Of a stretch of DNA of 64,000 bases, positions 1 to 64,000 are shown piece after piece. This DNA comes from Poritiphilus flavus (GTDB lineage Bacteria > Bacteroidota > Bacteroidia > Flavobacteriales > Flavobacteriaceae). Positions within the stretch are counted from its first letter, which is position 1. Every line of letters starts with the position of its first letter. The position numbers and the translations under genes were made by a program. The DNA lies in contig NZ_WXYO01000001.1 of NCBI RefSeq assembly GCF_009901585.1, positions 682,001 to 746,000 on the forward strand. Reading direction: 5' to 3'. The notes beneath the pieces are model-generated. The model saw only the letters and a list, made by a program, of their open reading frames with translations. It did not search any database and was not told the origin of the DNA.

Positions 1-673
1 AAGAAGAGTTCTTAAGCATTCCCACGAGCACCGCAGATTCTTCGGTTTTGAGGTCTTTCGCTTCTTTACCGAAGTAGATGCGGGCAGCAGAGCGTATTCC
101 ATCAGCATTATTCCCGAAATCGTAAATATTCATATACATGGATACGATCTCCTCCTTGGTATAATTTCGTTCCAGCCGCGTTGCGATAACCCATTCCTTT
201 ATTTTCTGAGTATAGCGCTGCCATCCCCTGGCCCGCTGCCCGGTAAATAATTGTTTGGCCAATTGCTGGGTAATGGTACTGGCTCCTCCTTTTTTACCCA
301 GGAATACAAAAGCCCGTAGGGTACCTCTGGCATCTATTCCAGCGTGGTCATAATATCTGGCATCTTCAGTAGCTACCAGGGCATGTACCAGATTTTGAGG
401 TAGGTCCTCATAGGCCACATCGGTACGGTTGTCATCCAGATAGTATTTTCCGAGGGTCTCCCCATCCGAAGATAAGATCTCCGTTGCCAAATTGGTCTGT
501 GGATTCTCTAAACGTTCAAAGGTGGGCATTTCGCCAAAGGCCCCCCAGGACGCGAGTAAAAAGACGAGGGCAACGAGAAAGACACCTGAAGCAAACAGTA
601 TCCAGAACCATTTGATAAATTTCCCGAAGCCATTGGTATTTTTAGTAATCTTTTTCTTTGTGGATTTTGCCAT
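1..673 (-). CDS. mrcA: Class A penicillin-binding protein 1A, N-terminal part (gene cut by left window edge)
   Basis: Bifunctional peptidoglycan synthase; only the first ~224 codons are present and the transpeptidase domain lies outside the window. Visible are a basic cytoplasmic tail (residues 1-20), one membrane anchor (about 21-44) and the start of a GT51 glycosyltransferase domain that polymerises lipid II in the periplasm. The catalytic motif EDARYYDHAG (Glu103) and the second motif GGASTITQQL (about 129-138) are intact, followed by the KIKEW segment. It starts 4 nt after the gldH stop, so it is probably cotranscribed with gldH and the PSP1 gene. Family assignment is firm; the 1A label follows flavobacterial usage. 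Confidence 0.95.
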   Translation of the reverse strand, partial: MAKSTKKKITKNTNGFGKFIKWFWILFASGVFLVALVFLLASWGAFGEMPTFERLENPQTNLATEILSSDGETLGKYYLDDNRTDVAYEDLPQNLVHALVATEDARYYDHAGIDARGTLRAFVFLGKKGGASTITQQLAKQLFTGQRARGWQRYTQKIKEWVIATRLERNYTKEEIVSMYMNIYDFGNNADGIRSAARIYFGKEAKDLKTEESAVLVGMLKNSS

Positions 674-677
674 TGTT

Positions 678-1160
678 CTAGTTGCGCTTTTCGATTTCGA
701 AGCCTACATCGGTAATTCCGGGCAGTTCCGCAATACCTTCAACACTTCCATTTCTACGCATCGCGTGAGAAATACTTAATGTATATACGCCATTAACGGG
801 AAAAACGATGTTTTCCTTATACCACAACTTATTTTCTTTTATACTTCCGAAACCTTTTCCCAGCCATTGGCCGTCTGGCAGGGCCATTTCGTACTCCAAC
901 GTATCCCTTACCGTTTGGCCGTTGGGGAAGTCTAATTCGGTGATCAGGAAAAGATTGCTAAACGGGTAACTCTCGTCGTTGCGAACGTTGAGAAACACAT
1001 TGTAATGCTCCAGGGTATCTATTTCGGAAAATGTAAAGGCTATGATGTCGTCCTTGTTCCAGCTTCCTCTGGTAGTACTTTGATATTGGGAAACGACCAG
1101 ATTGTCGGTACAGGACCATCCCAGGGTGAGAATCATCAGAAAAAGCAGTGTTCTAGGCAT
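678..1160 (-). CDS. gldH: Gliding motility lipoprotein GldH
   Basis: 160-residue lipoprotein of the GldH family, required for gliding in Flavobacterium johnsoniae. The N-terminus from Met at 1160 is a clean lipoprotein signal ending in GWSC (Cys17), then a beta-rich domain. A longer reading frame runs upstream to 1265, but its extra 35 residues are highly charged and would destroy the signal peptide, so the ATG at 1158-1160 is chosen. It overlaps the end of the PSP1 gene by 8 nt, suggesting translational coupling, and the penicillin-binding protein follows after 4 nt. Localisation to the outer or inner membrane cannot be read from the sequence. Confidence 0.93.
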   Translation of the reverse strand: MPRTLLFLMILTLGWSCTDNLVVSQYQSTTRGSWNKDDIIAFTFSEIDTLEHYNVFLNVRNDESYPFSNLFLITELDFPNGQTVRDTLEYEMALPDGQWLGKGFGSIKENKLWYKENIVFPVNGVYTLSISHAMRRNGSVEGIAELPGITDVGFEIEKRN

Positions 1161-2316
1161 TCTTGCTCGACTTTTTCTTCTGGTTTCTACGTCTTTGGTT
1201 CTTGCCTTTTTTTCTTCTGCGTTTTGGCCGATCAAATCGGGTGAGGCTATCTTGTCCCACCACATTTTCGAAGATCAAATTATCGTCATTGGTGTTCTCC
1301 GCAGCGTATTCTTCCAGGCTGGCAACTTTTTCTTTCTTTTTGTTGCGTTCCAGAATTTCATGAACCTGGTCTTTGGTCAGCGCGTGCCAGTTAGAGGGTT
1401 CATCCTTGTATGCATACCAAAGTGTTTCTTTAAAAATGTCTGTTTTCTGGCAAAAGGCCAGTCCCTTTTCGGTGAACAGCTTACTGTCCTGGGACGGAAA
1501 ATCTTTCAGGGCCTCCAGGTATACATCCAGTTCGTAATTGAGGCAGCATTTCAGTTTTCCACATTGCCCTGCAAGTTTCTGCGGATTTAGGGAAAGTTGT
1601 TGATATCTTGCCGCTGCCGTGCTCACCGAACGGAAATCCGAAAGCCAGGTAGAGCAGCAAAGCTCACGGCCACAGGACCCAACACCGCCAAGGCGTTGTG
1701 CTTCCTGCCTGTAACCTATCTGCCGCATTTCTATTCGTATCCCAAAGGCCTTGGCCATGTCCTTAATGAGCTGTCGGAAATCCACCCGTTCCTCGGCGGT
1801 GTAATAAAAGGTAGCTTTAGAACCGTCTCCCTGAAACTCCACATCGGAGATCTTCATTTCCAACCTGAGCAGAATGGCCATTTCGCGGGAGCGCTTTTTA
1901 ATTTCCTCTTCCTTGTTCCGGCACTTCTGCCACTTGTCAATATCTTTTTGAGTGGCTTTTCTATAAATTTTGGGGAGCTCCTCGTCATCTGAGGCAACCT
2001 TTTTCTTTTTCATTTGAACCTTGACCAGTTCCCCGGTCAGGGTTACTATTCCAACATCATGTCCGGATTTTGCCTGGGTAGCGACGATGTCGCCTATGGA
2101 AAGCGAGAGGTTTCCGGAGTTCCTGAAGAACTCCTTCCTACTGTTTTTAAATCGGACTTCAACACAATCAAATGGTTGGGCACCATTTGGGAGGGACATG
2201 TTTGAAAGCCAATCAAACACCGTTAATTTATTACAACCGTCAGAGCCGCAGGTGCCGTTGTTCCTGCATCCTCTTGGTTGTCCATCCTTAGCGGTTGAAC
2301 AACTGTTACAACCCAT
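1153..2316 (-). CDS. ricT: PSP1 domain protein, RicT/YaaT-like
   Basis: 387-residue cytosolic protein with the PSP1 C-terminal domain. Cysteine clusters CGRELCC and GKLKCC, known from Bacillus RicT (YaaT), where the Ric complex carries Fe-S clusters and acts in RNA processing and development. An N-terminal Cys-rich stretch (CNSC...CRNNGTCGSDGC) and a very basic C-terminal tail (about the last 30 residues, Lys/Arg-rich) extend the core and could bind nucleic acid. It sits directly upstream of gldH, a common flavobacterial arrangement. The domain call is secure; the function in Bacteroidota is not established, so the symbol is by homology only. Confidence 0.85.
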   Translation of the reverse strand: MGCNSCSTAKDGQPRGCRNNGTCGSDGCNKLTVFDWLSNMSLPNGAQPFDCVEVRFKNSRKEFFRNSGNLSLSIGDIVATQAKSGHDVGIVTLTGELVKVQMKKKKVASDDEELPKIYRKATQKDIDKWQKCRNKEEEIKKRSREMAILLRLEMKISDVEFQGDGSKATFYYTAEERVDFRQLIKDMAKAFGIRIEMRQIGYRQEAQRLGGVGSCGRELCCSTWLSDFRSVSTAAARYQQLSLNPQKLAGQCGKLKCCLNYELDVYLEALKDFPSQDSKLFTEKGLAFCQKTDIFKETLWYAYKDEPSNWHALTKDQVHEILERNKKKEKVASLEEYAAENTNDDNLIFENVVGQDSLTRFDRPKRRRKKGKNQRRRNQKKKSSKNA

Positions 2317-2443
2317 ATTTCGTATCTTGATTCTTCCGGAGCCTGAGGCCCAGAAAAAAAAGGTTCATATTATTATTAAGGGTAAAGATAGTACAATTTG
2401 CCGTGGAACGAAAGTAAGCCATTGCCCTGGAGTGGACTTGGAA

Positions 2444-3475
2444 TCACTTTTTGAATTTCAGCACTTCCGAGCGACCCTTTTTGAAGATCTTGTTGCTCAC
2501 TTCCTTACCTCTCCTAAGTTTCTTTTGCTCTTCCAGCGGTAAGGAATGCACTTCTTTACAGGCGTCCGAACAACAATCATCCATTTTTTTAGCACAGTCA
2601 TCACACTGAATAAACAAAAGATGGCAGGCTTCATTAGCACAATTGACATGGGTGTCACAGGGCTTCCCACATTGGTGGCAGTTGGAGATCACATCTTCAG
2701 AAATCCGCTCACCCCTGCGGTGATCAAAAACGAAATTTTTTCCGAGAAACTTGTTTTCCAGATTCTCCTGCCGCACCTGCCTGGTATATTCAATGATACC
2801 CCCTTCGAGTTGATAAACCTTCTTAAAACCTTTGTGTTTGTAGTAGGCACTAGCCTTTTCACAACGGATCCCTCCCGTACAATACATCACCAGATTTTTG
2901 TCTTCCTTGTGTTCCTTCAACTGCTCCTCAATGAGATCCAGCGAATCCCTGAATGTATCCACATCCGGGGTAACGGCATTCTTAAAATGTCCGATCTCAC
3001 TTTCGTAATGGTTTCTCATGTCTACGAGTACCGTATCCGGATCTTCAATCAATTCGTTGAAGCGGGCCGCTCCTACATGGATCCCTTTGTCGGTAACATC
3101 AAAACTATCATCCTTAAGACCATCCGCCACGATCTTATGTCTCACCTTGACCTTTAATTTCAAAAAAGACATATTGTCCTGCTCAATGGCGATATTCAGG
3201 CGCACGTTTTCAAGGAAGCTAACCGAATCCAAAAAGTTCTTGAATGCCTCAAAGTTTTCGGCCGGAACGGATAATTGGGCGTTCACCCCTTCACGGGCGA
3301 TATAAATCCTGCCCAGCACTTCCAGAGCGTCCCATCCAAGGTAGAGGTAATTCCTTAAAATCTGCGGATTTCCAATGTGTGCGTATTTGTAGAAAGAGAT
3401 GGTTAGGCGGTCCTTGCCCGCCTCTTCAATGAGTGCAGCTCTTTCTTTCGCACTTAATGTATTGTACAGTTGCAT
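2444..3475 (-). CDS. trhO: tRNA uridine-34 hydroxylase TrhO (rhodanese family)
   Basis: 343 residues, close to the 350 of E. coli TrhO (YceA). It hydroxylates U34 of certain tRNAs to ho5U in an oxygen-dependent, prephenate-independent reaction. An N-terminal acylphosphatase-like domain (about 20-115) precedes a rhodanese domain with the active-site loop CTGGIRCEK (Cys199). The C-terminal third carries several CxxC-type pairs (CHQCGKPC, CDDCAKKMDDCC), probably a zinc site. It has its own promoter (3543-3550) and reads toward the PSP1 gene across a 127-nt gap in which no clear terminator is seen. Confidence 0.93.
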   Translation of the reverse strand: MQLYNTLSAKERAALIEEAGKDRLTISFYKYAHIGNPQILRNYLYLGWDALEVLGRIYIAREGVNAQLSVPAENFEAFKNFLDSVSFLENVRLNIAIEQDNMSFLKLKVKVRHKIVADGLKDDSFDVTDKGIHVGAARFNELIEDPDTVLVDMRNHYESEIGHFKNAVTPDVDTFRDSLDLIEEQLKEHKEDKNLVMYCTGGIRCEKASAYYKHKGFKKVYQLEGGIIEYTRQVRQENLENKFLGKNFVFDHRRGERISEDVISNCHQCGKPCDTHVNCANEACHLLFIQCDDCAKKMDDCCSDACKEVHSLPLEEQKKLRRGKEVSNKIFKKGRSEVLKFKK

Positions 3476-3542
3476 ACTATATCAATGATTAAGTTGAAAG
3501 ATAACAGCGCGAAATATGTTTCGTCCTGCTAGAAAATTGCAG

Positions 3543-3550
3543 CAAAAATA
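3543..3550 (-). promoter_or_regulatory. Promoter -7 element for trhO
   Basis: Read on the minus strand this is TATTTTTG, a perfect match to the Bacteroidota TAnnTTTG element. It lies 67 nt before the trhO start codon. No good TTTG -33 element is seen at the usual distance. Confidence 0.55.
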
Positions 3551-3581
3551 AGGATATTTCGGCGGAGAACCATATAAACGG

Positions 3582-3614
3582 AAAAAGAGCCCTGAATGGG
3601 TTACCAGGACTCTT
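3582..3614 (-). terminator. Rho-independent terminator-like hairpin, minus orientation, between trhO and recA
   Basis: Arms AAGAGCCCTG (3585-3594) and CAGGACTCTT (3605-3614) form a 10-bp stem with one mismatch and a 10-nt loop; on the minus strand it is followed by five T. It lies just upstream of the trhO promoter and behind the divergent recA start, where no annotated gene needs terminating. The surrounding 3476-3830 interval otherwise holds only the two promoters. Confidence 0.5.
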
Positions 3615-3771
3615 TGCCGACCACTTCTAGTATATTTTCTTTTTCATAGAAACTAAGTTTCAGAAGGTGGCCACCGTTGCCCAAAGTTCGCAGGAACTAA
3701 GGTATGTTTTGTGTTTAAGTACGAACACTCATTCATTGGATGTAGCAATTCCAAAAAGGTTGCGTGGGCCG

Positions 3772-3802
3772 TTGTGATATGCAAAAAGAAATGGTAATTT
3801 AG
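3772..3802 (+). promoter_or_regulatory. Likely recA promoter
   Basis: TTG at 3772-3774, a 20-nt spacer, then TAATTTAG at 3795-3802 (one mismatch to TAnnTTTG). The predicted transcript starts about 20 nt before the recA ATG. No E. coli-type LexA box was recognised. Confidence 0.45.
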
Positions 3803-3830
3803 CTCCCCTAACACTATACAAGAATTTGAA

Positions 3831-4838
3831 ATGAGCAGCGAGAAAGAAGCAAAATTAAAAGCCCTGAAACTAACTCTGGATAAGCTGGATAAGACTTATG
3901 GCAAAGGCGCGGTTATGAAAATGGGCGACACGGTAGTAGAGGATGTAGAGGTAATCCCATCTGGTTCATTGGGCCTGGATATTGCTTTAGGAGTAGGAGG
4001 TTATCCGAGAGGACGGGTTATTGAAATTTACGGTCCGGAGTCTTCCGGAAAGACCACCCTTACGCTTCACGCTATTGCAGAAGCCCAAAAAAATGGAGGT
4101 ATTGCTGCTTTTATTGATGCGGAACACGCCTTTGATCGCTTTTATGCGGCAAAACTCGGAGTGGATATAGACAACCTGATCATATCACAGCCAGATCACG
4201 GGGAGCAGGCACTGGAAATAGCAGATAACCTCATACGTTCAGGAGCAATAGACATCGTCATCATAGATTCGGTAGCCGCATTGACACCCAAAAGCGAGAT
4301 CGAAGGTGAAATGGGAGATTCCAAAATGGGACTTCATGCCAGACTAATGTCACAGGCACTGAGAAAACTTACGGGGTCTATCAGCAAAACCCGTTGTACC
4401 GTGATCTTTATCAACCAATTGCGGGAAAAGATTGGGGTGATGTTCGGGAATCCGGAGACCACAACCGGTGGTAACGCCCTTAAATTCTACGCCTCCGTTA
4501 GGCTGGATATCCGTCGCTCAACACAGATCAAAGACACCGATGGTGGTGTTCAGGGAAACAAGACCCGGATCAAAGTGGTCAAGAATAAAGTGGCGCCTCC
4601 TTTCAAAACCGCGGAATTCGACATCATGTACGGAGAAGGGATCTCAAAAATTGGTGAGATCCTCGATCTTGGCGTGGACTATGAGATCGTTAAGAAGAGC
4701 GGCTCCTGGTTCAGCTATGGAGATACCAAACTCGGGCAGGGAAGGGATGCCGTTAAGGCTTTGCTACAGGACAATCCCGAATTGTCCGAGGAATTAGAAG
4801 GCAAAATAAAAGAAGCTATCGCCGCACTTACCGCCTAA
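3831..4838 (+). CDS. recA: Recombinase RecA
   Basis: 335-residue ATP-dependent strand-exchange protein for homologous recombination and SOS induction. Walker A is GPESSGKT at residues 68-75; the Walker B region ([10 protein letters not shown]) and the conserved segment [14 protein letters not shown] are intact. Length and domain order fit the bacterial family, with a short C-terminal acidic tail. It stands alone, with its own promoter upstream and a strong terminator downstream (4847-4880). Confidence 0.99.
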
Positions 4839-4846
4839 ACCCCTGT

Positions 4847-4880
4847 AAACCCTAAAGCAAATAGGGTTTGTTTTTGGTTT
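4847..4880 (+). terminator. Intrinsic terminator after recA
   Basis: Perfect 8-bp stem AAACCCTA / TAGGGTTT (4847-4854 and 4862-4869) with a 7-nt loop, followed by a T-rich tract. It lies 9 nt after the recA stop codon. Confidence 0.85.
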
Positions 4881-4936
4881 TTTTAAGCAACCTTTGGCTT
4901 CAGTCCTCATCTTAAGGTAAATTACATAAGAATATT

Positions 4937-5350
4937 ATGAGGAAGAAGATGTTGATACTGCTTTTGGTACTGGCGGCTCCGCTGGTATCTTGCAGCCTGG
5001 ATGACGACGGAGTTAATTTCAATTTTGTCGCCTTACAGATTGTAAGCGCGGAATTACCCGAGTCATTTGTCCAGAATCAGACCTACGAAATTTCAGTAAC
5101 TTATGTTAGGCCTAACGGCTGTACTTTTTTCGAAGGATTTGATATAAGTGAATCAGATACCACGGTAAGAAATGTTGTAGCCGTAGGATCTGAATTGCAA
5201 GATACGGCCTGTACACAAGAAGCGGAAGAAGTTGAGGCAACCTTTAATTTTATCGTGTTACATTCCGAGGATTACATATTCCGATTCTGGACAGGGGAAG
5301 ATGCGGATGGAGAACCGGAATTTATAGAAATAGAGGTTCCCGTATTGTAA
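4937..5350 (+). CDS. Small secreted lipoprotein, unknown function
   Basis: 137 residues with a lipoprotein signal (hydrophobic stretch, then LVSC with Cys19) followed by the acidic stretch SLDDDG. The mature part is short, acidic and beta-rich, with two further cysteines (NGCTFF and DTACTQ) that could form a disulphide. I do not recognise a named family. It is followed after 42 nt by the ECF sigma factor gene and could be its first operon member, but a separate transcript is also possible. Confidence 0.75.
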   Translation: MRKKMLILLLVLAAPLVSCSLDDDGVNFNFVALQIVSAELPESFVQNQTYEISVTYVRPNGCTFFEGFDISESDTTVRNVVAVGSELQDTACTQEAEEVEATFNFIVLHSEDYIFRFWTGEDADGEPEFIEIEVPVL

Positions 5351-5392
5351 AAAGGAATTAACTACTAGACCGAAGATAATCTAGCCAACATT

Positions 5393-5923
5393 TTGAGTCT
5401 GGAAGAACTCATACATAATTGTAAAAAAGGAGATAGAAAGGCACAGGAACAATTATACCGGAAATATTCCGGAATGCTTTTTGGAACCTGCCTGAAATAC
5501 TCCAGGAATAAGACTGAAGCAGAGGATAATCTGCATGACAGTTTTATGACCATTTTTGACAAAATAGGGCAATATAAATTTAAGGGGTCTTTTGAGGGCT
5601 GGATCAAAAGGATCACTGTAAACACAGTGCTTCAAAAGTACAGAAAGGAAGAATACCTCAATGTGGTTTCGGAGAATATCGAGGAAGAAATCGAAATTGA
5701 TTCGGAATTCCTGGATATCAGCCTTTCCACATTGCTTCGATACATCCAGGAACTCCCTAACAAATACCGACTCACTTTTAATATGTATGTCCTTGATGGG
5801 TACTCCCACAAGGAGATCAGTGAGCAATTGGGAACCTCAACAGGAACCTCAAAATCTAACCTTGCCCGGGCAAGGACGATCCTGAAAGAAAAAATCAAAA
5901 AAGAAAATATCAATATCGCCTAA
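5393..5923 (+). CDS. ECF RNA polymerase sigma factor
   Basis: 176-residue sigma-70 family extracytoplasmic-function factor. Region 2 (about residues 5-85) includes LYRKYSGMLFGTCLKYSRN and the helix DNLHDSFMTIFDKIGQYKF; region 4 (about 115-170) has the helix-turn-helix GYSHKEISEQLGTSTGTSKS. The only start that keeps region 2 intact is TTG at 5393; the first in-frame ATG (5474) would remove its first helix. The next gene begins 11 nt downstream and encodes a membrane-anchored protein with an anti-sigma-like N-terminus, so the pair probably forms a signalling unit. Confidence 0.93.
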   Translation: MSLEELIHNCKKGDRKAQEQLYRKYSGMLFGTCLKYSRNKTEAEDNLHDSFMTIFDKIGQYKFKGSFEGWIKRITVNTVLQKYRKEEYLNVVSENIEEEIEIDSEFLDISLSTLLRYIQELPNKYRLTFNMYVLDGYSHKEISEQLGTSTGTSKSNLARARTILKEKIKKENINIA

Positions 5924-5934
5924 TACCAGACGAC

Positions 5935-7488
5935 ATGAAGAAGAAAAATATTGACGAACTATTCCGGGAGAAGTTCAAGGACTTCGGGGAAGTCCCAGAC
6001 GAAAGGGTCTGGAACTCGATTTCCGCTTCCCTGGATCGTCAGAAGAAATCAAGAAAAGGGGTCATCCCTATCTGGTGGAAACTTGGTGGGGTCGCAGCCT
6101 TGCTGGCCCTAATGTTTTACATTATCAATCCTTTCGGGCAAGGAGAAGCTGATACTCCTGCAGTTACCGATGTGGAGAATGCGACACAGGATGCTCCTAA
6201 AAGTCCATTACAGGAAAATCCCTTGACTTCCTCTGAAGTAGAGGAAACAGATGATCCAACCGCAACCACAGACGACAAGGGGAACGAATCGACTCCTGCC
6301 ACATCCCCTTTGAACAGCGCGGTTAACGATCCCGCCCTGGCATCTGAACAGAATGGCCAGCAAAATGACGCACCGGAACCTGCCACTGTTATCAAAGGTC
6401 AGGATAATGAGAGTCCACTTAATCAGGGAGTTGCTCAGGTAGATACAAAGAGTCCAGATGAGCAAACAGCACAACAGATCAGGAATGCAGAGTTAACAGA
6501 TACGGAAAAAGATACGGAATTAGCGGCCGTTGCAGTTGTAGATCAAAAGGAGGTTCAGGCCAAGGAAACAGATGCAGAAGCTATTGTTCCTGCTGATAGT
6601 AAGGAAATAGCCCGGAACCAGGAGGTAATGCCTGGGAAAGAAGCAGAGCAAAACCAGGAAACTGAGGAGGCTGTAGCATTGGATGATTCAAAAAAGAAAT
6701 CCATTTTTGATGAGATCCAGCAAGAAGATCAGGAAGCCATAGCCGAGTCTAAAGAATCCAAATGGTCTGTTGGGCCAACTGTGGCACCAGTCTATTTCGA
6801 TTCTTTTGGTGAAGGTTCTCCCATACACTCCAATTTTGTAGCGAACTCAAAATCGGGGAATATCAATTTGAGTTATGGTCTTTCGGTTACCTACGAACTT
6901 TCCAAAAAACTCAGTGTGCGGTCCGGAATCCACAAGGTAGATTATGGGTACGATACCAACGATGTATCCTTCACTTCCTCCTTATCTGCGTCTGCAAATA
7001 CGCAGATCAACAATATTGATTATACCAGGTCCTCCAAGAATCTGGTTGTTGAAAGTAGTGCCAGCGGACAGCCTTCCGCGGAATTTGCATTGAACAGTGC
7101 CGAAGTAGCTGCCTTAGATCCCTCTCGTGATGGTATCATGGTGCAGCAATTTGGCTACCTGGAAGTCCCTCTTGAACTGAACTATGCCCTTGTGGACAAA
7201 AAATTCGGAGTAAACGTCATAGGTGGTGTAAGTTCCCTTTTCCTGGTAGATAATTCGGTATCCCTGGAAGCGGATGGTGGTAGCACTCAAATGGGTGAGG
7301 CGAACAACATCAATTCCCTGAATTTTAGTACCAATATCGGTTTTGGTCTTAATTACCAGGTATCCCCTAAAATGCAGGTTAATGTAGAACCGATGTTCAA
7401 ATATCAATTAAATACATTTTCAGATTCAGCCGGAAACTTCCAACCATTCACTGTGGGAGTGTACAGCGGGGTTAATCTGAAATTCTAG
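5935..7488 (+). CDS. Putative anti-sigma-like protein with periplasmic linker and outer-membrane barrel domain
   Basis: 517 residues in four parts: a short cytoplasmic segment (1-43) with the motif VPDERVWNSI common at the start of flavobacterial anti-sigma-like proteins; one transmembrane helix (about 44-66); a long acidic, Glu/Gln/Thr/Pro-rich linker of about 210 residues without predicted fold; and a C-terminal domain (about 276-517) of alternating beta strands ending in VYSGVNLKF, resembling an outer-membrane beta-barrel. If both ends insert, one chain would span the envelope. It follows the ECF sigma gene by 11 nt and likely controls it. The roles are inferred from architecture. Confidence 0.8.
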   Translation: MKKKNIDELFREKFKDFGEVPDERVWNSISASLDRQKKSRKGVIPIWWKLGGVAALLALMFYIINPFGQGEADTPAVTDVENATQDAPKSPLQENPLTSSEVEETDDPTATTDDKGNESTPATSPLNSAVNDPALASEQNGQQNDAPEPATVIKGQDNESPLNQGVAQVDTKSPDEQTAQQIRNAELTDTEKDTELAAVAVVDQKEVQAKETDAEAIVPADSKEIARNQEVMPGKEAEQNQETEEAVALDDSKKKSIFDEIQQEDQEAIAESKESKWSVGPTVAPVYFDSFGEGSPIHSNFVANSKSGNINLSYGLSVTYELSKKLSVRSGIHKVDYGYDTNDVSFTSSLSASANTQINNIDYTRSSKNLVVESSASGQPSAEFALNSAEVAALDPSRDGIMVQQFGYLEVPLELNYALVDKKFGVNVIGGVSSLFLVDNSVSLEADGGSTQMGEANNINSLNFSTNIGFGLNYQVSPKMQVNVEPMFKYQLNTFSDSAGNFQPFTVGVYSGVNLKF

Positions 7489-7556
7489 AATAGAAATTGC
7501 TGTGAAATTGAGAATGTTGGTTAGGTTAGTTACCGTTTAAAGCGGTAGCACCCTTC

Positions 7557-7584
7557 AGCGCCCTGTTTTAGCAGGGCGCTTTTC
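7557..7584 (+). terminator. Intrinsic terminator after the sigma/barrel pair
   Basis: Perfect 9-bp GC-rich stem AGCGCCCTG / CAGGGCGCT (7557-7565 and 7572-7580), loop of 6 nt, then TTTTC. Confidence 0.88.
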
Positions 7585-7621
7585 TTAATTTTTATCATAT
7601 ACCAATTAGTATTTTAATCCC

Positions 7622-8359
7622 CTAACCAGCCTGCAATTCCTGAAGAATTTCCTTTCTTACACGCTCTCTCAGTGTGACTTTCTGATCCTCTTGAAGCTTT
7701 TGTGTTTCAAAGAATTTATGCACCTTAACCCGACAGGGACCGGGGCCTCCGCTAAAAAAGCTAAAAGAAAACCTCTTTTTGTTATCGTAAAATGTAATGG
7801 GGACAACAGGAATCTGGTGAGCTATAGCCATTTTAAACGCCCCGTCTTTGAAATCGTCCAGTAAAACCTTCTCGTCCGGAACGCCTCCTTCCGGAAAAAT
7901 GCAGATACTCAATCCCTGATTTAACCTGCGCTGAGCCCTCCTGTAAACCGCCGAACGGCTTCCGCTATCCCCACGGTCTACCATAATACAAACCCTTTTG
8001 TAGAAAAAGCCAAAGACCGGGATCTTCACCAGCTCCTTTTTGCCCACAAAGACAAAAGGGTTTTTGCTTGTTTTGAGCATCATCATAATATCTAACATAC
8101 TGGTGTGATTGGCAACCAGCATATAGCTCTTGCCTTTTTCCATCTTTTGCTCCCTGGTAATACGTGGAATGCAGCCCATGCCATAAAGTATGGTATTAGC
8201 CCATATATTACGTGCCATCCAAAAAAACTGAGCATAGGTTTTCTCTGAAAATGTAAATAATAACAGCAAAGGGAAGCAAATAAAAATGGGAAGAGCTACC
8301 AAAACATAAAACCAAATCCGGTAAAGGGTTTGACCAATTTTTTTCAGCAGGGATAGCAT
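7622..8359 (-). CDS. plsC: 1-acyl-sn-glycerol-3-phosphate acyltransferase
   Basis: 245-residue inner-membrane enzyme that acylates lysophosphatidic acid to phosphatidic acid in phospholipid synthesis. The N-terminus carries a hydrophobic segment (about 14-37). The acyltransferase motif NHTSMLD gives the His85-Asp90 pair, and FPEGG (155-159) forms the glycerol-phosphate site. The predicted promoter at 8365-8372 lies only about 6 nt upstream of the ATG, so the transcript may be leaderless. The gene is divergent from trpS. Confidence 0.92.
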   Translation of the reverse strand: MLSLLKKIGQTLYRIWFYVLVALPIFICFPLLLLFTFSEKTYAQFFWMARNIWANTILYGMGCIPRITREQKMEKGKSYMLVANHTSMLDIMMMLKTSKNPFVFVGKKELVKIPVFGFFYKRVCIMVDRGDSGSRSAVYRRAQRRLNQGLSICIFPEGGVPDEKVLLDDFKDGAFKMAIAHQIPVVPITFYDNKKRFSFSFFSGGPGPCRVKVHKFFETQKLQEDQKVTLRERVRKEILQELQAG

Positions 8360-8364
8360 AAAAT

Positions 8365-8372
8365 CAAAAGTA
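8365..8372 (-). promoter_or_regulatory. Promoter -7 element for plsC, adjacent to the start codon
   Basis: On the minus strand TACTTTTG, a perfect TAnnTTTG match, ending 5 nt before the ATG. Transcription would begin at or next to the start codon. Confidence 0.5.
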
Positions 8373-8402
8373 ACAATTTTAGCAGGGTTATGGTATTTCT
8401 TT

Positions 8403-8410
8403 TACTTTTG
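8403..8410 (+). promoter_or_regulatory. Promoter -7 element for trpS
   Basis: TACTTTTG, a perfect TAnnTTTG match, 21 nt before the trpS ATG. It forms a back-to-back pair with the identical element serving plsC 30 nt away. Confidence 0.5.
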
Positions 8411-8431
8411 TCCCTTAAGTAAAATTATCGC

Positions 8432-9400
8432 ATGGCCAGAATCTTAACGGGCATACAGAGTACAGGCACTCCGCATTTGGGAAATATATTAGGGGCGATT
8501 GTCCCGGCTATTGAAATGGCAAGCAATCCCGCCAACGAATCTTTCCTGTTTATTGCGGATATGCATTCCCTGACACAGATCAAAAATGGGGATGAGCTCA
8601 GGCATAACACCTATGCCACGGCCGCTACCTGGTTGGCCTTTGGCCTCGATATCTCAAAGACTGTTTTTTACAGGCAAAGTGATGTTCCTCAGGTGACTGA
8701 ACTCGCATGGTATTTAAGTTGCTTCTTTCCCTATCAAAGGCTTACCCTGGCCCATTCCTTTAAGGATAAGGCCGACAGGCTTGAGGATGTAAACGCAGGT
8801 TTATTTACCTATCCCGTACTCATGGCAGCGGATATCTTGTTGTACGATGCTCATATTGTTCCCGTGGGTAAGGACCAGTTGCAGCATTTGGAAATGACCC
8901 GTGATATGGCCTCCCGATTCCATGCCCAAATGGGGGAAACCTTTGTTTTACCTGAGGCCCAGGTTCAAAAAGAAACCATGTACATTCCCGGTACGGACGG
9001 TGAAAAAATGAGTAAGAGTAAAGGGAACCTTATCAATATCTTCCAGGCTGATAAACAGCTAAGAAAGCAGATCATGGGTATTGTTACGGACAGCACCCCT
9101 CTGGAGGAACCTAAAGATCCGGATACAGACAATGTTTTTGCCCTGTATCGTATCCTGGCCTCAGATGAAGAAGTTGAGGCAATGAAAGCCAATTACCTCG
9201 GCGGAAATTACGGATACGGACATGCCAAACAGGCATTGTACGAACTGATCTTAAAGAAATATGAGGAACCCAGGGAGCGATTCAATTACTATATGAACAA
9301 CCTTGGGGAATTAGATGAAGCCTTGGCGATCGGTGCCGAAAAGGCCAGGAAGATAGCCGATGAGGTACTCAATAGGGTAAGAGGGAAGATCGGTTACTGA
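8432..9400 (+). CDS. trpS: Tryptophan--tRNA ligase
   Basis: 322-residue class I aminoacyl-tRNA synthetase charging tRNA-Trp. The HIGH-like signature is TPHLGN near residue 12 after the GIQSTG segment, and the KMSKS loop (GEKMSKSKGN) lies at about 192-196. Length matches bacterial TrpS (about 330). Divergent from plsC with its own promoter. A weak hairpin overlapping the stop codon (arms 9394-9400 and 9424-9430, then T-rich sequence) may be its terminator. Confidence 0.98.
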   Translation: MARILTGIQSTGTPHLGNILGAIVPAIEMASNPANESFLFIADMHSLTQIKNGDELRHNTYATAATWLAFGLDISKTVFYRQSDVPQVTELAWYLSCFFPYQRLTLAHSFKDKADRLEDVNAGLFTYPVLMAADILLYDAHIVPVGKDQLQHLEMTRDMASRFHAQMGETFVLPEAQVQKETMYIPGTDGEKMSKSKGNLINIFQADKQLRKQIMGIVTDSTPLEEPKDPDTDNVFALYRILASDEEVEAMKANYLGGNYGYGHAKQALYELILKKYEEPRERFNYYMNNLGELDEALAIGAEKARKIADEVLNRVRGKIGY

Positions 9401-9513
9401 TTTTCTATTTTCAGAAGATTTGTTCAGTAATAGGATTTTTAAGGAAAGCTGCGATCAAGGAATATCTTGACAAAAAACCAGCTGATCGTCCAAACGATCA
9501 ACTGCAAATCTTT

Positions 9514-9562
9514 AACTTAAACTATCCAAAAACTTAAGTTCATCTCTTCAAGAGTTTAAGTT
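9514..9562. repeat. Three related palindromic decamers
   Basis: AACTTAAACT (9514-9523), the perfect palindrome AACTTAAGTT (9531-9540) and AGTTTAAGTT (9553-9562). The first and third are exact inverted repeats of each other. A further hairpin GATCGT-CCAA-ACGATC lies just upstream. Confidence 0.6.
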
Positions 9563-9664
9563 AGAGTTTTGGAGAGTGCGGATTTTCACAGAAGCGGAAA
9601 TACTGCCTAACCCGGTAATTGCTTTTTATAGGCAGATTTACCACGAGATAAAATCTCGCGGTAG

Positions 9665-9713
9665 CGGCGGAACGCACTTCCGCTGGCAGCACCGCTATTT
9701 CTGAAAAACCTTC
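9665..9713 (+). repeat. 49-bp direct repeat, copy 1
   Basis: Matches 10332-10380 at 46 of 49 positions. It begins CGGCGGAACGCACTT and ends GAAAAACCTTC. The offset between copies (667 nt) differs from that of the 265-bp block, so the two duplications are not one simple event. Confidence 0.8.
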
Positions 9714-9802
9714 ATTAAAAACCTTTAGCCTAATTGAGGAGCTTCCTTCTCCGAAGTATAAGCGAAGAAATGAATAGAAAATACCGAACCAAATAGCTGC
9801 CC

Positions 9803-9831
9803 TTTCTTTTTTGCATCGCCCAAAAAAGAAA
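9803..9831. repeat. Hairpin H1 of the T-run/A-run family
   Basis: Perfect 11-bp stem TTTCTTTTTTG / CAAAAAAGAAA with loop CATCGCC. The equivalent in copy B (10741-10769) keeps 10 bp. Confidence 0.75.
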
Positions 9832-10068
9832 CAAAAAAAGTCTAGGCTTATTTTCAGTTTCTTGAAATAGACGGCGGCTTTCACATCAGCGTTATCCAGG
9901 CCGCTTTTGCTTTGCAAAATGCTCTTTGGATAACTTCCCTTGGCCATAGTGAAACCAGCCTAATTTCTATCGAAACTGAAAAGTATGCCGATTTCCTTCG
10001 GCATTATTCGACTTTTAAGAAAATTTATAACCAAAAGGGAAGCTCTTTATGGTTGTGGGTTTCCTTTT
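9804..10068 (+). repeat. 265-bp direct repeat, copy A
   Basis: Nearly identical to 10742-11005, with one indel in an A run and a handful of substitutions. Within it are a hairpin at its left edge, a hairpin around CTTTTGCTTTGCAAAATG (about 9901-9918) and an ATGCCGA / TCGGCAT hairpin. The right edge runs into another hairpin and then a copy of the dprA 3' end, so the duplicated unit is larger than this conserved core. Confidence 0.92.
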
Positions 10069-10072
10069 TGCA

Positions 10073-10098
10073 TTCCTTTTTGGACAAGCAAAAAGGAA
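10073..10098. repeat. Hairpin H2 of the T-run/A-run family
   Basis: Perfect 10-bp stem TTCCTTTTTG / CAAAAAGGAA with loop GACAAG. The stem differs from its siblings by paired substitutions that keep it intact. Confidence 0.75.
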
Positions 10099-10106
10099 AA
10101 GAAAAC

Positions 10107-10155
10107 CTATAAAGCCTCAAACATCTTGCCCGGCAAACATCGCACCCGCCCCGCA
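10107..10155 (-). pseudogene. Fossil of the dprA 3' end
   Basis: On the minus strand this reads like the last 15 or so codons of dprA: GTGCGATGTTTGCCGGGCAAG matches the intact gene with one substitution, continues to ATGTTTGAGGC, and stops at the same place (TAG at 10107-10109). One base is missing near its upstream end (GGC-GG instead of GGTTGG). It sits after repeat copy A exactly as the true dprA end sits after copy B, showing a segmental duplication that captured the gene's tail. Confidence 0.8.
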
Positions 10156-10185
10156 TTTTTACCCTCTAAGTAACTTCTTCTTGAT

Positions 10186-10211
10186 GTTCTTTTGTCTTGA
10201 AACAAAAGAAC
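10186..10211. repeat. Hairpin H3 of the T-run/A-run family
   Basis: Perfect 10-bp stem GTTCTTTTGT / ACAAAAGAAC with loop CTTGAA. Confidence 0.75.
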
Positions 10212-10331
10212 TAAAAGTTCAAGAAGATTTTTAGGAAATTTTTGCCGTTAGCAAAACCACGGATGCTGCTAACGCTACATGCTCTCTTCCGCCTGGCTGG
10301 CATTTCTAAAAATTGGATTTACAAAACTACA

Positions 10332-10380
10332 CGGCGGAACGCACTTTCGCTTGCAGCACCGTTATTTCTGAAAAACCTTC
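10332..10380 (+). repeat. 49-bp direct repeat, copy 2
   Basis: Second copy of 9665-9713 with three substitutions. What follows it diverges from copy 1. Confidence 0.8.
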
Positions 10381-10496
10381 GGCTAACTTTAGTACTAAAA
10401 GCTTTGATGAATGCCAAGTCTTTTTGGGCAGCATAGGAGGCAAGCTTCGTAAAGAATCGCCGAAGCCCTGGAGGCGATTTAGAAGAATGGCTTCGG

Positions 10497-10576
10497 TTTT
10501 AAAGCGGAGCTTTAAAAATGCCTCTCCAAAAAGTGTCTTTTCTTTTGTTTCGTTTTCTTTGGACAAGCAAAGAAAA
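10497..10576. repeat. Two perfect hairpins (one of them H4 of the T-run/A-run family)
   Basis: TTTTAAAGC-GGA-GCTTTAAAA (10497-10517) is a perfect 9-bp stem with a 3-nt loop. H4 is TTTTCTTTG / CAAAGAAAA (10553-10561 and 10568-10576) with loop GACAAG. Confidence 0.75.
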
Positions 10577-10616
10577 TGAAAAGCCAGATAGAAAGTCTTA
10601 GCGTCTGACAATTACA

Positions 10617-10639
10617 AGCACGGATTGCAAATCCGCGCT
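10617..10639. repeat. Palindrome around GGATTGCAAATCC
   Basis: Stem AGC-A-CGGATT / AATCCG-C-GCT around the loop GCA; only one mismatched pair. My recollection is that sequences of this kind recur in intergenic regions of many Bacteroidota genomes, which is not tested here. Confidence 0.6.
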
Positions 10640-10683
10640 AACTGTGAAAATACATACGGAGAAGTTCCCTTTTCTTTGATTCG

Positions 10684-10707
10684 TTTCTTTTGGGTAAGCA
10701 AAAGAAA
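10684..10707. repeat. Hairpin H5 of the T-run/A-run family
   Basis: Perfect 9-bp stem TTTCTTTTG / CAAAAGAAA with loop GGTAAG. Confidence 0.75.
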
Positions 10708-10741
10708 TGAATATACCATCCTGTGATTGCTGGGATAAATG

Positions 10742-11005
10742 TTCTTTTTTGCATCGCCCAAAAAAGAAACAAAAAAGTCTAGGCTTATTTTCAGTTTCTT
10801 GAAATAGACGGCGGCTTTCACTTCCGCGTTATCCAGGCCGCTTTTGCTTTGCAAAATGCTCTTTGGATAACTTCCCTTGGCCATAGTGAAACCAGCCTAA
10901 TTTCTATCAAAACTGAAAAGTATGCCGATTTCCTTCGGCATTATTCGACTTTTAAGAAAATTTATAACCAAAAGGGAAGGACTTTATGGTTTTGGGTTTC
11001 CTTTT
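10742..11005 (+). repeat. 265-bp direct repeat, copy B
   Basis: Second copy of 9804-10068, offset 938 nt. It ends about 100 nt before the dprA stop codon; the corresponding distance in copy A is about 40 nt, the difference being an extra ~60-nt segment here (about 11006-11080). Confidence 0.92.
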
Positions 11006-11108
11006 CCAAAGAATAGATCGAGAAAGCTTTGACTGGTGCCATCCCGTCGTAATGAAAGGATGGCGAAGTTGCGAGATCGGTTTTGCAAAGCAAAAAGGAA
11101 TAATAAAT

Positions 11109-12212
11109 CTAAACCGCCTCAAACATCTTACCCGGCAAACATCGCACCCAACCCTGCATTTCCATCTCAAATAAAGAAGAACTAACCTTATATACAGGCA
11201 AACGGCACTCCAAGGCTATGGTGTCCAGTAATTGCTTCCCGTGCTTAGTGAGATATTCATAGATGTGTTTTTCCTTATCGTTCATTTCGGTGAATAAAGA
11301 CTGCTGCCGGGGTTTTTTCACCATTGTGTCCTTATCCCAATTCATCAAATAAATGAGGTCTGCGGCCGAAGTTATGAGCTGAGCACGATGACCTTTGATC
11401 AGTTGATTACAGCCCTGACTGAACTTGTCTGAAACCCGGCCAGGTACGGCAAATACCTCCCGATTGTAACTATTCGCAAGAGCTGCGGTCACCAGGCTCC
11501 CGCCTTTATCTGCAGATTCTACCACAACTGTTGCCTCACTCATTCCGGCAATGATCCGATTCCGCCGGAGAAAATGCATTCTGTCCGGGATACTGCTGCT
11601 CCAGAATTCGGTAACAAAACCTCCATTGACCTCAACGGAGGCCTGATATTTCTTATGCGGCTTTGGGTAGATCTGATTTAGCCCATGTGCCAGGCAACCT
11701 ATGGTTTGAAGATTAGCCTGCATAGCAGCTTTCTGAATGGCAATGTCTATACCATAGGCAAAACCGCTCACCACAACAGGATTAAAGGGAGCGAGTTCCT
11801 CAATGAACTTTTCGCAAAAAGCCTTTCCATTTGGGCTGGGTGTACGTGTCCCGACCACACTTAGCACTCTTTTATTCTCCAGTCTAATATTTCCCTTCAT
11901 GAATAACAGAAAGGGGCCATCGGAACAATGTTTTAGGTAATCAGGATATTCCACATCCGTAAATAGGGCGACATCAAATTTGTTGGATCTTATAAAATTG
12001 TACTCTGCTTCGGCTTCGGCCAGGTATGTCTTTTTGTGCAATTCATGAAGGGTAAATGTCCCTATTCCCTCAATTTTTGAGAGACTTCTTTTGCTGTCTG
12101 AAAAAACCGCCTCAGGACTTCCGCAGTAACTTATAAGCTTTTTAGCTGTTATGTCCCCAATATTTGGGATTCTCTGTAATCTTAATGCCGAAAGCAATTC
12201 ACTAGCTGTCAT
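11109..12212 (-). CDS. dprA: DNA-processing protein DprA
   Basis: 367 residues. DprA binds incoming single-stranded DNA during natural transformation and loads RecA. Domains in order: an N-terminal helix-hairpin-helix/SAM-like region (about 1-70, IPNIGDITAKKLI), the extended Rossmann fold with VVGTRTPSPNGK, VVSGFAYGIDIAIQKAAM and the RNRIIAGMSE...DKGGSLVTA region, and a C-terminal winged helix (about 305-367). It lies alone on the minus strand; its 3' end abuts the repeat-rich interval, which contains a fossil of its tail. Competence has not been shown by anything else in the window except a TfoX-domain protein at 30627. Confidence 0.96.
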   Translation of the reverse strand: MTASELLSALRLQRIPNIGDITAKKLISYCGSPEAVFSDSKRSLSKIEGIGTFTLHELHKKTYLAEAEAEYNFIRSNKFDVALFTDVEYPDYLKHCSDGPFLLFMKGNIRLENKRVLSVVGTRTPSPNGKAFCEKFIEELAPFNPVVVSGFAYGIDIAIQKAAMQANLQTIGCLAHGLNQIYPKPHKKYQASVEVNGGFVTEFWSSSIPDRMHFLRRNRIIAGMSEATVVVESADKGGSLVTAALANSYNREVFAVPGRVSDKFSQGCNQLIKGHRAQLITSAADLIYLMNWDKDTMVKKPRQQSLFTEMNDKEKHIYEYLTKHGKQLLDTIALECRLPVYKVSSSLFEMEMQGWVRCLPGKMFEAV

Positions 12213-12281
12213 TTACGTTATATCTAGAGTTATTCACAAAAAAATGCCGATCTTGTGTTAATAAAAAGTTATGAAAGGTAG

Positions 12282-12312
12282 TTTGAAGCCCTGTAATTTT
12301 TTTTCATATTTG
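12282..12312 (+). promoter_or_regulatory. Promoter of the HU/SPOR gene, nearly leaderless
   Basis: TTTG at 12282-12285, exactly 19 nt of spacer, then CATATTTG at 12305-12312 (one mismatch to TAnnTTTG). The ATG at 12318 starts 6 nt after the element, so transcription should begin at or beside the start codon. Confidence 0.6.
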
Positions 12313-12317
12313 CGTTA

Positions 12318-13262
12318 ATGGGAATAGAAAATTATATAGAAGAGCTGTTATATCGCTATAATTGTGTGGTTGTGCCGGACTTTGGGGCCTTCCTGACACA
12401 GACTAAATCTGCGGTTATAGATAGCAATTCCCATGTTTTTCATCCTCCTTCCAAGGTGATCTCTTTTAACGAGCAATTGGCGTCTAATGACGGGCTTTTG
12501 GTCTCTTATATCGCTGGGGCGGAAGGTCGCACCTACGAAGAGGTACTTAGCAGTACCCTGGAAACCGCTAAGGAATGGCGATTAAAACTTCGTAGCGGGG
12601 CACGAATAAAATTCCCCAATATTGGAGAATTATGGTTAAACCGGGAAACAAAAATACAGTTTCAGCCATCCTATGAGGTTAACTACCTTACGGCATCCTA
12701 TGGTTTTTCTTCGTTCGTATCCACTCCTGTTACCAGGGAAGTTCTAAAAGAGGAAGTAGTAGAACTTGAGGAAAAAATTCCCTTCATCATTACTCCTGAA
12801 GAACGAAAGCAGTACAATTTCAGGCCTTATTTAAAGTATGCGGCCATTTTGTTGCTAGCCTTATCCACTGGCCTTACGGGGTATCGGTTTTACAATGATA
12901 CCATGGATACAACTTCTGTAGTCCGCGAGGAGGCCCAGGAATTGGTTTCCAAGAACATACAGGAGGCCACTTTTTTTGATACCAAACCCCTGGAGTTACC
13001 CGTATTGAAACTGGAGGTCACCAAAAGAAACAAAGGCAACCATCACATCATTGCAGGTGCTTTCAGAGTAAAGGAAAATGCGGATAAGAAAGTGCGATCC
13101 CTAAAGCGAAGAGGATTCAATGCTGCCTATCTTGGGGTGAACAAATACGGACTTCACCAGGTTACCTACGGAAGCTACGAAGATCCGGAGGAAGCGCTAA
13201 GGAACCTTCGAAAAATAAAACGTACGGTATCTGCTGACGCCTGGCTTTTATCTGCAAAATAG
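12318..13262 (+). CDS. HU-CCDC81 and SPOR domain protein
   Basis: 314 residues. The N-terminal two thirds of the cytoplasmic part (about 1-135) matches paired HU-CCDC81 modules of Bacteroidota (YNCVVVPDFGAFLTQ, then the second module from about 60). A single membrane helix lies at about 175-193, and a C-terminal SPOR domain (about 238-314) should bind denuded peptidoglycan in the periplasm. The layout suggests a link between the nucleoid or cytosol and septal wall. DNA binding by the HU module is inferred only. It is followed by the thioesterase gene on the same strand. Confidence 0.87.
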   Translation: MGIENYIEELLYRYNCVVVPDFGAFLTQTKSAVIDSNSHVFHPPSKVISFNEQLASNDGLLVSYIAGAEGRTYEEVLSSTLETAKEWRLKLRSGARIKFPNIGELWLNRETKIQFQPSYEVNYLTASYGFSSFVSTPVTREVLKEEVVELEEKIPFIITPEERKQYNFRPYLKYAAILLLALSTGLTGYRFYNDTMDTTSVVREEAQELVSKNIQEATFFDTKPLELPVLKLEVTKRNKGNHHIIAGAFRVKENADKKVRSLKRRGFNAAYLGVNKYGLHQVTYGSYEDPEEALRNLRKIKRTVSADAWLLSAK

Positions 13263-13294
13263 ATTACTTTCCTTTTTCTACTTTTTTTAAGCTG

Positions 13295-13302
13295 TATCTT
13301 TG
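13295..13302 (+). promoter_or_regulatory. Promoter -7 element for the thioesterase; decides the start codon
   Basis: TATCTTTG, a perfect TAnnTTTG match, 15 nt before the ATG at 13318. A longer frame with an upstream TTG start at 13300 would lie inside this element and is therefore rejected. Confidence 0.55.
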
Positions 13303-13317
13303 CGGAAAATTTATTGC

Positions 13318-13833
13318 ATGCAATCTAAAACGCCCAAAGACTCCCGAACGGTCATGACCGATATGGTCCTGCCAGGGGAGACTAACCCTTTAAACAATCT
13401 TTTCGGTGGTGAACTTCTGGCCAGAATGGACAGGGCCGCCAGTATTGCCGCCAGAAGACATAGCCGCCGTATTACCGTTACTGCTTCGGTAAACCACGTT
13501 GCATTCAACAGATCTGTTCCGCTTGGCAGTGTGCTTACCATTGAGGCCGCTATCTCCAGAACCTTCAAAACCTCTATGGAAGTATATCTGGATGTTTGGA
13601 TGGAAGATCGCTTTAGCGGGGAGAGAAGTAAAGCAAACGAAGCAATCTATACTTTTGTGGCTGTGGATGAAACCGGAAAACCTACCGCTGTCCCTCCTCT
13701 TGTCCCGGAAACAGAACTGGAAAAGGAACGTTTTGACGGAGCATTGAGAAGAAAACAACTCAGCCTGGTACTTGCAGGGAAAATGGCCCCCGGAGACGCC
13801 ACCGAGCTCAAGGCATTATTTCTAAACGACTGA
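13318..13833 (+). CDS. Acyl-CoA thioesterase, hotdog fold
   Basis: 171 residues (from the ATG at 13318). Hydrolyses acyl-CoA to free acid and CoA. The segment NPLNNLFGGELLARMDRAASIAA is the YciA/BFIT-type hotdog signature with its conserved Asn and Asp, here split across residues about 20-45; ASVNHVAFNRSV and the SKANEAIYTFVAVDE strand follow. The chain-length preference cannot be read. It converges on the aldo/keto reductase gene with 10 nt between stops. Start choice rests on the promoter immediately upstream. Confidence 0.9.
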   Translation: MQSKTPKDSRTVMTDMVLPGETNPLNNLFGGELLARMDRAASIAARRHSRRITVTASVNHVAFNRSVPLGSVLTIEAAISRTFKTSMEVYLDVWMEDRFSGERSKANEAIYTFVAVDETGKPTAVPPLVPETELEKERFDGALRRKQLSLVLAGKMAPGDATELKALFLND

Positions 13834-13843
13834 TCACAACAAG

Positions 13844-14680
13844 TCAGAAGTCAAAATTATCGGGATCCGGCCCAAAGCGCTGACCTCTATCCATGCTGTC
13901 AAGATATTTCACGTCTTCTTCTTCCAGAGCGAAGTCAAAAATATCCGCATTGGCAATAATTCTTTCCCGTTTGGAAGATTTTGGGATGGTGATCACCCCT
14001 TTCTGAAGGTTCCAGCGCAACACAACCTGGGCAATACTCTTTCCATACTTCTTAGCCAGTTTTTGAAAGGTTTCCATGCCGAAGATCTTTCCCTGCATCA
14101 TTGGAGACCAGGCTTCGTATTGGATCTGATGTTTTTGGCAAAAATCCAACAATTCCTGCTGCACCAAATAAGGGTGAAATTCCATTTGGTTAACCATGGG
14201 AACAATCTCTACCCCTGTCATCAGGTCTTCAAGGTGATGCTGAAGAAAATTGCTCACCCCTATGGCCCTTACCCGCTTCTCTTTGTAAAGCTGCTCCAGG
14301 GCTTTCCAGGTTTCCTTGTATTTGCCCGCCACAGGCCAATGTACCAGGTAGAGGTCCAGATAATCCAGATCCAGCCGCTTCATACTGGCGTCAAATGCCT
14401 TTAGAGTGCTGTCATATCCCTGATCATTATTCCAAACCTTACTTACTACAAAGATATTCTCGCGAGCTTCCGGGCTTTCTTTGATACCTCGTCCTACGCC
14501 TTCTTCGTTATTATAAATAGAAGCGGTATCTACGTGGCGGTATCCGGCTTCTATGGCCCATTTGACCGCATTGACAACCTCCTGTCCATCTTCTGACAAA
14601 TAAACTCCAAGCCCAAAATAAGGCATTGCTACTCCGTTATGTAATGTAAAGGTTCCTTGTAGGTCAGTTATTTGTTTCAT
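13844..14680 (-). CDS. Aldo/keto reductase
   Basis: 278-residue NADPH-dependent oxidoreductase with a TIM-barrel fold. The catalytic tetrad is visible: Asp51 and Tyr56 (DTASIYNN), Lys81 (VSKVW) and His114 (LVHWP). The C-terminal cofactor loop IPKSSKRERI is conserved. It resembles the 2,5-diketogluconate reductase/glyoxal reductase group, but the substrate cannot be deduced. It is the last gene of the minus-strand envelope operon, 9 nt after the EnvC-like gene, probably by position rather than function. Confidence 0.92.
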   Translation of the reverse strand: MKQITDLQGTFTLHNGVAMPYFGLGVYLSEDGQEVVNAVKWAIEAGYRHVDTASIYNNEEGVGRGIKESPEARENIFVVSKVWNNDQGYDSTLKAFDASMKRLDLDYLDLYLVHWPVAGKYKETWKALEQLYKEKRVRAIGVSNFLQHHLEDLMTGVEIVPMVNQMEFHPYLVQQELLDFCQKHQIQYEAWSPMMQGKIFGMETFQKLAKKYGKSIAQVVLRWNLQKGVITIPKSSKRERIIANADIFDFALEEEDVKYLDSMDRGQRFGPDPDNFDF

Positions 14681-14689
14681 ATAGTGCTG

Positions 14690-15922
14690 TTAGAGTCGGT
14701 AAATCCAGTCTTCCGGGTTAAGCCTGGTGGCATCCTTGTACAAATAGAACTTAAGCTGGGTAAGACCGTTAAACCGATTGGTATATATTTCTCCTAATTC
14801 GTCTTTTGTAGCTACCTTATCTCCTTTCTTCACATAAAGGTTAGAGAGGTTATAGTAAGTACTGATGTAATTGCCGTGCTTGATCTGTACTCCTTTGCTA
14901 CCCCCGGGAATCGCCAATATCGCGATCACCTCCCCCTCAAAAACCGCCCGGGCCCGGGCTCCTTTGTCCGTCGCAATGATCACCCCATTGCTCTGATGTT
15001 TAATTCCTGGATATACCGCGTCCTTGTAGATCCCAAAACCTTGTTTTTTGATCCCTTTGGCCACAGGCCAGATCAATTTTCCCTTGTTGGCTGAAAAATT
15101 ATCGGCTACCAGGGCCGCTTCCGGGGTTAAAACAAATTTGCTAGCGGAGCTGGTTGTCTTACCCGCTTTTTTATTTGAGGCCGCAATGGCGCTTCGGATA
15201 AGCCGCTCGATCTGGCGGTCTATTTCCCGTGCCTCTTTTTTCTTCTTATCTATTGCTGAGGCGTATTTACTTTCATTTTGCCTTATGGTTTTCAGCAATT
15301 CTTTCTGGGCCTTGATCTCTTTCATCATTTGGGCCCTGGCTCTTTTGTTCTCAACTATGAGTTGTTCTTTTTCCTTGCGTTGTTCTCCCAGATCGCGGTT
15401 CAGTGCTGTAAGTTCTTCGGTCTTGGCAACGATCTGTTCGCCCTGTTCCTTCCTGAATTTGGTGTATTGCTTTAGGTACTGCAATCTTTTAAAGGCCTGG
15501 AAAAAATTCTCCGAAGAGAGTAAAAAGAGTATCCTGCTTTGTTGTGAACGATTCTGATAAGACTTGCGGATCATGTGCGCGTATTCCTCCTTCAGACTTT
15601 CCAGGTCTTCGCGAAGCTTGCTGATATTCCTGATATTGGCGTTTATCTGCCGGTTTAGGAGATTGTACTGTCGGTTGGTGACCCGAATAAGTTCCTGCCG
15701 CACATTGATCTTCTGATCCAGACCTTCCATCTGATCCAAAACGGTCCCTTTTTGCTTTTTCTCCGCGAACAATAAGCGGTTTATGTCTTTGATTTCCTTT
15801 TGTAGTTGAGCTCTTCTGGCTTCAAGTTCCTTTTGCTCACCGGTCTGTCCATAGGAGAGAAACCCTAGCAGCAGCAGGCAGCAAAAAATGGTAAATCCAC
15901 TGTGTTTTGGAATCCGGCTCAT
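14690..15922 (-). CDS. EnvC-like murein hydrolase activator with degenerate LytM domain
   Basis: 410 residues: signal peptide (about 1-25, ending near SYGQTG), a long coiled coil (about 28-245) and a C-terminal M23/LytM domain (about 275-405). In the LytM domain the first zinc motif reads HQSNG instead of HxxxD, and the HxH region reads YYNL instead of a histidine, so metal binding and hydrolysis are very likely lost. This fits EnvC-type proteins that activate amidases at division sites. Its start overlaps the stop of the DUF4292 gene by 4 nt, indicating translational coupling. Confidence 0.9.
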   Translation of the reverse strand: MSRIPKHSGFTIFCCLLLLGFLSYGQTGEQKELEARRAQLQKEIKDINRLLFAEKKQKGTVLDQMEGLDQKINVRQELIRVTNRQYNLLNRQINANIRNISKLREDLESLKEEYAHMIRKSYQNRSQQSRILFLLSSENFFQAFKRLQYLKQYTKFRKEQGEQIVAKTEELTALNRDLGEQRKEKEQLIVENKRARAQMMKEIKAQKELLKTIRQNESKYASAIDKKKKEAREIDRQIERLIRSAIAASNKKAGKTTSSASKFVLTPEAALVADNFSANKGKLIWPVAKGIKKQGFGIYKDAVYPGIKHQSNGVIIATDKGARARAVFEGEVIAILAIPGGSKGVQIKHGNYISTYYNLSNLYVKKGDKVATKDELGEIYTNRFNGLTQLKFYLYKDATRLNPEDWIYRL

Positions 15923-16707
15923 TTACTCAACTCAATTTCATCAAAACCCTTAGGGATCTTATAAGGAAAGTTCAGATCCCGATTAAATTCAATGTTCCTG
16001 TAAGTAATCCCGATCGTAGTCCTTTCCTCATCATCTATGGCTATAATACCAACCTCGTTAGGAACGACGTGGGTTTCCTTTTCCTGATAATTCTTGTAGT
16101 TGATCTCAAGAAGCCGCTTTTTCAGGGGTTGGGACAATTGTTGGACGGCCATTCTGAAGTTTGCCGGCTCTATCTGAAATAACGCCTTGTACAAGGCAAG
16201 TGACTCTTCGGGTTGCAGTTGATAGTTACCATCATTGACCCTGGAATCGTACTTCTCTTCTCTGAGGTCAAAAAGGGCCTGGCCCAATAGGAGGTTTTGC
16301 ACCTTCCCATAGTCTAGCTCTACGCCCAATAGGTTGCTCAGGTAGCCGAAGTCACCATCGAAATACTCATTCTGAAGTTTGTTATAGAAGGAAACCCGCT
16401 CCGGGCTGATATAGGCCTTAATGACTCCAAGAGGAGCACTGAGCCAGATAGTTTTATCTTTCTCTATCCTGAGACTTACTCCTACACTCTTTGATGAACC
16501 TCCATCGTTATAATCGATTTTCATTCGGGCACTTAGGGTCCTGAATTCGGGTTGATTTTTATAATGGTTTTTTATGATCGCCCGGGTAGAAAGTTTCTCG
16601 TTCGCTGTGCCACCTGCTGTAATCCTGGTTGATTTGCAGGCTGAGAAAGCCATTAGCAGGGCGCAAACCATAATTATTCTTAAATAGGATGTCAGATTTG
16701 GTACCAT
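15919..16707 (-). CDS. DUF4292 lipoprotein
   Basis: 262 residues with a lipoprotein signal ending in AFSAC (Cys24). The mature domain is beta-rich and resembles the LolA/LolB-like DUF4292 family that accompanies M23 peptidase genes in Bacteroidota. This suggests an outer-membrane lipoprotein or lipid-handling role, which is inferred. It is sandwiched between the TPR protein (4 nt upstream) and the EnvC-like gene (4-nt overlap). An internal Met13 could also start a shorter signal peptide. Confidence 0.85.
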   Translation of the reverse strand: MVPNLTSYLRIIMVCALLMAFSACKSTRITAGGTANEKLSTRAIIKNHYKNQPEFRTLSARMKIDYNDGGSSKSVGVSLRIEKDKTIWLSAPLGVIKAYISPERVSFYNKLQNEYFDGDFGYLSNLLGVELDYGKVQNLLLGQALFDLREEKYDSRVNDGNYQLQPEESLALYKALFQIEPANFRMAVQQLSQPLKKRLLEINYKNYQEKETHVVPNEVGIIAIDDEERTTIGITYRNIEFNRDLNFPYKIPKGFDEIELSK

Positions 16708-16711
16708 CTCG

Positions 16712-17626
16712 CTAAGAACCCGATTTTATTTTACTAAGATACATATTTGCCTTCGAAGAATTTCCCAGGGCCTTGTAACAACTTGCCAATTCACTGTATA
16801 TCTTATTGGCCAGGGGGATATCGTCCAGCAGATAATCCAATGCGGATTCCAGGGGCCCGATCGCCTGCTTACTCTGGCCTGTTTTATGTAGTGCCAATCC
16901 CTGTGCATAGTAGAAAAAGGGTTGAGAAGGAAAATTGTCCACGGCCTCCGTTGCCAATTGCTTCAGGCCTTTGAAATCCGACTTTTCGATCATTTCCGAG
17001 ATCCTGATCCGGTAGCCTTCTACCGTGCCCGCCTCAGTATTTTCAACAGCTTCGGGTCTTTTTTCTTTTTTGATCTCCTTTTTTTGAAGTGAATCCCGGA
17101 TCTTGAGCGTCAGATCTTCTGAAAAAGAACTGCTTTTCAACTGTTTCAAGATCGCCAGTGCATTCTGATAATCTTTGCGGTCGTAATAGATCAGGGCCAG
17201 ATGCTCTTTTAGTTTTACGTTCTCAAGCGGGATCTCGTTTTTAAGATGATCTATGGTACTTCCCTGTTTTTGTACAATCTCCACTAATGTGTTCAGATAC
17301 CACAGGTTTTCCGGTTCGGAATTTAGTGCTATTATGCCATAATCAAGTGCTTTAACCAATTGACGGTCTGCAAGATAGACTTTGGCAAGCTCGTGATCCA
17401 CCACGCGGTTTTCCTCATCCAGTCTTTTGCACTCCAAAAGCCTGTTGATCGCCTTATCATAATTTTCAATCCCTTTTTGTTTCAGGGCTTCGAAGAAATT
17501 TTCCTGAAATTCATCGGTATAATCCTCCAGAAATACCTCAGCGCTTTCCTCATCCTCCTGGGCGAAACCCTGTAAAAGAGAAAGTGCCATGCACAAGAAA
17601 AATAAGATGTAAAATCGATTTTTCAT
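16712..17626 (-). CDS. Periplasmic tetratricopeptide-repeat protein
   Basis: 304 residues: signal peptide (about 1-22, ending in GFAQ), then several helical TPR-like repeats in two blocks separated by a charged linker (about 185-205, Lys/Glu-rich). Likely an exported protein-interaction scaffold. It is the third gene of the conserved order flippase, dut, TPR, DUF4292, EnvC-like. No enzymatic motif is seen. Confidence 0.85.
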   Translation of the reverse strand: MKNRFYILFFLCMALSLLQGFAQEDEESAEVFLEDYTDEFQENFFEALKQKGIENYDKAINRLLECKRLDEENRVVDHELAKVYLADRQLVKALDYGIIALNSEPENLWYLNTLVEIVQKQGSTIDHLKNEIPLENVKLKEHLALIYYDRKDYQNALAILKQLKSSSFSEDLTLKIRDSLQKKEIKKEKRPEAVENTEAGTVEGYRIRISEMIEKSDFKGLKQLATEAVDNFPSQPFFYYAQGLALHKTGQSKQAIGPLESALDYLLDDIPLANKIYSELASCYKALGNSSKANMYLSKIKSGS

Positions 17627-17669
17627 ATAGCAATTATAGTTCTTCAGGAAGCACTGGGAGGTGGCTTAA

Positions 17670-18104
17670 CTATTTGGTGCCCGTACTGCCAAAACCGCCG
17701 GATCCCCGTTCGGTTTCTGTGAGTTCCTGATCTTCAACCCACTCTATCCTTTCGTGCCTCGCGATGACCAACTGGGCGATCCTCTCGCCATCTTCAACAG
17801 TAAAGGCTTCTGAAGAAAGGTTCACAAGGATTACACCAATTTCCCCACGGTAATCCGCGTCTATGGTCCCCGGAGCATTCAATACTGTAATCCCCTTTTT
17901 CGCGGCAAGGCCGCTTCGAGGTCTTACCTGAGCCTCAAACCCGATGGGAAGCTCGATAAAAAGTCCGGTTTTAATAATAGTGCGCTCTAAAGGTTCTAAC
18001 GTAACTGATGCGGAAATATTGGCTCTCAGGTCCATCCCGGCAGAAGCATCGGATTCATAATGAGGTAAAGCGTGACGCGAGTTATTGATGATCTTAACTT
18101 TCAT
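17670..18104 (-). CDS. dut: dUTP diphosphatase
   Basis: 144-residue trimeric dUTPase that hydrolyses dUTP to dUMP and pyrophosphate. All five motifs are present: AGMDLRA, PRSGLA, the [10 protein letters not shown] region with its catalytic Asp, GERIAQLV, and the glycine-rich C-terminal [10 protein letters not shown] that closes over the active site. It starts 22 nt after the flippase stop and is part of the minus-strand envelope operon. Confidence 0.97.
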
Positions 18105-18126
18105 GCCCTTTTATAGATTTTGCAAA

Positions 18127-19593
18127 TTATTTTGCCCTCTTCAGGAAAATCCTTTTCAGGACCTCTTTTTCCATTTTATATACTAAAGCTAAAAATACGA
18201 AAAGGAAGAGGCATCCTACTACCAAACTTCTGTTAAAAACGTAGAAGGAGAGGGCGGAGAAGATAACCGATAATCCCAGGTAAAACACTATTTTCCGGAA
18301 GTTATAGGGTACCGGATAGTACTTTCGGCCGAGTAAATATGAGAGTGTCATCATAGAGCCATAGGCCGCCAGGGTGGCTAATGCCGAGGCGTAATAGCCT
18401 ATTTTCGGAATGAGGAAGACATTTAGCAAAATGGTTATTACAGCCCCTGTCATCGAAATAAAGGCCCCAAAACGCGTTCGATCCGTGACCTTGTACCATA
18501 CGGAGAGGTTGTGATAGATCCCGAGACAGAAACTTGCCAAAAGTATGATGGGAACAATTGGCATTGCTTCCCAGTAATCTGAATTAGGAACCACAATGCG
18601 TTTCAGGAGGTCGGCAAAGACTACAACGGTCAATAGGATGACGCTGCCAAGGATCACAAAATAGTTGGTGATCTGAGCATAGGCTTTCTGGGGGTTCTCA
18701 GTAGATGAATGACTAAAAAAGAAGGGTTCTATTCCCAGCCTGAAAGCTGTGGCGAACAGGGTCATAAAGAGCGCTATCTTATAACAGGCCGCATACTTCC
18801 CTACTTCGCTTTCTGCTATGTCTTCGGGTAGTAGCTCCCAAAGCAATATTCGATCAAAAACCTCATTTATCGTAAACGCGATACCCGCGATCATTACCGG
18901 TAAGGCATAACGCAGCATCCGGCGCCAAATCCCCCGATTAAAGCGCAAGGGCTGCCTTGTGTATATCCCAGCCATCATAAGTAAGGTCACCGCGCTGGCC
19001 ATTAGATTAGAAAGGAAGATGTAAGAAATTTCAAAGCCGGGCTGGTAAATCACATTTAGGAGGCTTTCCGGATTTGCTTCTGCCAATTTCGGTAGGAGCA
19101 ACAGAAAAAAGAGGTTGAGCCCCAGGTTTATGGAAACATTAATGATCTTTACCATTGCGTATCTTATCGGGCGCTCATTTGCCCTCAGATAGGCAAAAGG
19201 AATGATCACCAGTGCATCCAGCGCCAGGATATAAATCGCAAAGCGAATGTAACGGAGATCAATGTCCAGCGACTGAGCGATAAAACCGCCAAAACTCAGC
19301 GCCAAAACCAGAAATATGAAGGTAGATGAAAGAATGGAAACCAGGGAGGTAGAAACTACCTCTTCCTTTTTCTCTTTGCCGTTGTAAAACCTGAAGAAGG
19401 CCGTTTCCATCCCATAGGCCAGGAATACATTGAAAATCGCGAACCAGGCAAAAATGATAGATACTTCACCGTACTCGTCCGTTTGAAGAACACTTACGAA
19501 CAAAGGGGTAAGCAGAAAAGACAACATACGCGGCAACACAGTTGCCAGGCCATAAATAAAGGTATGTTTGAATAGTTTTTGAAACAGCCCCAA
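18127..19593 (-). CDS. Polysaccharide/oligosaccharide flippase (MOP superfamily)
   Basis: 488 residues with about 12-14 membrane helices and the Wzx-type N-terminus (KHTFIYGLATVLPRMLSFLLTP). It probably flips a lipid-linked glycan across the inner membrane. Since the window has a second, separate Wzx in the polysaccharide locus, this one may serve another glycan. It is the first gene of the envelope operon with dut next; the 55-nt upstream gap shows no strong promoter. Confidence 0.9.
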   Translation of the reverse strand: MGLFQKLFKHTFIYGLATVLPRMLSFLLTPLFVSVLQTDEYGEVSIIFAWFAIFNVFLAYGMETAFFRFYNGKEKKEEVVSTSLVSILSSTFIFLVLALSFGGFIAQSLDIDLRYIRFAIYILALDALVIIPFAYLRANERPIRYAMVKIINVSINLGLNLFFLLLLPKLAEANPESLLNVIYQPGFEISYIFLSNLMASAVTLLMMAGIYTRQPLRFNRGIWRRMLRYALPVMIAGIAFTINEVFDRILLWELLPEDIAESEVGKYAACYKIALFMTLFATAFRLGIEPFFFSHSSTENPQKAYAQITNYFVILGSVILLTVVVFADLLKRIVVPNSDYWEAMPIVPIILLASFCLGIYHNLSVWYKVTDRTRFGAFISMTGAVITILLNVFLIPKIGYYASALATLAAYGSMMTLSYLLGRKYYPVPYNFRKIVFYLGLSVIFSALSFYVFNRSLVVGCLFLFVFLALVYKMEKEVLKRIFLKRAK

Positions 19594-19648
19594 AAGCGAA
19601 TACGTTAGGTAGGGATTAAAATTACGTATTTAAACCCTTGGAACAAAG

Positions 19649-20149
19649 CTAGTTTTTTGGGCGTCCCTTGTAAACACGGGCTGGCTTGTCTACCACACCG
19701 GATATTTTAACGTATTTGATCTTGTCATCCTGCAGGTAACTGAGTACGGCTTCGTCTTTTTGAAGATCAAAAGGGAATTCTTTGGACTTTAATTTCGGAG
19801 GCTGGTTCCCCACTTCTTTGGTGGAATCCGCATGCATGATCATGTCCGGCTTTTCCGACTTGAGTTCATACTTTGCAAGGGCGATCATTCCATTATCCTC
19901 CATCACCATGTCAATCTTCGCCATATGTCCGCGGAAATAGACGTTCTGCAGGCTTATGCCTTCATCGGGCATCTCCCGGACAGCAATGCGCAACACTCTG
20001 CCCGAACCACTTTCTGCCCGGCCGCCAATCCAATCCTGACAAATCGTAGGCCCCAGAACAAAAGGGGTAGAAGTTTCCAGTTTCTTTTGTGATGAACAGC
20101 CTCCAAGGCCCATAACCAAACTGAATAATATGTAAATAGAATATCTCAT
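19649..20149 (-). CDS. Conserved small lipoprotein, unknown function
   Basis: 166 residues with a lipoprotein signal ending in LGGC (Cys18). The mature part is beta-rich (TPFVLGPTICQDWIGG, later FPFDLQKDEAVLSYL) and repeats no known motif that I recognise. It lies between the ATP synthase terminator and the flippase operon. A TATCTTTA-like element at 20169-20176 (minus strand) could be its promoter. Confidence 0.75.
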   Translation of the reverse strand: MRYSIYILFSLVMGLGGCSSQKKLETSTPFVLGPTICQDWIGGRAESGSGRVLRIAVREMPDEGISLQNVYFRGHMAKIDMVMEDNGMIALAKYELKSEKPDMIMHADSTKEVGNQPPKLKSKEFPFDLQKDEAVLSYLQDDKIKYVKISGVVDKPARVYKGRPKN

Positions 20150-20201
20150 GCCGTTTTCTTACTTGCTGTAAAGATATAAAACCAAAATTGGTGCCAAACT
20201 G

Positions 20202-20222
20202 AAAACCCCGCAAAATGCGGGG
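20202..20222 (-). terminator. Intrinsic terminator of the ATP synthase operon
   Basis: On the minus strand a perfect 7-bp stem CCCCGCA / TGCGGGG with a 3-nt loop (arms 20206-20212 and 20216-20222), followed by TTTT. It lies 28 nt after the atpG stop. Confidence 0.88.
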
Positions 20223-20250
20223 CTTACAAGTAATTTTCCTTTATGGCGAC

Positions 20251-21111
20251 TTAGTTGTTGAGCGCTTCTGCCCCACCAACGATCTCCAGAATTTCGTTTG
20301 TAATGGCAGCCTGTCGTGCTTTGTTATAAGTCAATTTCAACTGATCTCTCAGTTCCGTAGCGTTATCCGTAGCCTTGTGCATTGCGGTCATCCTCGCTCC
20401 GTGTTCACTGGCAAAAGAATCCCTTACCGCTTTAAAAAGCTGGGTTTTCAAAGATTTTGGGATCAGCTGCTCAACGATCTGAGCTTTGGAGGGCTCAAAA
20501 ATGTAGTCGGCGCTACCTGTGTTTTCTCCTTCAATAGGTTCAAGAGGAAGGAATTGCTCCGTCATGACGGTTTGCGTAGCGGCATTCTTGAATTTGTTGT
20601 AAACCAATTCAATCCTGTCGTATTCTCCGCTAGTAAACCTTTCCATGAGATTTTCCGCGATTACCGCGACATTCTCAAAAGTAAGATCATCAAATACCGG
20701 ACTGTGGTCTGAGACTACAGTGTGCTTTTTTCCCAGCAGGTCGTTTGCCTTCTTACCAATAGTCAGAAAGTCTACCTGCTTATTTCCGTAAACCTCATGT
20801 GCACGGGATACGCATTGCTTAATGATATTGGAATTGAAGGCTCCACATAGCCCTCTATTGGACGTAATGGCAACTACCAACACCTTTTCTACCTCCCGGC
20901 TGTCGGAATACTTGCTGCCGGAATCCGAGTCCAAACTGCTGCTCAAACCCTGTAGCAACTCTGTAAGCTTATCGGCATAAGGACGCATTGCAGTAATGGC
21001 ATCCTGTGCTTTTTTCAACTTGGCCGCAGATACCATTTTCATGGCACTGGTAATCTGCATAGTTGAAGATACCGATGCAATCCTGTTACGTATTTCCTTT
21101 AAATTGGCCAT
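20251..21111 (-). CDS. atpG: ATP synthase F1 gamma subunit
   Basis: 286-residue central-stalk subunit whose coiled N- and C-terminal helices rotate inside the alpha3beta3 head. Conserved N-terminus MANLKEIRNRIASVSSTMQITSAMKMVSAAKL and C-terminus with the NKARQAAITNEILEIVGG helix are intact (segments quoted are adjacent pieces of these helices). It is the last gene of the atp operon, with a terminator downstream and an 87-nt heptamer array separating it from atpA. Confidence 0.98.
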   Translation of the reverse strand: MANLKEIRNRIASVSSTMQITSAMKMVSAAKLKKAQDAITAMRPYADKLTELLQGLSSSLDSDSGSKYSDSREVEKVLVVAITSNRGLCGAFNSNIIKQCVSRAHEVYGNKQVDFLTIGKKANDLLGKKHTVVSDHSPVFDDLTFENVAVIAENLMERFTSGEYDRIELVYNKFKNAATQTVMTEQFLPLEPIEGENTGSADYIFEPSKAQIVEQLIPKSLKTQLFKAVRDSFASEHGARMTAMHKATDNATELRDQLKLTYNKARQAAITNEILEIVGGAEALNN

Positions 21112-21118
21112 ATTTCAA

Positions 21119-21195
21119 GTTATGACTTAATAGTTATGGGTTATGAGTTCTAAGTTGTGAGTTTAACTCCTAACTCCTAACTCTGCACTCTTAAC
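21119..21195. repeat. Heptamer-periodic inverted array between atpA and atpG
   Basis: From 21119 the sequence runs in 7-nt steps: GTTATGA, CTTAATA, GTTATGG, GTTATGA, GTTCTAA, GTTGTGA, GTTTAAC, then TCCTAAC, TCCTAAC, TCTGCAC, TCTTAAC. The second half is approximately the reverse complement of the first, so the RNA could fold into a long imperfect hairpin. It fills nearly the whole gap inside the operon. Confidence 0.8.
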
Positions 21196-21198
21196 TGT

Positions 21199-22776
21199 TT
21201 AGCTGTATTTTTCCGCCAAATCCTTGCAAACGGCACTAAGGGTATCGGTAACCTCATCCGTCAGTTTTCCGGCTTTTAGCGTATCGAGTACATCCCGGTG
21301 TTTGGCGTTCAGGAATTCGATATAATCTTTCTCAAACTCCTTTACTTTTTCAACAGGCACATCTCTTAGCAAGTTTTTAGAACCGGCGTAAATTATAGCT
21401 ACCTGATCTTCAACCGTAAACGGATCGTTTTGCGACTGTTTCAGGATTTCCACATTACGACGTCCCTTTTCGATAACGTTCAGTGTTGCCGCGTCCAGGT
21501 CTGAACCGAATTTGGCAAAGGCTTCCAGTTCCCTAAATTGTGCCTGGTCTAATTTCAGGGTTCCCGCAACCTTCTTCATCGACTTGATCTGAGCAGATCC
21601 ACCCACACGAGAAACAGAGATACCCACGTTGATCGCAGGACGAACCCCCTGGTTGAACAAGTCCTGTTCCAGGAATATCTGACCATCCGTAATAGAAATT
21701 ACGTTAGTAGGGATATAGGCCGATACGTCTCCCGCCTGTGTTTCAATGATCGGAAGTGCCGTTAGTGATCCACCACCTTTTACAAGAGGTTTTAAAGGTT
21801 CCGGCAGGTCGTTCATATTCTGGGCGATAGAGTCGTCATCAATTACCTTTGCCGCGCGCTCCAAAAGTCTTGAGTGCAGGTAGAAAACGTCCCCTGGATA
21901 AGCCTCACGCCCTGGTGGACGTCTAAGAAGCAGGGATACCTCCCTATATGCAACAGCTTGCTTGGAAAGGTCATCGTAAATGATCAGGGCCGGACGTCCG
22001 GTATCTCTGAAATACTCCCCGATCGCAGCCCCAGCAAAAGGAGCGTAAACCTGCATTGGGGCAGGGTCGGAAGCATTAGCAGCTACTATAGTAGTATAAG
22101 CCAGGGCTCCTTTGTCTTCCAAAGTCTTGGCAATAGCCGCAACTGTAGAAGCCTTCTGACCTATGGCTACATATATACAGTATACAGGACTCCCCGCATC
22201 GTAGAATTCCTTTTGATTCAGGATGGTATCGATACAAACCGTGGTTTTCCCGGTTTGGCGGTCTCCGATCACAAGCTCACGCTGACCTCTACCGATCGGG
22301 ATCATGGCATCTATAGCCTTTACTCCCGTTTGGAGTGGTTCATTTACCGGCTGACGGAATATTACCCCGGGAGCTTTTCTTTCCAATGGCATTTCGTAAA
22401 GCTCACCGGATATCGCCCCTTTTCCATCGATAGGATTCCCCAGGGTATCCACTACCCGGCCAACAATACCTTCACCAACGTTGATGGAAGCAATACGTTG
22501 TGTCCGTTTAACTGTAGCTCCCTCTTTGATCTCTTTTGATGGTCCGAGGAGTACCACACCAACGTTATCTTCTTCCAGGTTAAGTACAATCCCTTCCAGG
22601 CCACCTTCAAACTCTACAAGTTCTCCGTATTGCGCATTGGAAAGCCCATATACACGGGCAATACCATCACCTACCTGCAATACTGTTCCTACTTCATCCA
22701 GGGTTGCAGTGGCTTCGAATCCTGATAATTGTTTCTTTAAGATTGCTGATACTTCAGCGGCTTTTACTTCTGCCAT
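21199..22776 (-). CDS. atpA: ATP synthase F1 alpha subunit
   Basis: 525-residue nucleotide-binding but non-catalytic head subunit. Walker A is GDRQTGKT, and the signature [13 protein letters not shown] is intact. It precedes atpG and follows atpH by about 50 nt. Full length and well conserved. The catalytic partner atpD is not in this window. Confidence 0.99.
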
Positions 22777-22825
22777 GGTTTCTAAATCTATGTTCTTTGA
22801 ATAGTCTTTTTTGCCAGGGCTCAGA

Positions 22826-23365
22826 CTATATACTACTCGTAAATTCTCGTTTTATACCGTTTAACTTATTAGCTATACTGGCGTCGTACTGAAGATCCCC
22901 AACGCGCAAAACAAACCCGCCGATGATCTTTTCGTCTACTTTATTTTTGATAGTTACCTTATTCCCGGTGATCTTTTCCACCTGCTTTAGCAGGTCTTTT
23001 TCCAATTCTGAGTTTAGGGGAACTGCCGTGGTCACAAAGGCGACTCCTTCTCCTTTAAGCTCTTCGTTAAGAATAATATATTTTTGAGCTACCTGTTCTA
23101 AAAGTGTGATTCGCTTATTCGCGATCAGTACTCTGATCAGGCCGTCCGTGATCGTATGGCTCCCTTGGAATTCCTCGGCCAGGATGGTCGTCTTTTTATC
23201 GCTCTTCACGATAGGGCTTGACAGCATTTCATGAAGTTCCGGATTATCCGATAGTGCCTTAAGGACCTTCCTCATATCCTTTTCCACAGCCTCAGTAGCC
23301 TTGCCTTCCAGTGCAAGGTCTAAAACCGCTTTCGCGTATCGTATGGCCGCTCTTGATTGAATCAT
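22826..23365 (-). CDS. atpH: ATP synthase F1 delta subunit
   Basis: 179-residue peripheral-stalk subunit joining F1 to the b subunits. N-terminal helical domain ([17 protein letters not shown]) and the C-terminal motif [19 protein letters not shown] are typical. It starts 6 nt after the atpF stop. Confidence 0.97.
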
Positions 23366-23371
23366 GAGTTC

Positions 23372-23866
23372 CTAGTTCAATTTGATGTCACCCAACATAT
23401 CTTTAACCAGCTTAAGCTGCTTGTCTTTGTTGGCCAATTGTTCTTTTATCACTTTTTCCGCGATATCTACAGAAAGGTCCGCAACCTGACTCTTAATGTC
23501 TGCAACAGCGGCTTTCTTTTCGCTTTCAATAGTCGCCTGAGCCTGTTTGATCATCTTATCAGCTTCCAGGCCAGCCTGCTCTTTTGCGTCCGAAACGATT
23601 TTATCCTTCAGTTCTCTGGCTTCTTTCAACATACTCTCTCTTTCTGCTCGGGCCTCCTTGAGGATACGCTCGTTATCTGCCTGAAGGTCTTGCATTTCCT
23701 TCCTGGCATTCTCCGCTTCGGAAAGCGCGTTCTTGATAGAATCCTCTCTGTCATTTACCGCCTTTAGGATCGGCTTCCAGGCAAATTTACCCAGTACAAA
23801 AAGTAAGATCAAAAAAGCAAGGGACGTCCAGATAATCAATCCCCATTCCGGTGTAACTAAATCCAT
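23372..23866 (-). CDS. atpF: ATP synthase F0 b subunit
   Basis: 164 residues: one N-terminal membrane helix (about 8-27) followed by a long charged amphipathic helix that dimerises as the peripheral stalk. Preceded by atpE with a 79-nt gap. Confidence 0.97.
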   Translation of the reverse strand: MDLVTPEWGLIIWTSLAFLILLFVLGKFAWKPILKAVNDREDSIKNALSEAENARKEMQDLQADNERILKEARAERESMLKEARELKDKIVSDAKEQAGLEADKMIKQAQATIESEKKAAVADIKSQVADLSVDIAEKVIKEQLANKDKQLKLVKDMLGDIKLN

Positions 23867-23945
23867 GTTTTTTCTTTTTCTCTATTATTCTAACTTTTAA
23901 AACTGAGGTGCGGCCAACCGCAGCACCTCAGTTTTGATGTTTGTC

Positions 23946-24191
23946 TTAGGTAGCAAGGAAAGAAACCACAACTCCGAAAAGTGCCACCGCCTCGATAAAG
24001 GCGATAAGAACGATCGCAGAACCCTGAAGTTTACCTTGCATCTCTGGCTGACGTGCCATGGCTTCCATAGCAGCACCACCAATTTTACCCACACCGATAC
24101 CACCACCAATTGCGGCCAAACCTGCACCTATAGCGGCGAAGGCTCCGTAATCAACAGCTTCTGCAGCGGCTTGTACTAATGCTAAACTCAT
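23946..24191 (-). CDS. atpE: ATP synthase F0 c subunit
   Basis: 81-residue proteolipid forming the rotor ring: two membrane helices joined by the polar loop ARQPEM. The ion-binding carboxylate is the Glu in FIEAVALFG. It is followed by Ala rather than the Ser/Thr typical of sodium-binding rings, so protons are the likely coupling ion; this is inferred from family knowledge. Confidence 0.98.
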   Translation of the reverse strand: MSLALVQAAAEAVDYGAFAAIGAGLAAIGGGIGVGKIGGAAMEAMARQPEMQGKLQGSAIVLIAFIEAVALFGVVVSFLAT

Positions 24192-24214
24192 AGTTAGAAA
24201 TATTAAAAAATTAA

Positions 24215-25294
24215 TTAATGATCATGTTCGGCTTCCAGCGCCTGTCCGAAATACAGGGCAGAAAGCATTGTAAAAATATAGGCTTGTATGGCAACTACCA
24301 GCACCTCAATAACGCTGATAAACACGGTGAAAGGAACTGAAACCAGTGCGGCCCATTCCGTATTCAGGATGAAAATCAGGGATATTAAACTCAGCACGAT
24401 GACGTGCCCGGCGGTAATGTTCGCGAACAAACGTATCAGGAGCGCAATGGGCTTTACAAACATCCCAATGATCTCAATGGGCGCCAGGAACAACTTCATT
24501 GGTATAGGTAGTCCGGGCATCCACAACATATGTTTCCAATAGTATTTTTTACTGCTAAACAAGGTGATAATAAAAGTAAATACCGCCAGGGTAGCTGTAA
24601 AGGCAATATTTCCACTCAGGTTACTGCTGAAGGGGAAGAATGGAATAAGGCCGAAAATATTGTTGATCCAGATAAAAAAGAACAGCGTCAGCAGGAAAGG
24701 CATGTATTTGTGATACTTGTGCTCCCCTATATTAGGAATAGCCACCTCATCACGAATAAATACGATGATGGGTTCCAAAAACTTTCCGATGCCCGTAGGT
24801 ACATTATCCGTACTCTTGCGGTAAGATCTGGCCGCGGTAAGGAAGATCAGGAAGATCACTACCATGGACAGCAGCATGGAAAAGACATTTTTGGTAATGG
24901 AAAGGTCTAATGGCCTTGAGGCATTGGTAGGATGGCTTTCAGCGTCAAAACTCACAGTGCTGGCTCCGCTATCCAGTTGATAGATCTTTTCGTGAACATT
25001 TACGAATTTTAAGCCTTTACGTTCAACAATAACCTCACCTTCAATATCGTGATGAAATGCGCTTGACATGAAGGTCACCAGACCGTTGTCTGTCCAAAGG
25101 ATCACAGGAAGCGGAACCGAGACATCTCCGGCAACGTGAAATCCGTGACTATCTTTGATGTGGTGAAAGATTAACTCCTTGGTATCGAATGGTTTATCTT
25201 CTGAACTCGCCTCTTTGTCGGAAGCTGCAAAACCAAATGTAAATACGGTAAGAAATACAGCGGTAATAAAGGCCTTGAATCTGTTATTCTGCAT
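24215..25294 (-). CDS. atpB: ATP synthase F0 a subunit with long N-terminal extension
   Basis: 359 residues, about 100 longer than E. coli AtpB. A signal-peptide-like start (about 1-24) and a soluble His-containing segment (about 25-125) come before the membrane domain; this extension is common in Bacteroidota. The essential stator arginine lies in ALLIRLFANITAGH. It is the first gene behind a perfect promoter (25336-25366), with about 35 nt of leader. Confidence 0.96.
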   Translation of the reverse strand: MQNNRFKAFITAVFLTVFTFGFAASDKEASSEDKPFDTKELIFHHIKDSHGFHVAGDVSVPLPVILWTDNGLVTFMSSAFHHDIEGEVIVERKGLKFVNVHEKIYQLDSGASTVSFDAESHPTNASRPLDLSITKNVFSMLLSMVVIFLIFLTAARSYRKSTDNVPTGIGKFLEPIIVFIRDEVAIPNIGEHKYHKYMPFLLTLFFFIWINNIFGLIPFFPFSSNLSGNIAFTATLAVFTFIITLFSSKKYYWKHMLWMPGLPIPMKLFLAPIEIIGMFVKPIALLIRLFANITAGHVIVLSLISLIFILNTEWAALVSVPFTVFISVIEVLVVAIQAYIFTMLSALYFGQALEAEHDH

Positions 25295-25335
25295 TGAACT
25301 TTTTTATAGTAAAAACCCCTCCGAAAAATTCGCTG

Positions 25336-25366
25336 CAAAAATACACACATTATATTAACTGACAAA
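25336..25366 (-). promoter_or_regulatory. Perfect Bacteroidota promoter for atpB operon
   Basis: On the minus strand TTTG (25363-25366), exactly 19 nt of spacer, then TATTTTTG (25336-25343). An inverted repeat ACAAACT / AGTTTGT (about 25362-25383, 8-nt loop) overlaps the -33 box and could be a regulator site. Confidence 0.8.
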
Positions 25367-25383
25367 CTTATAACACAGTTTGT

Positions 25384-25767
25384 TCAGCTTTTTTGGAGAA
25401 ATTTTGAAAGGCCAAAAATTTCGAAAAACAGAAACAAAAAATAGGGGATAAAAAAATTAAAAACCTCCAGCTGAACATGAGCCGATTTTTTAAGGAAAAG
25501 CGGCAGCAAGAATACCACAGCCAGGACCATTTTCAGCAGTGTAAGTATGAGGAAAATCCTCAACATATTCTGAGGTTGAATCTCGCTGTAATACCTCAAT
25601 GCAGCATAGACCCCAAAAGCCATGGCCGCATTGAAGCAATAGATGGTCCAAAGCGGAAAATAAAGTTCCCCGCTGAAGAATTGGAAAAGGATATAGTAGT
25701 GAACGGCAAACAGTATCAGAGAAAACAAAACGAGACGCACTAAGAAAAAGCCGATATCTTTTATCAT
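25384..25767 (-). CDS. Four-helix membrane protein, AtpI-position
   Basis: 127 residues from the ATG at 25765-25767. A longer frame reaches 25833, but that start would overlap atpZ and adds a charged stretch, so MIKDIGFFLVR is preferred. Four membrane helices cover nearly the whole chain. The position between atpZ and atpB, and the fold, match AtpI-like proteins that help assemble the c ring or stabilise the enzyme, but sequence identity to AtpI is not evident. Confidence 0.75.
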   Translation of the reverse strand: MIKDIGFFLVRLVLFSLILFAVHYYILFQFFSGELYFPLWTIYCFNAAMAFGVYAALRYYSEIQPQNMLRIFLILTLLKMVLAVVFLLPLFLKKSAHVQLEVFNFFIPYFLFLFFEIFGLSKFLQKS

Positions 25768-25777
25768 TTCAATGCGA

Positions 25778-26011
25778 TCAGTTTTCAGAATTCTTAGAAA
25801 CCTGTTTGATAACAAAGTACATGGCCAGGCCAACGGAAGCCAGGGAACATATCACCGTATAGGCGCTATACTGATTCGGATAAGCCTCATCCAGTTTAAC
25901 ACCGGCATAGGTGCCCAGGCCGATAATCGCAATCATTTGAAATGCGATGCCGGAAAATCTGGCATATGAATTAAGCGGATTCTTTTTCTTAGGACGCTTT
26001 TGCTGGTTCAT
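25778..26011 (-). CDS. atpZ: AtpZ/AtpI family protein
   Basis: 77 residues: basic N-terminus (KRPKKKNP), then two membrane helices (about 20-39 and 46-66) with GLGTYAGVKLDE between them, the AtpZ pattern. Members are thought to act with AtpI in magnesium or cation transport for, or assembly of, F0F1. Its first 23 nt overlap the end of the bactofilin gene, and the four-helix gene follows after 10 nt. Confidence 0.88.
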   Translation of the reverse strand: MNQQKRPKKKNPLNSYARFSGIAFQMIAIIGLGTYAGVKLDEAYPNQYSAYTVICSLASVGLAMYFVIKQVSKNSEN

Positions 26012-26498
26012 TCGTACTGCTGGAGCTACTTCTTACGGAAGATTTATAACTTCCGGAGCCGGATGCGCTGCCGCTTGACGAAGTACTGCTACTTGCTGCC
26101 GCACTGCTGCTCGTGCTTGAGCTGCTGCTAAGACCGCCCTTCCCTTTCATGGTACAGGAAGCGTTAAAGGCCGCACCGGGTTCTACTGCTAATTTTGATA
26201 CTGATACGGTACCTTCTATTACCGCAGAAGCCTTGAGTGAAAGCAGATCGGAAACGAGCAATTCCCCGTTAAAACTTCCTTCGATATCCGCGTTTACACA
26301 TTCTACTTTTCCGTGAATATAGCCGTCTTTACCAATGACTACTTTTCCGGAAGTTTTTACATTACCATCCAGTTTACCATCGATCCTGAAGTCTGCTTCT
26401 GAGATAATATCTCCTTTGATCTTAGTGTTCTTTTCAATTCTGTTGGGTTGTCCTCCGATTTCGTTCATAGTTCTAGGTTTTTTGTTATCTGAAAACAT
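25989..26498 (-). CDS. Bactofilin
   Basis: 169 residues. The central domain (about 15-120) is a right-handed beta-helix of the bactofilin family (NRIEKNTKIKGDI, GKLDGNVKTSGKVVIG) that polymerises into nucleotide-free cytoskeletal filaments. The C-terminal ~50 residues are extremely Ser-rich with Ala and Gly and probably disordered. It follows sprE by 3 nt and its 3' end overlaps atpZ, linking cytoskeleton and motility genes to the ATP synthase operon. Confidence 0.93.
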   Translation of the reverse strand: MFSDNKKPRTMNEIGGQPNRIEKNTKIKGDIISEADFRIDGKLDGNVKTSGKVVIGKDGYIHGKVECVNADIEGSFNGELLVSDLLSLKASAVIEGTVSVSKLAVEPGAAFNASCTMKGKGGLSSSSSTSSSAAASSSTSSSGSASGSGSYKSSVRSSSSSTNEPAKAS

Positions 26499-26501
26499 TT
26501 G

Positions 26502-29060
26502 TTATGGTTTTGGGGTTAAAATTTGATTTTTGTATTCCTGTAAATTTTTATGAACCTGGATTGTTTTGTAGTTGGAAGATAAAATTACAAAATTCTCAAT
26601 ATCAATCCGGTAATCCTTGTTAATTTTTAGAAGCTCCACATAACCCAGGGCAAAGTCCTTGGATCGGAAGCCGTGTACCACCACGAATTGATCTTCCAGG
26701 TTATAGATGTCCTTAGACACTATATTCTTATACTTCAGGTCTTCTATGGACTCCTCCAAACGCTTTTTCAATCTAAGGGCCGCTTCGTTATCGCTTCGTT
26801 TGAACGGGAATACTACCTTCCAGTTTCCGGTACCCTGGGAACCTGTTTCCGGACTAAAATCCTTAGGTTCCAGTTTTGGTAATTGCTCTGCAACCATCTG
26901 CTGGGCTTTCTTGCCTTCGGGATTGTTAGGGTAATTCAGGGCTACGTAATTAAGGGCCTCCTTGAACTCTGTAAAGCCTTGCAGTCTTCCAATAGCATTG
27001 GCTTTAAGCATTTCGAACTTAGGCACCACAGGGTCTCCCGTAAAGTCGTTTATGTTCTTTTCTGCCCCGGTGATCACCCGTAAAAACTCCTGTTGTTGAT
27101 AGAGCTTAAAAAGTTGGGCATAGCGGGCATCCGGACTGTCTTCCGCATCCGTCAGTATGGCCTGAGGATTAAGGAGGATTTCCGCATAGCGGGAATTCGG
27201 ATGGTTCTGAATGATATTCTCTTTCATTGTTTCCGCAAGCGGGCTGGCAGAAGCTTCATAGATCTTGTATAGGTTGTATTTTGATGGAAGGATCAGTCGT
27301 TCTTCAGGATCCGATGCCAATACAGCCTCCAGCTTACCAGCGGCCAGCAGATCTTCCTTAAATTTTTCTTTATAGATGAGGCCCAACTGATAATTGGCGA
27401 AGTTCCTTTCCTTGCTCAGGCTGTCAATAACGGCCACATCTGTCGGTATCTGATCCAAGTAAAAAGCCACGGAGTATTTCTGCTCTTCAGTTAGCGGCCC
27501 GGTAGCGGTGCTGTCCGAGGCAGTGGTCAGGGCTCCGCTTTCTGAAGCCGGAAGTGTTCTGGTCTTGTTGCTCCATCGCCAGTCATCTTCCAATTCGCGT
27601 TCTCCCCAGCGATTTTTGAAGTCTGTGCGTCCGTAACCCAGGGTGGTAATATTGTAAAAATAGAATTTACCCTGGTTTTCCTTACCTCCTGCGGTTTGGG
27701 CGAAAGCAGCGAAGCCGGCAGCAGCCCTTTTCTCCTGCTCGGCCGCCTTTTCTTCTGCTTCCTGCTTAAGTTTTGCAATATAATCTTCAAAATAAGCCTC
27801 CTGTTCTGCCTTAGGCATGTTATAAAGGGTGATGACACTATCTGTATACTGAACCACCTCTTCGTAGGCGATAACGTCTTCCAGGTTATCCAGTTTCTTC
27901 TTTACCGCCCTGTACTTCTTGGTATTCTCAGGCAGATTGGTCAGCACGCTGTCATAATAGGCACCGGCATCCTTATACAGGTTCTCATCAAAATTGTATT
28001 CCGCCAGGTCTTCGTAGTTCAGTGCGTTAAGCTGCCTGATGTTCCTGGTGGCCCTAAGAGATTTGTTATAGTAGACCAACCCCAGACTATCCGATCCGGT
28101 TGCCATATGATATTCGGCAATTTCCCGGTAGATCTTATCCAGGAAAGGTCTGTTCTCCCGGTTCTCTTCCAGATCTGTGAGGTACTCCAGAAGGTACTCC
28201 CTGTTTTCGTCCGTGATTTTGGTATTTTGAATTTTCTGAATATGAGCATTGATCATATAAACCCTGGGGGATTTTCTATTCAGATCAATGATCTTGTCAA
28301 AGGCATAATTGGCACTGTCTTTATGGCCAAGTTGATTGTACAACTGCCCTATGATAAAATAGTATCTGCCTTTTTCCTCATTTTTTCTGGTGTAGGCCGA
28401 AGCGATCTTCAATTGCTGAATGGCTGTGTCCGGCGCGTTGAGGTTGATGTATGCCTGAGCCATCATAGCCCTGGCGTCTGCGTATTCCTGATCTTTCAGA
28501 TCTTCGTACTTCATCAAACGCTTGAGGTTCTTTATAGCCAATTCCTCATTTTCCAGTCGTATGTTGGTTTTCTCCCTCCAGATAGTCGCCTCATTTAGCT
28601 TGTTGCTTTCTACATATTTCTTCAGAACGTAGTTAAAAGCCTCCAGTGCAGGAATATAGCGTTGGTCAAAATAACGGGCTTTTCCCAACAACAGAAAGGC
28701 CTCATCTGTCTGCGGGTTTCGCTCTTCGTCTTTGATATCCATACCGTGCTTTTGTATGGCTTTGGTGGCCTTTTCTTCGGCTAATACGAAATTGGGATTG
28801 TTGTCTTCTGAATCCAGTTTGATCTCCTCGGTTACCTCCAGTCTTTCCACGGGCAAAACTTCCCAGTAGTTATCCTGATAGGAATCATTGAGTTCCTGCC
28901 TGCCCTGATCAAAAGCGATATTACCGTTATACAGCACATTGAACTTGGTGTTCAGTGCGTGCCAGTTACGGTTCATAAAAGCATCTTTTTTTGTAGAACA
29001 CCCGTTGAATATTAAGCCCCCACAAAAAAATAAAAGAAGAAAAGTGTAACGAAGTTTCAA
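26502..29060 (-). CDS. sprE: Type IX secretion/gliding TPR lipoprotein SprE (PorW)
   Basis: 852-residue lipoprotein with signal ending in FNGC (Cys21), then an array of TPR-like helical repeats over most of its length and a C-terminal alpha/beta domain (about 760-852). The N-terminus after the lipid Cys (NRNWHALNTKFNVLYNGN) is the hallmark of SprE/PorW, a component of the type IX secretion system needed for gliding and adhesin export. It starts a tight cluster with bactofilin. No T9SS core genes (gldKLMN, sprA) are in the window. Confidence 0.92.
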   Translation of the reverse strand: MKLRYTFLLLFFCGGLIFNGCSTKKDAFMNRNWHALNTKFNVLYNGNIAFDQGRQELNDSYQDNYWEVLPVERLEVTEEIKLDSEDNNPNFVLAEEKATKAIQKHGMDIKDEERNPQTDEAFLLLGKARYFDQRYIPALEAFNYVLKKYVESNKLNEATIWREKTNIRLENEELAIKNLKRLMKYEDLKDQEYADARAMMAQAYINLNAPDTAIQQLKIASAYTRKNEEKGRYYFIIGQLYNQLGHKDSANYAFDKIIDLNRKSPRVYMINAHIQKIQNTKITDENREYLLEYLTDLEENRENRPFLDKIYREIAEYHMATGSDSLGLVYYNKSLRATRNIRQLNALNYEDLAEYNFDENLYKDAGAYYDSVLTNLPENTKKYRAVKKKLDNLEDVIAYEEVVQYTDSVITLYNMPKAEQEAYFEDYIAKLKQEAEEKAAEQEKRAAAGFAAFAQTAGGKENQGKFYFYNITTLGYGRTDFKNRWGERELEDDWRWSNKTRTLPASESGALTTASDSTATGPLTEEQKYSVAFYLDQIPTDVAVIDSLSKERNFANYQLGLIYKEKFKEDLLAAGKLEAVLASDPEERLILPSKYNLYKIYEASASPLAETMKENIIQNHPNSRYAEILLNPQAILTDAEDSPDARYAQLFKLYQQQEFLRVITGAEKNINDFTGDPVVPKFEMLKANAIGRLQGFTEFKEALNYVALNYPNNPEGKKAQQMVAEQLPKLEPKDFSPETGSQGTGNWKVVFPFKRSDNEAALRLKKRLEESIEDLKYKNIVSKDIYNLEDQFVVVHGFRSKDFALGYVELLKINKDYRIDIENFVILSSNYKTIQVHKNLQEYKNQILTPKP

Positions 29061-29124
29061 AATTAGCGGTGTTCGTTCGTATTCTTAAACTTAAAAAGAA
29101 CGGGATTATTATACCATTGATCGG

Positions 29125-29132
29125 CAAAATTA
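29125..29132 (-). promoter_or_regulatory. Promoter -7 element for sprE
   Basis: On the minus strand TAATTTTG, a perfect TAnnTTTG match, 64 nt upstream of the start codon. No convincing -33 box. Confidence 0.4.
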
Positions 29133-29172
29133 TCTTAATCTTCAGAAGGAGTAAGAAATCCGCTTTTTTAGC

Positions 29173-30186
29173 CTACCAGGCTGTGAGATTCTGACTGTAG
29201 TCTGCCGTACCCCTGTTGTATTTACTCTTGTAGGCCACGGGAGAAAGCCCAACGTATTTTTTGAATACGGTCCGGAAGGCTTTTTGGTCTGAATATCCCA
29301 CACCGGACATTACCTCCGCGACGTTATCCTGGGTAGATTCCAGGCTGCGTTTGGCAGCCTCAACCTTCACTCTCTGAATGTATTCCAGGGGGGTGTTCTG
29401 AGTTGCTTTTTTAAATCTTCTCACAAAGTTACGTCTGCTGACAGCATAGCGGTCCGCCAGCCGCTCAACAGAGATCTTTTTAGAAACGTTCCCCTCTATA
29501 TAGTCCTGTGCCTGGCGGATGGTTTCATCACTGTGGTCTTTTTGCCCCTGAAATATGGCAAACTGGTTCTGATCCACCCGATCTATTTCAATCTCAAAAA
29601 ACTTGGACAGATAGATTGCCGGTTCCCTGCCACAGTATTTTTCTACCAGGTGCAACATCAGGTTCAGAAAAGAGTAGGCTCCTCCGCTGGTGTATATACC
29701 ATCCTCGTCCGTAACCACCTTATTGGAAACCAGGCCCACTTCAGGATAGAGTTGCCGAAACAGATCCATTGCCGCCCAGTGGGTGGCGCATTGCTTTCCG
29801 TCTACCAAGCCGGTCTTGGCCAAAACAAAGGCGCCAAGACACATGCTTGCCACTTCCGCGTTGTGGACATTGCGTTGCCTTAGGATCCAGGGAACGAAAT
29901 CCTCGTTCTCCTTGAGATCTTCCAGAAGATGGTCCGGCCTTACGGCCGGTATCAGAATGAGATCCGTTCTCTCCACCTCATCAATGGTGCTGTCACAATG
30001 GATAGAAAAAGCCCCGTCGTACAGGACCGAATCCTTTTCCAATCCCACCAGGTGTATATCAAAAAAAGGAGCCTTACCATTATAATCCTTAAGGAATTGA
30101 TTGGCTGCCGAAAAGACCTTGTGAGGCCCGACCACATTACTCAAGATCGCATTCTTCTTAGGAACCAATATGCTTACGTGTTTCAT
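29173..30186 (-). CDS. GlxA-type AraC transcriptional regulator
   Basis: 337 residues. The N-terminal domain (about 1-190) has the DJ-1/PfpI glutamine-amidotransferase fold with the nucleophile-elbow segment ASMCLGAFVLAKTG; the Cys is in the usual place but the domain serves as a sensor in GlxA proteins. The C-terminus (about 225-325) carries two AraC helix-turn-helix motifs, including VAEVMSGVGYSDQKAFRTVFKKYVG. It is divergent from six small-protein genes that it may control. Confidence 0.93.
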   Translation of the reverse strand: MKHVSILVPKKNAILSNVVGPHKVFSAANQFLKDYNGKAPFFDIHLVGLEKDSVLYDGAFSIHCDSTIDEVERTDLILIPAVRPDHLLEDLKENEDFVPWILRQRNVHNAEVASMCLGAFVLAKTGLVDGKQCATHWAAMDLFRQLYPEVGLVSNKVVTDEDGIYTSGGAYSFLNLMLHLVEKYCGREPAIYLSKFFEIEIDRVDQNQFAIFQGQKDHSDETIRQAQDYIEGNVSKKISVERLADRYAVSRRNFVRRFKKATQNTPLEYIQRVKVEAAKRSLESTQDNVAEVMSGVGYSDQKAFRTVFKKYVGLSPVAYKSKYNRGTADYSQNLTAW

Positions 30187-30202
30187 AACCTTCCGTTTCT
30201 TT

Positions 30203-30234
30203 CAAAAATACAAGAAGCTCCTGGCACAATCAAC
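30203..30234 (-). promoter_or_regulatory. Promoter of the AraC-family gene
   Basis: On the minus strand the -7 element is TATTTTTG (30203-30210), with TTG about 20 nt upstream (30231-30233). Leader of about 10 nt. Confidence 0.5.
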
Positions 30235-30281
30235 CCCTTTAAGTGTCTTATTTGACCATTTTAAAGCCTATGTTCATTTTG

Positions 30282-30289
30282 TAGATTTG
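30282..30289 (+). promoter_or_regulatory. Promoter -7 element for the small-protein operon
   Basis: TAGATTTG, a perfect TAnnTTTG match, 22 nt before the ATG of the first gene. It lies 72 nt from the AraC promoter, leaving room for a shared operator between them. Confidence 0.5.
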
Positions 30290-30311
30290 ATCAAAAGAGC
30301 CGTTAGTCACA

Positions 30312-30626
30312 ATGGAATTGAAAAGATTCGAATCCCTTAGAAATAAATTTTGCGAGCGCTATGAAGGGGTGACTCATGGTAAGATGATGAGCTCTCCTGC
30401 CATACATTATAAGGGAAAGGTATTTGCTTTTTTTTCCAGGAAAAAGAAAATGGTCTTTAAGCTGGGTGAAGTAGACCATCAGCTAAATCAGTTGGCAGAT
30501 CTAAAGGTTTTCAGTCCATTTAAAAATAAAAAGCCCTTAACGGGTTGGTATGAATCTGACTATAAGGACCATAAATCCTGGGAAACCCTGGCTTTGCAAG
30601 CTCTGGAACATTTAAAAGGAAAGTAG
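30312..30626 (+). CDS. Small cytosolic protein, TfoX/YjbR-like
   Basis: 104 residues. The pattern GVTHGKMMSSPAIHYKGKVFAFF followed by MVFKLG and a final Trp-rich segment resembles TfoX-N/YjbR-type small domains, split here over residues about 19-55. Function unknown. It is first in a plus-strand operon of six; the next ATG follows its stop directly. The fold assignment is tentative. Confidence 0.7.
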   Translation: MELKRFESLRNKFCERYEGVTHGKMMSSPAIHYKGKVFAFFSRKKKMVFKLGEVDHQLNQLADLKVFSPFKNKKPLTGWYESDYKDHKSWETLALQALEHLKGK

Positions 30627-30953
30627 ATGGGCGAGAAAGGAGCTAAAATGACAAGAGAAGCCTCCCAGGTTGCCGAAGAACTGGTAAAAGGACTGGGTGG
30701 GATTGAGGGTATCTCATCAAAAAAAATGTTTGGAGGTTACGGCATATTCTGTCAGAAAAAAATGTTCGCGATGGTCAATGGAGCTGGCGAGTGTTACTTA
30801 AAACTGAATGAGGACAATAAAGCGGATTTTGATGCTTACCAGGCTCCAAAACACAACAGAATGCCCTATGCACTTGTCCCTAAAGAGGTTTTTGAAAACA
30901 AGGAATTATTATTGACCTGGGCCAATAAAGCCATAGCGCCTCCATTAAACTGA
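30627..30953 (+). CDS. TfoX N-terminal domain protein
   Basis: 108 residues consisting of one TfoX-N domain (KKMFGGYGIFCQKKMFAMV). In enteric and pasteurellal bacteria full-length TfoX/Sxy activates competence, but the single-domain versions in Bacteroidota have no proven role. Its start is immediately adjacent to the upstream stop codon. No DNA-binding motif is apparent. Confidence 0.88.
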   Translation: MGEKGAKMTREASQVAEELVKGLGGIEGISSKKMFGGYGIFCQKKMFAMVNGAGECYLKLNEDNKADFDAYQAPKHNRMPYALVPKEVFENKELLLTWANKAIAPPLN

Positions 30954-30958
30954 ACAAA

Positions 30959-31249
30959 ATGGTCCATATCCTGATCCCATATGAAGTAAGAGCTGAAGAA
31001 GTGGAAAATGCGAAGTCGATAATCACTGCTTTCGTCAAGGCGATTCAGGAAAATGAACCGGAAACCTTGTTCTATAAGTCATTTCAGCTTCTGGAAGACC
31101 CTACAAGATTCGTCCATGTAATGATCTTCAAAAATGAAGAGGCCAGGGAAAGACACAGTAGCTCTGCGTACTGCCGGGAATTCGCTCATAAACTGTATGC
31201 CATGTGCAAAGAAAGACCTGAACCGCAGTTCTATGCAGAGGTACATTAA
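30959..31249 (+). CDS. Antibiotic biosynthesis monooxygenase (ABM) domain protein
   Basis: 96 residues with a dimeric alpha+beta-barrel fold of the quinol monooxygenase/ABM type (KSFQLLEDPTRFVHVMIF, then the helix EARERHSSSAYC). Probably a small oxidase or binding protein; the substrate is unknown. Five nt after the TfoX-domain gene. Confidence 0.85.
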   Translation: MVHILIPYEVRAEEVENAKSIITAFVKAIQENEPETLFYKSFQLLEDPTRFVHVMIFKNEEARERHSSSAYCREFAHKLYAMCKERPEPQFYAEVH

Positions 31250-31284
31250 TCATTATATCCATATTAAACTAATCAGTTAAAAAA

Positions 31285-31647
31285 ATGAATAAGAATCCGG
31301 AAGTGAATAAATTCCTGCAGGAACGACAGCACCCTTTAGAAAAAGAAATTCAAAAAGTTCGGGAGATCATACTGGCCTCAGACGACAGGATTGAAGAGGC
31401 CATAAAATGGAAAAGCCCCACTTTTATGTACAAAGGAAATATCGCCTCCTTCTTTATGAACGCCAAGAAATTCGTCAGCCTAATGTTTCACAAGGGCGCG
31501 CTTATCAAAGATCCTTTAAAGCTACTGGAGGGTGATGGCAAGGAGGCCAGGGTAGCCAGGTTTGAGAATATGGAAGATATCAAATCCAAACAAAAGGCAC
31601 TGGAGGCCGTAATTAAGGAATGGATAGCCATGAAAGATGCCTCTTAA
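31285..31647 (+). CDS. DUF1801 domain protein
   Basis: 120-residue YdhG/YjbR-fold protein; the segments EEAIKWKSPTFMYKGNIASF and KKFVSLMFHKGA are the DUF1801 signature. Function unknown; such proteins often lie near regulators and small oxidoreductases. Third-from-last in the operon. Confidence 0.88.
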   Translation: MNKNPEVNKFLQERQHPLEKEIQKVREIILASDDRIEEAIKWKSPTFMYKGNIASFFMNAKKFVSLMFHKGALIKDPLKLLEGDGKEARVARFENMEDIKSKQKALEAVIKEWIAMKDAS

Positions 31648-31662
31648 AAAAGTATAAATACT

Positions 31663-32322
31663 ATGATCACCGAGAATTATTCCCAATTTTTCAAGGCACT
31701 GGCCAAAAACAATCACAAAAGCTGGTTTCACGAGAACAAGAAGAAATATGAGCAGGAGGTCAAAGCTCCATTTCTTCAGCTTCTTGAGGCCCTGATCCCC
31801 GTTTTAAGGGACTGGGATGATCGCATTCTCCCGGATCCCAAAAAGGCGCTTTTCCGCATCAACAGGGATGTGCGTTTCTCTAAGGATAAATCGCCCTACA
31901 ACCTGATCATGAAGGCCGGCTTTTCTCCCAACGGCAAGAAATCCGTTTTCCCCGGTTACTATCTGGGGATAGATGCGGATAGTATTCACGTTGGGGGTGG
32001 ACTTTTTATGCTACAGCCAGCAGATCTTAAGAAAGTCCGGGCGGAAATCGCCGAAAACTCAGATCGTTTCCTGCAGATTGTGGAGGCCACTTCCTTCAAA
32101 GAACGACTGGGAGACCTGTTGGGTGAGAACTCCAAGAGGCTGGACAAGGATCTGATGCCTGCCGCGGAGAAGAACCCGCTTATTTACAAAAAGCAATTCT
32201 ATGCTATGGCCAGCTTACCACTGGAGGCTCATTACGGTTCCGAGAAGCTGCCAGAGATAATATTGAGCCATTTCAGGGAAATAAAGCCACTGAACGACTT
32301 TTTGAATAACGCCCTTATATAA
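31663..32322 (+). CDS. DUF2461 domain protein
   Basis: 219 residues covering a complete DUF2461 (TIGR02453) domain, with FFKALAKNNHKSWFHENKK near the N-terminus and FRINRDVRFSKDKSPYN in the middle. Cytosolic, function unknown. It is 15 nt after the DUF1801 gene. Confidence 0.9.
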   Translation: MITENYSQFFKALAKNNHKSWFHENKKKYEQEVKAPFLQLLEALIPVLRDWDDRILPDPKKALFRINRDVRFSKDKSPYNLIMKAGFSPNGKKSVFPGYYLGIDADSIHVGGGLFMLQPADLKKVRAEIAENSDRFLQIVEATSFKERLGDLLGENSKRLDKDLMPAAEKNPLIYKKQFYAMASLPLEAHYGSEKLPEIILSHFREIKPLNDFLNNALI

Positions 32323-32351
32323 AGACATATTAATCATTAAACAACGCAGTT

Positions 32352-32726
32352 ATGAGCACACAGGAAGTTGCCGATAAATTGGTCGGCTATTGCAGAATGG
32401 GACAATTCACCGATGCGATCAATACGCTCTATGACGAAAACATCGTGAGTATTGAACCGGACGGAGCCCCGATGAAGGAAGTAAGGGGCCTGGAAGAAGT
32501 AAGGCAAAAAACGGAGCACTTTAACAGTATGGTTGAAGAAGTCCACGGGATGACGGTCTCGGACCCCCTGGTGGCTGATAAGTTCATCTCCATTGCCATG
32601 GAAATGGATGTGACCTTTAAAGGAGCTCCCAGAACCAAAATGTCAGAGATTTGCCTTTACAAGGTAGACAACGGTAAAATTGTATGGGAGGAATTCTTCT
32701 TTACGCCCATGAATCCTGAGGGATAA
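32352..32726 (+). CDS. SnoaL-like/NTF2-fold protein
   Basis: 124-residue NTF2-fold protein (YDENIVSIEPDGAP, then GLEEVRQKTEHF). Members include isomerases, hydrolases and non-enzymatic binders; the active site is not identifiable here. Last gene of the six-gene operon, followed by a strong nested terminator. Confidence 0.85.
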   Translation: MSTQEVADKLVGYCRMGQFTDAINTLYDENIVSIEPDGAPMKEVRGLEEVRQKTEHFNSMVEEVHGMTVSDPLVADKFISIAMEMDVTFKGAPRTKMSEICLYKVDNGKIVWEEFFFTPMNPEG

Positions 32727-32736
32727 TCATAGAATG

Positions 32737-32790
32737 GGTCTGACGCGTTAGTCACCGGTCAGACCGGAGAATTCCGCGTCAGACCTTTCT
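32737..32790. terminator. Nested bidirectional terminator between convergent genes
   Basis: Outer perfect 11-bp stem GGTCTGACGCG / CGCGTCAGACC (32737-32747 and 32775-32785) enclosing an inner perfect 6-bp hairpin CCGGTC-A-GACCGG (32755-32767). A short T tract follows on the plus side. It lies between the NTF2-fold gene and the convergent ABC ATPase stop. Confidence 0.75.
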
Positions 32791-33484
32791 ACCCGCCGAA
32801 AAAGCTTTCCAGTTCTTTTAGGGTTTCGGCCGAGGTCTGAATATCTCTTACCACCTCACCTTTATGTAGCACTACAATGCGCTCGCAAACCTCAGTGACA
32901 TGAATAAGGTCGTGGCTGGAAACCAAGACCGTAACCTCGCGCTTTTGCGAAAGTTCTTTGATGATGCCTTTGAGCCTGATCTGCGTGGTTGGGTCAAGAT
33001 TGGCAAAGGGTTCATCCAAGACAACCACTTCCGGATTGCCAATGAAGGACGCGACAATACCGGCCTTTTTCTGGTTTCCTTTGGAAAGGTCTCTCAAATA
33101 CTTTTTCTGCCCCAGGATCTCCCCGTGAAAAAAGTCCTCAAAATTAGACAAAAGGGCATCCACATCCGCCTTGTTCTGACCTCTTAATTCACCCACAAAG
33201 TAGAAATACTCTTCGGGTGTGAGGTATCCGATAAGGAAAGACTCATCTATAAATGCCGAGGTGAAAGGTTTCCAGGATTCGCTGGTATTCACCTGCACCT
33301 CGTTATTGACAATCTTACCTGTTGTAGGTTGGATCAGATCCAGGAGCAGGCTGAAAAAAGTGGTCTTTCCGGCCCCATTGTTCCCAACCAACCCAAAACT
33401 TTGCCCTTTCGGGATCTCGAGATTTTCTATGTTCAGGACGGTCTGACTTCCGTAAGTCTTTGTCAGGTTCTGAGAGCTTATCAT
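32789..33484 (-). CDS. ABC transporter ATP-binding protein
   Basis: 231-residue ABC ATPase. Walker A GNNGAGKT (34-41), signature LSKGNQKK (a variant of LSGGQ), Walker B VVVLDEPFANLDP and the switch His in SSHD are present. It starts 13 nt after the membrane-protein stop upstream, forming a two-gene exporter of the type with large permease subunits. The substrate is unknown. Confidence 0.95.
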   Translation of the reverse strand: MISSQNLTKTYGSQTVLNIENLEIPKGQSFGLVGNNGAGKTTFFSLLLDLIQPTTGKIVNNEVQVNTSESWKPFTSAFIDESFLIGYLTPEEYFYFVGELRGQNKADVDALLSNFEDFFHGEILGQKKYLRDLSKGNQKKAGIVASFIGNPEVVVLDEPFANLDPTTQIRLKGIIKELSQKREVTVLVSSHDLIHVTEVCERIVVLHKGEVVRDIQTSAETLKELESFFGG

Positions 33485-33497
33485 AGCAATGGTATTA

Positions 33498-34967
33498 TCA
33501 GTTTATCTTTTGTTTAAACCCACTTATCATATCGTATTTCTTTGCCCTGTATATTTCTGTTATATGGGACATCAGCGGTTTTCTGAAGGCCAGCCCGATG
33601 AGCCCCAAAATGGTAAAAACGGCAAGGGCAATTTCAAAGGAAATAAGGAACTTCAGGCCCAAATACATCAGGCAGGGAACAAGCATCAGCGGAATAAGTA
33701 CTAAAAATTGTGTTGCGCTGGTGCCCTGCATGTTTCCAATAGCGCTCTTGTCCAGATCAATGCGTTTTTTATTCATAGATCCGAAGTAGAGGATCAGTGG
33801 AATATTCACTCCCAGGTTATATATCGCGCATGCGAAGTTGATAGCCAGGGCCTGCCAGCCAAAGTATACGTACGGAATAGAAAGTAGAAACATGACCACC
33901 ACACTAACCGAGATCAATCCTGCTTTAGATTCCAGATATTTCCGCAAGGGAATGTTCTGGGCCATGATCATGCTGTAGTACTCACTGTCCCATGCCGGGA
34001 TGAACTGCCCGAAGTTAGACAGGAAGATCCCCGTCATAAATATGCCCACAAAGACGTATATGGTAGAGGTAGCGCCATAACTATCCGCAAAATAGAAGAT
34101 CAGGCCGTAGAAAATCATACCCAATGAAATATAAACCTGGGTCTTGGTGCGTTTGTTCCTCCAGATAAGCTTCAGGTCCAGTTGCAGGTATGGGGCAATA
34201 TCCCCGAATTTCTTTGTCCAGGCGAGATCGGAGGTCACAGCTTCCTTGACCTTTTTCTTCAGTGTGGAGTCCAGATAGATCTTATCCCGCAGAAAGCGGT
34301 AATTCAGCCAGTAAAAAAGTAGAGCCAAGGCGATGGGCACTAAGCAAAACAGTGGATTCTGGTACAAGAGGTAAAACAGCTCTCCTGCAAAAGCATTAAC
34401 GGGCAGCAGACTGAAATACTCCAAAAAATAGAGGCTTATCAGTATCGCTGCCAGAGCTATAAGTACTTTGTCGCTTTTATTGATCAGGAAATTAACGAAG
34501 TTCAGTGTCAATGTAATTCCCAATATGGATATGATCCAAAACACAAGGTTCCACAGCGGGTATCCCTTGGTAAGCAAAACCACCGCAAAAGGCACGAACA
34601 GGAAAAGGGACATGAAATTGTAAAAAGACAGGGCAGACTTGCCTAAAACGAAGTGTGTTATGGAGCTTTTAGGAACCGGTAATGTGAGAAACGGTTTGAT
34701 GTTCATCACCGGCAGCTTCTGCATAAAATACCTAAAAAAAAGTTCAATCAGTATCCAGTACAAAAAGTACTCACTTACCTTTTGGACCGGGTCTGCTCCG
34801 GGAAATGCCTTTTCCAGGATGAAATAGAGCATCACTCCCAATAAGCCGAGATAGAGCAGCATCATTGCTGCGAAAATTCCCATGATCACTTTAACCGCGG
34901 TGTCTTTACCAAGACTTGCCGATCGGAAAAAGGCTTTCCATTGAAGATTTACGAAATGTCTGAACAT
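33498..34967 (-). CDS. DUF5687 family ABC permease
   Basis: 489 residues with roughly 10-12 membrane helices in two halves separated by a hydrophilic region (about 220-275). It matches the DUF5687 family found beside ABC ATPases in flavobacteria and is thus the membrane part of the exporter. A CAAGCTTA-like element upstream (about 35017-35024) is a weak promoter candidate only. Confidence 0.88.
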   Translation of the reverse strand: MFRHFVNLQWKAFFRSASLGKDTAVKVIMGIFAAMMLLYLGLLGVMLYFILEKAFPGADPVQKVSEYFLYWILIELFFRYFMQKLPVMNIKPFLTLPVPKSSITHFVLGKSALSFYNFMSLFLFVPFAVVLLTKGYPLWNLVFWIISILGITLTLNFVNFLINKSDKVLIALAAILISLYFLEYFSLLPVNAFAGELFYLLYQNPLFCLVPIALALLFYWLNYRFLRDKIYLDSTLKKKVKEAVTSDLAWTKKFGDIAPYLQLDLKLIWRNKRTKTQVYISLGMIFYGLIFYFADSYGATSTIYVFVGIFMTGIFLSNFGQFIPAWDSEYYSMIMAQNIPLRKYLESKAGLISVSVVVMFLLSIPYVYFGWQALAINFACAIYNLGVNIPLILYFGSMNKKRIDLDKSAIGNMQGTSATQFLVLIPLMLVPCLMYLGLKFLISFEIALAVFTILGLIGLAFRKPLMSHITEIYRAKKYDMISGFKQKIN

Positions 34968-35069
34968 CGGGTTGATGAATTAGCCAATGAGTTAGTAGAA
35001 ATATGGAGAATTTTGTTACAAGCTTAAGGTATTTTTTCGATTTCTCATGCCCAATACGCCGGTCTTTAG

Positions 35070-35077
35070 TAGATTTG
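35070..35077 (+). promoter_or_regulatory. Promoter -7 element for the flavin reductase gene
   Basis: TAGATTTG, a perfect TAnnTTTG match, 16 nt before the ATG. Confidence 0.5.
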
Positions 35078-35093
35078 CGGGAAAATTGCGAAA

Positions 35094-36143
35094 ATGGCGA
35101 ATTTTTATCCCCTAACGGTAAGCAAAGTAAAGTCACTTACCCCAAATGCGGTTGCCGTAACTTTTGATATTCCGGAGCAGCATCTGGAGACTTTCAAGTT
35201 CCTGCCTGGACAATACATAACCATTAAAAAAGAAATTGGCGGAAAGGAATTACGCCGCGCATATTCTATAAGCTCCTCACCGGAGAAAAGCAGTATCACT
35301 ATCGGGATCAAAAAAGTGGATGGCGGTGGTTTTTCCGATTATGCCAATACGCAATTGGCCGAGGGAGAGGTTCTTGAGGTGATGCCTCCGGAAGGAAGGT
35401 TTATTTATGATCCTACCAGCGGTTCCGGCCATATCTCGGCATTCGCCGCTGGAAGCGGTATCACTCCGATCATGAGTATTTCCAGGGCTGTATTGGAAAA
35501 AGATCCCCAAAGTACTTTTGTGCTGGTCTATGGGAACCAATCCTTCCAGGAAACCATGTTTTTTGAGGAATTAAAAGGTTTAAAGTCGGATTATCCCGAT
35601 CGGTTTTTTCTTTATTACGTTCTGAGTCGGGCACGGGAAGACGACGCTCTTTTCGGTAGAATAGATTCGGCTACCGTAAATTACATCTTCAAAAACAAGC
35701 ACAAGGACCTGGATTTTAGTGCTCATTATCTTTGTGGCCCGGAGCCTATGATACATCTGGTATCCGACAAATTGAAAGAAAACGGCGTAGCGGAACAGAA
35801 GATATTCTTCGAGTTATTCACCAGTACGGAAACGGAAGATGAAGCTCTTGAGATCCCAGAGGGACAAACTGAACTTAGGGTTGTCCTGGACGATGAGGAA
35901 TATTCTCTTAAAATGGATCGGAAATCCGTGGTTCTGGATGCGGTGCTCAATGAAAATATTGACGCCCCCTATTCCTGCCAGGGTGGAGTCTGTAGTACCT
36001 GTATTGCCAGGATAATCGAGGGCAAGGCAGAGATGGAAAAAAATCAGATCTTAACGGATAGCGAAATAGCAGAAGGTTTCGTGCTCACCTGCCAGGCTCA
36101 CCCTACCACTCCGGTGTTGAAGGTAGACTATGACGATGTCTAA
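35094..36143 (+). CDS. FAD/NAD(P) reductase with C-terminal [2Fe-2S] ferredoxin domain
   Basis: 349 residues. An FAD-binding domain with RRAYSISS (about 45-60), an NAD(P)-binding domain with AAGSGITPIMSI (about 120), and a plant-type ferredoxin domain with the cluster ligands in YSCQGGVCSTC and a later VLTCQAH. The layout matches PaaE/HCP-reductase-type flavoproteins that pass electrons from NADPH to an oxygenase or other acceptor. No oxygenase lies nearby. A small membrane protein follows after 12 nt. Confidence 0.93.
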   Translation: MANFYPLTVSKVKSLTPNAVAVTFDIPEQHLETFKFLPGQYITIKKEIGGKELRRAYSISSSPEKSSITIGIKKVDGGGFSDYANTQLAEGEVLEVMPPEGRFIYDPTSGSGHISAFAAGSGITPIMSISRAVLEKDPQSTFVLVYGNQSFQETMFFEELKGLKSDYPDRFFLYYVLSRAREDDALFGRIDSATVNYIFKNKHKDLDFSAHYLCGPEPMIHLVSDKLKENGVAEQKIFFELFTSTETEDEALEIPEGQTELRVVLDDEEYSLKMDRKSVVLDAVLNENIDAPYSCQGGVCSTCIARIIEGKAEMEKNQILTDSEIAEGFVLTCQAHPTTPVLKVDYDDV

Positions 36144-36155
36144 ACGCTTTTAGTC

Positions 36156-36530
36156 ATGGCACTAAAGCTCATTTATATAGCCAATATTGTGGTCGCTGGC
36201 TGGATCAGCATCCTAAGCCTGTTCTTTCCCAGGAAAGCCCTCGCCACAGTTTTCCAAAATGCATTTCAGTATTCCGAAGCCATAAGATTGGTTGGAGCGC
36301 TTTGGGGTGCCATTTTTGTACTTTCCATATTGGGTCTTTTCTACCCCAAGAAAATGGCGCTGGTACTGGTTTTCCAGCTGATTTACAAAAGTTCCTGGTT
36401 GCTTTTTGTGGCTATTCCGGCTATAGTTAATACTCAGCCTTATCCCAAAGGGATGGCGGTATTTTTCGTGGTTTGGTGTGTGATCTTACCCTTTGTCATT
36501 CCCTGGAAAGAATTGTTTCCAGGACTCTAG
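36156..36530 (+). CDS. Small four-helix membrane protein
   Basis: 124 residues with four predicted membrane helices (about 3-22, 43-62, 68-87, 98-118). No named family recognised. Likely cotranscribed with the reductase 12 nt upstream. Its last 35 nt overlap the convergent patatin gene in antisense. Confidence 0.8.
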   Translation: MALKLIYIANIVVAGWISILSLFFPRKALATVFQNAFQYSEAIRLVGALWGAIFVLSILGLFYPKKMALVLVFQLIYKSSWLLFVAIPAIVNTQPYPKGMAVFFVVWCVILPFVIPWKELFPGL

Positions 36531-37281
36531 AGGCGTGCTCATAGCCAATTTCATAGGCCTTCTCTATCCCCGTTTTGTCCAGCACACCAATATCTTCCAG
36601 TTCCGTGGGTTCCAGGGCCAGATCGCAGTTTCGCAATTTGTCTTTCCCGGAGGCATAAATCATCAGGCCGGTTACCCGTCCTGCCAGTTGCAATGCATTC
36701 TTCAATCCCTTTTTTTCTACATATCCGGCAATGGAAACGTTACTACCGATAACAAAATCCACAGTATCCGGAAGGTATTCCTTAGGAAAATTATTCATGA
36801 TACCCCCATCGGCATACAAAACCCCGTCTATATCCACAGGACTGAATACCGGAGGCAGAGCAGCCGAGGCCAGCAAGGGCTTGATCAGCGCACCGCTTGA
36901 GAACAACTTCTCCTTTCCGGCCTGGAGGTCCGTGGCGACTACAAAGAGTTCTTTTTCCAAAGCCTCGAATTGATCTTCCGGAAAATACCCCTTGAAAATG
37001 GAGAAGTAACGATCCGTATCCAAAAATCCGGGTTTGTTAATGGTAAAAAAATTGTATTTGAAGAGTGGGGTTTCCTTAAAGAATGCCAGCATCTCATCCG
37101 TGCTGTTACCATTGGAATACAGGGCACCTACCAGGGCTCCCACACTGCTTCCAGAAACAGCGGTAACCTCAAGCTGGTGTTCCTTAAGGGCTTTGATAAG
37201 ACCGATATGGGCCATGCCTCGAACACCGCCTCCAGAGAGCACCAAACCGATGGACTTTGAATTCGCAAGGGATCTTTTCAT
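36496..37281 (-). CDS. Patatin-like phospholipase
   Basis: 261-residue serine acyl hydrolase: oxyanion loop GGGVRG (17-22), nucleophile Ser46 in GSSVG, and catalytic Asp158 in DGG. These predict lipid acyl hydrolysis in the cytosol or at the membrane; no signal peptide is seen. Its ATG overlaps the stop of the upstream LRR lipoprotein gene by 4 nt, so the two are translationally coupled. Confidence 0.94.
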   Translation of the reverse strand: MKRSLANSKSIGLVLSGGGVRGMAHIGLIKALKEHQLEVTAVSGSSVGALVGALYSNGNSTDEMLAFFKETPLFKYNFFTINKPGFLDTDRYFSIFKGYFPEDQFEALEKELFVVATDLQAGKEKLFSSGALIKPLLASAALPPVFSPVDIDGVLYADGGIMNNFPKEYLPDTVDFVIGSNVSIAGYVEKKGLKNALQLAGRVTGLMIYASGKDKLRNCDLALEPTELEDIGVLDKTGIEKAYEIGYEHASRVLETILSRE

Positions 37282-39065
37282 TGACTGCAGTTTCCTGTAC
37301 CAATATCAAATATGGTTGGATTATAGGCATTGCCCTGCACATCGTAAAGACCCATCAGACCATTTTTTTCAACCAAATTCTGTAATCCACAGAAGTCGCT
37401 CAGCAGGTCATTTCCGGTAATGGTCAGGTCAAACCGAATGGAGTTTAAGGTCTGTAAGCCATTGAGGTTGCTTAGGTTGTCATTGTTTATAATCTCAACA
37501 GCACCAGTAATATCAGTCACTCCGGACAGATTATCAAGATGTAGCAGCGAGGGATTGTCCGTAATGCTAAGACTACGGGGGCTAAAAACACTCGGAAGCC
37601 CATTAAAACTTTGTAAAAGCGGGTTGTTTCTAATGCGCAAAGTATTAGCCTCAGTAAGGACCTGAAATCCCTCAAGGTCCTCCAAAGCAGTATTAATTAC
37701 TCCAAGAATTCTGACCTCTGCAAGGTTTTGAAAACCGTTTACATTAGAAAGCGCAACATTATCCGTCAGAAACAGATTTGTTGAATATGTAATTCCCGAA
37801 AACCCTTTTATACTGCTTAAATTTTGGTTGTTTTCAATATTCAGGTTTGCATTAACACGGGAAATTCCATTAAATCCGCCTATACTGCTTAAGCTCTCGT
37901 TAGAGGCTATATTTAACTCTCCGGATACGGAAGTCAGGCTCTCAAATCCATCCAGGTTTTGCAGGGCCGCATTATCGGTTATCCAGATATCTTCAGAGAC
38001 ACTCTCAAGTTTATTTAGCTGCTCTACAGTGGTTAAGGAAGTGTTTTCGCGAATTGACAAATAACCGTCTATTTGGGCAAGATTCTGTAATCCATCAAGA
38101 CTAGTCAGATTGTCGTTAGACCATATGGTTAAACCTATTGTACTATCGGAACCAAAAGAACTGACATTTTCTAATCCCTTAAGGTCGATTAAGTTATCAT
38201 TGCCCCTTACAGTAAGGCCATATGTAAAGGAGTTCACATTGCGTAAACCTTCAATATCGGATAGCATTGGATTGTCACGTATATTGGCTTCTTCCAAAGC
38301 GGTGATATTCTGCAATCCCTCTATATCTGTTAAAACTTCGTTGTTTTCAATATTTACTGTACCGATAGCAGCGCTTAGTCCGCTTAGTCCGTCAATGTTT
38401 TCAAGAGAAGGGTTACCTTTTACAGATATGTTGAGTTTATTGGCAGTTTTAGAATTTCTAAGTCCGTCTATATTCGCCAGGGCTGCATTATTCTCTATGA
38501 CTAAGCTTCCGAATCGCTCAATTCCTTCAAGGCCATCAAGATTGGTAAGCACCGGATTGTTGCTTATTGTTATTATCTCTCTTACATTCGGGAGATTGCT
38601 TAAGCCAGAAATGTCCGTTAAGGTAGCATTGTCCTTAATCGTCAGATAACCCCCTATAGAATCAATTTTCTGGAAACCATCTAAGTTTTGCAGTTTTGGG
38701 TTGTTGGCAATGTCCAGACTAAATCTCACCAGCGTAACGTTATCCAATCCGTCTATGCTGACCAGCTCCAGATTATTCCTGATTTTTATACTGCCCGGGC
38801 CAACAGAGGTTAAGCTTTCCAAGGCATCCAGGTTGGTAATAGATGAATTCTCTTCAGATGGGTCCCCAATATATAAGTTACCCACTAAGCTGGTACAATT
38901 ATTTGCGCCAAAATTATCAACTTCTTCCTGTGTTCTCAGGGTTACACTGCCATCACAGGTCACGCCCGTTGGAACTTCCTCTTCCTTAGGAGGATCCGTA
39001 TCATCACTTGTACTACAGCCTATACAGGTGATAGCTATGGCGATTATCAAACTTAACTTTTTCAT
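37278..39065 (-). CDS. Leucine-rich/receptor-L-like repeat lipoprotein
   Basis: 595 residues: lipoprotein signal ending in CIGC (Cys17), an acidic linker (TSDDTDPPKEEE), one Cys-containing cap, then about 20 repeats of ~23 residues of the type L-x-I-x-N-N-x-x-L-x-x-L-x-G-L that build a solenoid like receptor L domains. A C-terminal cap contains CGLQNL and GTGNC. Exposed on the cell surface or in the periplasm, likely for binding. Upstream, TATATTTG at 39175-39182 (minus strand) is a possible promoter. Confidence 0.85.
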   Translation of the reverse strand: MKKLSLIIAIAITCIGCSTSDDTDPPKEEEVPTGVTCDGSVTLRTQEEVDNFGANNCTSLVGNLYIGDPSEENSSITNLDALESLTSVGPGSIKIRNNLELVSIDGLDNVTLVRFSLDIANNPKLQNLDGFQKIDSIGGYLTIKDNATLTDISGLSNLPNVREIITISNNPVLTNLDGLEGIERFGSLVIENNAALANIDGLRNSKTANKLNISVKGNPSLENIDGLSGLSAAIGTVNIENNEVLTDIEGLQNITALEEANIRDNPMLSDIEGLRNVNSFTYGLTVRGNDNLIDLKGLENVSSFGSDSTIGLTIWSNDNLTSLDGLQNLAQIDGYLSIRENTSLTTVEQLNKLESVSEDIWITDNAALQNLDGFESLTSVSGELNIASNESLSSIGGFNGISRVNANLNIENNQNLSSIKGFSGITYSTNLFLTDNVALSNVNGFQNLAEVRILGVINTALEDLEGFQVLTEANTLRIRNNPLLQSFNGLPSVFSPRSLSITDNPSLLHLDNLSGVTDITGAVEIINNDNLSNLNGLQTLNSIRFDLTITGNDLLSDFCGLQNLVEKNGLMGLYDVQGNAYNPTIFDIGTGNCSQ

Positions 39066-39337
39066 AAATCTTTTTTTCCTGTTGATATCAGCAAATCATT
39101 AACCTTCCGCTTCACATAGGGAACGCAAGATCTCACAAAATATTGAAAACGTTTCTGACAAAAATCACTGTAAGCAAATATAGGTTTTAGGCAGTATGAT
39201 TTCAGTCTTATAAACCATACAATATTCGCATTTTAAAACGGCGATCAATTATAAGAGGCAGATGATCTCCGGGGCTCGAAATGAGCAATTTGAAATATTA
39301 TAGAACGAATTAAGAGCCTGCCTTGTAATGAAAAAAA
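39066..39337. other. Intergenic interval between divergent LRR and DUF2064 genes
   Basis: 272 nt, A/T-rich. Apart from the possible LRR promoter at 39175-39182 I see no convincing promoter for the plus-strand gene, no terminator and no repeat. Confidence 0.5.
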
Positions 39338-40099
39338 ATGGCCGCCGACCAAAGTGATGCGGGTAATTATCGTAAGTTTACGAAGGAATACTATAGTTCG
39401 ATGAGACAAGTTGGGGTCCATAACACTACTACAGCCGTTCTGATCTTTGCAAATTCTTCCAGTCATGAGGTTAGGAGCAAAAGAATTGTAAATGGAGGGA
39501 ATCTCTTTGACGAACTCACCCGGCAAACCGTTCGCATGGTTGAAAGATCCGGGCTTCCTTACTTCCTGGTGACGGAAAAACAGCAAAAGGGCGATACTTT
39601 TGGATCCCGATTTACCAATGCGGTAGAAGAGATTTTCCAGCAAGGGTATCAGCATGTGATCACCCTGGGTAATGATACCCCCGGACTCAAAAGGTCTCAA
39701 TTGGCCCGTGCGACAGAACTACTCGCTGAAGGGCAGACTGTCTTAGGTCCGTCCGCCGATGGTGGATTTTACCTGTTGGGGATTTCCCGTTCGGAATTCC
39801 AACCGCGGCAATGGGCTACCCTCCCCTGGCAAAGCGCGGATCTCAGAGAGGCATTTATTTCAAAAGCCCTAAAGTCTGATACTGCCATCTGTCAACTGGA
39901 GGTACTTTCAGACATAGATTCCCTGGAGGATATCCGAAATCTTGCCGGGCAGTTTTTTGGGTTTTCCAAAGACCTCATCCGCGCACTTTCCAAGGTATTA
40001 CACAACTGCATATACATTCCTTTTCGACCCAATCTACATCCCAGTAAAGTATTTCTTCATCTCGACTACAACAAAGGCTCTCCCTTCATTAACCGCTAG
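39338..40099 (+). CDS. DUF2064 glycosyltransferase, TIGR04282-like
   Basis: 253 residues with the DUF2064 nucleotide-sugar transferase-like core: TTAVLIFANS, FGSRFTNAVEEIF, ITLGNDTPGL and the acceptor-loop segment GPSADGGFYLLG. In the family the KTRL motif near the start is typical; here the equivalent reads SKRI. It lies beside ArsS, as such proteins do in arsenosugar clusters. The start is the A-rich-preceded ATG at 39338; an alternative ATG at 39401 gives a length closer to the family. Confidence 0.82.
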   Translation: MAADQSDAGNYRKFTKEYYSSMRQVGVHNTTTAVLIFANSSSHEVRSKRIVNGGNLFDELTRQTVRMVERSGLPYFLVTEKQQKGDTFGSRFTNAVEEIFQQGYQHVITLGNDTPGLKRSQLARATELLAEGQTVLGPSADGGFYLLGISRSEFQPRQWATLPWQSADLREAFISKALKSDTAICQLEVLSDIDSLEDIRNLAGQFFGFSKDLIRALSKVLHNCIYIPFRPNLHPSKVFLHLDYNKGSPFINR

Positions 40100-40212
40100 G
40101 AGATCCGTATAAGGCCATTCGCCTCATTTCCCAATTCACCTTTTTGGTGCCCTTCCCGCTTGGACGGTATAGCCGGGATCCTAACTATTTATGAATTCAA
40201 AAAAATTAAAAA

Positions 40213-40548
40213 ATGGCAAACAGTTATTACGATCCGGCTGACCTCAGAAAGTTTGGCAAGATCACGGAATGGAGCGAAGAGATCGGAAATAAATTTTTCG
40301 ACTATTACGGGAAAGTGTTCGAAGAAGGAGCGCTTTCCGCAAGAGAAAAGTCGCTGATCGCCCTTGCAGTAGCCCATGTGGTAAAATGTCCTTATTGCAT
40401 TGACGCCTACACCAAAGATGGTCTGCAAAGGGGAATTACCAAGGAGGAAATGATGGAAGCCGTACACGCCGGGGCCGCTATAGAAAGTGGCGCCACCCTG
40501 GTGCACGGGGTTCAGATGATGAACAAATACAATAAACTATCGATGTAA
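40213..40548 (+). CDS. Carboxymuconolactone decarboxylase-like (arsenosugar-associated peroxidase-like) protein
   Basis: 111-residue AhpD/CMD-fold protein with the redox pair CPYC (KCPYCIDAY). The histidine usually found four residues after the second Cys is Tyr here. The same type of gene, annotated as peroxidase-like, recurs next to arsS in arsenosugar clusters. The upstream 113 nt contain a TATTTATG element (40186-40193) that may be a promoter. Confidence 0.85.
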   Translation: MANSYYDPADLRKFGKITEWSEEIGNKFFDYYGKVFEEGALSAREKSLIALAVAHVVKCPYCIDAYTKDGLQRGITKEEMMEAVHAGAAIESGATLVHGVQMMNKYNKLSM

Positions 40549-40623
40549 GCAGGATGACCGCTGAGTTTTTGGACCTACCAGCATCCGATTATTCAGCTAA
40601 TGCTCCTTCTTAAGAAAACTATT

Positions 40624-41679
40624 ATGGCCACAAAATCACTAAAAGCCAGGCAGGTAGAACTGGCGGAGAATGATACCCAATTAGACATCCTGAACGGAGG
40701 TATTTTTGCCGATGGCGAATTACCTTATTTTAAGGATAAGATCGCCGAGATAGGGCAGTTTCCACTAAGGCCCAAAAAGCTGGAGATTCTTCAGATAAAT
40801 GTGGGTTATATGTGCAATCAGGTATGCGAACACTGCCACGTGGATGCAGGACCTGACCGAAAAGAGATCATGACCAGGGAAACTATGGAGCAATGCCTGG
40901 AGGTAATCCGCAATACCGGCGCCCATACCCTGGACCTTACCGGAGGGGCCCCGGAAATGAACCCGAATTTTCGCTGGTTTGTAGAAGAAGCTGCCAAGGC
41001 CGGGATCCGGGATTTTATCGTTAGATCCAATCTAACGATCATGCGTGCAAACAAAAAGTATTACGACCTCCCGCAGTTCTTTAAGAAACACCGGGTGCAT
41101 GTAGTTTCTTCCATGCCGCACTACACCCGTGGTAAAACGGATAAACAAAGAGGAGATGGGGTTTTTGACAAGTCCATAAAAGCGCTCCAGGAATTGAATG
41201 CCGTGGGTTACGGGCTTCCGGACAGTGAATTGAAACTGGATCTGGTTTACAATCCATCCGGGGCCTATTTGCCCGGAGACCAGGCCGCCCTTGAAAGAGA
41301 TTTTAAAAAGGCCCTGATAGAGGATTTTGGGATCCATTTCCACAACTTATTTGCCATTACCAATTTGCCTATCGCCCGTTTTCTGGACTATCTGATCGCC
41401 TCCGAAAACTATGAAGATTATATGTACGCCCTGGTGGATGCCTATAATCCGGCTGCTGTTGCGAATGTCATGTGCACCAATACGATCTCGGTTAGCTGGG
41501 ACGGTTGGTTGTACGACTGTGACTTTAACCAGATGCTGGGCCTTAAGGTAGCCAGCAAGGTAAAACACATTGCGGATTACAACGAAGACCTATTGAACAA
41601 CAGGAACATCATAATCTCCCAGCATTGCTATGGTTGTACCGCAGGGGCGGGAAGCAGCTGCCAGGGGACGGTGGCCTGA
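40624..41679 (+). CDS. arsS: Arsenosugar biosynthesis radical SAM protein ArsS
   Basis: 351 residues from the ATG at 40624 (a longer frame starts at 40600 with less typical sequence). The radical SAM [4Fe-4S] motif is CNQVCEHC near residue 68, and the C-terminal Cys-rich segment CYGCTAGAGSSC is the family's auxiliary motif. ArsS attaches a 5'-deoxyadenosyl group to dimethylated arsenic in arsenosugar synthesis. The methyltransferase ArsM that should precede it is not in the window. Confidence 0.92.
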   Translation: MATKSLKARQVELAENDTQLDILNGGIFADGELPYFKDKIAEIGQFPLRPKKLEILQINVGYMCNQVCEHCHVDAGPDRKEIMTRETMEQCLEVIRNTGAHTLDLTGGAPEMNPNFRWFVEEAAKAGIRDFIVRSNLTIMRANKKYYDLPQFFKKHRVHVVSSMPHYTRGKTDKQRGDGVFDKSIKALQELNAVGYGLPDSELKLDLVYNPSGAYLPGDQAALERDFKKALIEDFGIHFHNLFAITNLPIARFLDYLIASENYEDYMYALVDAYNPAAVANVMCTNTISVSWDGWLYDCDFNQMLGLKVASKVKHIADYNEDLLNNRNIIISQHCYGCTAGAGSSCQGTVA

Positions 41680-41913
41680 TTTTGTATCTATTTTAGTCAT
41701 GGTAGATGAAGACAGGACTAATTAAGGTCGATAAGCGACAGAATAAACCGACTAAGTGGTCTGTCGACAATTCGGTGAAATTCATTGTATTCAGGTATTT
41801 TGACAGTTTATCGACTTTTATGGTCGTACAACTTTGAAAAATGGGCGGCGGCAGCATTCGAGGGTTCTTTGTAATAGACTTGTTAGTCTGTTTTAACGAT
41901 AAACCCAAATCTA
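41680..41913. other. ArsS-TetR intergenic interval with several inverted repeats
   Basis: 234 nt with CGACAGA / TCTGTCG (41736-41742 and 41760-41766), GTCGATAA / TTATCGAC (41727-41734 and 41808-41815), and AGACT-TGTT-AGTCT (41876-41889). The last lies 24 nt before the TetR start and suits an autoregulatory operator. No clear terminator with T tract is present. Confidence 0.5.
41876..41889. promoter_or_regulatory. Candidate TetR operator
   Basis: Perfect short inverted repeat AGACT-TGTT-AGTCT ending 24 nt before the regulator's ATG, where self-repression would act. Confidence 0.35.
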
Positions 41914-42534
41914 ATGGACAAGAACCTAAAGCGCATGGCCACCATGCAAAGAATGCAGGTAACCGGCCTGGAGCTATTCTACAAGCAGGGCTACTACAAC
42001 ACCAGCATTGACGATATCCTAAAGGAGCTCTCCCTATCTAAAGGTGCATTTTACCATCATTTTGAATCCAAGGAGGATTTCTTCATTCAAATCGTGGAGA
42101 ATCTGGTGGTACGCAAGATGTACAGTATGCTCATTGAGCCCATAGAAGGTCCTGACAATCCTCTGGAACTTATTACCAACTGTTTTGAAAATGCTCTTGA
42201 GACAGCTGTTCACAACGAGCTTGATTTCGGATTTGTCCTGGGTAATTTCCTCAACGAGTTCAATGGCAGGAACCCAAAAATAATGAAACACCTTAGCGAC
42301 ATTATCAAAGTTTGGGAGGTGAACCTGGTTTCATCCATTCAACGCGGTAAGTTCAACGGATATGTGAATCGCCATATAGACAGTGAAGGAGTTGCTGTGT
42401 TCTTAATGAGCTCTTATATCGGAATACGTACTTTTATGGTAGAGAATGCCCCCAGTGCAAGAAAGTACCGTTTTATGACTCAGATCAGGCAATACTTTAA
42501 GTCTATCGCCACAAAAGAAGGTGCCTATAACTAA
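41914..42534 (+). CDS. TetR/AcrR family transcriptional regulator
   Basis: 206 residues. The N-terminal helix-turn-helix (about 10-60, GLELFYKQGYYNTSIDDIL then LSKGAFYHHFESKEDFF) is canonical; the remaining helices form the ligand-binding domain. The effector cannot be deduced. It follows the arsenosugar genes but has its own upstream region with inverted repeats. Convergent with the GT9 gene. Confidence 0.95.
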   Translation: MDKNLKRMATMQRMQVTGLELFYKQGYYNTSIDDILKELSLSKGAFYHHFESKEDFFIQIVENLVVRKMYSMLIEPIEGPDNPLELITNCFENALETAVHNELDFGFVLGNFLNEFNGRNPKIMKHLSDIIKVWEVNLVSSIQRGKFNGYVNRHIDSEGVAVFLMSSYIGIRTFMVENAPSARKYRFMTQIRQYFKSIATKEGAYN

Positions 42535-42547
42535 GAACTACTTCCAA

Positions 42548-43597
42548 TCAATTTGTGCTGTCTGCCAACGTAGCCATCACCTTGTCTATAACTTGTTGAG
42601 GAAGGATTGTTGCCATGGCTTTCTCATATCCCTTAGGTAATTTGTTCCCATAGACCGATGTCGGGATCCTTGGAAACCTGGTTCGGTCCGCGCAGAGCGC
42701 GTTTTCCGGCGGTTGTCTGAAAGGCGCGAAGCCGGCATAGGGATGGGTTACTCCCCAGAGAGTGACAACAGGAACGCCATAGACCGCGGCCAGGTGTCCG
42801 TTACCGCTATCCATAGAAAGCATAAGATCCAGTCGTGAAATCAATCCAAGCTCAGAAGAAAAATTGAGTTTGCCAGCCACAGATGTGGTATTGGCATATT
42901 TTGAAGCCCACTTATCCAGGGTTTCCACCTCCTGTTTGCCACCGCCAAAAAGCAATATTTTATACTTATTGGTATTATCTAGCGTTTGGATCACTTCTTC
43001 CATCAATTGCAAAGGGTACATCTTTCCTGGAAACGCTGCGAAAGGGGCGATTCCCAGCCATTTCCTGTGATCGTCGCCTACCATGTTCGCAACCTCCTGT
43101 GCCAGGTCTGGCTTGGGCAAAACGTCCATTCTTTCAGGAGGAACCGGCAAGCCCAGGGCTTCAAAAACATCGGAATAGCGCTGCCAGGTATTTTTCAGGG
43201 GTTCAAACATTCGCCCTTTGGTAAGCGCCCCTTTTTCGCTTCTACCCTTATCTATCTGAACAAAGGGAATGCGGGAAATGCTGAAGAAACGTTTTAGGAT
43301 ATTGCTTCTCAATACGTTGTGAAGATCAGCCACCATGGAAATATCCAGGGATTTCAGTTCTTTGTAAAGCTTCCACAATCCGGCAAAACCCTTATGCTTT
43401 TTTTTAACATCCGCCTCATACACCTCACAAGCCGGAAGTGCCTCAAAAAGCGGTTTAAAAAATGCCCTTGTTAGTACGGTGATCCTGAGTTCCGGATATT
43501 GTTTTGTAAGCCCGAATAAGACCGGAATGGTCATGGCAACATCTCCCAATGCGGAAAGTCGGATTACCAGTATATGTGATCCTTTACTTTTGGCCAC
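42548..43597 (-). CDS. Glycosyltransferase family 9 (heptosyltransferase-like)
   Basis: 349 residues with the GT9 start RLSALGDVAMTIPVL and the nucleotide-sugar region DSGNGHLAAVYGVPVVTLWG. Probably adds a sugar to LPS or a similar glycolipid at the inner face of the membrane. Its first 14 nt overlap the DUF4254 gene, an arrangement often seen in Bacteroidota. Confidence 0.93.
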   Translation of the reverse strand: MAKSKGSHILVIRLSALGDVAMTIPVLFGLTKQYPELRITVLTRAFFKPLFEALPACEVYEADVKKKHKGFAGLWKLYKELKSLDISMVADLHNVLRSNILKRFFSISRIPFVQIDKGRSEKGALTKGRMFEPLKNTWQRYSDVFEALGLPVPPERMDVLPKPDLAQEVANMVGDDHRKWLGIAPFAAFPGKMYPLQLMEEVIQTLDNTNKYKILLFGGGKQEVETLDKWASKYANTTSVAGKLNFSSELGLISRLDLMLSMDSGNGHLAAVYGVPVVTLWGVTHPYAGFAPFRQPPENALCADRTRFPRIPTSVYGNKLPKGYEKAMATILPQQVIDKVMATLADSTN

Positions 43598-44186
43598 GAA
43601 GAACAGGGTTTAGTTCTTCATCGTTATACATTTTCATCTGTTTATAGACTTTCATGTATTTGTCTCCAGACTCAAAGTCTGCCAGCAGTTGGTCTATAGC
43701 CGTAGATAAATCCTTTTTTTGCTCTAGCAAAACAGCCAGTTTCTTACTACAAGCCTCTCGATGAGATTCCGTTGCATCCGGGCGTTCCGCCTCAATCTTC
43801 ATATGGTAGATCTTAAGAGCCAGGATGGACAACCGGTCTATGGCCCAGGCCGGACTCTCCGTATTGATAGTGGCGTCTTCCTTAACCTCTACCGATTGGT
43901 ATTTTTTTAGAAAGTAACTGTCAATAAATTCCACGAGGTCCGTTCTGTCCTGGTTACTCGCATCTATTTTACGCTTGAGGTCCAGGGCATCTTTCGGCTG
44001 AATATCCGGGTCACGAATAATATCTTCATAATGCCATTGCACGGTATCTATCCAGTTTTTGCGATACAAAAGATGGGCTACATCTTCTGTTGGATAGGGA
44101 TTTGTAAAAGCCTGGTAGACGTCATCCTTTATATGGTAGGTCCGAATACTTTCTTCGAATATCTCAAAGGCGAATGCACTAAACAT
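43584..44186 (-). CDS. DUF4254 protein
   Basis: 200-residue, mainly helical cytosolic protein of DUF4254 (NPYPTEDVAHLLYRKNWIDTV near residue 30). Function unknown; constant neighbour of the GT9 gene in this phylum, so a role in glycan assembly is plausible. Confidence 0.88.
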   Translation of the reverse strand: MFSAFAFEIFEESIRTYHIKDDVYQAFTNPYPTEDVAHLLYRKNWIDTVQWHYEDIIRDPDIQPKDALDLKRKIDASNQDRTDLVEFIDSYFLKKYQSVEVKEDATINTESPAWAIDRLSILALKIYHMKIEAERPDATESHREACSKKLAVLLEQKKDLSTAIDQLLADFESGDKYMKVYKQMKMYNDEELNPVLRGQK

Positions 44187-44216
44187 AACTCTCAGAATTT
44201 TGGCAAAGATACCTTT

Positions 44217-45155
44217 TTATTTGCTTATCAGGCCGGCTAGAAATATGATGAATGGCAACAAAACTGAGGAAATAAGAACGATCTCCTGCAGGTTTACTTT
44301 CTTGATCACTTCTACGTATTTGGTCAATAATACCGATGCGGGAAAAAAGGTTAGCAGAATGGGATAGGTATCCTGCCCCGTCTTTAGAACGGTTACCACC
44401 AGCCCCAGGATCAGGGCTATGGCCACCAACCGCATGGTAATGATACGGCCCAGGCCGAGCTTGCCCAGACGCACAAAGGCAAACAATCCGGCCAGAATGG
44501 TACATACGGTATATCCGATCAGTTTTGCCAGGTTTCCCCAGCTACCGAAATAGTCTGTTTCAAAATTCACTGAAAAGCGATAGTGCGAAGTCAGGAAATC
44601 CGTATATCCCACCAGGATAAGAAAGCCCCAGGAAATAGCACCCACAGTAAAAAGAGCGATCAGGGGTACCAGCCAGTTCTTGAAATTCTTGGGTTCATAG
44701 AAATAGATGCCCACAAAAACAAGGATCACAAACAACAGCGCCCAATCGTAGAACAGGCTTGCCACACCAATCCACAAGGTGGCGTCGAACAGTTTAAGTT
44801 TAATGCTTTTCAGGGATTTCAGGCTTATAAGTCGCCTTAAGGCCAACAGGAGAAAAAAGGTGGAGAGTATTCCGTTGTTATCCATCAGCACCTCCGGAAA
44901 AACTACGATAAGCATAGTGAAATACAACATTGTAAACGCATTGGTCCCTGTTATCTGGTTGCGCTTTACAATAAAATCCACCACAAAAATGCTAAAGAGC
45001 AGTACGGCACAAACACACAATTGCAGTGCAAATTCCTCCAGGCCATAGCGCTTTTGAAAGAGCCCAAGATGTAAGGTCCAATAAAACAAAAACAGGAAAC
45101 TGAGCAGTATGATGAAGTTTACCGGTTTTGTATTGCCGAAGGTATTAGAGATCAT
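44217..45155 (-). CDS. DUF6427 membrane protein
   Basis: 312 residues with about 9-10 membrane helices. Matches the DUF6427 family of flavobacteria. No catalytic motif seen; it may handle a lipid or glycan. It lies upstream of DUF4254 and GT9 on the same strand with a 30-nt gap. Confidence 0.8.
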   Translation of the reverse strand: MISNTFGNTKPVNFIILLSFLFLFYWTLHLGLFQKRYGLEEFALQLCVCAVLLFSIFVVDFIVKRNQITGTNAFTMLYFTMLIVVFPEVLMDNNGILSTFFLLLALRRLISLKSLKSIKLKLFDATLWIGVASLFYDWALLFVILVFVGIYFYEPKNFKNWLVPLIALFTVGAISWGFLILVGYTDFLTSHYRFSVNFETDYFGSWGNLAKLIGYTVCTILAGLFAFVRLGKLGLGRIITMRLVAIALILGLVVTVLKTGQDTYPILLTFFPASVLLTKYVEVIKKVNLQEIVLISSVLLPFIIFLAGLISK

Positions 45156-45319
45156 TTAAGAGACTTTCATTAAGCTGTTCCTGTAGGTCCGGGATACTCC
45201 TGGCCATAATCCTGTTAGTATCTTACAATGACTTATCCAGCGATTGGCGACGCCATTGCTTCAAACTAAAGTTCATTAAATCCCAGCCGCAAAAATTTAG
45301 ATATTTTCAGGGGTTTTCC

Positions 45320-45327
45320 TATTTTTG
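45320..45327 (+). promoter_or_regulatory. Promoter -7 element for DUF6341 gene
   Basis: TATTTTTG, a perfect TAnnTTTG match, 19 nt before the ATG at 45347. Confidence 0.5.
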
Positions 45328-45346
45328 CTGCGTAAATATAACCAAG

Positions 45347-45568
45347 ATGCGAGCATTTTTTGAAGGCATAGAAGATTTATTCGTAAACGGGCTTTTTTGG
45401 CCTTACGACGTTTTCAGATTCATGGAGAACTGGTGGGCTTCCAACACTGTAAACTGGATATTCGTTATTATCGGGATTATAGCCATGGTATACTGGCTAA
45501 ATCAGTTGAAGATATTTAACGACAGAGGAGAGGAAGACAAAAGCATCACCTCGCATTCTTACCTGTAA
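45347..45568 (+). CDS. Small membrane protein, DUF6341
   Basis: 73 residues with one clear membrane helix (about 36-55) after an aromatic N-terminal segment (FVNGLFWPYDVFRFMENWW). Conserved in flavobacteria beside DUF6427. Function unknown. Single gene with its own promoter, convergent with purD. Confidence 0.82.
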   Translation: MRAFFEGIEDLFVNGLFWPYDVFRFMENWWASNTVNWIFVIIGIIAMVYWLNQLKIFNDRGEEDKSITSHSYL

Positions 45569-45628
45569 TTTAAATCCACACATTTGTAGATTTGACGAAC
45601 GCTTCCTGGAGGTAGCGCGTCCATACAA

Positions 45629-46900
45629 TCAGAGATCGAAACCGATATCCTTACGGTAGTACATTTTTTCGAACTCCAACTTTTCAGCACTTTGATAGGA
45701 AATAGCCAGGGCTTCGCGGAAATTCGCCCCAAAAGAAGTCAGGGCAATCACCCTTCCCCCATTGGTAAGCACTTGTCCATTTTCGAGTTTTGTTCCGGCA
45801 TGAAAGACTATGGAATCCTCGATCTTTTCCAGTCCTGAGATCTTTTTAGACTTTTCGTAAGTTTCAGGGTAGCCCCCGGAAACCGTCATTACGGTTGTCG
45901 CGGCCCTGGAGTCGATTTCCAGCGCTACCTCATTCAATTTGCCGTCGGCCACAGCCTGGAAAAGGGAAACAAAATCGTTCTTGATCCGCGGCAGCACCAC
46001 TTCCGTTTCCGGATCTCCCATACGTACATTGTATTCAATCACATAAGGATCTTCACCTACCTTGATCAGCCCGATAAAAATAAAGCCCACATAAGGGATC
46101 TTATCCTGTTGAAGTCCTTCTACTGTCGGCACCACCACCCGATCCAGTACTTTGCTCATAAAGGATTCATCTGCAAAGGGAACGGGCGATATAGCTCCCA
46201 TTCCACCCGTATTCAGACCGGTATCCCCTTCGCCTATCCGCTTGTAGTCCTTGGCAGTAGGCAATACCTTATAGTTTTGCCCGTCTGTAAGTACAAAGCA
46301 GCTCAATTCAATACCGGACAAAAACTCTTCAATGACCACTGTTGCGCTGGCATTGCCGAACTTTGCATCGAGCAGCATATTCCGCAATTCTTTTTTGGCT
46401 TCATCCAGGTCTTCAAGGATAAGCACTCCTTTGCCTGCGGCAAGGCCATCCGCCTTGAGTACGTAAGGAGGTTCAAGGGTTTCTAAAAAACGAAGCCCTT
46501 CTTCCAGGTTCTCCGAAGTAAAACTCTGATAGGCCGCTGTGGGAATGTTATGCCTGCTCATAAATTCTTTGGCGAACTCCTTGCTGCCTTCCAGGGTGGC
46601 AGCGTGTTTCTGCGGGCCAATTACCGGGATCTGGCTAAGTTCCGCATCCTCCAGGAAGAAATCGTGAATTCCATTCACCAGTGGGTCTTCCGGTCCCACT
46701 ATAACCATTTCTATCCTATGGTTTAAGACAGCAGTTTTTATCGCCTGGAAATCGTTTACCGCAAGCGGGAGATTGGTGGCTATGGACGCCGTTCCCGCAT
46801 TGCCTGGTGCAACGAAAAGTTCACTGAGTTTCGGGCTTTGTTTTAGTTTCCAGGCCAGGGTGTGTTCCCTGCCTCCGGAACCTAGTACAAGTATGTTCAT
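45629..46900 (-). CDS. purD: Phosphoribosylamine--glycine ligase
   Basis: 423 residues from the ATG at 46898-46900; the ATP-grasp enzyme makes glycinamide ribonucleotide in purine synthesis. GSGGREHTLAWKL marks the N-terminus and the GP-EDPLVNGI and ADGLAAGKGV segments the ATP-grasp core. A longer frame to 46918 is rejected because the promoter's -7 element at 46916-46923 overlaps it. Confidence 0.97.
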   Translation of the reverse strand: MNILVLGSGGREHTLAWKLKQSPKLSELFVAPGNAGTASIATNLPLAVNDFQAIKTAVLNHRIEMVIVGPEDPLVNGIHDFFLEDAELSQIPVIGPQKHAATLEGSKEFAKEFMSRHNIPTAAYQSFTSENLEEGLRFLETLEPPYVLKADGLAAGKGVLILEDLDEAKKELRNMLLDAKFGNASATVVIEEFLSGIELSCFVLTDGQNYKVLPTAKDYKRIGEGDTGLNTGGMGAISPVPFADESFMSKVLDRVVVPTVEGLQQDKIPYVGFIFIGLIKVGEDPYVIEYNVRMGDPETEVVLPRIKNDFVSLFQAVADGKLNEVALEIDSRAATTVMTVSGGYPETYEKSKKISGLEKIEDSIVFHAGTKLENGQVLTNGGRVIALTSFGANFREALAISYQSAEKLEFEKMYYRKDIGFDL

Positions 46901-46915
46901 ATGAAGTTGTTTGGG

Positions 46916-46923
46916 CAAAAATA
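46916..46923 (-). promoter_or_regulatory. Promoter -7 element for purD
   Basis: On the minus strand TATTTTTG, a perfect TAnnTTTG match. The leader is only about 9 nt and the element excludes the longer purD start. Confidence 0.55.
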
Positions 46924-47027
46924 GGATATGCCAAAGAAATATCTTAGCCAGACCGCTTTAATTTCAAAGACAAAATGCAGGCGTAATATTTCCGATAGGA
47001 ATTAGCTGTGCAGTGTTGGATGGTGCA

Positions 47028-47064
47028 TAAAAAGAAAAAGCCATCAGCTGGTGTTCCTGATGGC
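47028..47064 (-). terminator. Intrinsic terminator of the UDP-glucuronate decarboxylase gene
   Basis: On the minus strand an 8-bp perfect stem GCCATCAG / CTGATGGC (47040-47047 and 47057-47064) followed by a long T tract interrupted by one C. It ends 25 nt after the stop codon. Confidence 0.88.
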
Positions 47065-47088
47065 CTCTATAGTCGGTATGCGAGCGTT

Positions 47089-48075
47089 TTATTTTTTATT
47101 TCTACTTGTGAAATCCCGGTGTTCCGTTTTTTCCAATTCCTCTTTTGATAGGGTTTTGAAGTAGTCAAAGGTCTTTTGCATCCCTTCCGCCCGTTCTACT
47201 TTAGGTTCCCATCCCAGGATCTCCTTGGCCTTGGTAATATCCGGTTGCCTTACCAGCGGATCGTCTTGAGGAAGAGGTTTGTAAATGATCTTTTGAGTGG
47301 TCCCGGTTAGTTTTATGATCTCTTCCGCAAAATCCTTTATGGTAATCTCATGCGGATTGCCAATATTAACAGGTAACACATAATCGCTCATCAGTAAACG
47401 AAAGATCCCCTCTATCTCATCATCCACATAACAGAAAGAGCGTGTTTGGGAACCATCCCCAAATACAGTAAGGTCTTCCCCTCTTAAGGCCTGACCCATA
47501 AATGCGGGGATCACCCTACCGTCATTCAGCCTCATTCTGGGGCCATAGGTATTGAAGATCCTTACGATCCGGGTCTCAAGGCCATGAAAGCGATGGTAGG
47601 CCATGGTGATGGATTCCTGGAAGCGTTTTGCCTCGTCATACACACCCCTCGGGCCAATGGTATTTACATTGCCGTAATACTCTTCTGTCTGAGGGTGTAC
47701 CAATGGATCCCCGTATACTTCTGAAGTTGAAGCGATCAGGATACGTGCCTTTTTCTCCTTGGCAAGTCCTAAGAGGTTATGAGTCCCAAGAGCACCCACC
47801 TTTAGGGTTTGTATAGGTATTTTGAGGTAATCTATCGGACTGGCCGGAGAGGCGAAGTGCAAAATGTAATCCAGCTCCCCGGGAACATGAACAAATTTGG
47901 TCACGTCGTGATGGTAAAACTCAAACTGTTCCAGCTTGAAAAGGTGTTCGATGTTTTTCAGGTCGCCTGTAATCAGGTTATCCATCCCTATCACATGGAA
48001 GCCTTCCTTGATAAACCGATCGCACAAATGAGACCCTAGAAAGCCTGCTGCCCCGGTGATTAATACCTTTTTCAA
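47089..48075 (-). CDS. UDP-glucuronate decarboxylase (UXS)
   Basis: 328-residue short-chain dehydrogenase that makes UDP-xylose from UDP-glucuronate. NAD site GAAGFLG (8-14), catalytic Tyr146-Lys150 in YDEAK, and the UXS features HFASPASP and [11 protein letters not shown] are present. It lies at the far end of the polysaccharide locus with its own promoter and terminator, so it is regulated separately. Confidence 0.93.
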
Positions 48076-48119
48076 AATATTGGAATATTAGGTTGTACTT
48101 GTACGCTTTATTTTGATTT

Positions 48120-48150
48120 CAAAAATACGCTGAGACGATAGTCTGACCAA
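48120..48150 (-). promoter_or_regulatory. Promoter of the UXS gene
   Basis: On the minus strand the -7 element is TATTTTTG (48120-48127) with TTGG (48147-48150) at 19-nt spacing as the -33 box (one mismatch). Confidence 0.55.
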
Positions 48151-48201
48151 TTATTTCAGTACAAAAACACGATAAATTAGACCAAAGTTGACCAGTGTCC
48201 G

Positions 48202-49554
48202 TTAATATGCTTTCTCTTCTCCGGAAATCGCATTTAATACCGTCTGGACGATGATCTTAAGGTCCAGGAAGAAAGACCAGTTCTCCACATAAAAGATATC
48301 GAATTTGATACGGTTCTGTATGTCGCTGTCCTTTTCTATCTCCCCCCTATAACCCCTTACCTGTGCCAAACCGGTAATTCCTGGTTTTACAAAGTGCCTC
48401 AGCATATACTTATCCACCTTATTGGCGTATTCATCGGTGTGTTTCACCATATGCGGCCTCGGGCCAACTACGGACATATTGCCCCATAACACGTTGTAAA
48501 ACTGAGGCAGTTCATCTATACTGGTTTTTCTAATGAACTTTCCAATCTTAGTTACACGCATATCATTTTTACCTGCCTGTAAACGATCTGCTTCCTTGTT
48601 CATGGTCATGGACCTGAATTTAAAACATTGGAATTCTCTGTTGTCAAATCCCGTTCTGTTCTGAATAAAGAAAACCGGTCCGCGGGACTCCAAAGAGATC
48701 AAAAGGGCTAAGAGGGGAGCTATCCAAATCAGAAGCCCAAAAATGACAAAAAGGGAAAATACGATATCAAAACTGCGCTTAACAAAGGCATCAATAGTGT
48801 TGTGCAAAGGAATATCCCTTAGAGAAAGTATGGGCAGGTAATCATAGTATTCGAACTTCAGTTTTTTGGCAAAGATCTTCCTGTTGTCCGGCAGAAACTT
48901 CAGCGTTTTAAGGTTGTTATCCGCCAAATCAATAAAATCCGTGATCTCCTCATCACTTAGCTCCGCCACCGAGCAGTAGATCTCATCTACATTATTCTCC
49001 ATAATATAGACAAAACAAGACATGGGGCTGAAGCCTTCGTCTTTAGGTGAAAACTGCCTCATAAAGTGATAACCAAACTCCGTTCTCTCATTGAATACTT
49101 TGATCAGCTGACTCATTTTTTTATTGTCCCCAATGACTACAACATTCCTGAGATTACCTTTAACCCTTTTCCGGTAGTTCATAAGAAGTACATAGCTCAA
49201 AAGCTTAATTACAGATAGCGTGATCAGTAAATAAGCGAAGTATTGGGCCAGAGCTAGACGGCTCATTAACGGTTGCTTAAAGAACCCGATAAAAGAATAA
49301 AGAATGAGCAAAAAGAAAACGAACTGTGTAAAGATCTTGATAAGGACATTCGTTACTTTGGTATATCGATAGATCTCGTAATATCTGCTCTTTATTGCTA
49401 TAATTATCCACCCCAGAGAAATGTAAAGATGGAACAGGACAGGGCTTTGAACGCGAAGAGGTAATAGATAAACAAATGAGTTAATTATCAGCAAATCAAT
49501 CCCATAGGAAATCGGCATGATGAAACCGGAGTAATTACCTTTTCTAAAAAGCAT
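48202..49554 (-). CDS. Initiating sugar phosphotransferase (WcaJ-type)
   Basis: 450 residues: about five N-terminal membrane helices, a CoA-binding-like middle domain (about 140-240), and a C-terminal bacterial sugar-transferase domain with KRSFDIVFSLFVIFGL and the catalytic motif FKFRSM. It transfers a sugar phosphate onto undecaprenyl phosphate, the first step of repeat-unit assembly. A TATCTTTA-like promoter (49570-49577, minus) lies upstream. Confidence 0.94.
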   Translation of the reverse strand: MLFRKGNYSGFIMPISYGIDLLIINSFVYLLPLRVQSPVLFHLYISLGWIIIAIKSRYYEIYRYTKVTNVLIKIFTQFVFFLLILYSFIGFFKQPLMSRLALAQYFAYLLITLSVIKLLSYVLLMNYRKRVKGNLRNVVVIGDNKKMSQLIKVFNERTEFGYHFMRQFSPKDEGFSPMSCFVYIMENNVDEIYCSVAELSDEEITDFIDLADNNLKTLKFLPDNRKIFAKKLKFEYYDYLPILSLRDIPLHNTIDAFVKRSFDIVFSLFVIFGLLIWIAPLLALLISLESRGPVFFIQNRTGFDNREFQCFKFRSMTMNKEADRLQAGKNDMRVTKIGKFIRKTSIDELPQFYNVLWGNMSVVGPRPHMVKHTDEYANKVDKYMLRHFVKPGITGLAQVRGYRGEIEKDSDIQNRIKFDIFYVENWSFFLDLKIIVQTVLNAISGEEKAY

Positions 49555-49659
49555 TTTGGAATTTAAGCGTAAAGATACAGTTAATTCTTTAGTAATTGCT
49601 CCTTGTTTCTGTGAAGGTTCTAAGGTAAAAAAGCTACTTTTTTAAAGTGATTTATGGCT

Positions 49660-50748
49660 TTATATGTTAGAGACCCGAACCATAAATTCTTCATATTTTT
49701 CATTGATCAGGGACCAGTTGAAATTGGCCAGAATTTTAGATGTATTGCTCTCAATATATTGAAGATAGTCCTTTTTATTGTGGCCCATAAAACTTGTAAT
49801 ATCCTTAGCGTCCTCAAAGTAAAAAGCATCATCTCCTAAAATACTTTTGTTAAAAACATTGTTGTTCGCAATGATGAGACAGTTAGAGGCCATCGCTTCC
49901 AGTAGGGATGGATTTGTTCCACCTACGGAATGCCCGTGAAAATACAGATTGGACCAATACCGGAGATTGTTCAGGGCGTTGATATCATAAATGCCCCCCA
50001 GAAAACGGATATGACTATGCTCCATATATCGGTTCTTTAGAAAATTGCCAAAGGGCGTCTGGTGTTTTCCAACTACCAGGAAAGCTTGTTTTGAATTGCT
50101 GGCGACTACTCCATCCAGGATTGTCTGTATATTGTTTTCAGGCTCTAATCTGGCAATCAGCATATTGTATTCGTATTCAACTAAATCATAAGATTGCAAT
50201 ACTTCTTTGGATGGATCTGAAAAGATCTCGGCTCCATAAGCAATGTATTCAGATTCCTTGCCATAACGTTCTTTTAAATACTGCTGAATCCCGATAGAGT
50301 CTGCAACCAGATGATCACTGGTCCATACCGCCCATTTTTCTGCCTGTTTAAGAAACTTTCTTACCGGCTTGGAGTATTTGCTACGCTTCCATTCCAGGCC
50401 ATCCATATTAGTACATATCTCGGGTTTCGAAGGCAACAACCACCCCCAGACTGAACTACTGGTATACCCCAGCTGCAGTATTACATCAAACTCCCTGCGA
50501 CGGCTGTCCCAGATGCAGTTAAGATCATAAATGAACTGCCCCGCCGTACCCATCCAGTGCTCAGGATCTTTTCTATGAATGATATTTACGCCTTTCCAGG
50601 TTTGCTGCTGAAAGGGATGTTTATGTGAATTATAGACAAATACCTGATGCCCCTTCTTAACCAAATGTTGGGATAAGTATTCTGCAAATTGCTCAAATCC
50701 TCCATGATTATTAGGAATCCCCCGAGTACCAATAATTCCGATCTTCAT
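49660..50748 (-). CDS. DUF1972 glycosyltransferase
   Basis: 362 residues with the DUF1972 N-terminus (GTRGIPNNHGGFEQFAEYLS) and a GT4-type C-terminal half (HGHSVGGTNPSLLEAMA). Members often act as rhamnosyltransferases, which suits the dTDP-rhamnose genes here but is inferred. Upstream, TATATTTG at 50771-50778 (minus strand) is a likely -7 element; no good -33 is seen. Confidence 0.9.
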   Translation of the reverse strand: MKIGIIGTRGIPNNHGGFEQFAEYLSQHLVKKGHQVFVYNSHKHPFQQQTWKGVNIIHRKDPEHWMGTAGQFIYDLNCIWDSRRREFDVILQLGYTSSSVWGWLLPSKPEICTNMDGLEWKRSKYSKPVRKFLKQAEKWAVWTSDHLVADSIGIQQYLKERYGKESEYIAYGAEIFSDPSKEVLQSYDLVEYEYNMLIARLEPENNIQTILDGVVASNSKQAFLVVGKHQTPFGNFLKNRYMEHSHIRFLGGIYDINALNNLRYWSNLYFHGHSVGGTNPSLLEAMASNCLIIANNNVFNKSILGDDAFYFEDAKDITSFMGHNKKDYLQYIESNTSKILANFNWSLINEKYEEFMVRVSNI

Positions 50749-50770
50749 TGTTAGGCTGGTATTTTGACCG

Positions 50771-50778
50771 CAAATATA
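50771..50778 (-). promoter_or_regulatory. Promoter -7 element for the DUF1972 glycosyltransferase
   Basis: On the minus strand TATATTTG, a perfect TAnnTTTG match. It splits this gene from the long upstream polysaccharide operon. Confidence 0.45.
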
Positions 50779-50835
50779 CTTCTAATTTGGAGCGGAATCT
50801 CAAATTAGGTCTAAGGCTTCTAATTGACACAAAAC

Positions 50836-52068
50836 TTAGGTGTCTTTATCTGGTTTTTGCTCAGATCCGGATACATCCTCTCTGAGTAGCAACAAGCATG
50901 TGAAGAATGCAAAACCGTAAACTCCCCATTGCCGTGTAAAAATGGCTTCAGTAACTGAAGTTAAACACACCAATAAGATCCAGAACAGGCCAAGGTAGTT
51001 TCTCAGAACGAATGAACGAACCAGCGGCCACAATAAAGTACTTAAAAGCAGCAAGAATCCTAAAATTCCATACTGCAACAGGGTCTGCAGGTACTGACTA
51101 TGCGCATGGTATTTGTATTTCAGGGGAATTTCCAGTTTTCTGGTTTCAAACTCCTGCAAGAGCAAAATGCTTCCTTTCTTTTCTCCGGAACCCCAAAAAA
51201 TATCATTTTGGGAGGCATTATAGGCGCTATTCCATATCCCTGCTCTTAATGAACTCCCCGAAAAGAAATTACCCTTTTTATTCACTTTCAGAATTCTGTT
51301 TTTGATGATCGGATTCTGAAGTGCCAGAGCGAAACACACTCCCAGTATTCCAAGTACTACCAATACCTTTTTGAAGGAGATTTTCTCACGAATGACAAGA
51401 TAAAGGGGAACTAGTAGGACGAGGCATACCATGGCATTTCTCGCCGCAAGCAATACGATGCTAAGGGAAAGCAGACAGAAAGTAGCGTAATACAAAACCT
51501 TATGCTTTCGCAATTCACTGAAACTCACAAGTATTAGCAGTGCAAAGACATAAAAGAACCCCAGATATATAGGTTGCATACCAAACGGTTCCGCAAGGAA
51601 TTGATATGTAAAATACCAGAAATTTATTCCACTTTCATTGAGGATCACCCCGCGATAGATCCCGAAACCCAGATTTACCATGGCATTAATTATACATCCC
51701 AGCAAAAAGGCCTTTAGGATAATGGGTAGTTCCTTTTTAAGCCTTTGCGCCTGAAAGCCAATTACAAGTGGAACGATAAGGAATGCCAGATAATAGAAAA
51801 CCACCTGAAATGCCTCGGATGGACTTACAAAAGTTTCTCTTATGGCAATCCAGGCAAAGAAAACAATCAGTGGAAAATTGAACTGCTTTAAAGATGGTAG
51901 ATCTCTTTTCCGTACTATATCATTTATACTAATGGCAATCCCGGCAAAAACGAAAAGGAAAAAAGAAATGGAGTTAACCGCAATACCAAAACTAAAAGAC
52001 ATAGCAAAAATGGCTGCGCTCCAACGTATCAAATCGACATTCTTTGTCCTACTAATCAGCTTTTGCAT
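50836..52068 (-). CDS. O-antigen ligase/polymerase-like membrane protein
   Basis: 410 residues with about 10-12 membrane helices and a periplasmic loop with the O-antigen ligase (Wzy_C) pattern around SGSSLRAGIWNSA and HAHSQYLQTLLQYG. It either polymerises repeat units or ligates them to an acceptor. Its 5' end overlaps the upstream Wzy-like gene by 17 nt. The two homologues side by side may have divided polymerase and ligase roles. Confidence 0.87.
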   Translation of the reverse strand: MQKLISRTKNVDLIRWSAAIFAMSFSFGIAVNSISFFLFVFAGIAISINDIVRKRDLPSLKQFNFPLIVFFAWIAIRETFVSPSEAFQVVFYYLAFLIVPLVIGFQAQRLKKELPIILKAFLLGCIINAMVNLGFGIYRGVILNESGINFWYFTYQFLAEPFGMQPIYLGFFYVFALLILVSFSELRKHKVLYYATFCLLSLSIVLLAARNAMVCLVLLVPLYLVIREKISFKKVLVVLGILGVCFALALQNPIIKNRILKVNKKGNFFSGSSLRAGIWNSAYNASQNDIFWGSGEKKGSILLLQEFETRKLEIPLKYKYHAHSQYLQTLLQYGILGFLLLLSTLLWPLVRSFVLRNYLGLFWILLVCLTSVTEAIFTRQWGVYGFAFFTCLLLLREDVSGSEQKPDKDT

Positions 52069-53539
52069 AATCCTTATGTAGTTGAAGGGTGATACAGAAA
52101 CACATTAACAGCAAGGCAGCGATTTGATGCTTGAAAAACCCTGAATTTGAAAGTGCTGCTATTCCCATTGCAAAATTAATAACGTACAGATGTGAAAGAG
52201 GACCTGTTTCTTTTTGTTTTGATTTTGCATGCAAATAAAAGGGGTAAAAGAAGATCAACCAGGAAAACAGCAGCCCTAAGGGAATACCGTATTGAGATAC
52301 TAAAGCCAGATAATCATTGTGGGTGTCGAGCAAAACGCGTGGCACTCTGTCATTTTCACTATAAAGATTCTTATGCCTGTTCCAACGTCCTACCCCAATC
52401 CCCGTCACCGGATTGGCAACAACCATATTCAGGGAGGCATCAAACAGGTCAATCCTGGATTTTATGGAGTTGGTTTCCCTGGAACTTTTGATTTTGATCA
52501 CCTCGTTTAGAGAATTTTTTGAAAGATTGATGTCTATTTTTTTTGCAATCTCCTGGTAGGAATACCGATCCGGAATGTGACTGTTCCTGGAAGCCCATAC
52601 GTAGGCTCCGAGAAGCAGAGCAACACCGGCCGCAACCCTCAGGGTATTTAAAACTATCTTCCTGTGGTTTCCCAAAAGATACATCAAAAAATAGGCCAGA
52701 ATCAGGGTCAGGAAAGCCCCCCTGGTAGCCGACCCAATCAGGATTATCATGGCTACGGCCAATGTAAAAATTCCCAAGCTTCTCTTGATTTGGCGATGCC
52801 TCAACAACACAATCACAAAAAGTGAAATAGCCGCGGATATATTGGCAAACGAATTGAGAGAGAGACTGCCGCTTAACAAGCGGGTTGACCCTCGCATCAG
52901 GGTATTTATATAAGCCTCCAACAAGAGAAAAACAAGACTGATCACAAAACCGTTGATCAGCTCTTTCTGATAATTTTTAATATCGTAAAGTTGTAAAAGA
53001 ACCAGAAAAAGTATGGCATATCGCAGATGAAAGGAATATGCCAAAAGCAAATTAAAATCCCACAGGTCCAATGACTTAAAAATATTAACCAGGAAAACAA
53101 AAAGGAATAAGACCAAAAGCACTTTCAATGATAAGGAGAACTTTATGACCCGTAGTTTGCCTCCTTTGCCGAGCACACCCAGCAAGATTCCCAGAATTAG
53201 ATATAGGTCTATCCTGGTTATCATTGGAAATACCACCTGGGTACGGTCATCCGGGTTTGTAAGTGGGACGCTTATAAATAAATCATCAATAGGCGCAGGA
53301 AAAGCAAGAATGGCAAAGACGAGAAACAAAAAGTATAGCTTTCGCCTCCAAACTGCAAGTAAACAAATAAGAACGAAAAGCCCTAGAGAAGGCAGGGCGA
53401 GCGGACCAATATCTAAAACACTGAGGTTCCCTAAATTTCCAAAGACTGAGGTAATGACAATTCCACCATAAATGGCTAACAACAGTACTAAACTATAGAC
53501 TGAAAAAGCTTTGTTCTCACCTATCTTGACATTTTCCAT
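52052..53539 (-). CDS. O-antigen polymerase-like membrane protein
   Basis: 495 residues with about 12 membrane helices and the large periplasmic loop of Wzy_C proteins (GIGVGRWNRH, then DTHNDYLALVSQYGIPLG). Probably the repeat-unit polymerase. It overlaps the next polymerase-like gene by 17 nt and follows the lipoprotein gene by 26 nt. Confidence 0.87.
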   Translation of the reverse strand: MENVKIGENKAFSVYSLVLLLAIYGGIVITSVFGNLGNLSVLDIGPLALPSLGLFVLICLLAVWRRKLYFLFLVFAILAFPAPIDDLFISVPLTNPDDRTQVVFPMITRIDLYLILGILLGVLGKGGKLRVIKFSLSLKVLLVLFLFVFLVNIFKSLDLWDFNLLLAYSFHLRYAILFLVLLQLYDIKNYQKELINGFVISLVFLLLEAYINTLMRGSTRLLSGSLSLNSFANISAAISLFVIVLLRHRQIKRSLGIFTLAVAMIILIGSATRGAFLTLILAYFLMYLLGNHRKIVLNTLRVAAGVALLLGAYVWASRNSHIPDRYSYQEIAKKIDINLSKNSLNEVIKIKSSRETNSIKSRIDLFDASLNMVVANPVTGIGVGRWNRHKNLYSENDRVPRVLLDTHNDYLALVSQYGIPLGLLFSWLIFFYPFYLHAKSKQKETGPLSHLYVINFAMGIAALSNSGFFKHQIAALLLMCFCITLQLHKDYAKAD

Positions 53540-53565
53540 GAGTCTGCATCACCTGGGCCCCGGCA

Positions 53566-54102
53566 TTAATATAGGATTAATTTGTTCACGAAATAAGAGA
53601 TCTCATTTGACGACAAAAACGGGTCGTATTTGCCATCAACAACCCGGCCTTTTCCTGATAGGGTTTGAAAATCAAATTGTAACCAGGAATTAGGTCTAAA
53701 GTATTTTTTTAATTCCTCAGGTGTAAAAATGTGTTCAGCCTCGTTGTACTTAAATGCCAATTGTTGTATTTCTATTTCGGGTTGTTGTGGATTTTCTCCC
53801 AGGTCTATTCTCACGTGAGATGGGAACTCAAGGATTTCAAAGACAAAATTGACTGTTTGGAATTCTTCGGAACCTCTGATAGGAGCATCTAGTCTTCTTT
53901 CAGAGTTATAGGTCTCTTTTCCTTTGCGATAATACAGCTCAAGCTTGTCGTCCTGTTTGACCTTTACAATAAGTTGCACAACCAGTTGATCCTCGTGTTC
54001 TGGTTTATCAGAACCTGATTTTCCAGACTGTTTGCAAGCTCCAGCCAAAAACAAACTTAAGATAAGGGGGAATATCCATTTTTTAAATCTTATTGCTCTC
54101 AT
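53566..54102 (-). CDS. Lipoprotein of the polysaccharide locus, unknown function
   Basis: 178 residues with a basic lipoprotein signal ending in AGAC (Cys23) and a beta-rich mature domain. No family recognised. Embedded between the sialyltransferase-like gene (33 nt upstream) and the polymerase, so a role in export or surface anchoring is possible but unproven. Confidence 0.72.
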   Translation of the reverse strand: MRAIRFKKWIFPLILSLFLAGACKQSGKSGSDKPEHEDQLVVQLIVKVKQDDKLELYYRKGKETYNSERRLDAPIRGSEEFQTVNFVFEILEFPSHVRIDLGENPQQPEIEIQQLAFKYNEAEHIFTPEELKKYFRPNSWLQFDFQTLSGKGRVVDGKYDPFLSSNEISYFVNKLILY

Positions 54103-54135
54103 GCCATTTGCATTATGCCCTACTTGCGGTAGTTT

Positions 54136-55116
54136 TTAAATTAATGTTAGTTGAATTTGCAGTTTCTCAAAGATAGGCCATAGTTTGTTCAGGTGCTCCT
54201 TTTTTTCGTCAATATAGTAGGACGAAATCTCAATTTTATCCTCGTACATCGACTTTAAACTAACCAAAGCTGATGAGGGATAAGATACTACCAAAGAAGG
54301 CTTATAGCGGGCAATCACTTCTTCTACCGGACTATTTTGGGTGATGTCATCAACTTTTAGAAGGCCTTTATTGGCGTCTTCAAAATTCGTGGTTTGGTCT
54401 GCATGATGTCCTTTAAAATAGATCTTGTCTATCCTTTTGTTAGAGAGAATCTTTTGAATCATGAGTTCATAAAGCGATATCATTTCCGAATTGTCCAGAG
54501 CTTTCGGCTTACCTCCGATAATTAAAGCGCAATTTTCTTTACCAATATAGTCTTCTTCCAGGATAGACACTTTGGTTATCTTTTCAGCTGGCCCAATAGT
54601 AAACTCAGGAAGTATGGAGTAGATCTTGTATATGCCAGAACTGTCCTCAGGAAATATAGTCGGGTTCCTCTTGTACACAAAACCGCACAACAGCGCAAAC
54701 CACTTTCTCTTTAAGTGCACTTTTGGAATAAAAGGTTCGTGATATTCGTAGAAGTAGAGAATTCCCTCGTAGTAAAAGTTTATGCGAACCCCGTATTTCT
54801 CCCTGGGAAAGCTATAAAAAAAGTAATTGTCTAAAAGCGCACTGGTATGTGGGATGAAAAGATTGCAAGGTCTTGATTTTAATATCCTGCCTATTTCCTT
54901 TTTGGCCATATAGGTATTGACCGTTTTGCTAAAAAAGCTGTTTTTATTAATGAAATGATAGCTATTGAAGTGCTCTTTATTTTTCCAAGCAACAGTTGTA
55001 TAAAGCATATTGTTGATCCCGCTATCATTGAAGTACTGCTTTACTATCTTGGACGCTATAAAATTCTGCAGCGGGGTATGCGCTATAAAAATATTGGTGC
55101 GAACGGAATCACTCAT
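54136..55116 (-). CDS. Polysialyltransferase/GT52-like glycosyltransferase
   Basis: 326 residues. The start FIAHTPLQNFIASKIVKQYF, the C-terminal FKGHHAD and the SYPSSAL segment resemble the polysialyltransferase/LOS sialyltransferase group. With NeuB-like and CMP-transferase genes in the same operon, transfer of a nonulosonic acid is likely. The assignment rests on weak motifs. Its 5' end overlaps the Wzx gene by 8 nt. Confidence 0.7.
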   Translation of the reverse strand: MSDSVRTNIFIAHTPLQNFIASKIVKQYFNDSGINNMLYTTVAWKNKEHFNSYHFINKNSFFSKTVNTYMAKKEIGRILKSRPCNLFIPHTSALLDNYFFYSFPREKYGVRINFYYEGILYFYEYHEPFIPKVHLKRKWFALLCGFVYKRNPTIFPEDSSGIYKIYSILPEFTIGPAEKITKVSILEEDYIGKENCALIIGGKPKALDNSEMISLYELMIQKILSNKRIDKIYFKGHHADQTTNFEDANKGLLKVDDITQNSPVEEVIARYKPSLVVSYPSSALVSLKSMYEDKIEISSYYIDEKKEHLNKLWPIFEKLQIQLTLI

Positions 55117-56353
55117 GTCGGGATCGTTGAAATAGAAATTGCTTTATAAGGAACAATGCCAGCATACCGAGCATCTGGGCGAACGCGGCACCCATAACAC
55201 CGTATTTGGGGACCAGCAAAAAATTACTGCCAAGGTTAATTACAGCTCCTAATACGGACGCCTGCAACAGTTTGTGGTCCTGTTTAAAGGCATACAATTT
55301 ATAATGTGGGATATAAGAACAGCAGAAGAAAAAGGTGGCCATCAGCAAAACGAAGAAAACGAAACTGTTCTCTGACAGTTCAGGGCTGTCAAAAAAATAA
55401 AGAAAGGGATAAATACTGGCCGCGCCGATCAAAAATCCCACTACGGTATTGACGAGTACCTGCTTCCTGAACCTTCCAAAAACCGTATTAAAACTCTTTA
55501 TTCCCTGTCCTGCGCTCTCTATGATATGAGGCGACATCACTATGATCACCGTAGCGTGGACAAATACAAAAAGCGCATTGGATATGCCATAGAAAAAGGT
55601 AAAGATCCCAACGGCCTCCTTAGTGCTGAAGTAATCCAGGAAATAGCGGCCGGAGAACTCCATGATCTTGTAGAAGATGGTAGAAATAAAAAATGGGGTG
55701 GAGATCATTACGCCCTTCCGTATCCATTTGGTATCGATTTCCTTAAGGTTCAGCTTAAAAGGAACGTATCTCAAGGCCATAAAAATTGAGATCACTGCCC
55801 CTATAAGCCACAGTATCAGAACAGAGTTAATCGTCCTTCCAAAATCACTAAACGTCCACAGCAATAACAACAGCAGTATCCAAAGTCCGCTGCGAACGAA
55901 TAGTACCGCCGAAGCGATCACAGATCTTTTTAAAACGATCAGTATTCTGTACAGCTCCTGAGACAAGTGTTCCGCAACCAGTATCCCGTAAAAGAACCAG
56001 ATGTACTGAAAGTCCACCACATTGTAGAGGAAAACAAAAATCACCGCGGGTAATACCAAAAGGTAAATCAGTCCGTGAAAGAAAAGCTGATTCACCAGGT
56101 AATAGTTGAGACCCCGGGCTTGCTGTTTCAGAATTTCCCTGGTGTTATAAGTGTAAAAGTCGAAGCCTAAAAGGTAAATGAGTAAGGTTACAGTGGTCTG
56201 GAAGATACCAAAAACCCCCATTTCATAGATGCCCAGTTTTTTGACAATAAGAATGGAGAGCAGAAATTTGGCTACTACCGTAAATACCCGAAGGATGAGG
56301 TTTTGGCTTTGTTCGCTTTGAAGCAAGTTTTTAATCGACCACTTCAATCTCAT
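55109..56353 (-). CDS. Oligosaccharide flippase (Wzx-like)
   Basis: 414 residues with about 12 membrane helices. It should flip the undecaprenyl-linked repeat unit outward. The ATG at 56351-56353 (MRLKWSIKNLL) is preferred over a start at 56404, which would overlap the upstream gene by 74 nt. Overlaps the flanking genes slightly on both sides, typical of one operon. Confidence 0.88.
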   Translation of the reverse strand: MRLKWSIKNLLQSEQSQNLILRVFTVVAKFLLSILIVKKLGIYEMGVFGIFQTTVTLLIYLLGFDFYTYNTREILKQQARGLNYYLVNQLFFHGLIYLLVLPAVIFVFLYNVVDFQYIWFFYGILVAEHLSQELYRILIVLKRSVIASAVLFVRSGLWILLLLLLWTFSDFGRTINSVLILWLIGAVISIFMALRYVPFKLNLKEIDTKWIRKGVMISTPFFISTIFYKIMEFSGRYFLDYFSTKEAVGIFTFFYGISNALFVFVHATVIIVMSPHIIESAGQGIKSFNTVFGRFRKQVLVNTVVGFLIGAASIYPFLYFFDSPELSENSFVFFVLLMATFFFCCSYIPHYKLYAFKQDHKLLQASVLGAVINLGSNFLLVPKYGVMGAAFAQMLGMLALFLIKQFLFQRSRHE

Positions 56354-57701
56354 TTTCTTTGACCAGATACAAGCAAAATTGCTTTTCGAACGCCGACTCC
56401 ACATTTAAAGCCGCCTTTTCGCTTATGACGATATGGCCCACATTCCCGTGAATAAGTTTTTTGGTGGATAGGGCAGTTTCGATTTTCGTGAGTAATACCC
56501 CCCCGGTGTACTTGTACAGCGATTCTCTTTCCAGTCTGGTAAAACTGTCCTGTTTCAGGATGGCCTGCATTCCCTGGCCGGTATGCCTGAAAAAGGTGTT
56601 TCCTTCCGGCCTTACCCCAATTAGGGAATCGGCATTGAAGATGGAGAGTGTATTTACCGCGTCATTGATTATTCCGGCATCCACAAAGGGATAATTGACG
56701 GAACAGAACATGGCCGCTGAACAGGAATCGATCATCCCGGATTTGTGAATAGCAGCCAGGGTTTCCAGGAGTGAGATGTTTATTCTTTCGATCTTCTCCG
56801 AACGCCTGAAGAAATCAATTCCGTCTCCGTATTGTTTTTTGATATGCTCTTCGATCAAAGGGTCACTCGAGGCCACAATAATCTTTGAGATATTCTTGGC
56901 CCTCTGCAGGCTGGCTATTTTGCGATCTAAGAAGGTAGAACCGTTAAAGTTCTCAAGAGCTATGTCGTAATTTGGCCTTATCGGAATTACAGCCGCGGTC
57001 TTTGGCAACGGTATACGCTCTCTTTGAACAAAGGCATCTTTGATCTTCAAGCGGGTATCCAGTATCCTTAGTTCATTGTTGGTAAGGTTATTATTGTGTC
57101 GCCTGTAGCTGAAGAGGGTCTCATTGATGCTGGCAACCTTGAATTTACTGATGAATTTTATCCAAAGTTCATAACCGTCCTGGCAGGTATAGCTTTCATC
57201 GTAACCTCCAACAGCCTTCATCGCCTTAACACGTATCATTGTACAAGCCCCGTGGGCCGGTTGATCGTAAATGGTTACCTCTTTTTTGAAATCGTGCCTT
57301 TTGATCTCTGACACGATATTGTTCCCGGAATCTACGATGTAATAATCCGGAAATACCATGCCAAGTTCAGGGTCTGCCTCCAGGTAATCCACCATCTTTT
57401 TGAGCGCTTCCGTATCCAGGTAATCATCTGCATCCAGGCGCATGATATACTTGCCTTTGGAAAGTTTCAAGGCGATATTATTGGTGATATTAAGCCCTTT
57501 GTTCTTCTGATAGATCACCTGAATTTTGGGATGGTCAGAATAGGATTCGATAATGGTTTTAGAGTCGTCTGTAGAACCATCATCTATGATAAGCAATTCG
57601 AAATCCTGAAAGCTTTGATTCAGAACACTCTGTATCGCCTGCTCTATATATCTTTCGTAATTGTAATTCGTTATATAGACTGTAATAAGCGGTTTTACCA
57701 T
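56331..57701 (-). CDS. Glycosyltransferase family 2 fused to a degenerate NeuA-like cytidylyltransferase domain
   Basis: 456 residues. Residues 1-215 are a GT2 domain (TNYNYERYIEQAIQSVL, IIDDGS at 39-44, DADD at 90-93). Residues about 228-456 follow the order of NeuA: AVIPIR, ASSD, a CSVNYPFVD strand where NeuA has QPTSPL-like sequence, and EKAALNVESAFE near the end. But the nucleotide-binding loop RxGSxxxxxKN reads RPNYDIALENF, without Gly, Ser or Lys. It may therefore bind a sugar nucleotide without activating it. Confidence 0.85.
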   Translation of the reverse strand: MVKPLITVYITNYNYERYIEQAIQSVLNQSFQDFELLIIDDGSTDDSKTIIESYSDHPKIQVIYQKNKGLNITNNIALKLSKGKYIMRLDADDYLDTEALKKMVDYLEADPELGMVFPDYYIVDSGNNIVSEIKRHDFKKEVTIYDQPAHGACTMIRVKAMKAVGGYDESYTCQDGYELWIKFISKFKVASINETLFSYRRHNNNLTNNELRILDTRLKIKDAFVQRERIPLPKTAAVIPIRPNYDIALENFNGSTFLDRKIASLQRAKNISKIIVASSDPLIEEHIKKQYGDGIDFFRRSEKIERINISLLETLAAIHKSGMIDSCSAAMFCSVNYPFVDAGIINDAVNTLSIFNADSLIGVRPEGNTFFRHTGQGMQAILKQDSFTRLERESLYKYTGGVLLTKIETALSTKKLIHGNVGHIVISEKAALNVESAFEKQFCLYLVKENEIEVVD

Positions 57702-57816
57702 AAGAATTCAAAAATTTAGTCTTAAAATTCCTGCTTTTCCGTCTGAAAAGAAAGTGCCTGGATCCAGCCTTTGGTTCTGGCTTATACTCCTAAACAAGGC
57801 CTTGCCTCAGTGAGCA
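57702..57816. other. Short non-coding gap inside the polysaccharide operon
   Basis: 115 nt between the methyltransferase and fusion genes. A weak CCAG / CTGG hairpin is present, but no terminator or promoter is convincing. Confidence 0.4.
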
Positions 57817-58941
57817 CTAATTATCGAAAGGAACACCTACAAGGGTAAGCCCGTCCGAAAAGCGTGCCTCGTCAATAAACTGTTGTAACTCTACCTGCAA
57901 ACCTCCGGTATTGACCAGAGCGCCATAATCTCCCGTACTGTTCCCGATCTGCATCAGGGTTTCGTAAACATCCATTCCGTAGTACCAGGCTGCTATTGGT
58001 TTAAACTTGTGCAGGTAATACAACTCCGCCGCCGAAGCATCTGTAAATAGCATAATGTGGCCCATAGGGTCTATATGGCGGATGATGGTCTCCGGATTCA
58101 AACGTTGAATCGCGGAACTCAGGGAGTCCCAGCGGGGAAGCTTGGAAATTACCATCCCTGCATCACTTTTGGAAACTACCTGGTAAGCGGCATCCAGTAT
58201 CCTTCCGGGATTAGGAGTATGCTCCAGCAAGCCCCAGAAAGTAACAATATCGAAGCCTTCGTAATCCGCGGCGGCCTCAATAAAATCCCTGCTGTCCATT
58301 TCGAAGCCCCATATTTCCTTGGCGAAATCACGGCTGCTTTCACTTAGTTCTATCCCTTCTGCCTGGATTCCCTGGCGCCTGCAAGCCTCTACGAAGTGCC
58401 CGGCACCGGATCCTACATCAAGAATACTTTTTGGCTTTCTGCCGTATTGCTTTTCAAAAACTTCAATGGTCCAGTTCACCCATGGCACCGCAATGGAGTT
58501 AAGCCTGGATTCCGCAGAAGATTTATCCGTATAGGTAGCGGCATAAGTGACGTTATTCAGGTAAAAATCGTTGATGGTCTTTTTGCTTGGCCTGTTTTTT
58601 ACATAGACGTGGCCAGTATCCGGGGTCTGTACATATTTGGCCCCGTAAATATCGGCGATCTCCTCGGCCTGATCTGTGGCAATACCAGTTATCGGGCAGC
58701 TTTCAACTGCTTCGTTTTCTCCCGAATACAATTCCTTCCGGGACTTGTTATAGTATTCAACCTTATTTTTAATGTTCTCAACGATGTTCTTTTTGAGTTT
58801 CAACAGGTCCGTCTTTTTTCCCAAATAGAGATCCACGGGAAAAGCTTCCATTTCTTCGGAATTCTTTCTTACCCAAACTTCCTTGCTCTTATCCCGGGTA
58901 GCGGATAACGGACTTTCTTTAAACCATTTCATAAAAGGCAT
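57817..58941 (-). CDS. SAM-dependent methyltransferase
   Basis: 374 residues. An N-terminal ~150-residue extension (with CPITGIAT) precedes a class I methyltransferase domain with LDVGSGAGHFVEAC (motif I) and FDIVTFWGLLEHTPNPG (motif IV/post). Probably modifies a sugar of the polysaccharide. Substrate unknown. Confidence 0.9.
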   Translation of the reverse strand: MPFMKWFKESPLSATRDKSKEVWVRKNSEEMEAFPVDLYLGKKTDLLKLKKNIVENIKNKVEYYNKSRKELYSGENEAVESCPITGIATDQAEEIADIYGAKYVQTPDTGHVYVKNRPSKKTINDFYLNNVTYAATYTDKSSAESRLNSIAVPWVNWTIEVFEKQYGRKPKSILDVGSGAGHFVEACRRQGIQAEGIELSESSRDFAKEIWGFEMDSRDFIEAAADYEGFDIVTFWGLLEHTPNPGRILDAAYQVVSKSDAGMVISKLPRWDSLSSAIQRLNPETIIRHIDPMGHIMLFTDASAAELYYLHKFKPIAAWYYGMDVYETLMQIGNSTGDYGALVNTGGLQVELQQFIDEARFSDGLTLVGVPFDN

Positions 58942-58968
58942 GTTTATTTTTACGCAAAAGTATTTAAA

Positions 58969-59997
58969 TTATTCAATGTAATCCCAATTTAATTTTTGAT
59001 GCTCTTTCACATCTTCCTTTAATCTTTTTCCGATCAATTTATAGAAATCTCTGGCGTCAATCCCATGGTTCGGCCTTAATACGGTGAGGTTTTCTTCCGT
59101 AAGAACGGTTCCTTTTTTTAGATCTGCGCTGGGGTAAACCGCTCGCCTGAAACTGATCACATGATCTCCTTCAACTTCCAGAGGTCGCTTAAGCGGGTCT
59201 CCTTTCAGGTCCTGGATTTTCCTGATCTCAAGGATCATTTCCAGAACCTCGTCTTTGGTCAGGGAAACCTTGTGATCCCTGAATTCCTTATTCTCCCTGG
59301 AATCGGTAAAGTGAAATTCCAGGATCTCCGCTCCCATGGCATAGGAGGTGATCAGTGCCTGCATTCCTTCTGTATGATCCGAATACCCAATGGGAAGACC
59401 CAACGCTTCCCGGAATGAGGCCATTACGGCTAAATTGGCATCGGAAAAGGGAATGGGATACATGGAGGTACATTGCAGCACGGCCAGATAATCCGGGTCC
59501 TTATAGCGGGCATTCGCGTCCTGTATAAATCGCACCGCATCTATCACCTCTTCCAGCGTGGATAAGCCCGTAGACAATATAAGAGGTTTGCCCAGTTCTG
59601 CGAATCCTTTAAGTACCGGATAAGCCGTAAGGTCGCCGGACCCGATCTTGTAAACATCACTGAATTCATCGATCCAGGGTACATAATCTATATTCCAGAC
59701 AGAAGCCATGAACTTTACTCCTTTGGCCTCACACAACTCAGCCAGCTGAATGTATTGCTCCCGGCTTAACTCAAACTTCTTAAAATGTTTATTTCGCTGT
59801 GGAGATTCCAGCCTGCTTACCAGGGTGTCTCCGGAGTAGATCTGAAATTTTACATAGTCCACATCAGAATCGATCGCAAGGCGGGTAAGCGCCAGGGCAT
59901 ACTCAAAATCTCCTTCGTGATTTCCTCCTATCTCAGCGATCAATAAGGGCCCGTGTTTCCCTTTCCAGGTATTATTCTTCATATTGTAACTTTTCAA
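58969..59997 (-). CDS. Nonulosonic acid synthase (NeuB/SpsE family)
   Basis: 342 residues: NeuB TIM-barrel domain (LLIAEIGGNHEGDFEYALAL at about 18-37, FQIYSGDTL, SDHTEG) and a C-terminal SAF domain (about 275-342, VYPSADLKKGTVL). It condenses phosphoenolpyruvate with a 6-carbon amino sugar to form sialic-, legionaminic- or pseudaminic-type acid. The partner epimerase and dehydratase genes are not in view. Its 5' end overlaps the SpsF-like gene by 26 nt; an internal Met6 start would reduce this. Confidence 0.92.
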   Translation of the reverse strand: MKSYNMKNNTWKGKHGPLLIAEIGGNHEGDFEYALALTRLAIDSDVDYVKFQIYSGDTLVSRLESPQRNKHFKKFELSREQYIQLAELCEAKGVKFMASVWNIDYVPWIDEFSDVYKIGSGDLTAYPVLKGFAELGKPLILSTGLSTLEEVIDAVRFIQDANARYKDPDYLAVLQCTSMYPIPFSDANLAVMASFREALGLPIGYSDHTEGMQALITSYAMGAEILEFHFTDSRENKEFRDHKVSLTKDEVLEMILEIRKIQDLKGDPLKRPLEVEGDHVISFRRAVYPSADLKKGTVLTEENLTVLRPNHGIDARDFYKLIGKRLKEDVKEHQKLNWDYIE

Positions 59998-60658
59998 ATA
60001 TCTCTATGATCTCCCGATACCCATATGCCGTATGATCCTTCTCCATAGAAGAGATTATACTGCTGGCATTGGAAAAATCCTCGGGTGTATCTATGGCAAA
60101 ATTCAAGCCTTGCCCTACTCCTTCCGCATCGTAAACAAAGTGTATCTTCTCATCGTCTTGCCGGTAAAAGTAGGTCATAACATGTTCCAGGTCGTCCTGT
60201 TGAAAAAAAGGAAAGCATTTTTCATAAAAAGCCACATTCACGATCTCCACACTCATGCCTTTGGGATAAGTCCTGTTTTTTACGTTGGAAATAAAATGGA
60301 ACTGCTCTTGTTCAATGGTAGAGATCATATGTGCGATCAACGAGGGATCCAGGAAAATGTTGTCTCCGTTAATGCGAACGATATGGTCAAAATTATATTC
60401 ACGGGCACAATTGAGGAATCTCAGGGCTACATTATCCAGATCTCCCCTGAAGCATTTCACTCCGTATTCCGCGCAAAAATCTGCGATTGGGTCATCCGTG
60501 GATTCGGTGGATGTACAGACCACTATAGGGTATTCCCTGGTAAGAGGGCTCAGCCGTTCCAGAATGTAGGTCAGTATCTCTTTGCCGTTGATCTGCTTCA
60601 GGATCTTTCCCGGGAGGCGGGAGGAATTATACCTGCATAAAATCGCTATCCCTGTCAT
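59972..60658 (-). CDS. SpsF-like cytidylyltransferase
   Basis: 228-residue nucleotidyltransferase with the SpsF pattern: [15 protein letters not shown] (N-terminal loop with Arg and Lys), TSTESTDD and RINGDNIF. It is paired with the NeuB/SpsE-like gene as in Bacillus spore-coat loci and probably activates the acid with CTP. The overlap with the acyltransferase gene upstream is 4 nt. Confidence 0.9.
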
Positions 60659-61215
60659 TTTCTACTTCCGATTACTTTTGCGGGAACCCCGCCTACAATA
60701 CCATATGCCGGTACATCTTCCTTGACTACCGCCCCGGCGGCAATCACTGCTCCTTCACCTATGGTAACCCCTTTTAGGATCTTTGCGCCAGTCGCGATCC
60801 AGACATCATTGCCGATGCTGATCCCCTCTGTCTGGTTAGCCTGGGTATTGATCCGTTCTCCCATGGCGATGGAGTGATCGCTATCCACAATATAGACAAA
60901 GGGTGCGATCAGGCAATCATCTCCAATTTCTATAGATTCCGAGGCGTAAATGAAAGTATAGAACCCAACGGTAGTACGTTTCCCAATGCTGATTTTCGCA
61001 GAAGAGTTACAGGCGCATATCTGGGCTCCCTGTTTTAAGACCACCTCATCGTCAATGTTGATATTTCCAGGAAAACGCAACAGGGAAACCTGCTTATCAA
61101 TAAAGACCCGGCTTCCAAGATTGCCCAGTCTTGTAGACTGATAAAAGCTTCGCCACCTGTTCCGTAAGGTGAATTTTAAGTGTTTCCTAAGTTGGCTCTT
61201 GCCTTCTTCACTCAT
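60655..61215 (-). CDS. Hexapeptide-repeat acyltransferase
   Basis: 186-residue left-handed beta-helix acyltransferase (LbetaH) with repeats such as [15 protein letters not shown] and [15 protein letters not shown] and the catalytic-type His in DSDHSIA. Likely O- or N-acetylates a sugar of the surface glycan. It follows rfbD by 2 nt. Confidence 0.91.
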
Positions 61216-61217
61216 TT

Positions 61218-62096
61218 TTATACCTTTTTCCTTTGCGATAGCACATTCATATTATTCAGACAGACCCTAAGGCTCTCTTTCCAATTGGGAATTTCGATAT
61301 CAAAAGCCGCTTTGGTCCTGGCCTTGCTTAGGGTACTGTTTTTTGGCCTTTGGGCCGCGGTTGGATAGTCTTCTGTCCTAATGGGGTTAAGCCGGATATC
61401 CGCTCCGCTTTGTTTGAATATTTCCCTGGCAAAATCGTACCAACTGATCTGTCCTTCATTGCTGTAATGATATATTCCGTAAGCCGTGGATCCGGTTTGA
61501 ATCAAATACAGCAGGAACCCTGCCAGGTCCATGGCATAAGTGGGCGATCCTATTTGGTCTTCTACCACCCCCAATTCAGATCTTTCTCCGCTTAACCGTA
61601 TCATCGTCTTCAGAAAGTTATGGCCGTATTCCGAATAGACCCAGGAAGTCCTGATGATAAAATAGGTGTCGAGCAGATCCTGAACATACTGTTCTCCCTG
61701 CAACTTAGAGCTGCCGTAATGGCTTAGTGGGTTCGGGCGGTCCGTTTCCGTATAAGGTTCCGCCTTATTGCCGTCAAATACAAAATCCGTAGATATCTGG
61801 ATCAAAACGCAGGCCGTCTTTGCACAGGCCAAAGCCAGGTTTTTGCAGCCGTCAGCGTTTATGCTGCTGGACAGTTCCTGCTCCTCTTCCGCCTGATCTA
61901 CTTTGGTATAGGCTGCGCAATTTATACAGTAATCGAAAGCTCCATCCCTCAGAAACTCATCCACGGCTTCAGCGCTGGCAATATCCAGTTCCGACAGGTC
62001 CGTAAATACGAACTGCAAATGCGGATAATCTTGGGCGATGTGCTGCAAACTTTTGCCCAGCTGACCCTCAGAACCGGTAACCAGAATCTTTGTCAT
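61218..62096 (-). CDS. rfbD: dTDP-4-dehydrorhamnose reductase
   Basis: 292-residue SDR enzyme making dTDP-L-rhamnose with NAD(P)H. Cofactor loop GSEGQLG, the Asp/Cys strand [12 protein letters not shown] and catalytic YGSSK are seen. Its start overlaps the rfbC stop by 4 nt. Confidence 0.96.
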
Positions 62097-62638
62097 TTTA
62101 CCAGGGCTTTAAATGGGGGTAATTGAGCGTCCTTGGGTGAAACAATCTGTTCCTCCTCCGGAATACCCCAATCGATATTCAATGTGGGATCATTATAAAT
62201 GATTCCGCCTTCTGATTCCGGGGCATAATAGTTGTCGCATTTATAGCAAAAATCCGCCGTATCACTCAAGACCGCGAAGCCATGTGCAAACCCCTTTGGG
62301 ATAAAAAGCTGTTTGTTGTTTTCCTCGCTCAGCTCTATAGAAAAATGTTGTCCGAAGGTGGGGGACTCCGGTCTGAGGTCCACGGCCACATCCAGAACCC
62401 GGCCCTGGCTTACCCTGACCAGTTTTGCCTGAGCGAATTCCCCGGTCTGATAGTGCAAGGCACGTATAACCCCTTTTTTTGAAAAAGACTGGTTGTCCTG
62501 AACGAAGCGGATATCCCGACCTACGGCCTCACTAAATGCCCGTTGATTGTAACTTTCAAAAAAATACCCTCTTTCGTCTTCAAAAAGCCTTGGTTCAAGG
62601 ATCAAACATCCTTCAAGTGGAGTCTTTATGACCTTCAT
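62093..62638 (-). CDS. rfbC: dTDP-4-dehydrorhamnose 3,5-epimerase
   Basis: 181-residue cupin epimerase; the substrate-binding His is in VIRALHYQ, and the CPKGFAHGF-like segment [13 protein letters not shown] is intact. Four-nt overlaps on both sides join it to rfbA and rfbD. Confidence 0.97.
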
Positions 62639-63504
62639 CCTTCTTTTCTTAAAATACCCAGCAAATTTTTTCCATAACCGCTTTTCATCAGTGGTTCCGC
62701 CAATTCCCGGAACTGTTGCAGGTCTATATATCCCATTTCGTAGGCAGCCGCTTCTATAGCACCGATCTTTAACCCCTGTCTTTCTTCTATGACCTCCACG
62801 AACTGTGCAGCCTGCATTAAGGATTGAAAGGTCCCGGTGTCTAACCAGGCTGTACCCCTGTCCAGGATGCTTACGTGCAGCTTTTTCCGCTTCAGGTATT
62901 CCTTGTTCACATCCGTTATTTCGAGTTCGCCTCTATGACTTGGTTTGATATTCTTCGCTATTCCGACTACCTCATTATCGTAAAAGTAGATTCCGGGGAC
63001 TGCATAATTAGACCGTGGTTTTTCCGGCTTCTCTTCAATGCTGATCACCTTACCTTCTTTGTCAAACTCCACAACCCCATATCTTTCCGGATCATGTACC
63101 CGGTAGGCGTAAATGATCCCCCCGTCCGGATCGTTGTTAGACTGAAGCAGTTTTGCCAGGCCGGATCCGTAGAAAACATTATCTCCCAGTATCAGGGCCA
63201 CCTTATCATCCCCTATAAAATCAGCTCCGATAATAAAGGCTTCAGCCAGGCCTTTAGGCGCTTCCTGTACCGCATAGGAAAACTGGCAACCATACTTTTT
63301 ACCATCTCCAAGTAAGTCCCTGAAAAGGGGTAGGTCTTTTGGGGTAGAGATGATCAGTATCTCCCGTATCCCCGCGTACATCAGGGTAGAAAGCGGGTAG
63401 TAGATCATGGGCTTGTCATAGATCGGCATCAGCTGTTTGCTTACCGAGAGGGTGAGAGGGTGCAGGCGTGTTCCTGAACCTCCTGCCAGTATGATTCCTT
63501 TCAT
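62635..63504 (-). CDS. rfbA: Glucose-1-phosphate thymidylyltransferase
   Basis: 289-residue nucleotidyltransferase making dTDP-glucose. The loop [11 protein letters not shown] and the active-site EKP motif (SIEEKPEKP) are intact, with the [10 protein letters not shown] segment. First step of dTDP-rhamnose synthesis. Follows rfbB by 27 nt. Confidence 0.97.
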
Positions 63505-63531
63505 TTAATTCTATTCATAAAAGCCAAGAGC

Positions 63532-64000
63532 CTATTGATACATTTTTTGATAGTATTCCATGTATTCCCCGGAGGTAACATGTGCCAGCCAGTCCTGGTT
63601 GTTCAGGTACCAGTCTATCGTCTGTGCAAGGCCTTCCTCAAAAGTCACCGATGGTTTCCAACCCAATTCCCCACTGATCTTTCCGGCGTCTATGGCATAC
63701 CGCAGATCATGACCGGGACGATCTTTAACATAAGTGATCAGATTTTGTGAAGTGCCGGCTTCCCTTCCGAGTTTCTTATCCATCAGATCGCAAAGCAACC
63801 TTACGAGATCGATATTCTTCCATTCGTTGAACCCGCCAATATTGTAAGTTTCTCCATTCCTGCCCTGATGAAAGACCAGATCTATTGCCGCCGCATGGTC
63901 CTTTACGTAAAGCCAGTCCCTGGTGTAGTTGCCATCACCATATACTGGCAGTGGCCTGTTGTGGATGATATTGTTGATGAAAAGCGGGATCAGTTTCTCC
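63532..64000 (-). CDS. rfbB: dTDP-glucose 4,6-dehydratase, C-terminal part (gene cut by right window edge)
   Basis: The last ~156 codons of RfbB: PLPVYGDGNYTRDWLYVKDH and NIGGFNEWKNIDLV, then the C-terminus typical of the family. The NAD-binding N-terminal domain and active site lie outside the window. Completes the rfbBACD set. Confidence 0.95.
   Translation of the reverse strand, partial: EKLIPLFINNIIHNRPLPVYGDGNYTRDWLYVKDHAAAIDLVFHQGRNGETYNIGGFNEWKNIDLVRLLCDLMDKKLGREAGTSQNLITYVKDRPGHDLRYAIDAGKISGELGWKPSVTFEEGLAQTIDWYLNNQDWLAHVTSGEYMEYYQKMYQ

Follow-up and report, generated by a model that had tools for sequence, protein, structure and literature searches.

Interspersed elements of Poritiphilus flavus and other bacteria with hairpin ends whose sequences suggest a triple-helix pseudoknot

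Introduction

The trpS and dprA genes of Poritiphilus flavus are separated by an intergenic stretch that holds several hairpins of one plan, a T-rich arm, a short loop and an A-rich arm. The locus raises the question of what such hairpins are, and what keeps the two arms of each stem in step. In this paper we analyse a window of 64 kb (the whole stretch of DNA under study) within contig C10 of the 5.0 Mb source genome, and we follow the hairpins through that genome, through the sampled family of the source genome (119 further genera) and through a pattern scan of other bacteria.

Results

The intergenic island

The convergent genes trpS (8432-9400, + strand) and dprA (11109-12212, - strand) bound an island of 1.7 kb (9401-11108). 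A preliminary description, made from the letters alone, had reported at least five separate T-rich hairpins with perfect stems of 9-11 bp. We find six, all in this one island: 9803-9831 (11 bp, loop CATCGCC), 10073-10098 (10 bp, GACAAG), 10186-10211 (10 bp, CTTGAA), 10553-10576 (9 bp, GACAAG), 10684-10707 (9 bp, GGTAAG) and 10742-10768 (10 bp, CATCGCC). Through one G.T wobble each, the stems at 10553 and 10684 lengthen to 14 bp (10548-10581 and 10679-10712). Stems of 9 bp or more number 7 in 9401-11108, whereas 500 dinucleotide shuffles of the intergenic region give a mean of 0.19 and a maximum of 3. A family descriptor applied to the entire window gives 6 matches, all inside the island, where shuffled windows give a mean of 0.08 and a maximum of 1 (60 shuffles). 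The description would have failed had such stems been no commoner than in shuffled sequence, which these counts exclude, or had one recent duplication explained the copies. Duplication accounts for only two of the six: 9804-10068 and 10742-11005 are 97% identical copies, so that the two CATCGCC hairpins are not independent. The further claim that the stems are mutually different stands for the remaining four hairpins, which do differ in sequence, and falls for this pair.

The hairpin family is not confined to the window, and a search of the genome, as the preliminary description had proposed, finds family stems in other islands at counts above a reversed-pattern control (23 against 3 for one pattern; 88 against 28 for a second, palindromic pattern counted on both strands). 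About 25 further genomic places, recovered by sequence search, hold modules of the island in various combinations, as mosaic intergenic islands. The stretch C10:1-337000 has 6 perfect family stems, all at 193-208 kb. The region C10:193000-232000 appears to be a hot spot, with several mosaic islands amid ordinary genes (a subtilase, a TPR/LuxR protein, an FG-GAP protein and a molybdopterin-binding dehydrogenase). A clustering of the hairpins near competence genes finds no support: the island adjoins dprA, yet the flanks at two other loci checked are ordinary genes.

Thirteen relatives also have trpS and dprA side by side in convergent orientation, separated by 3-6 bp in at least seven of these and by up to 1207 bp in the rest; no T-hairpins lie between the two genes at any relative's locus examined. 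Because trpS and dprA can abut without hairpins in relatives, the island is an insertion in the source lineage. We rejected protein-coding remnants as its origin, since none of the island ORFs has a Pfam match. Just past trpS, at 9479-9504 on the - strand, we also observe a terminator-like hairpin, whose orientation would end dprA-derived transcripts that cross the whole island.

Element structure and boundaries

When copies are aligned, the loop is complementary to a short upstream sequence of 4-6 nt, which we call X, and X is followed by a T-rich linker, L1, and then by the stem. In the window the hairpins form the ends of longer elements. Element A is an interspersed element of 296 bp (9803-10098) with outward-facing hairpin ends, the left on the - strand and the right on the + strand, and its left part is 97% identical to 10742-11005. 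Its left end (9803-9831, - strand, type 1) reads TTTCTTTTTTG, loop GGCGATG, CAAAAAAGAAA on the - strand, with the T-run of L1 at 9832-9842; no complementary X was found for this end. Its right end (10073-10098, + strand) reads TTCCTTTTTG GACAAG CAAAAAGGAA and has a degenerate X, as do several of the window copies.

Element B (396 bp, 10186-10581) is an outward pair with both ends intact, and an outward pair of the same length, an 84% identical match, lies at C16:239953-240348. The left end of element B (10186-10211, - strand, type 3) has the stem GTTCTTTTGT/ACAAAAGAAC and the - strand loop TTCAAG, which serves as X'. Its L1 is CTTTTA (10212-10217, - strand), with a run that matches the A4 of the 3' arm, and its X is CTTGAA (10218-10223, - strand), complementary to that loop. 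At the right end, on the + strand, X is TGTCT (10534-10538) and its partner GGACA, which gives one G.U besides four Watson-Crick pairs with the loop; the putative third strand L1, TTTCTTTTG (10539-10547), is a parallel (Hoogsteen) match to the 3' arm AAAGAAAAT; and the hairpin is TTTCGTTTTCTTTG GACAAG CAAAGAAAATGAAA (10548-10581). Homology among the genomic copies of this end stops at 10581.

A third + strand end (variant Z, 10666-10712) has a degenerate X (TCCC), the linker TTTTCTTTG and the hairpin ATTCGTTTCTTTTG GGTAAG CAAAAGAAATGAAT. The second, recent copy of the type 1 half-element occupies 10742-11005 on the - strand (97% to 9804-10068), with its hairpin at 10742-10768 and its right part interrupted. 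Outside the T-hairpin family there is also a separate RAYT-type REP hairpin, GCACGGATTGCAAATCCGCGC, at 10617-10640, with a 24/24 match to a copy beside the genome's single RAYT gene; the sequence GCGCGGATTTGCAATCCGTGC is common to the island and to the flank of that gene (L011 6842-6865).

The outer boundary of the elements is sharp in the source genome. For classes X, Y, Z and type 1, copies that are 0.93-1.0 identical up to the last base of the 3' arm drop to 0.39-0.67 over the ten bases that follow and to about 0.3 farther out. Most copies of type 3 ends retain a further ATCAAG past the 3' arm, and in several other genomes the repeat runs 20-60 nt beyond it, so the putative triplex is not always terminal. 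Outward-facing motif pairs 223-507 bp apart were found nine times in the source genome and eight times in the genome scan. They are found across several phyla, one case being a G+C-rich genome whose ends are T5CT3 and T4CT3. With these end pairs, and with a site that lacks hairpins in relatives, the elements are short, non-coding, inserted and inverted at their ends, as MITE-like elements are. No target-site duplication is obvious in the element flanks displayed.

Tandem arrays also occur: a Taibaiella MAG has units of 197-199 nt, genome G123 units of about 309 nt. An upstream core, TGTYTGA-hairpin-GAGTT, precedes the motif by 84-116 nt in 16 of 117 cases, against 1 of 117 downstream (seen upstream at L065, L081, L097, L107, L114, L128, L129, L130, L148, L175, L182, L236-L238 and L256), and a Patescibacteria copy folds with z = -8.4. 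From the end pairs, the tandem arrays, the upstream core and the folding z-score we conclude that the elements are longer structured units. The core has a variable hairpin, is closed by a long helix and resembles an asymmetric internal loop such as a larger class of structured RNAs might contain. By eye, a second apparent H-type pseudoknot with covarying helices can be seen straight after the 3' arm at L235-L240 (GCTGG..CCAGC with AACG..CGTT; CATCG..CGATG with AAGCG..CGCTT).

Covariation of loop, linker and stem

We scanned one genome per species with the pattern CTTTTTGGNNAAGCAAAAAG, which leaves free two loop letters and everything outside the pattern, and obtained at least 114 loci with 122 matches. 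Among the matches listed, the free loop letters predict X: GACAAG goes with TGTC(C/T), GCGAAG with TCGCC, GGCAAG with TGCC(C/T), GCCAAG with TGGCC and GTCAAG with CTTGAC. A match between loop and X is found in 75 of 123 oriented hairpins, whereas permuting the loops among hairpins gives a mean of 15.6 and a maximum of 25. The X:loop pair classes include TGTCC:GGACA, TCGCC:GGCGA, TGCCC:GGGCA, TGGCC:GGCCA, TACCC:GGGTA and CTTGAC:GTCAAG. The viral contigs served as a negative control; they gave six chance matches to the pattern, all without X and without an extended stem, and carriage by phages was rejected on this ground.

For a count of pairs we used a gap-free alignment of 72 distinct sequences that consists of X, five linker bases, the 11-bp stem and the loop. 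It leaves out the variable remainder of L1 and the TCAAG class, in which the register is off by one. The inner seven stem pairs are set by the search pattern and are uninformative; the information comes from X:loop and from the four outermost stem pairs. Pairing holds in 90.9% of the cells of this alignment; shuffling lowers this to 77.5%, and sliding the partner to 51-60%. The covariation score, 0.343, compares with 0.109 (sd 0.010) for shuffled and at most 0.100 for slid alignments. Both of the interleaved helices have pairs changed on both sides, as an H-type pseudoknot requires. The preliminary description had read paired changes as a constraint on structure, and the constraint proves stronger than was claimed: covariation in the 72 sequences is accompanied by covariation between loop and X and between the linker and the A-rich arm. 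Mismatches in otherwise paired stems also reveal a strand polarity, with G.T 25 times and A.C 3 times on the motif strand. This excess indicates that the motif strand is the constrained one, as RNA or as single-stranded DNA.

The linker L1 mirrors the 5' arm and hence matches the A-rich 3' arm in parallel, in the Hoogsteen sense. The length of the first run in L1 equals that of the A-run in 55 of 62 motifs of the GNNA class. Without the cases selected by the scan the agreement is 23 of 26, where 7.6 are expected (0 of 5000 permutations), and for the second run it is 24/24 against 8.2. Where the two runs are of unequal length (asymmetric cases), the parallel order fits 22 of 23 cases and a direct repeat none of the 23. 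Runs of 3, 4, 5, 6 and 7 all occur, matched in three strands, and this three-strand covariation is shown by the sequences themselves. Shared ancestry does not explain the agreement, because run lengths differ between the two ends of one element (T5CT3 and T4CT3 at L148) and between adjacent copies (T6 and T5 at L115). The code has exceptions. The TCAAG class taken alone has no excess of run-length agreement (15/26 against 14.8 expected), its linker being T5 largely regardless of A4 or A5. Opposite the stem G that interrupts the A runs, the L1 base is C in 27 cases, G in 21 and A in 5, so a C.G-C triple is not universal. We regard the three-strand pattern as the mark that an H-type pseudoknot containing a U.A-U/C.G-C triple helix leaves in the sequence. 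On the evidence of sequence, this fold is strongly supported, and the formation of the triplex itself is inferred.

Taxonomic distribution and gene context

The matches listed span Flavobacteriales, Chitinophagales, Sphingobacteriales, Saprospiraceae, Prevotella, Burkholderiales, Desulfobulbaceae, Oscillospiraceae, Patescibacteria and others, and the hairpin-end architecture recurs in Bacteroidota, Proteobacteria, Oscillospiraceae and Patescibacteria. Among these matches many of the motif genomes are MAGs; the isolates include Mucilaginibacter arboris, Sphingobacterium sp. SGG-5 and Undibacterium umbellatum. Many of the genomes G143-G156 have one dominant loop class, with GCGAAG throughout an Oscillospiraceae MAG and GGCAAG throughout a Taibaiella MAG, and this suggests genome-specific families or a co-evolving factor. 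Two congeners (G123 and G136) carry different loop classes, which makes an orthologous comparison uninformative.

Between co-directional genes, 44 motifs are sense and 18 antisense to the gene upstream, and 25 sites are convergent against 5 divergent. These counts rest on crude ORF calls and on copies that are not independent. The orientation bias depends on the gene calls, being absent with short ORFs and a partial sense bias with ORFs of at least 150 aa. Patescibacteria copies have their motif antisense to both flanking genes; this and the merely partial sense bias are evidence against an RNA reading.

A search of Rfam 15 over the elements gave no family at the gathering score and only weak sub-threshold matches over the hairpins, and literature searches by sequence string returned no matching description. 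Acido-Lenti-1 was rejected as the identity of the motif, as it lies about 1.7 kb distant from it in L082. That Acido-Lenti-1 RNA (RF01687, 42 bits, L082 2421-2466) is in a Chitinophagaceae contig, outside the phyla in which it was first reported.

Discussion

We propose that the T-hairpins are the ends of miniature interspersed elements and that single strands of these elements, probably as 3' UTR RNA, terminate in a MALAT1-like triple helix with a protective role, and we put the probability of this reading at about 0.55. The hairpins are the termini of elements of about 220-510 bp, inserted in intergenic regions that mostly lie 3' of genes. The strand that has its 3' end at a given terminus reads X, L1, 5' arm of the stem, loop X' and A-rich 3' arm; X would pair with the loop and L1 would lie along the A-rich arm, giving the triple-helix pseudoknot. 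The folded strand is most likely RNA, in 3' UTRs on either strand, and its triple helix would bury the A-rich 3' tract and halt 3'-5' exonucleases, as MALAT1 and ENE elements do in eukaryotes. There are no RNA data, and the choice of RNA over single-stranded DNA, the protective role and the mechanism of mobility are all inferences, as is a mobilising factor that remains unidentified. Our wider proposal, that these are mobile elements spanning phyla whose transcripts from both strands end in a genomically encoded MALAT1-like pseudoknot protecting RNA 3' ends, and that they are the first bacterial ENE-like element, is offered only tentatively.

The main rival is that the same fold acts as single-stranded DNA, with ends recognised by an unidentified transposase or recombinase that reads the folded strand. 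We consider this possible, if rather doubtful. It would account for the insertion of the elements and for their paired outward-facing ends, which are unlike in sequence and like in architecture; the G.T wobble bias is equally expected of single-stranded DNA; and the tendency of genomes to have their own loop class is what a co-evolving substrate and enzyme would produce. In IS200/IS605-type elements, both hairpins are on one strand. Here, the two ends of an element take opposite strands. Searches for Y1 transposases, reverse transcriptases and TnpB yielded no mobilising enzyme. Of 16 motif genomes, 5 lack a Y1 transposase, and no X-positive T-hairpin lies in the roughly 95 kb around 28 Y1 loci and the source genome's own RAYT. 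TnpB is absent from 12 of 13 motif genomes and reverse transcriptases (of group II introns, retrons or others) from 6 of 13, and on these counts we rejected a TnpB partner or TnpB omega-RNA and a reverse-transcriptase partner. Some of the motif genomes, being MAGs, are incomplete.

The same searches largely refute the idea that the T-hairpins are REP sequences of a Bacteroidetes RAYT family of subclass 2.6, which we now think very unlikely. The source genome does have one RAYT (NF047646, 97.8 bits), with part of the 5' module of the elements and a REP hairpin beside it, and atypical secondary structures have been reported in the flanks of subclass 2.6 (PMC6006769). The T-hairpins themselves flank neither this gene nor any of the 28 Y1 loci, and five motif genomes have no Y1 gene; a RAYT/REP origin was rejected on these grounds.

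It might also be asked whether the palindromes are perfected by intrastrand template switching, without any selection on the fold. Perfect stems of varied sequence, as observed, are what this process predicts, but it predicts neither the X:loop covariation and the parallel L1 code nor the recurrence across phyla with equal spacing and loop pattern, and we disfavour it as highly improbable. The preliminary description had left the choice between selection and copying with correction. Its constraint on structure is borne out; copying with correction would explain the perfect palindromes and is insufficient, because it does not predict the two additional layers, X:loop and L1:A-arm. That the hairpins are intrinsic terminators, as the position of many between convergent genes or downstream of genes might suggest, is likewise highly improbable, since the stems are A/T-rich with no T tract after them and an intrinsic terminator scan found none at any hairpin (3 in total against a shuffled mean of 2.4).

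In E. coli, protection of mRNAs against 3' exonucleases is attributed to REP elements. The T-hairpins share with REP/BIME and RAYT systems (PMC6006769, PMC3733652) the form of short extragenic palindromes in many copies, the mosaic islands and the avoidance of gene 5' regions. They differ in that they need no Y1 gene and have none nearby, and in that the T-hairpin is the end of a longer element with an upstream pairing strand and a mirror linker. H-type pseudoknots with a major-groove triplex, such as the SAM-V riboswitch (PMC6061858), share the strand order P1-L1-P2-P1'-P2' with the T-hairpin ends and place L1 in the P2 major groove, whereas the T-hairpin elements lack a ligand or ribosome-site context, vary freely in both helices, and are found in a 3' rather than a 5' gene context in many copies per genome.

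The MALAT1 triplex has nine U.A-U triples and one C+.G-C and was tested against RNase R (PMC11411715), and an ENE triplex increases the mobility of an Arabidopsis retrotransposon (PMC12501189). What the bacterial repeats would have in common with both (PMC11411715, PMC12501189) is a U-rich third strand that runs parallel to an A-rich tract encoded in the genome and forms U.A-U and C.G-C triples, a like arrangement of Hoogsteen, Watson-Crick and A-rich strands, and a position at the 3' side; ENEs, too, occur in the RNAs of transposable elements. The parallel arrangement of U-rich strand and A-rich tract is seen at the level of sequence only (22/23 asymmetric cases). The other hallmark of these elements, a U-rich internal loop receiving a 3' A-rich tail, is absent, the strand order being that of an H-type pseudoknot. 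The bacterial repeats further differ in having the third strand 5' of the stem and in occurring on both strands, and their protection is only inferred.

Another candidate is the GUCCY-hairpin motif, for which Weinberg 2010 (PMC2864571, Table 1) gives Bacteroidetes and Proteobacteria as hosts and an uncertain status as RNA. As far as that table entry goes, the name could fit an X of GUCC(U) followed by a hairpin, and the motif is not in Rfam. It may be a partial earlier sighting of T-hairpin ends, and its identity with them is a lead only.

Palindromic interspersed elements are known, and so are triple-helix pseudoknots; none of the sources searched contains their combination with a three-strand code across phyla. 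Our data suggest a knotted triple helix of one folded strand, which is not known from bacterial repeats. We found no Rfam family and no like description in the literature, despite copies in several phyla. Sequence evidence for a triple helix is seldom as direct as this three-strand code with runs from 3 to 7. If the fold forms in single-stranded DNA, it points to an undescribed mobility system that recognises structure. If the RNA triplex of our preferred reading forms, bacteria would possess a portable, interspersed 3'-end structure comparable to the eukaryotic and viral ENE, and the elements would offer a precise, mutable test object for how interspersed repeats affect the stability of bacterial mRNA.
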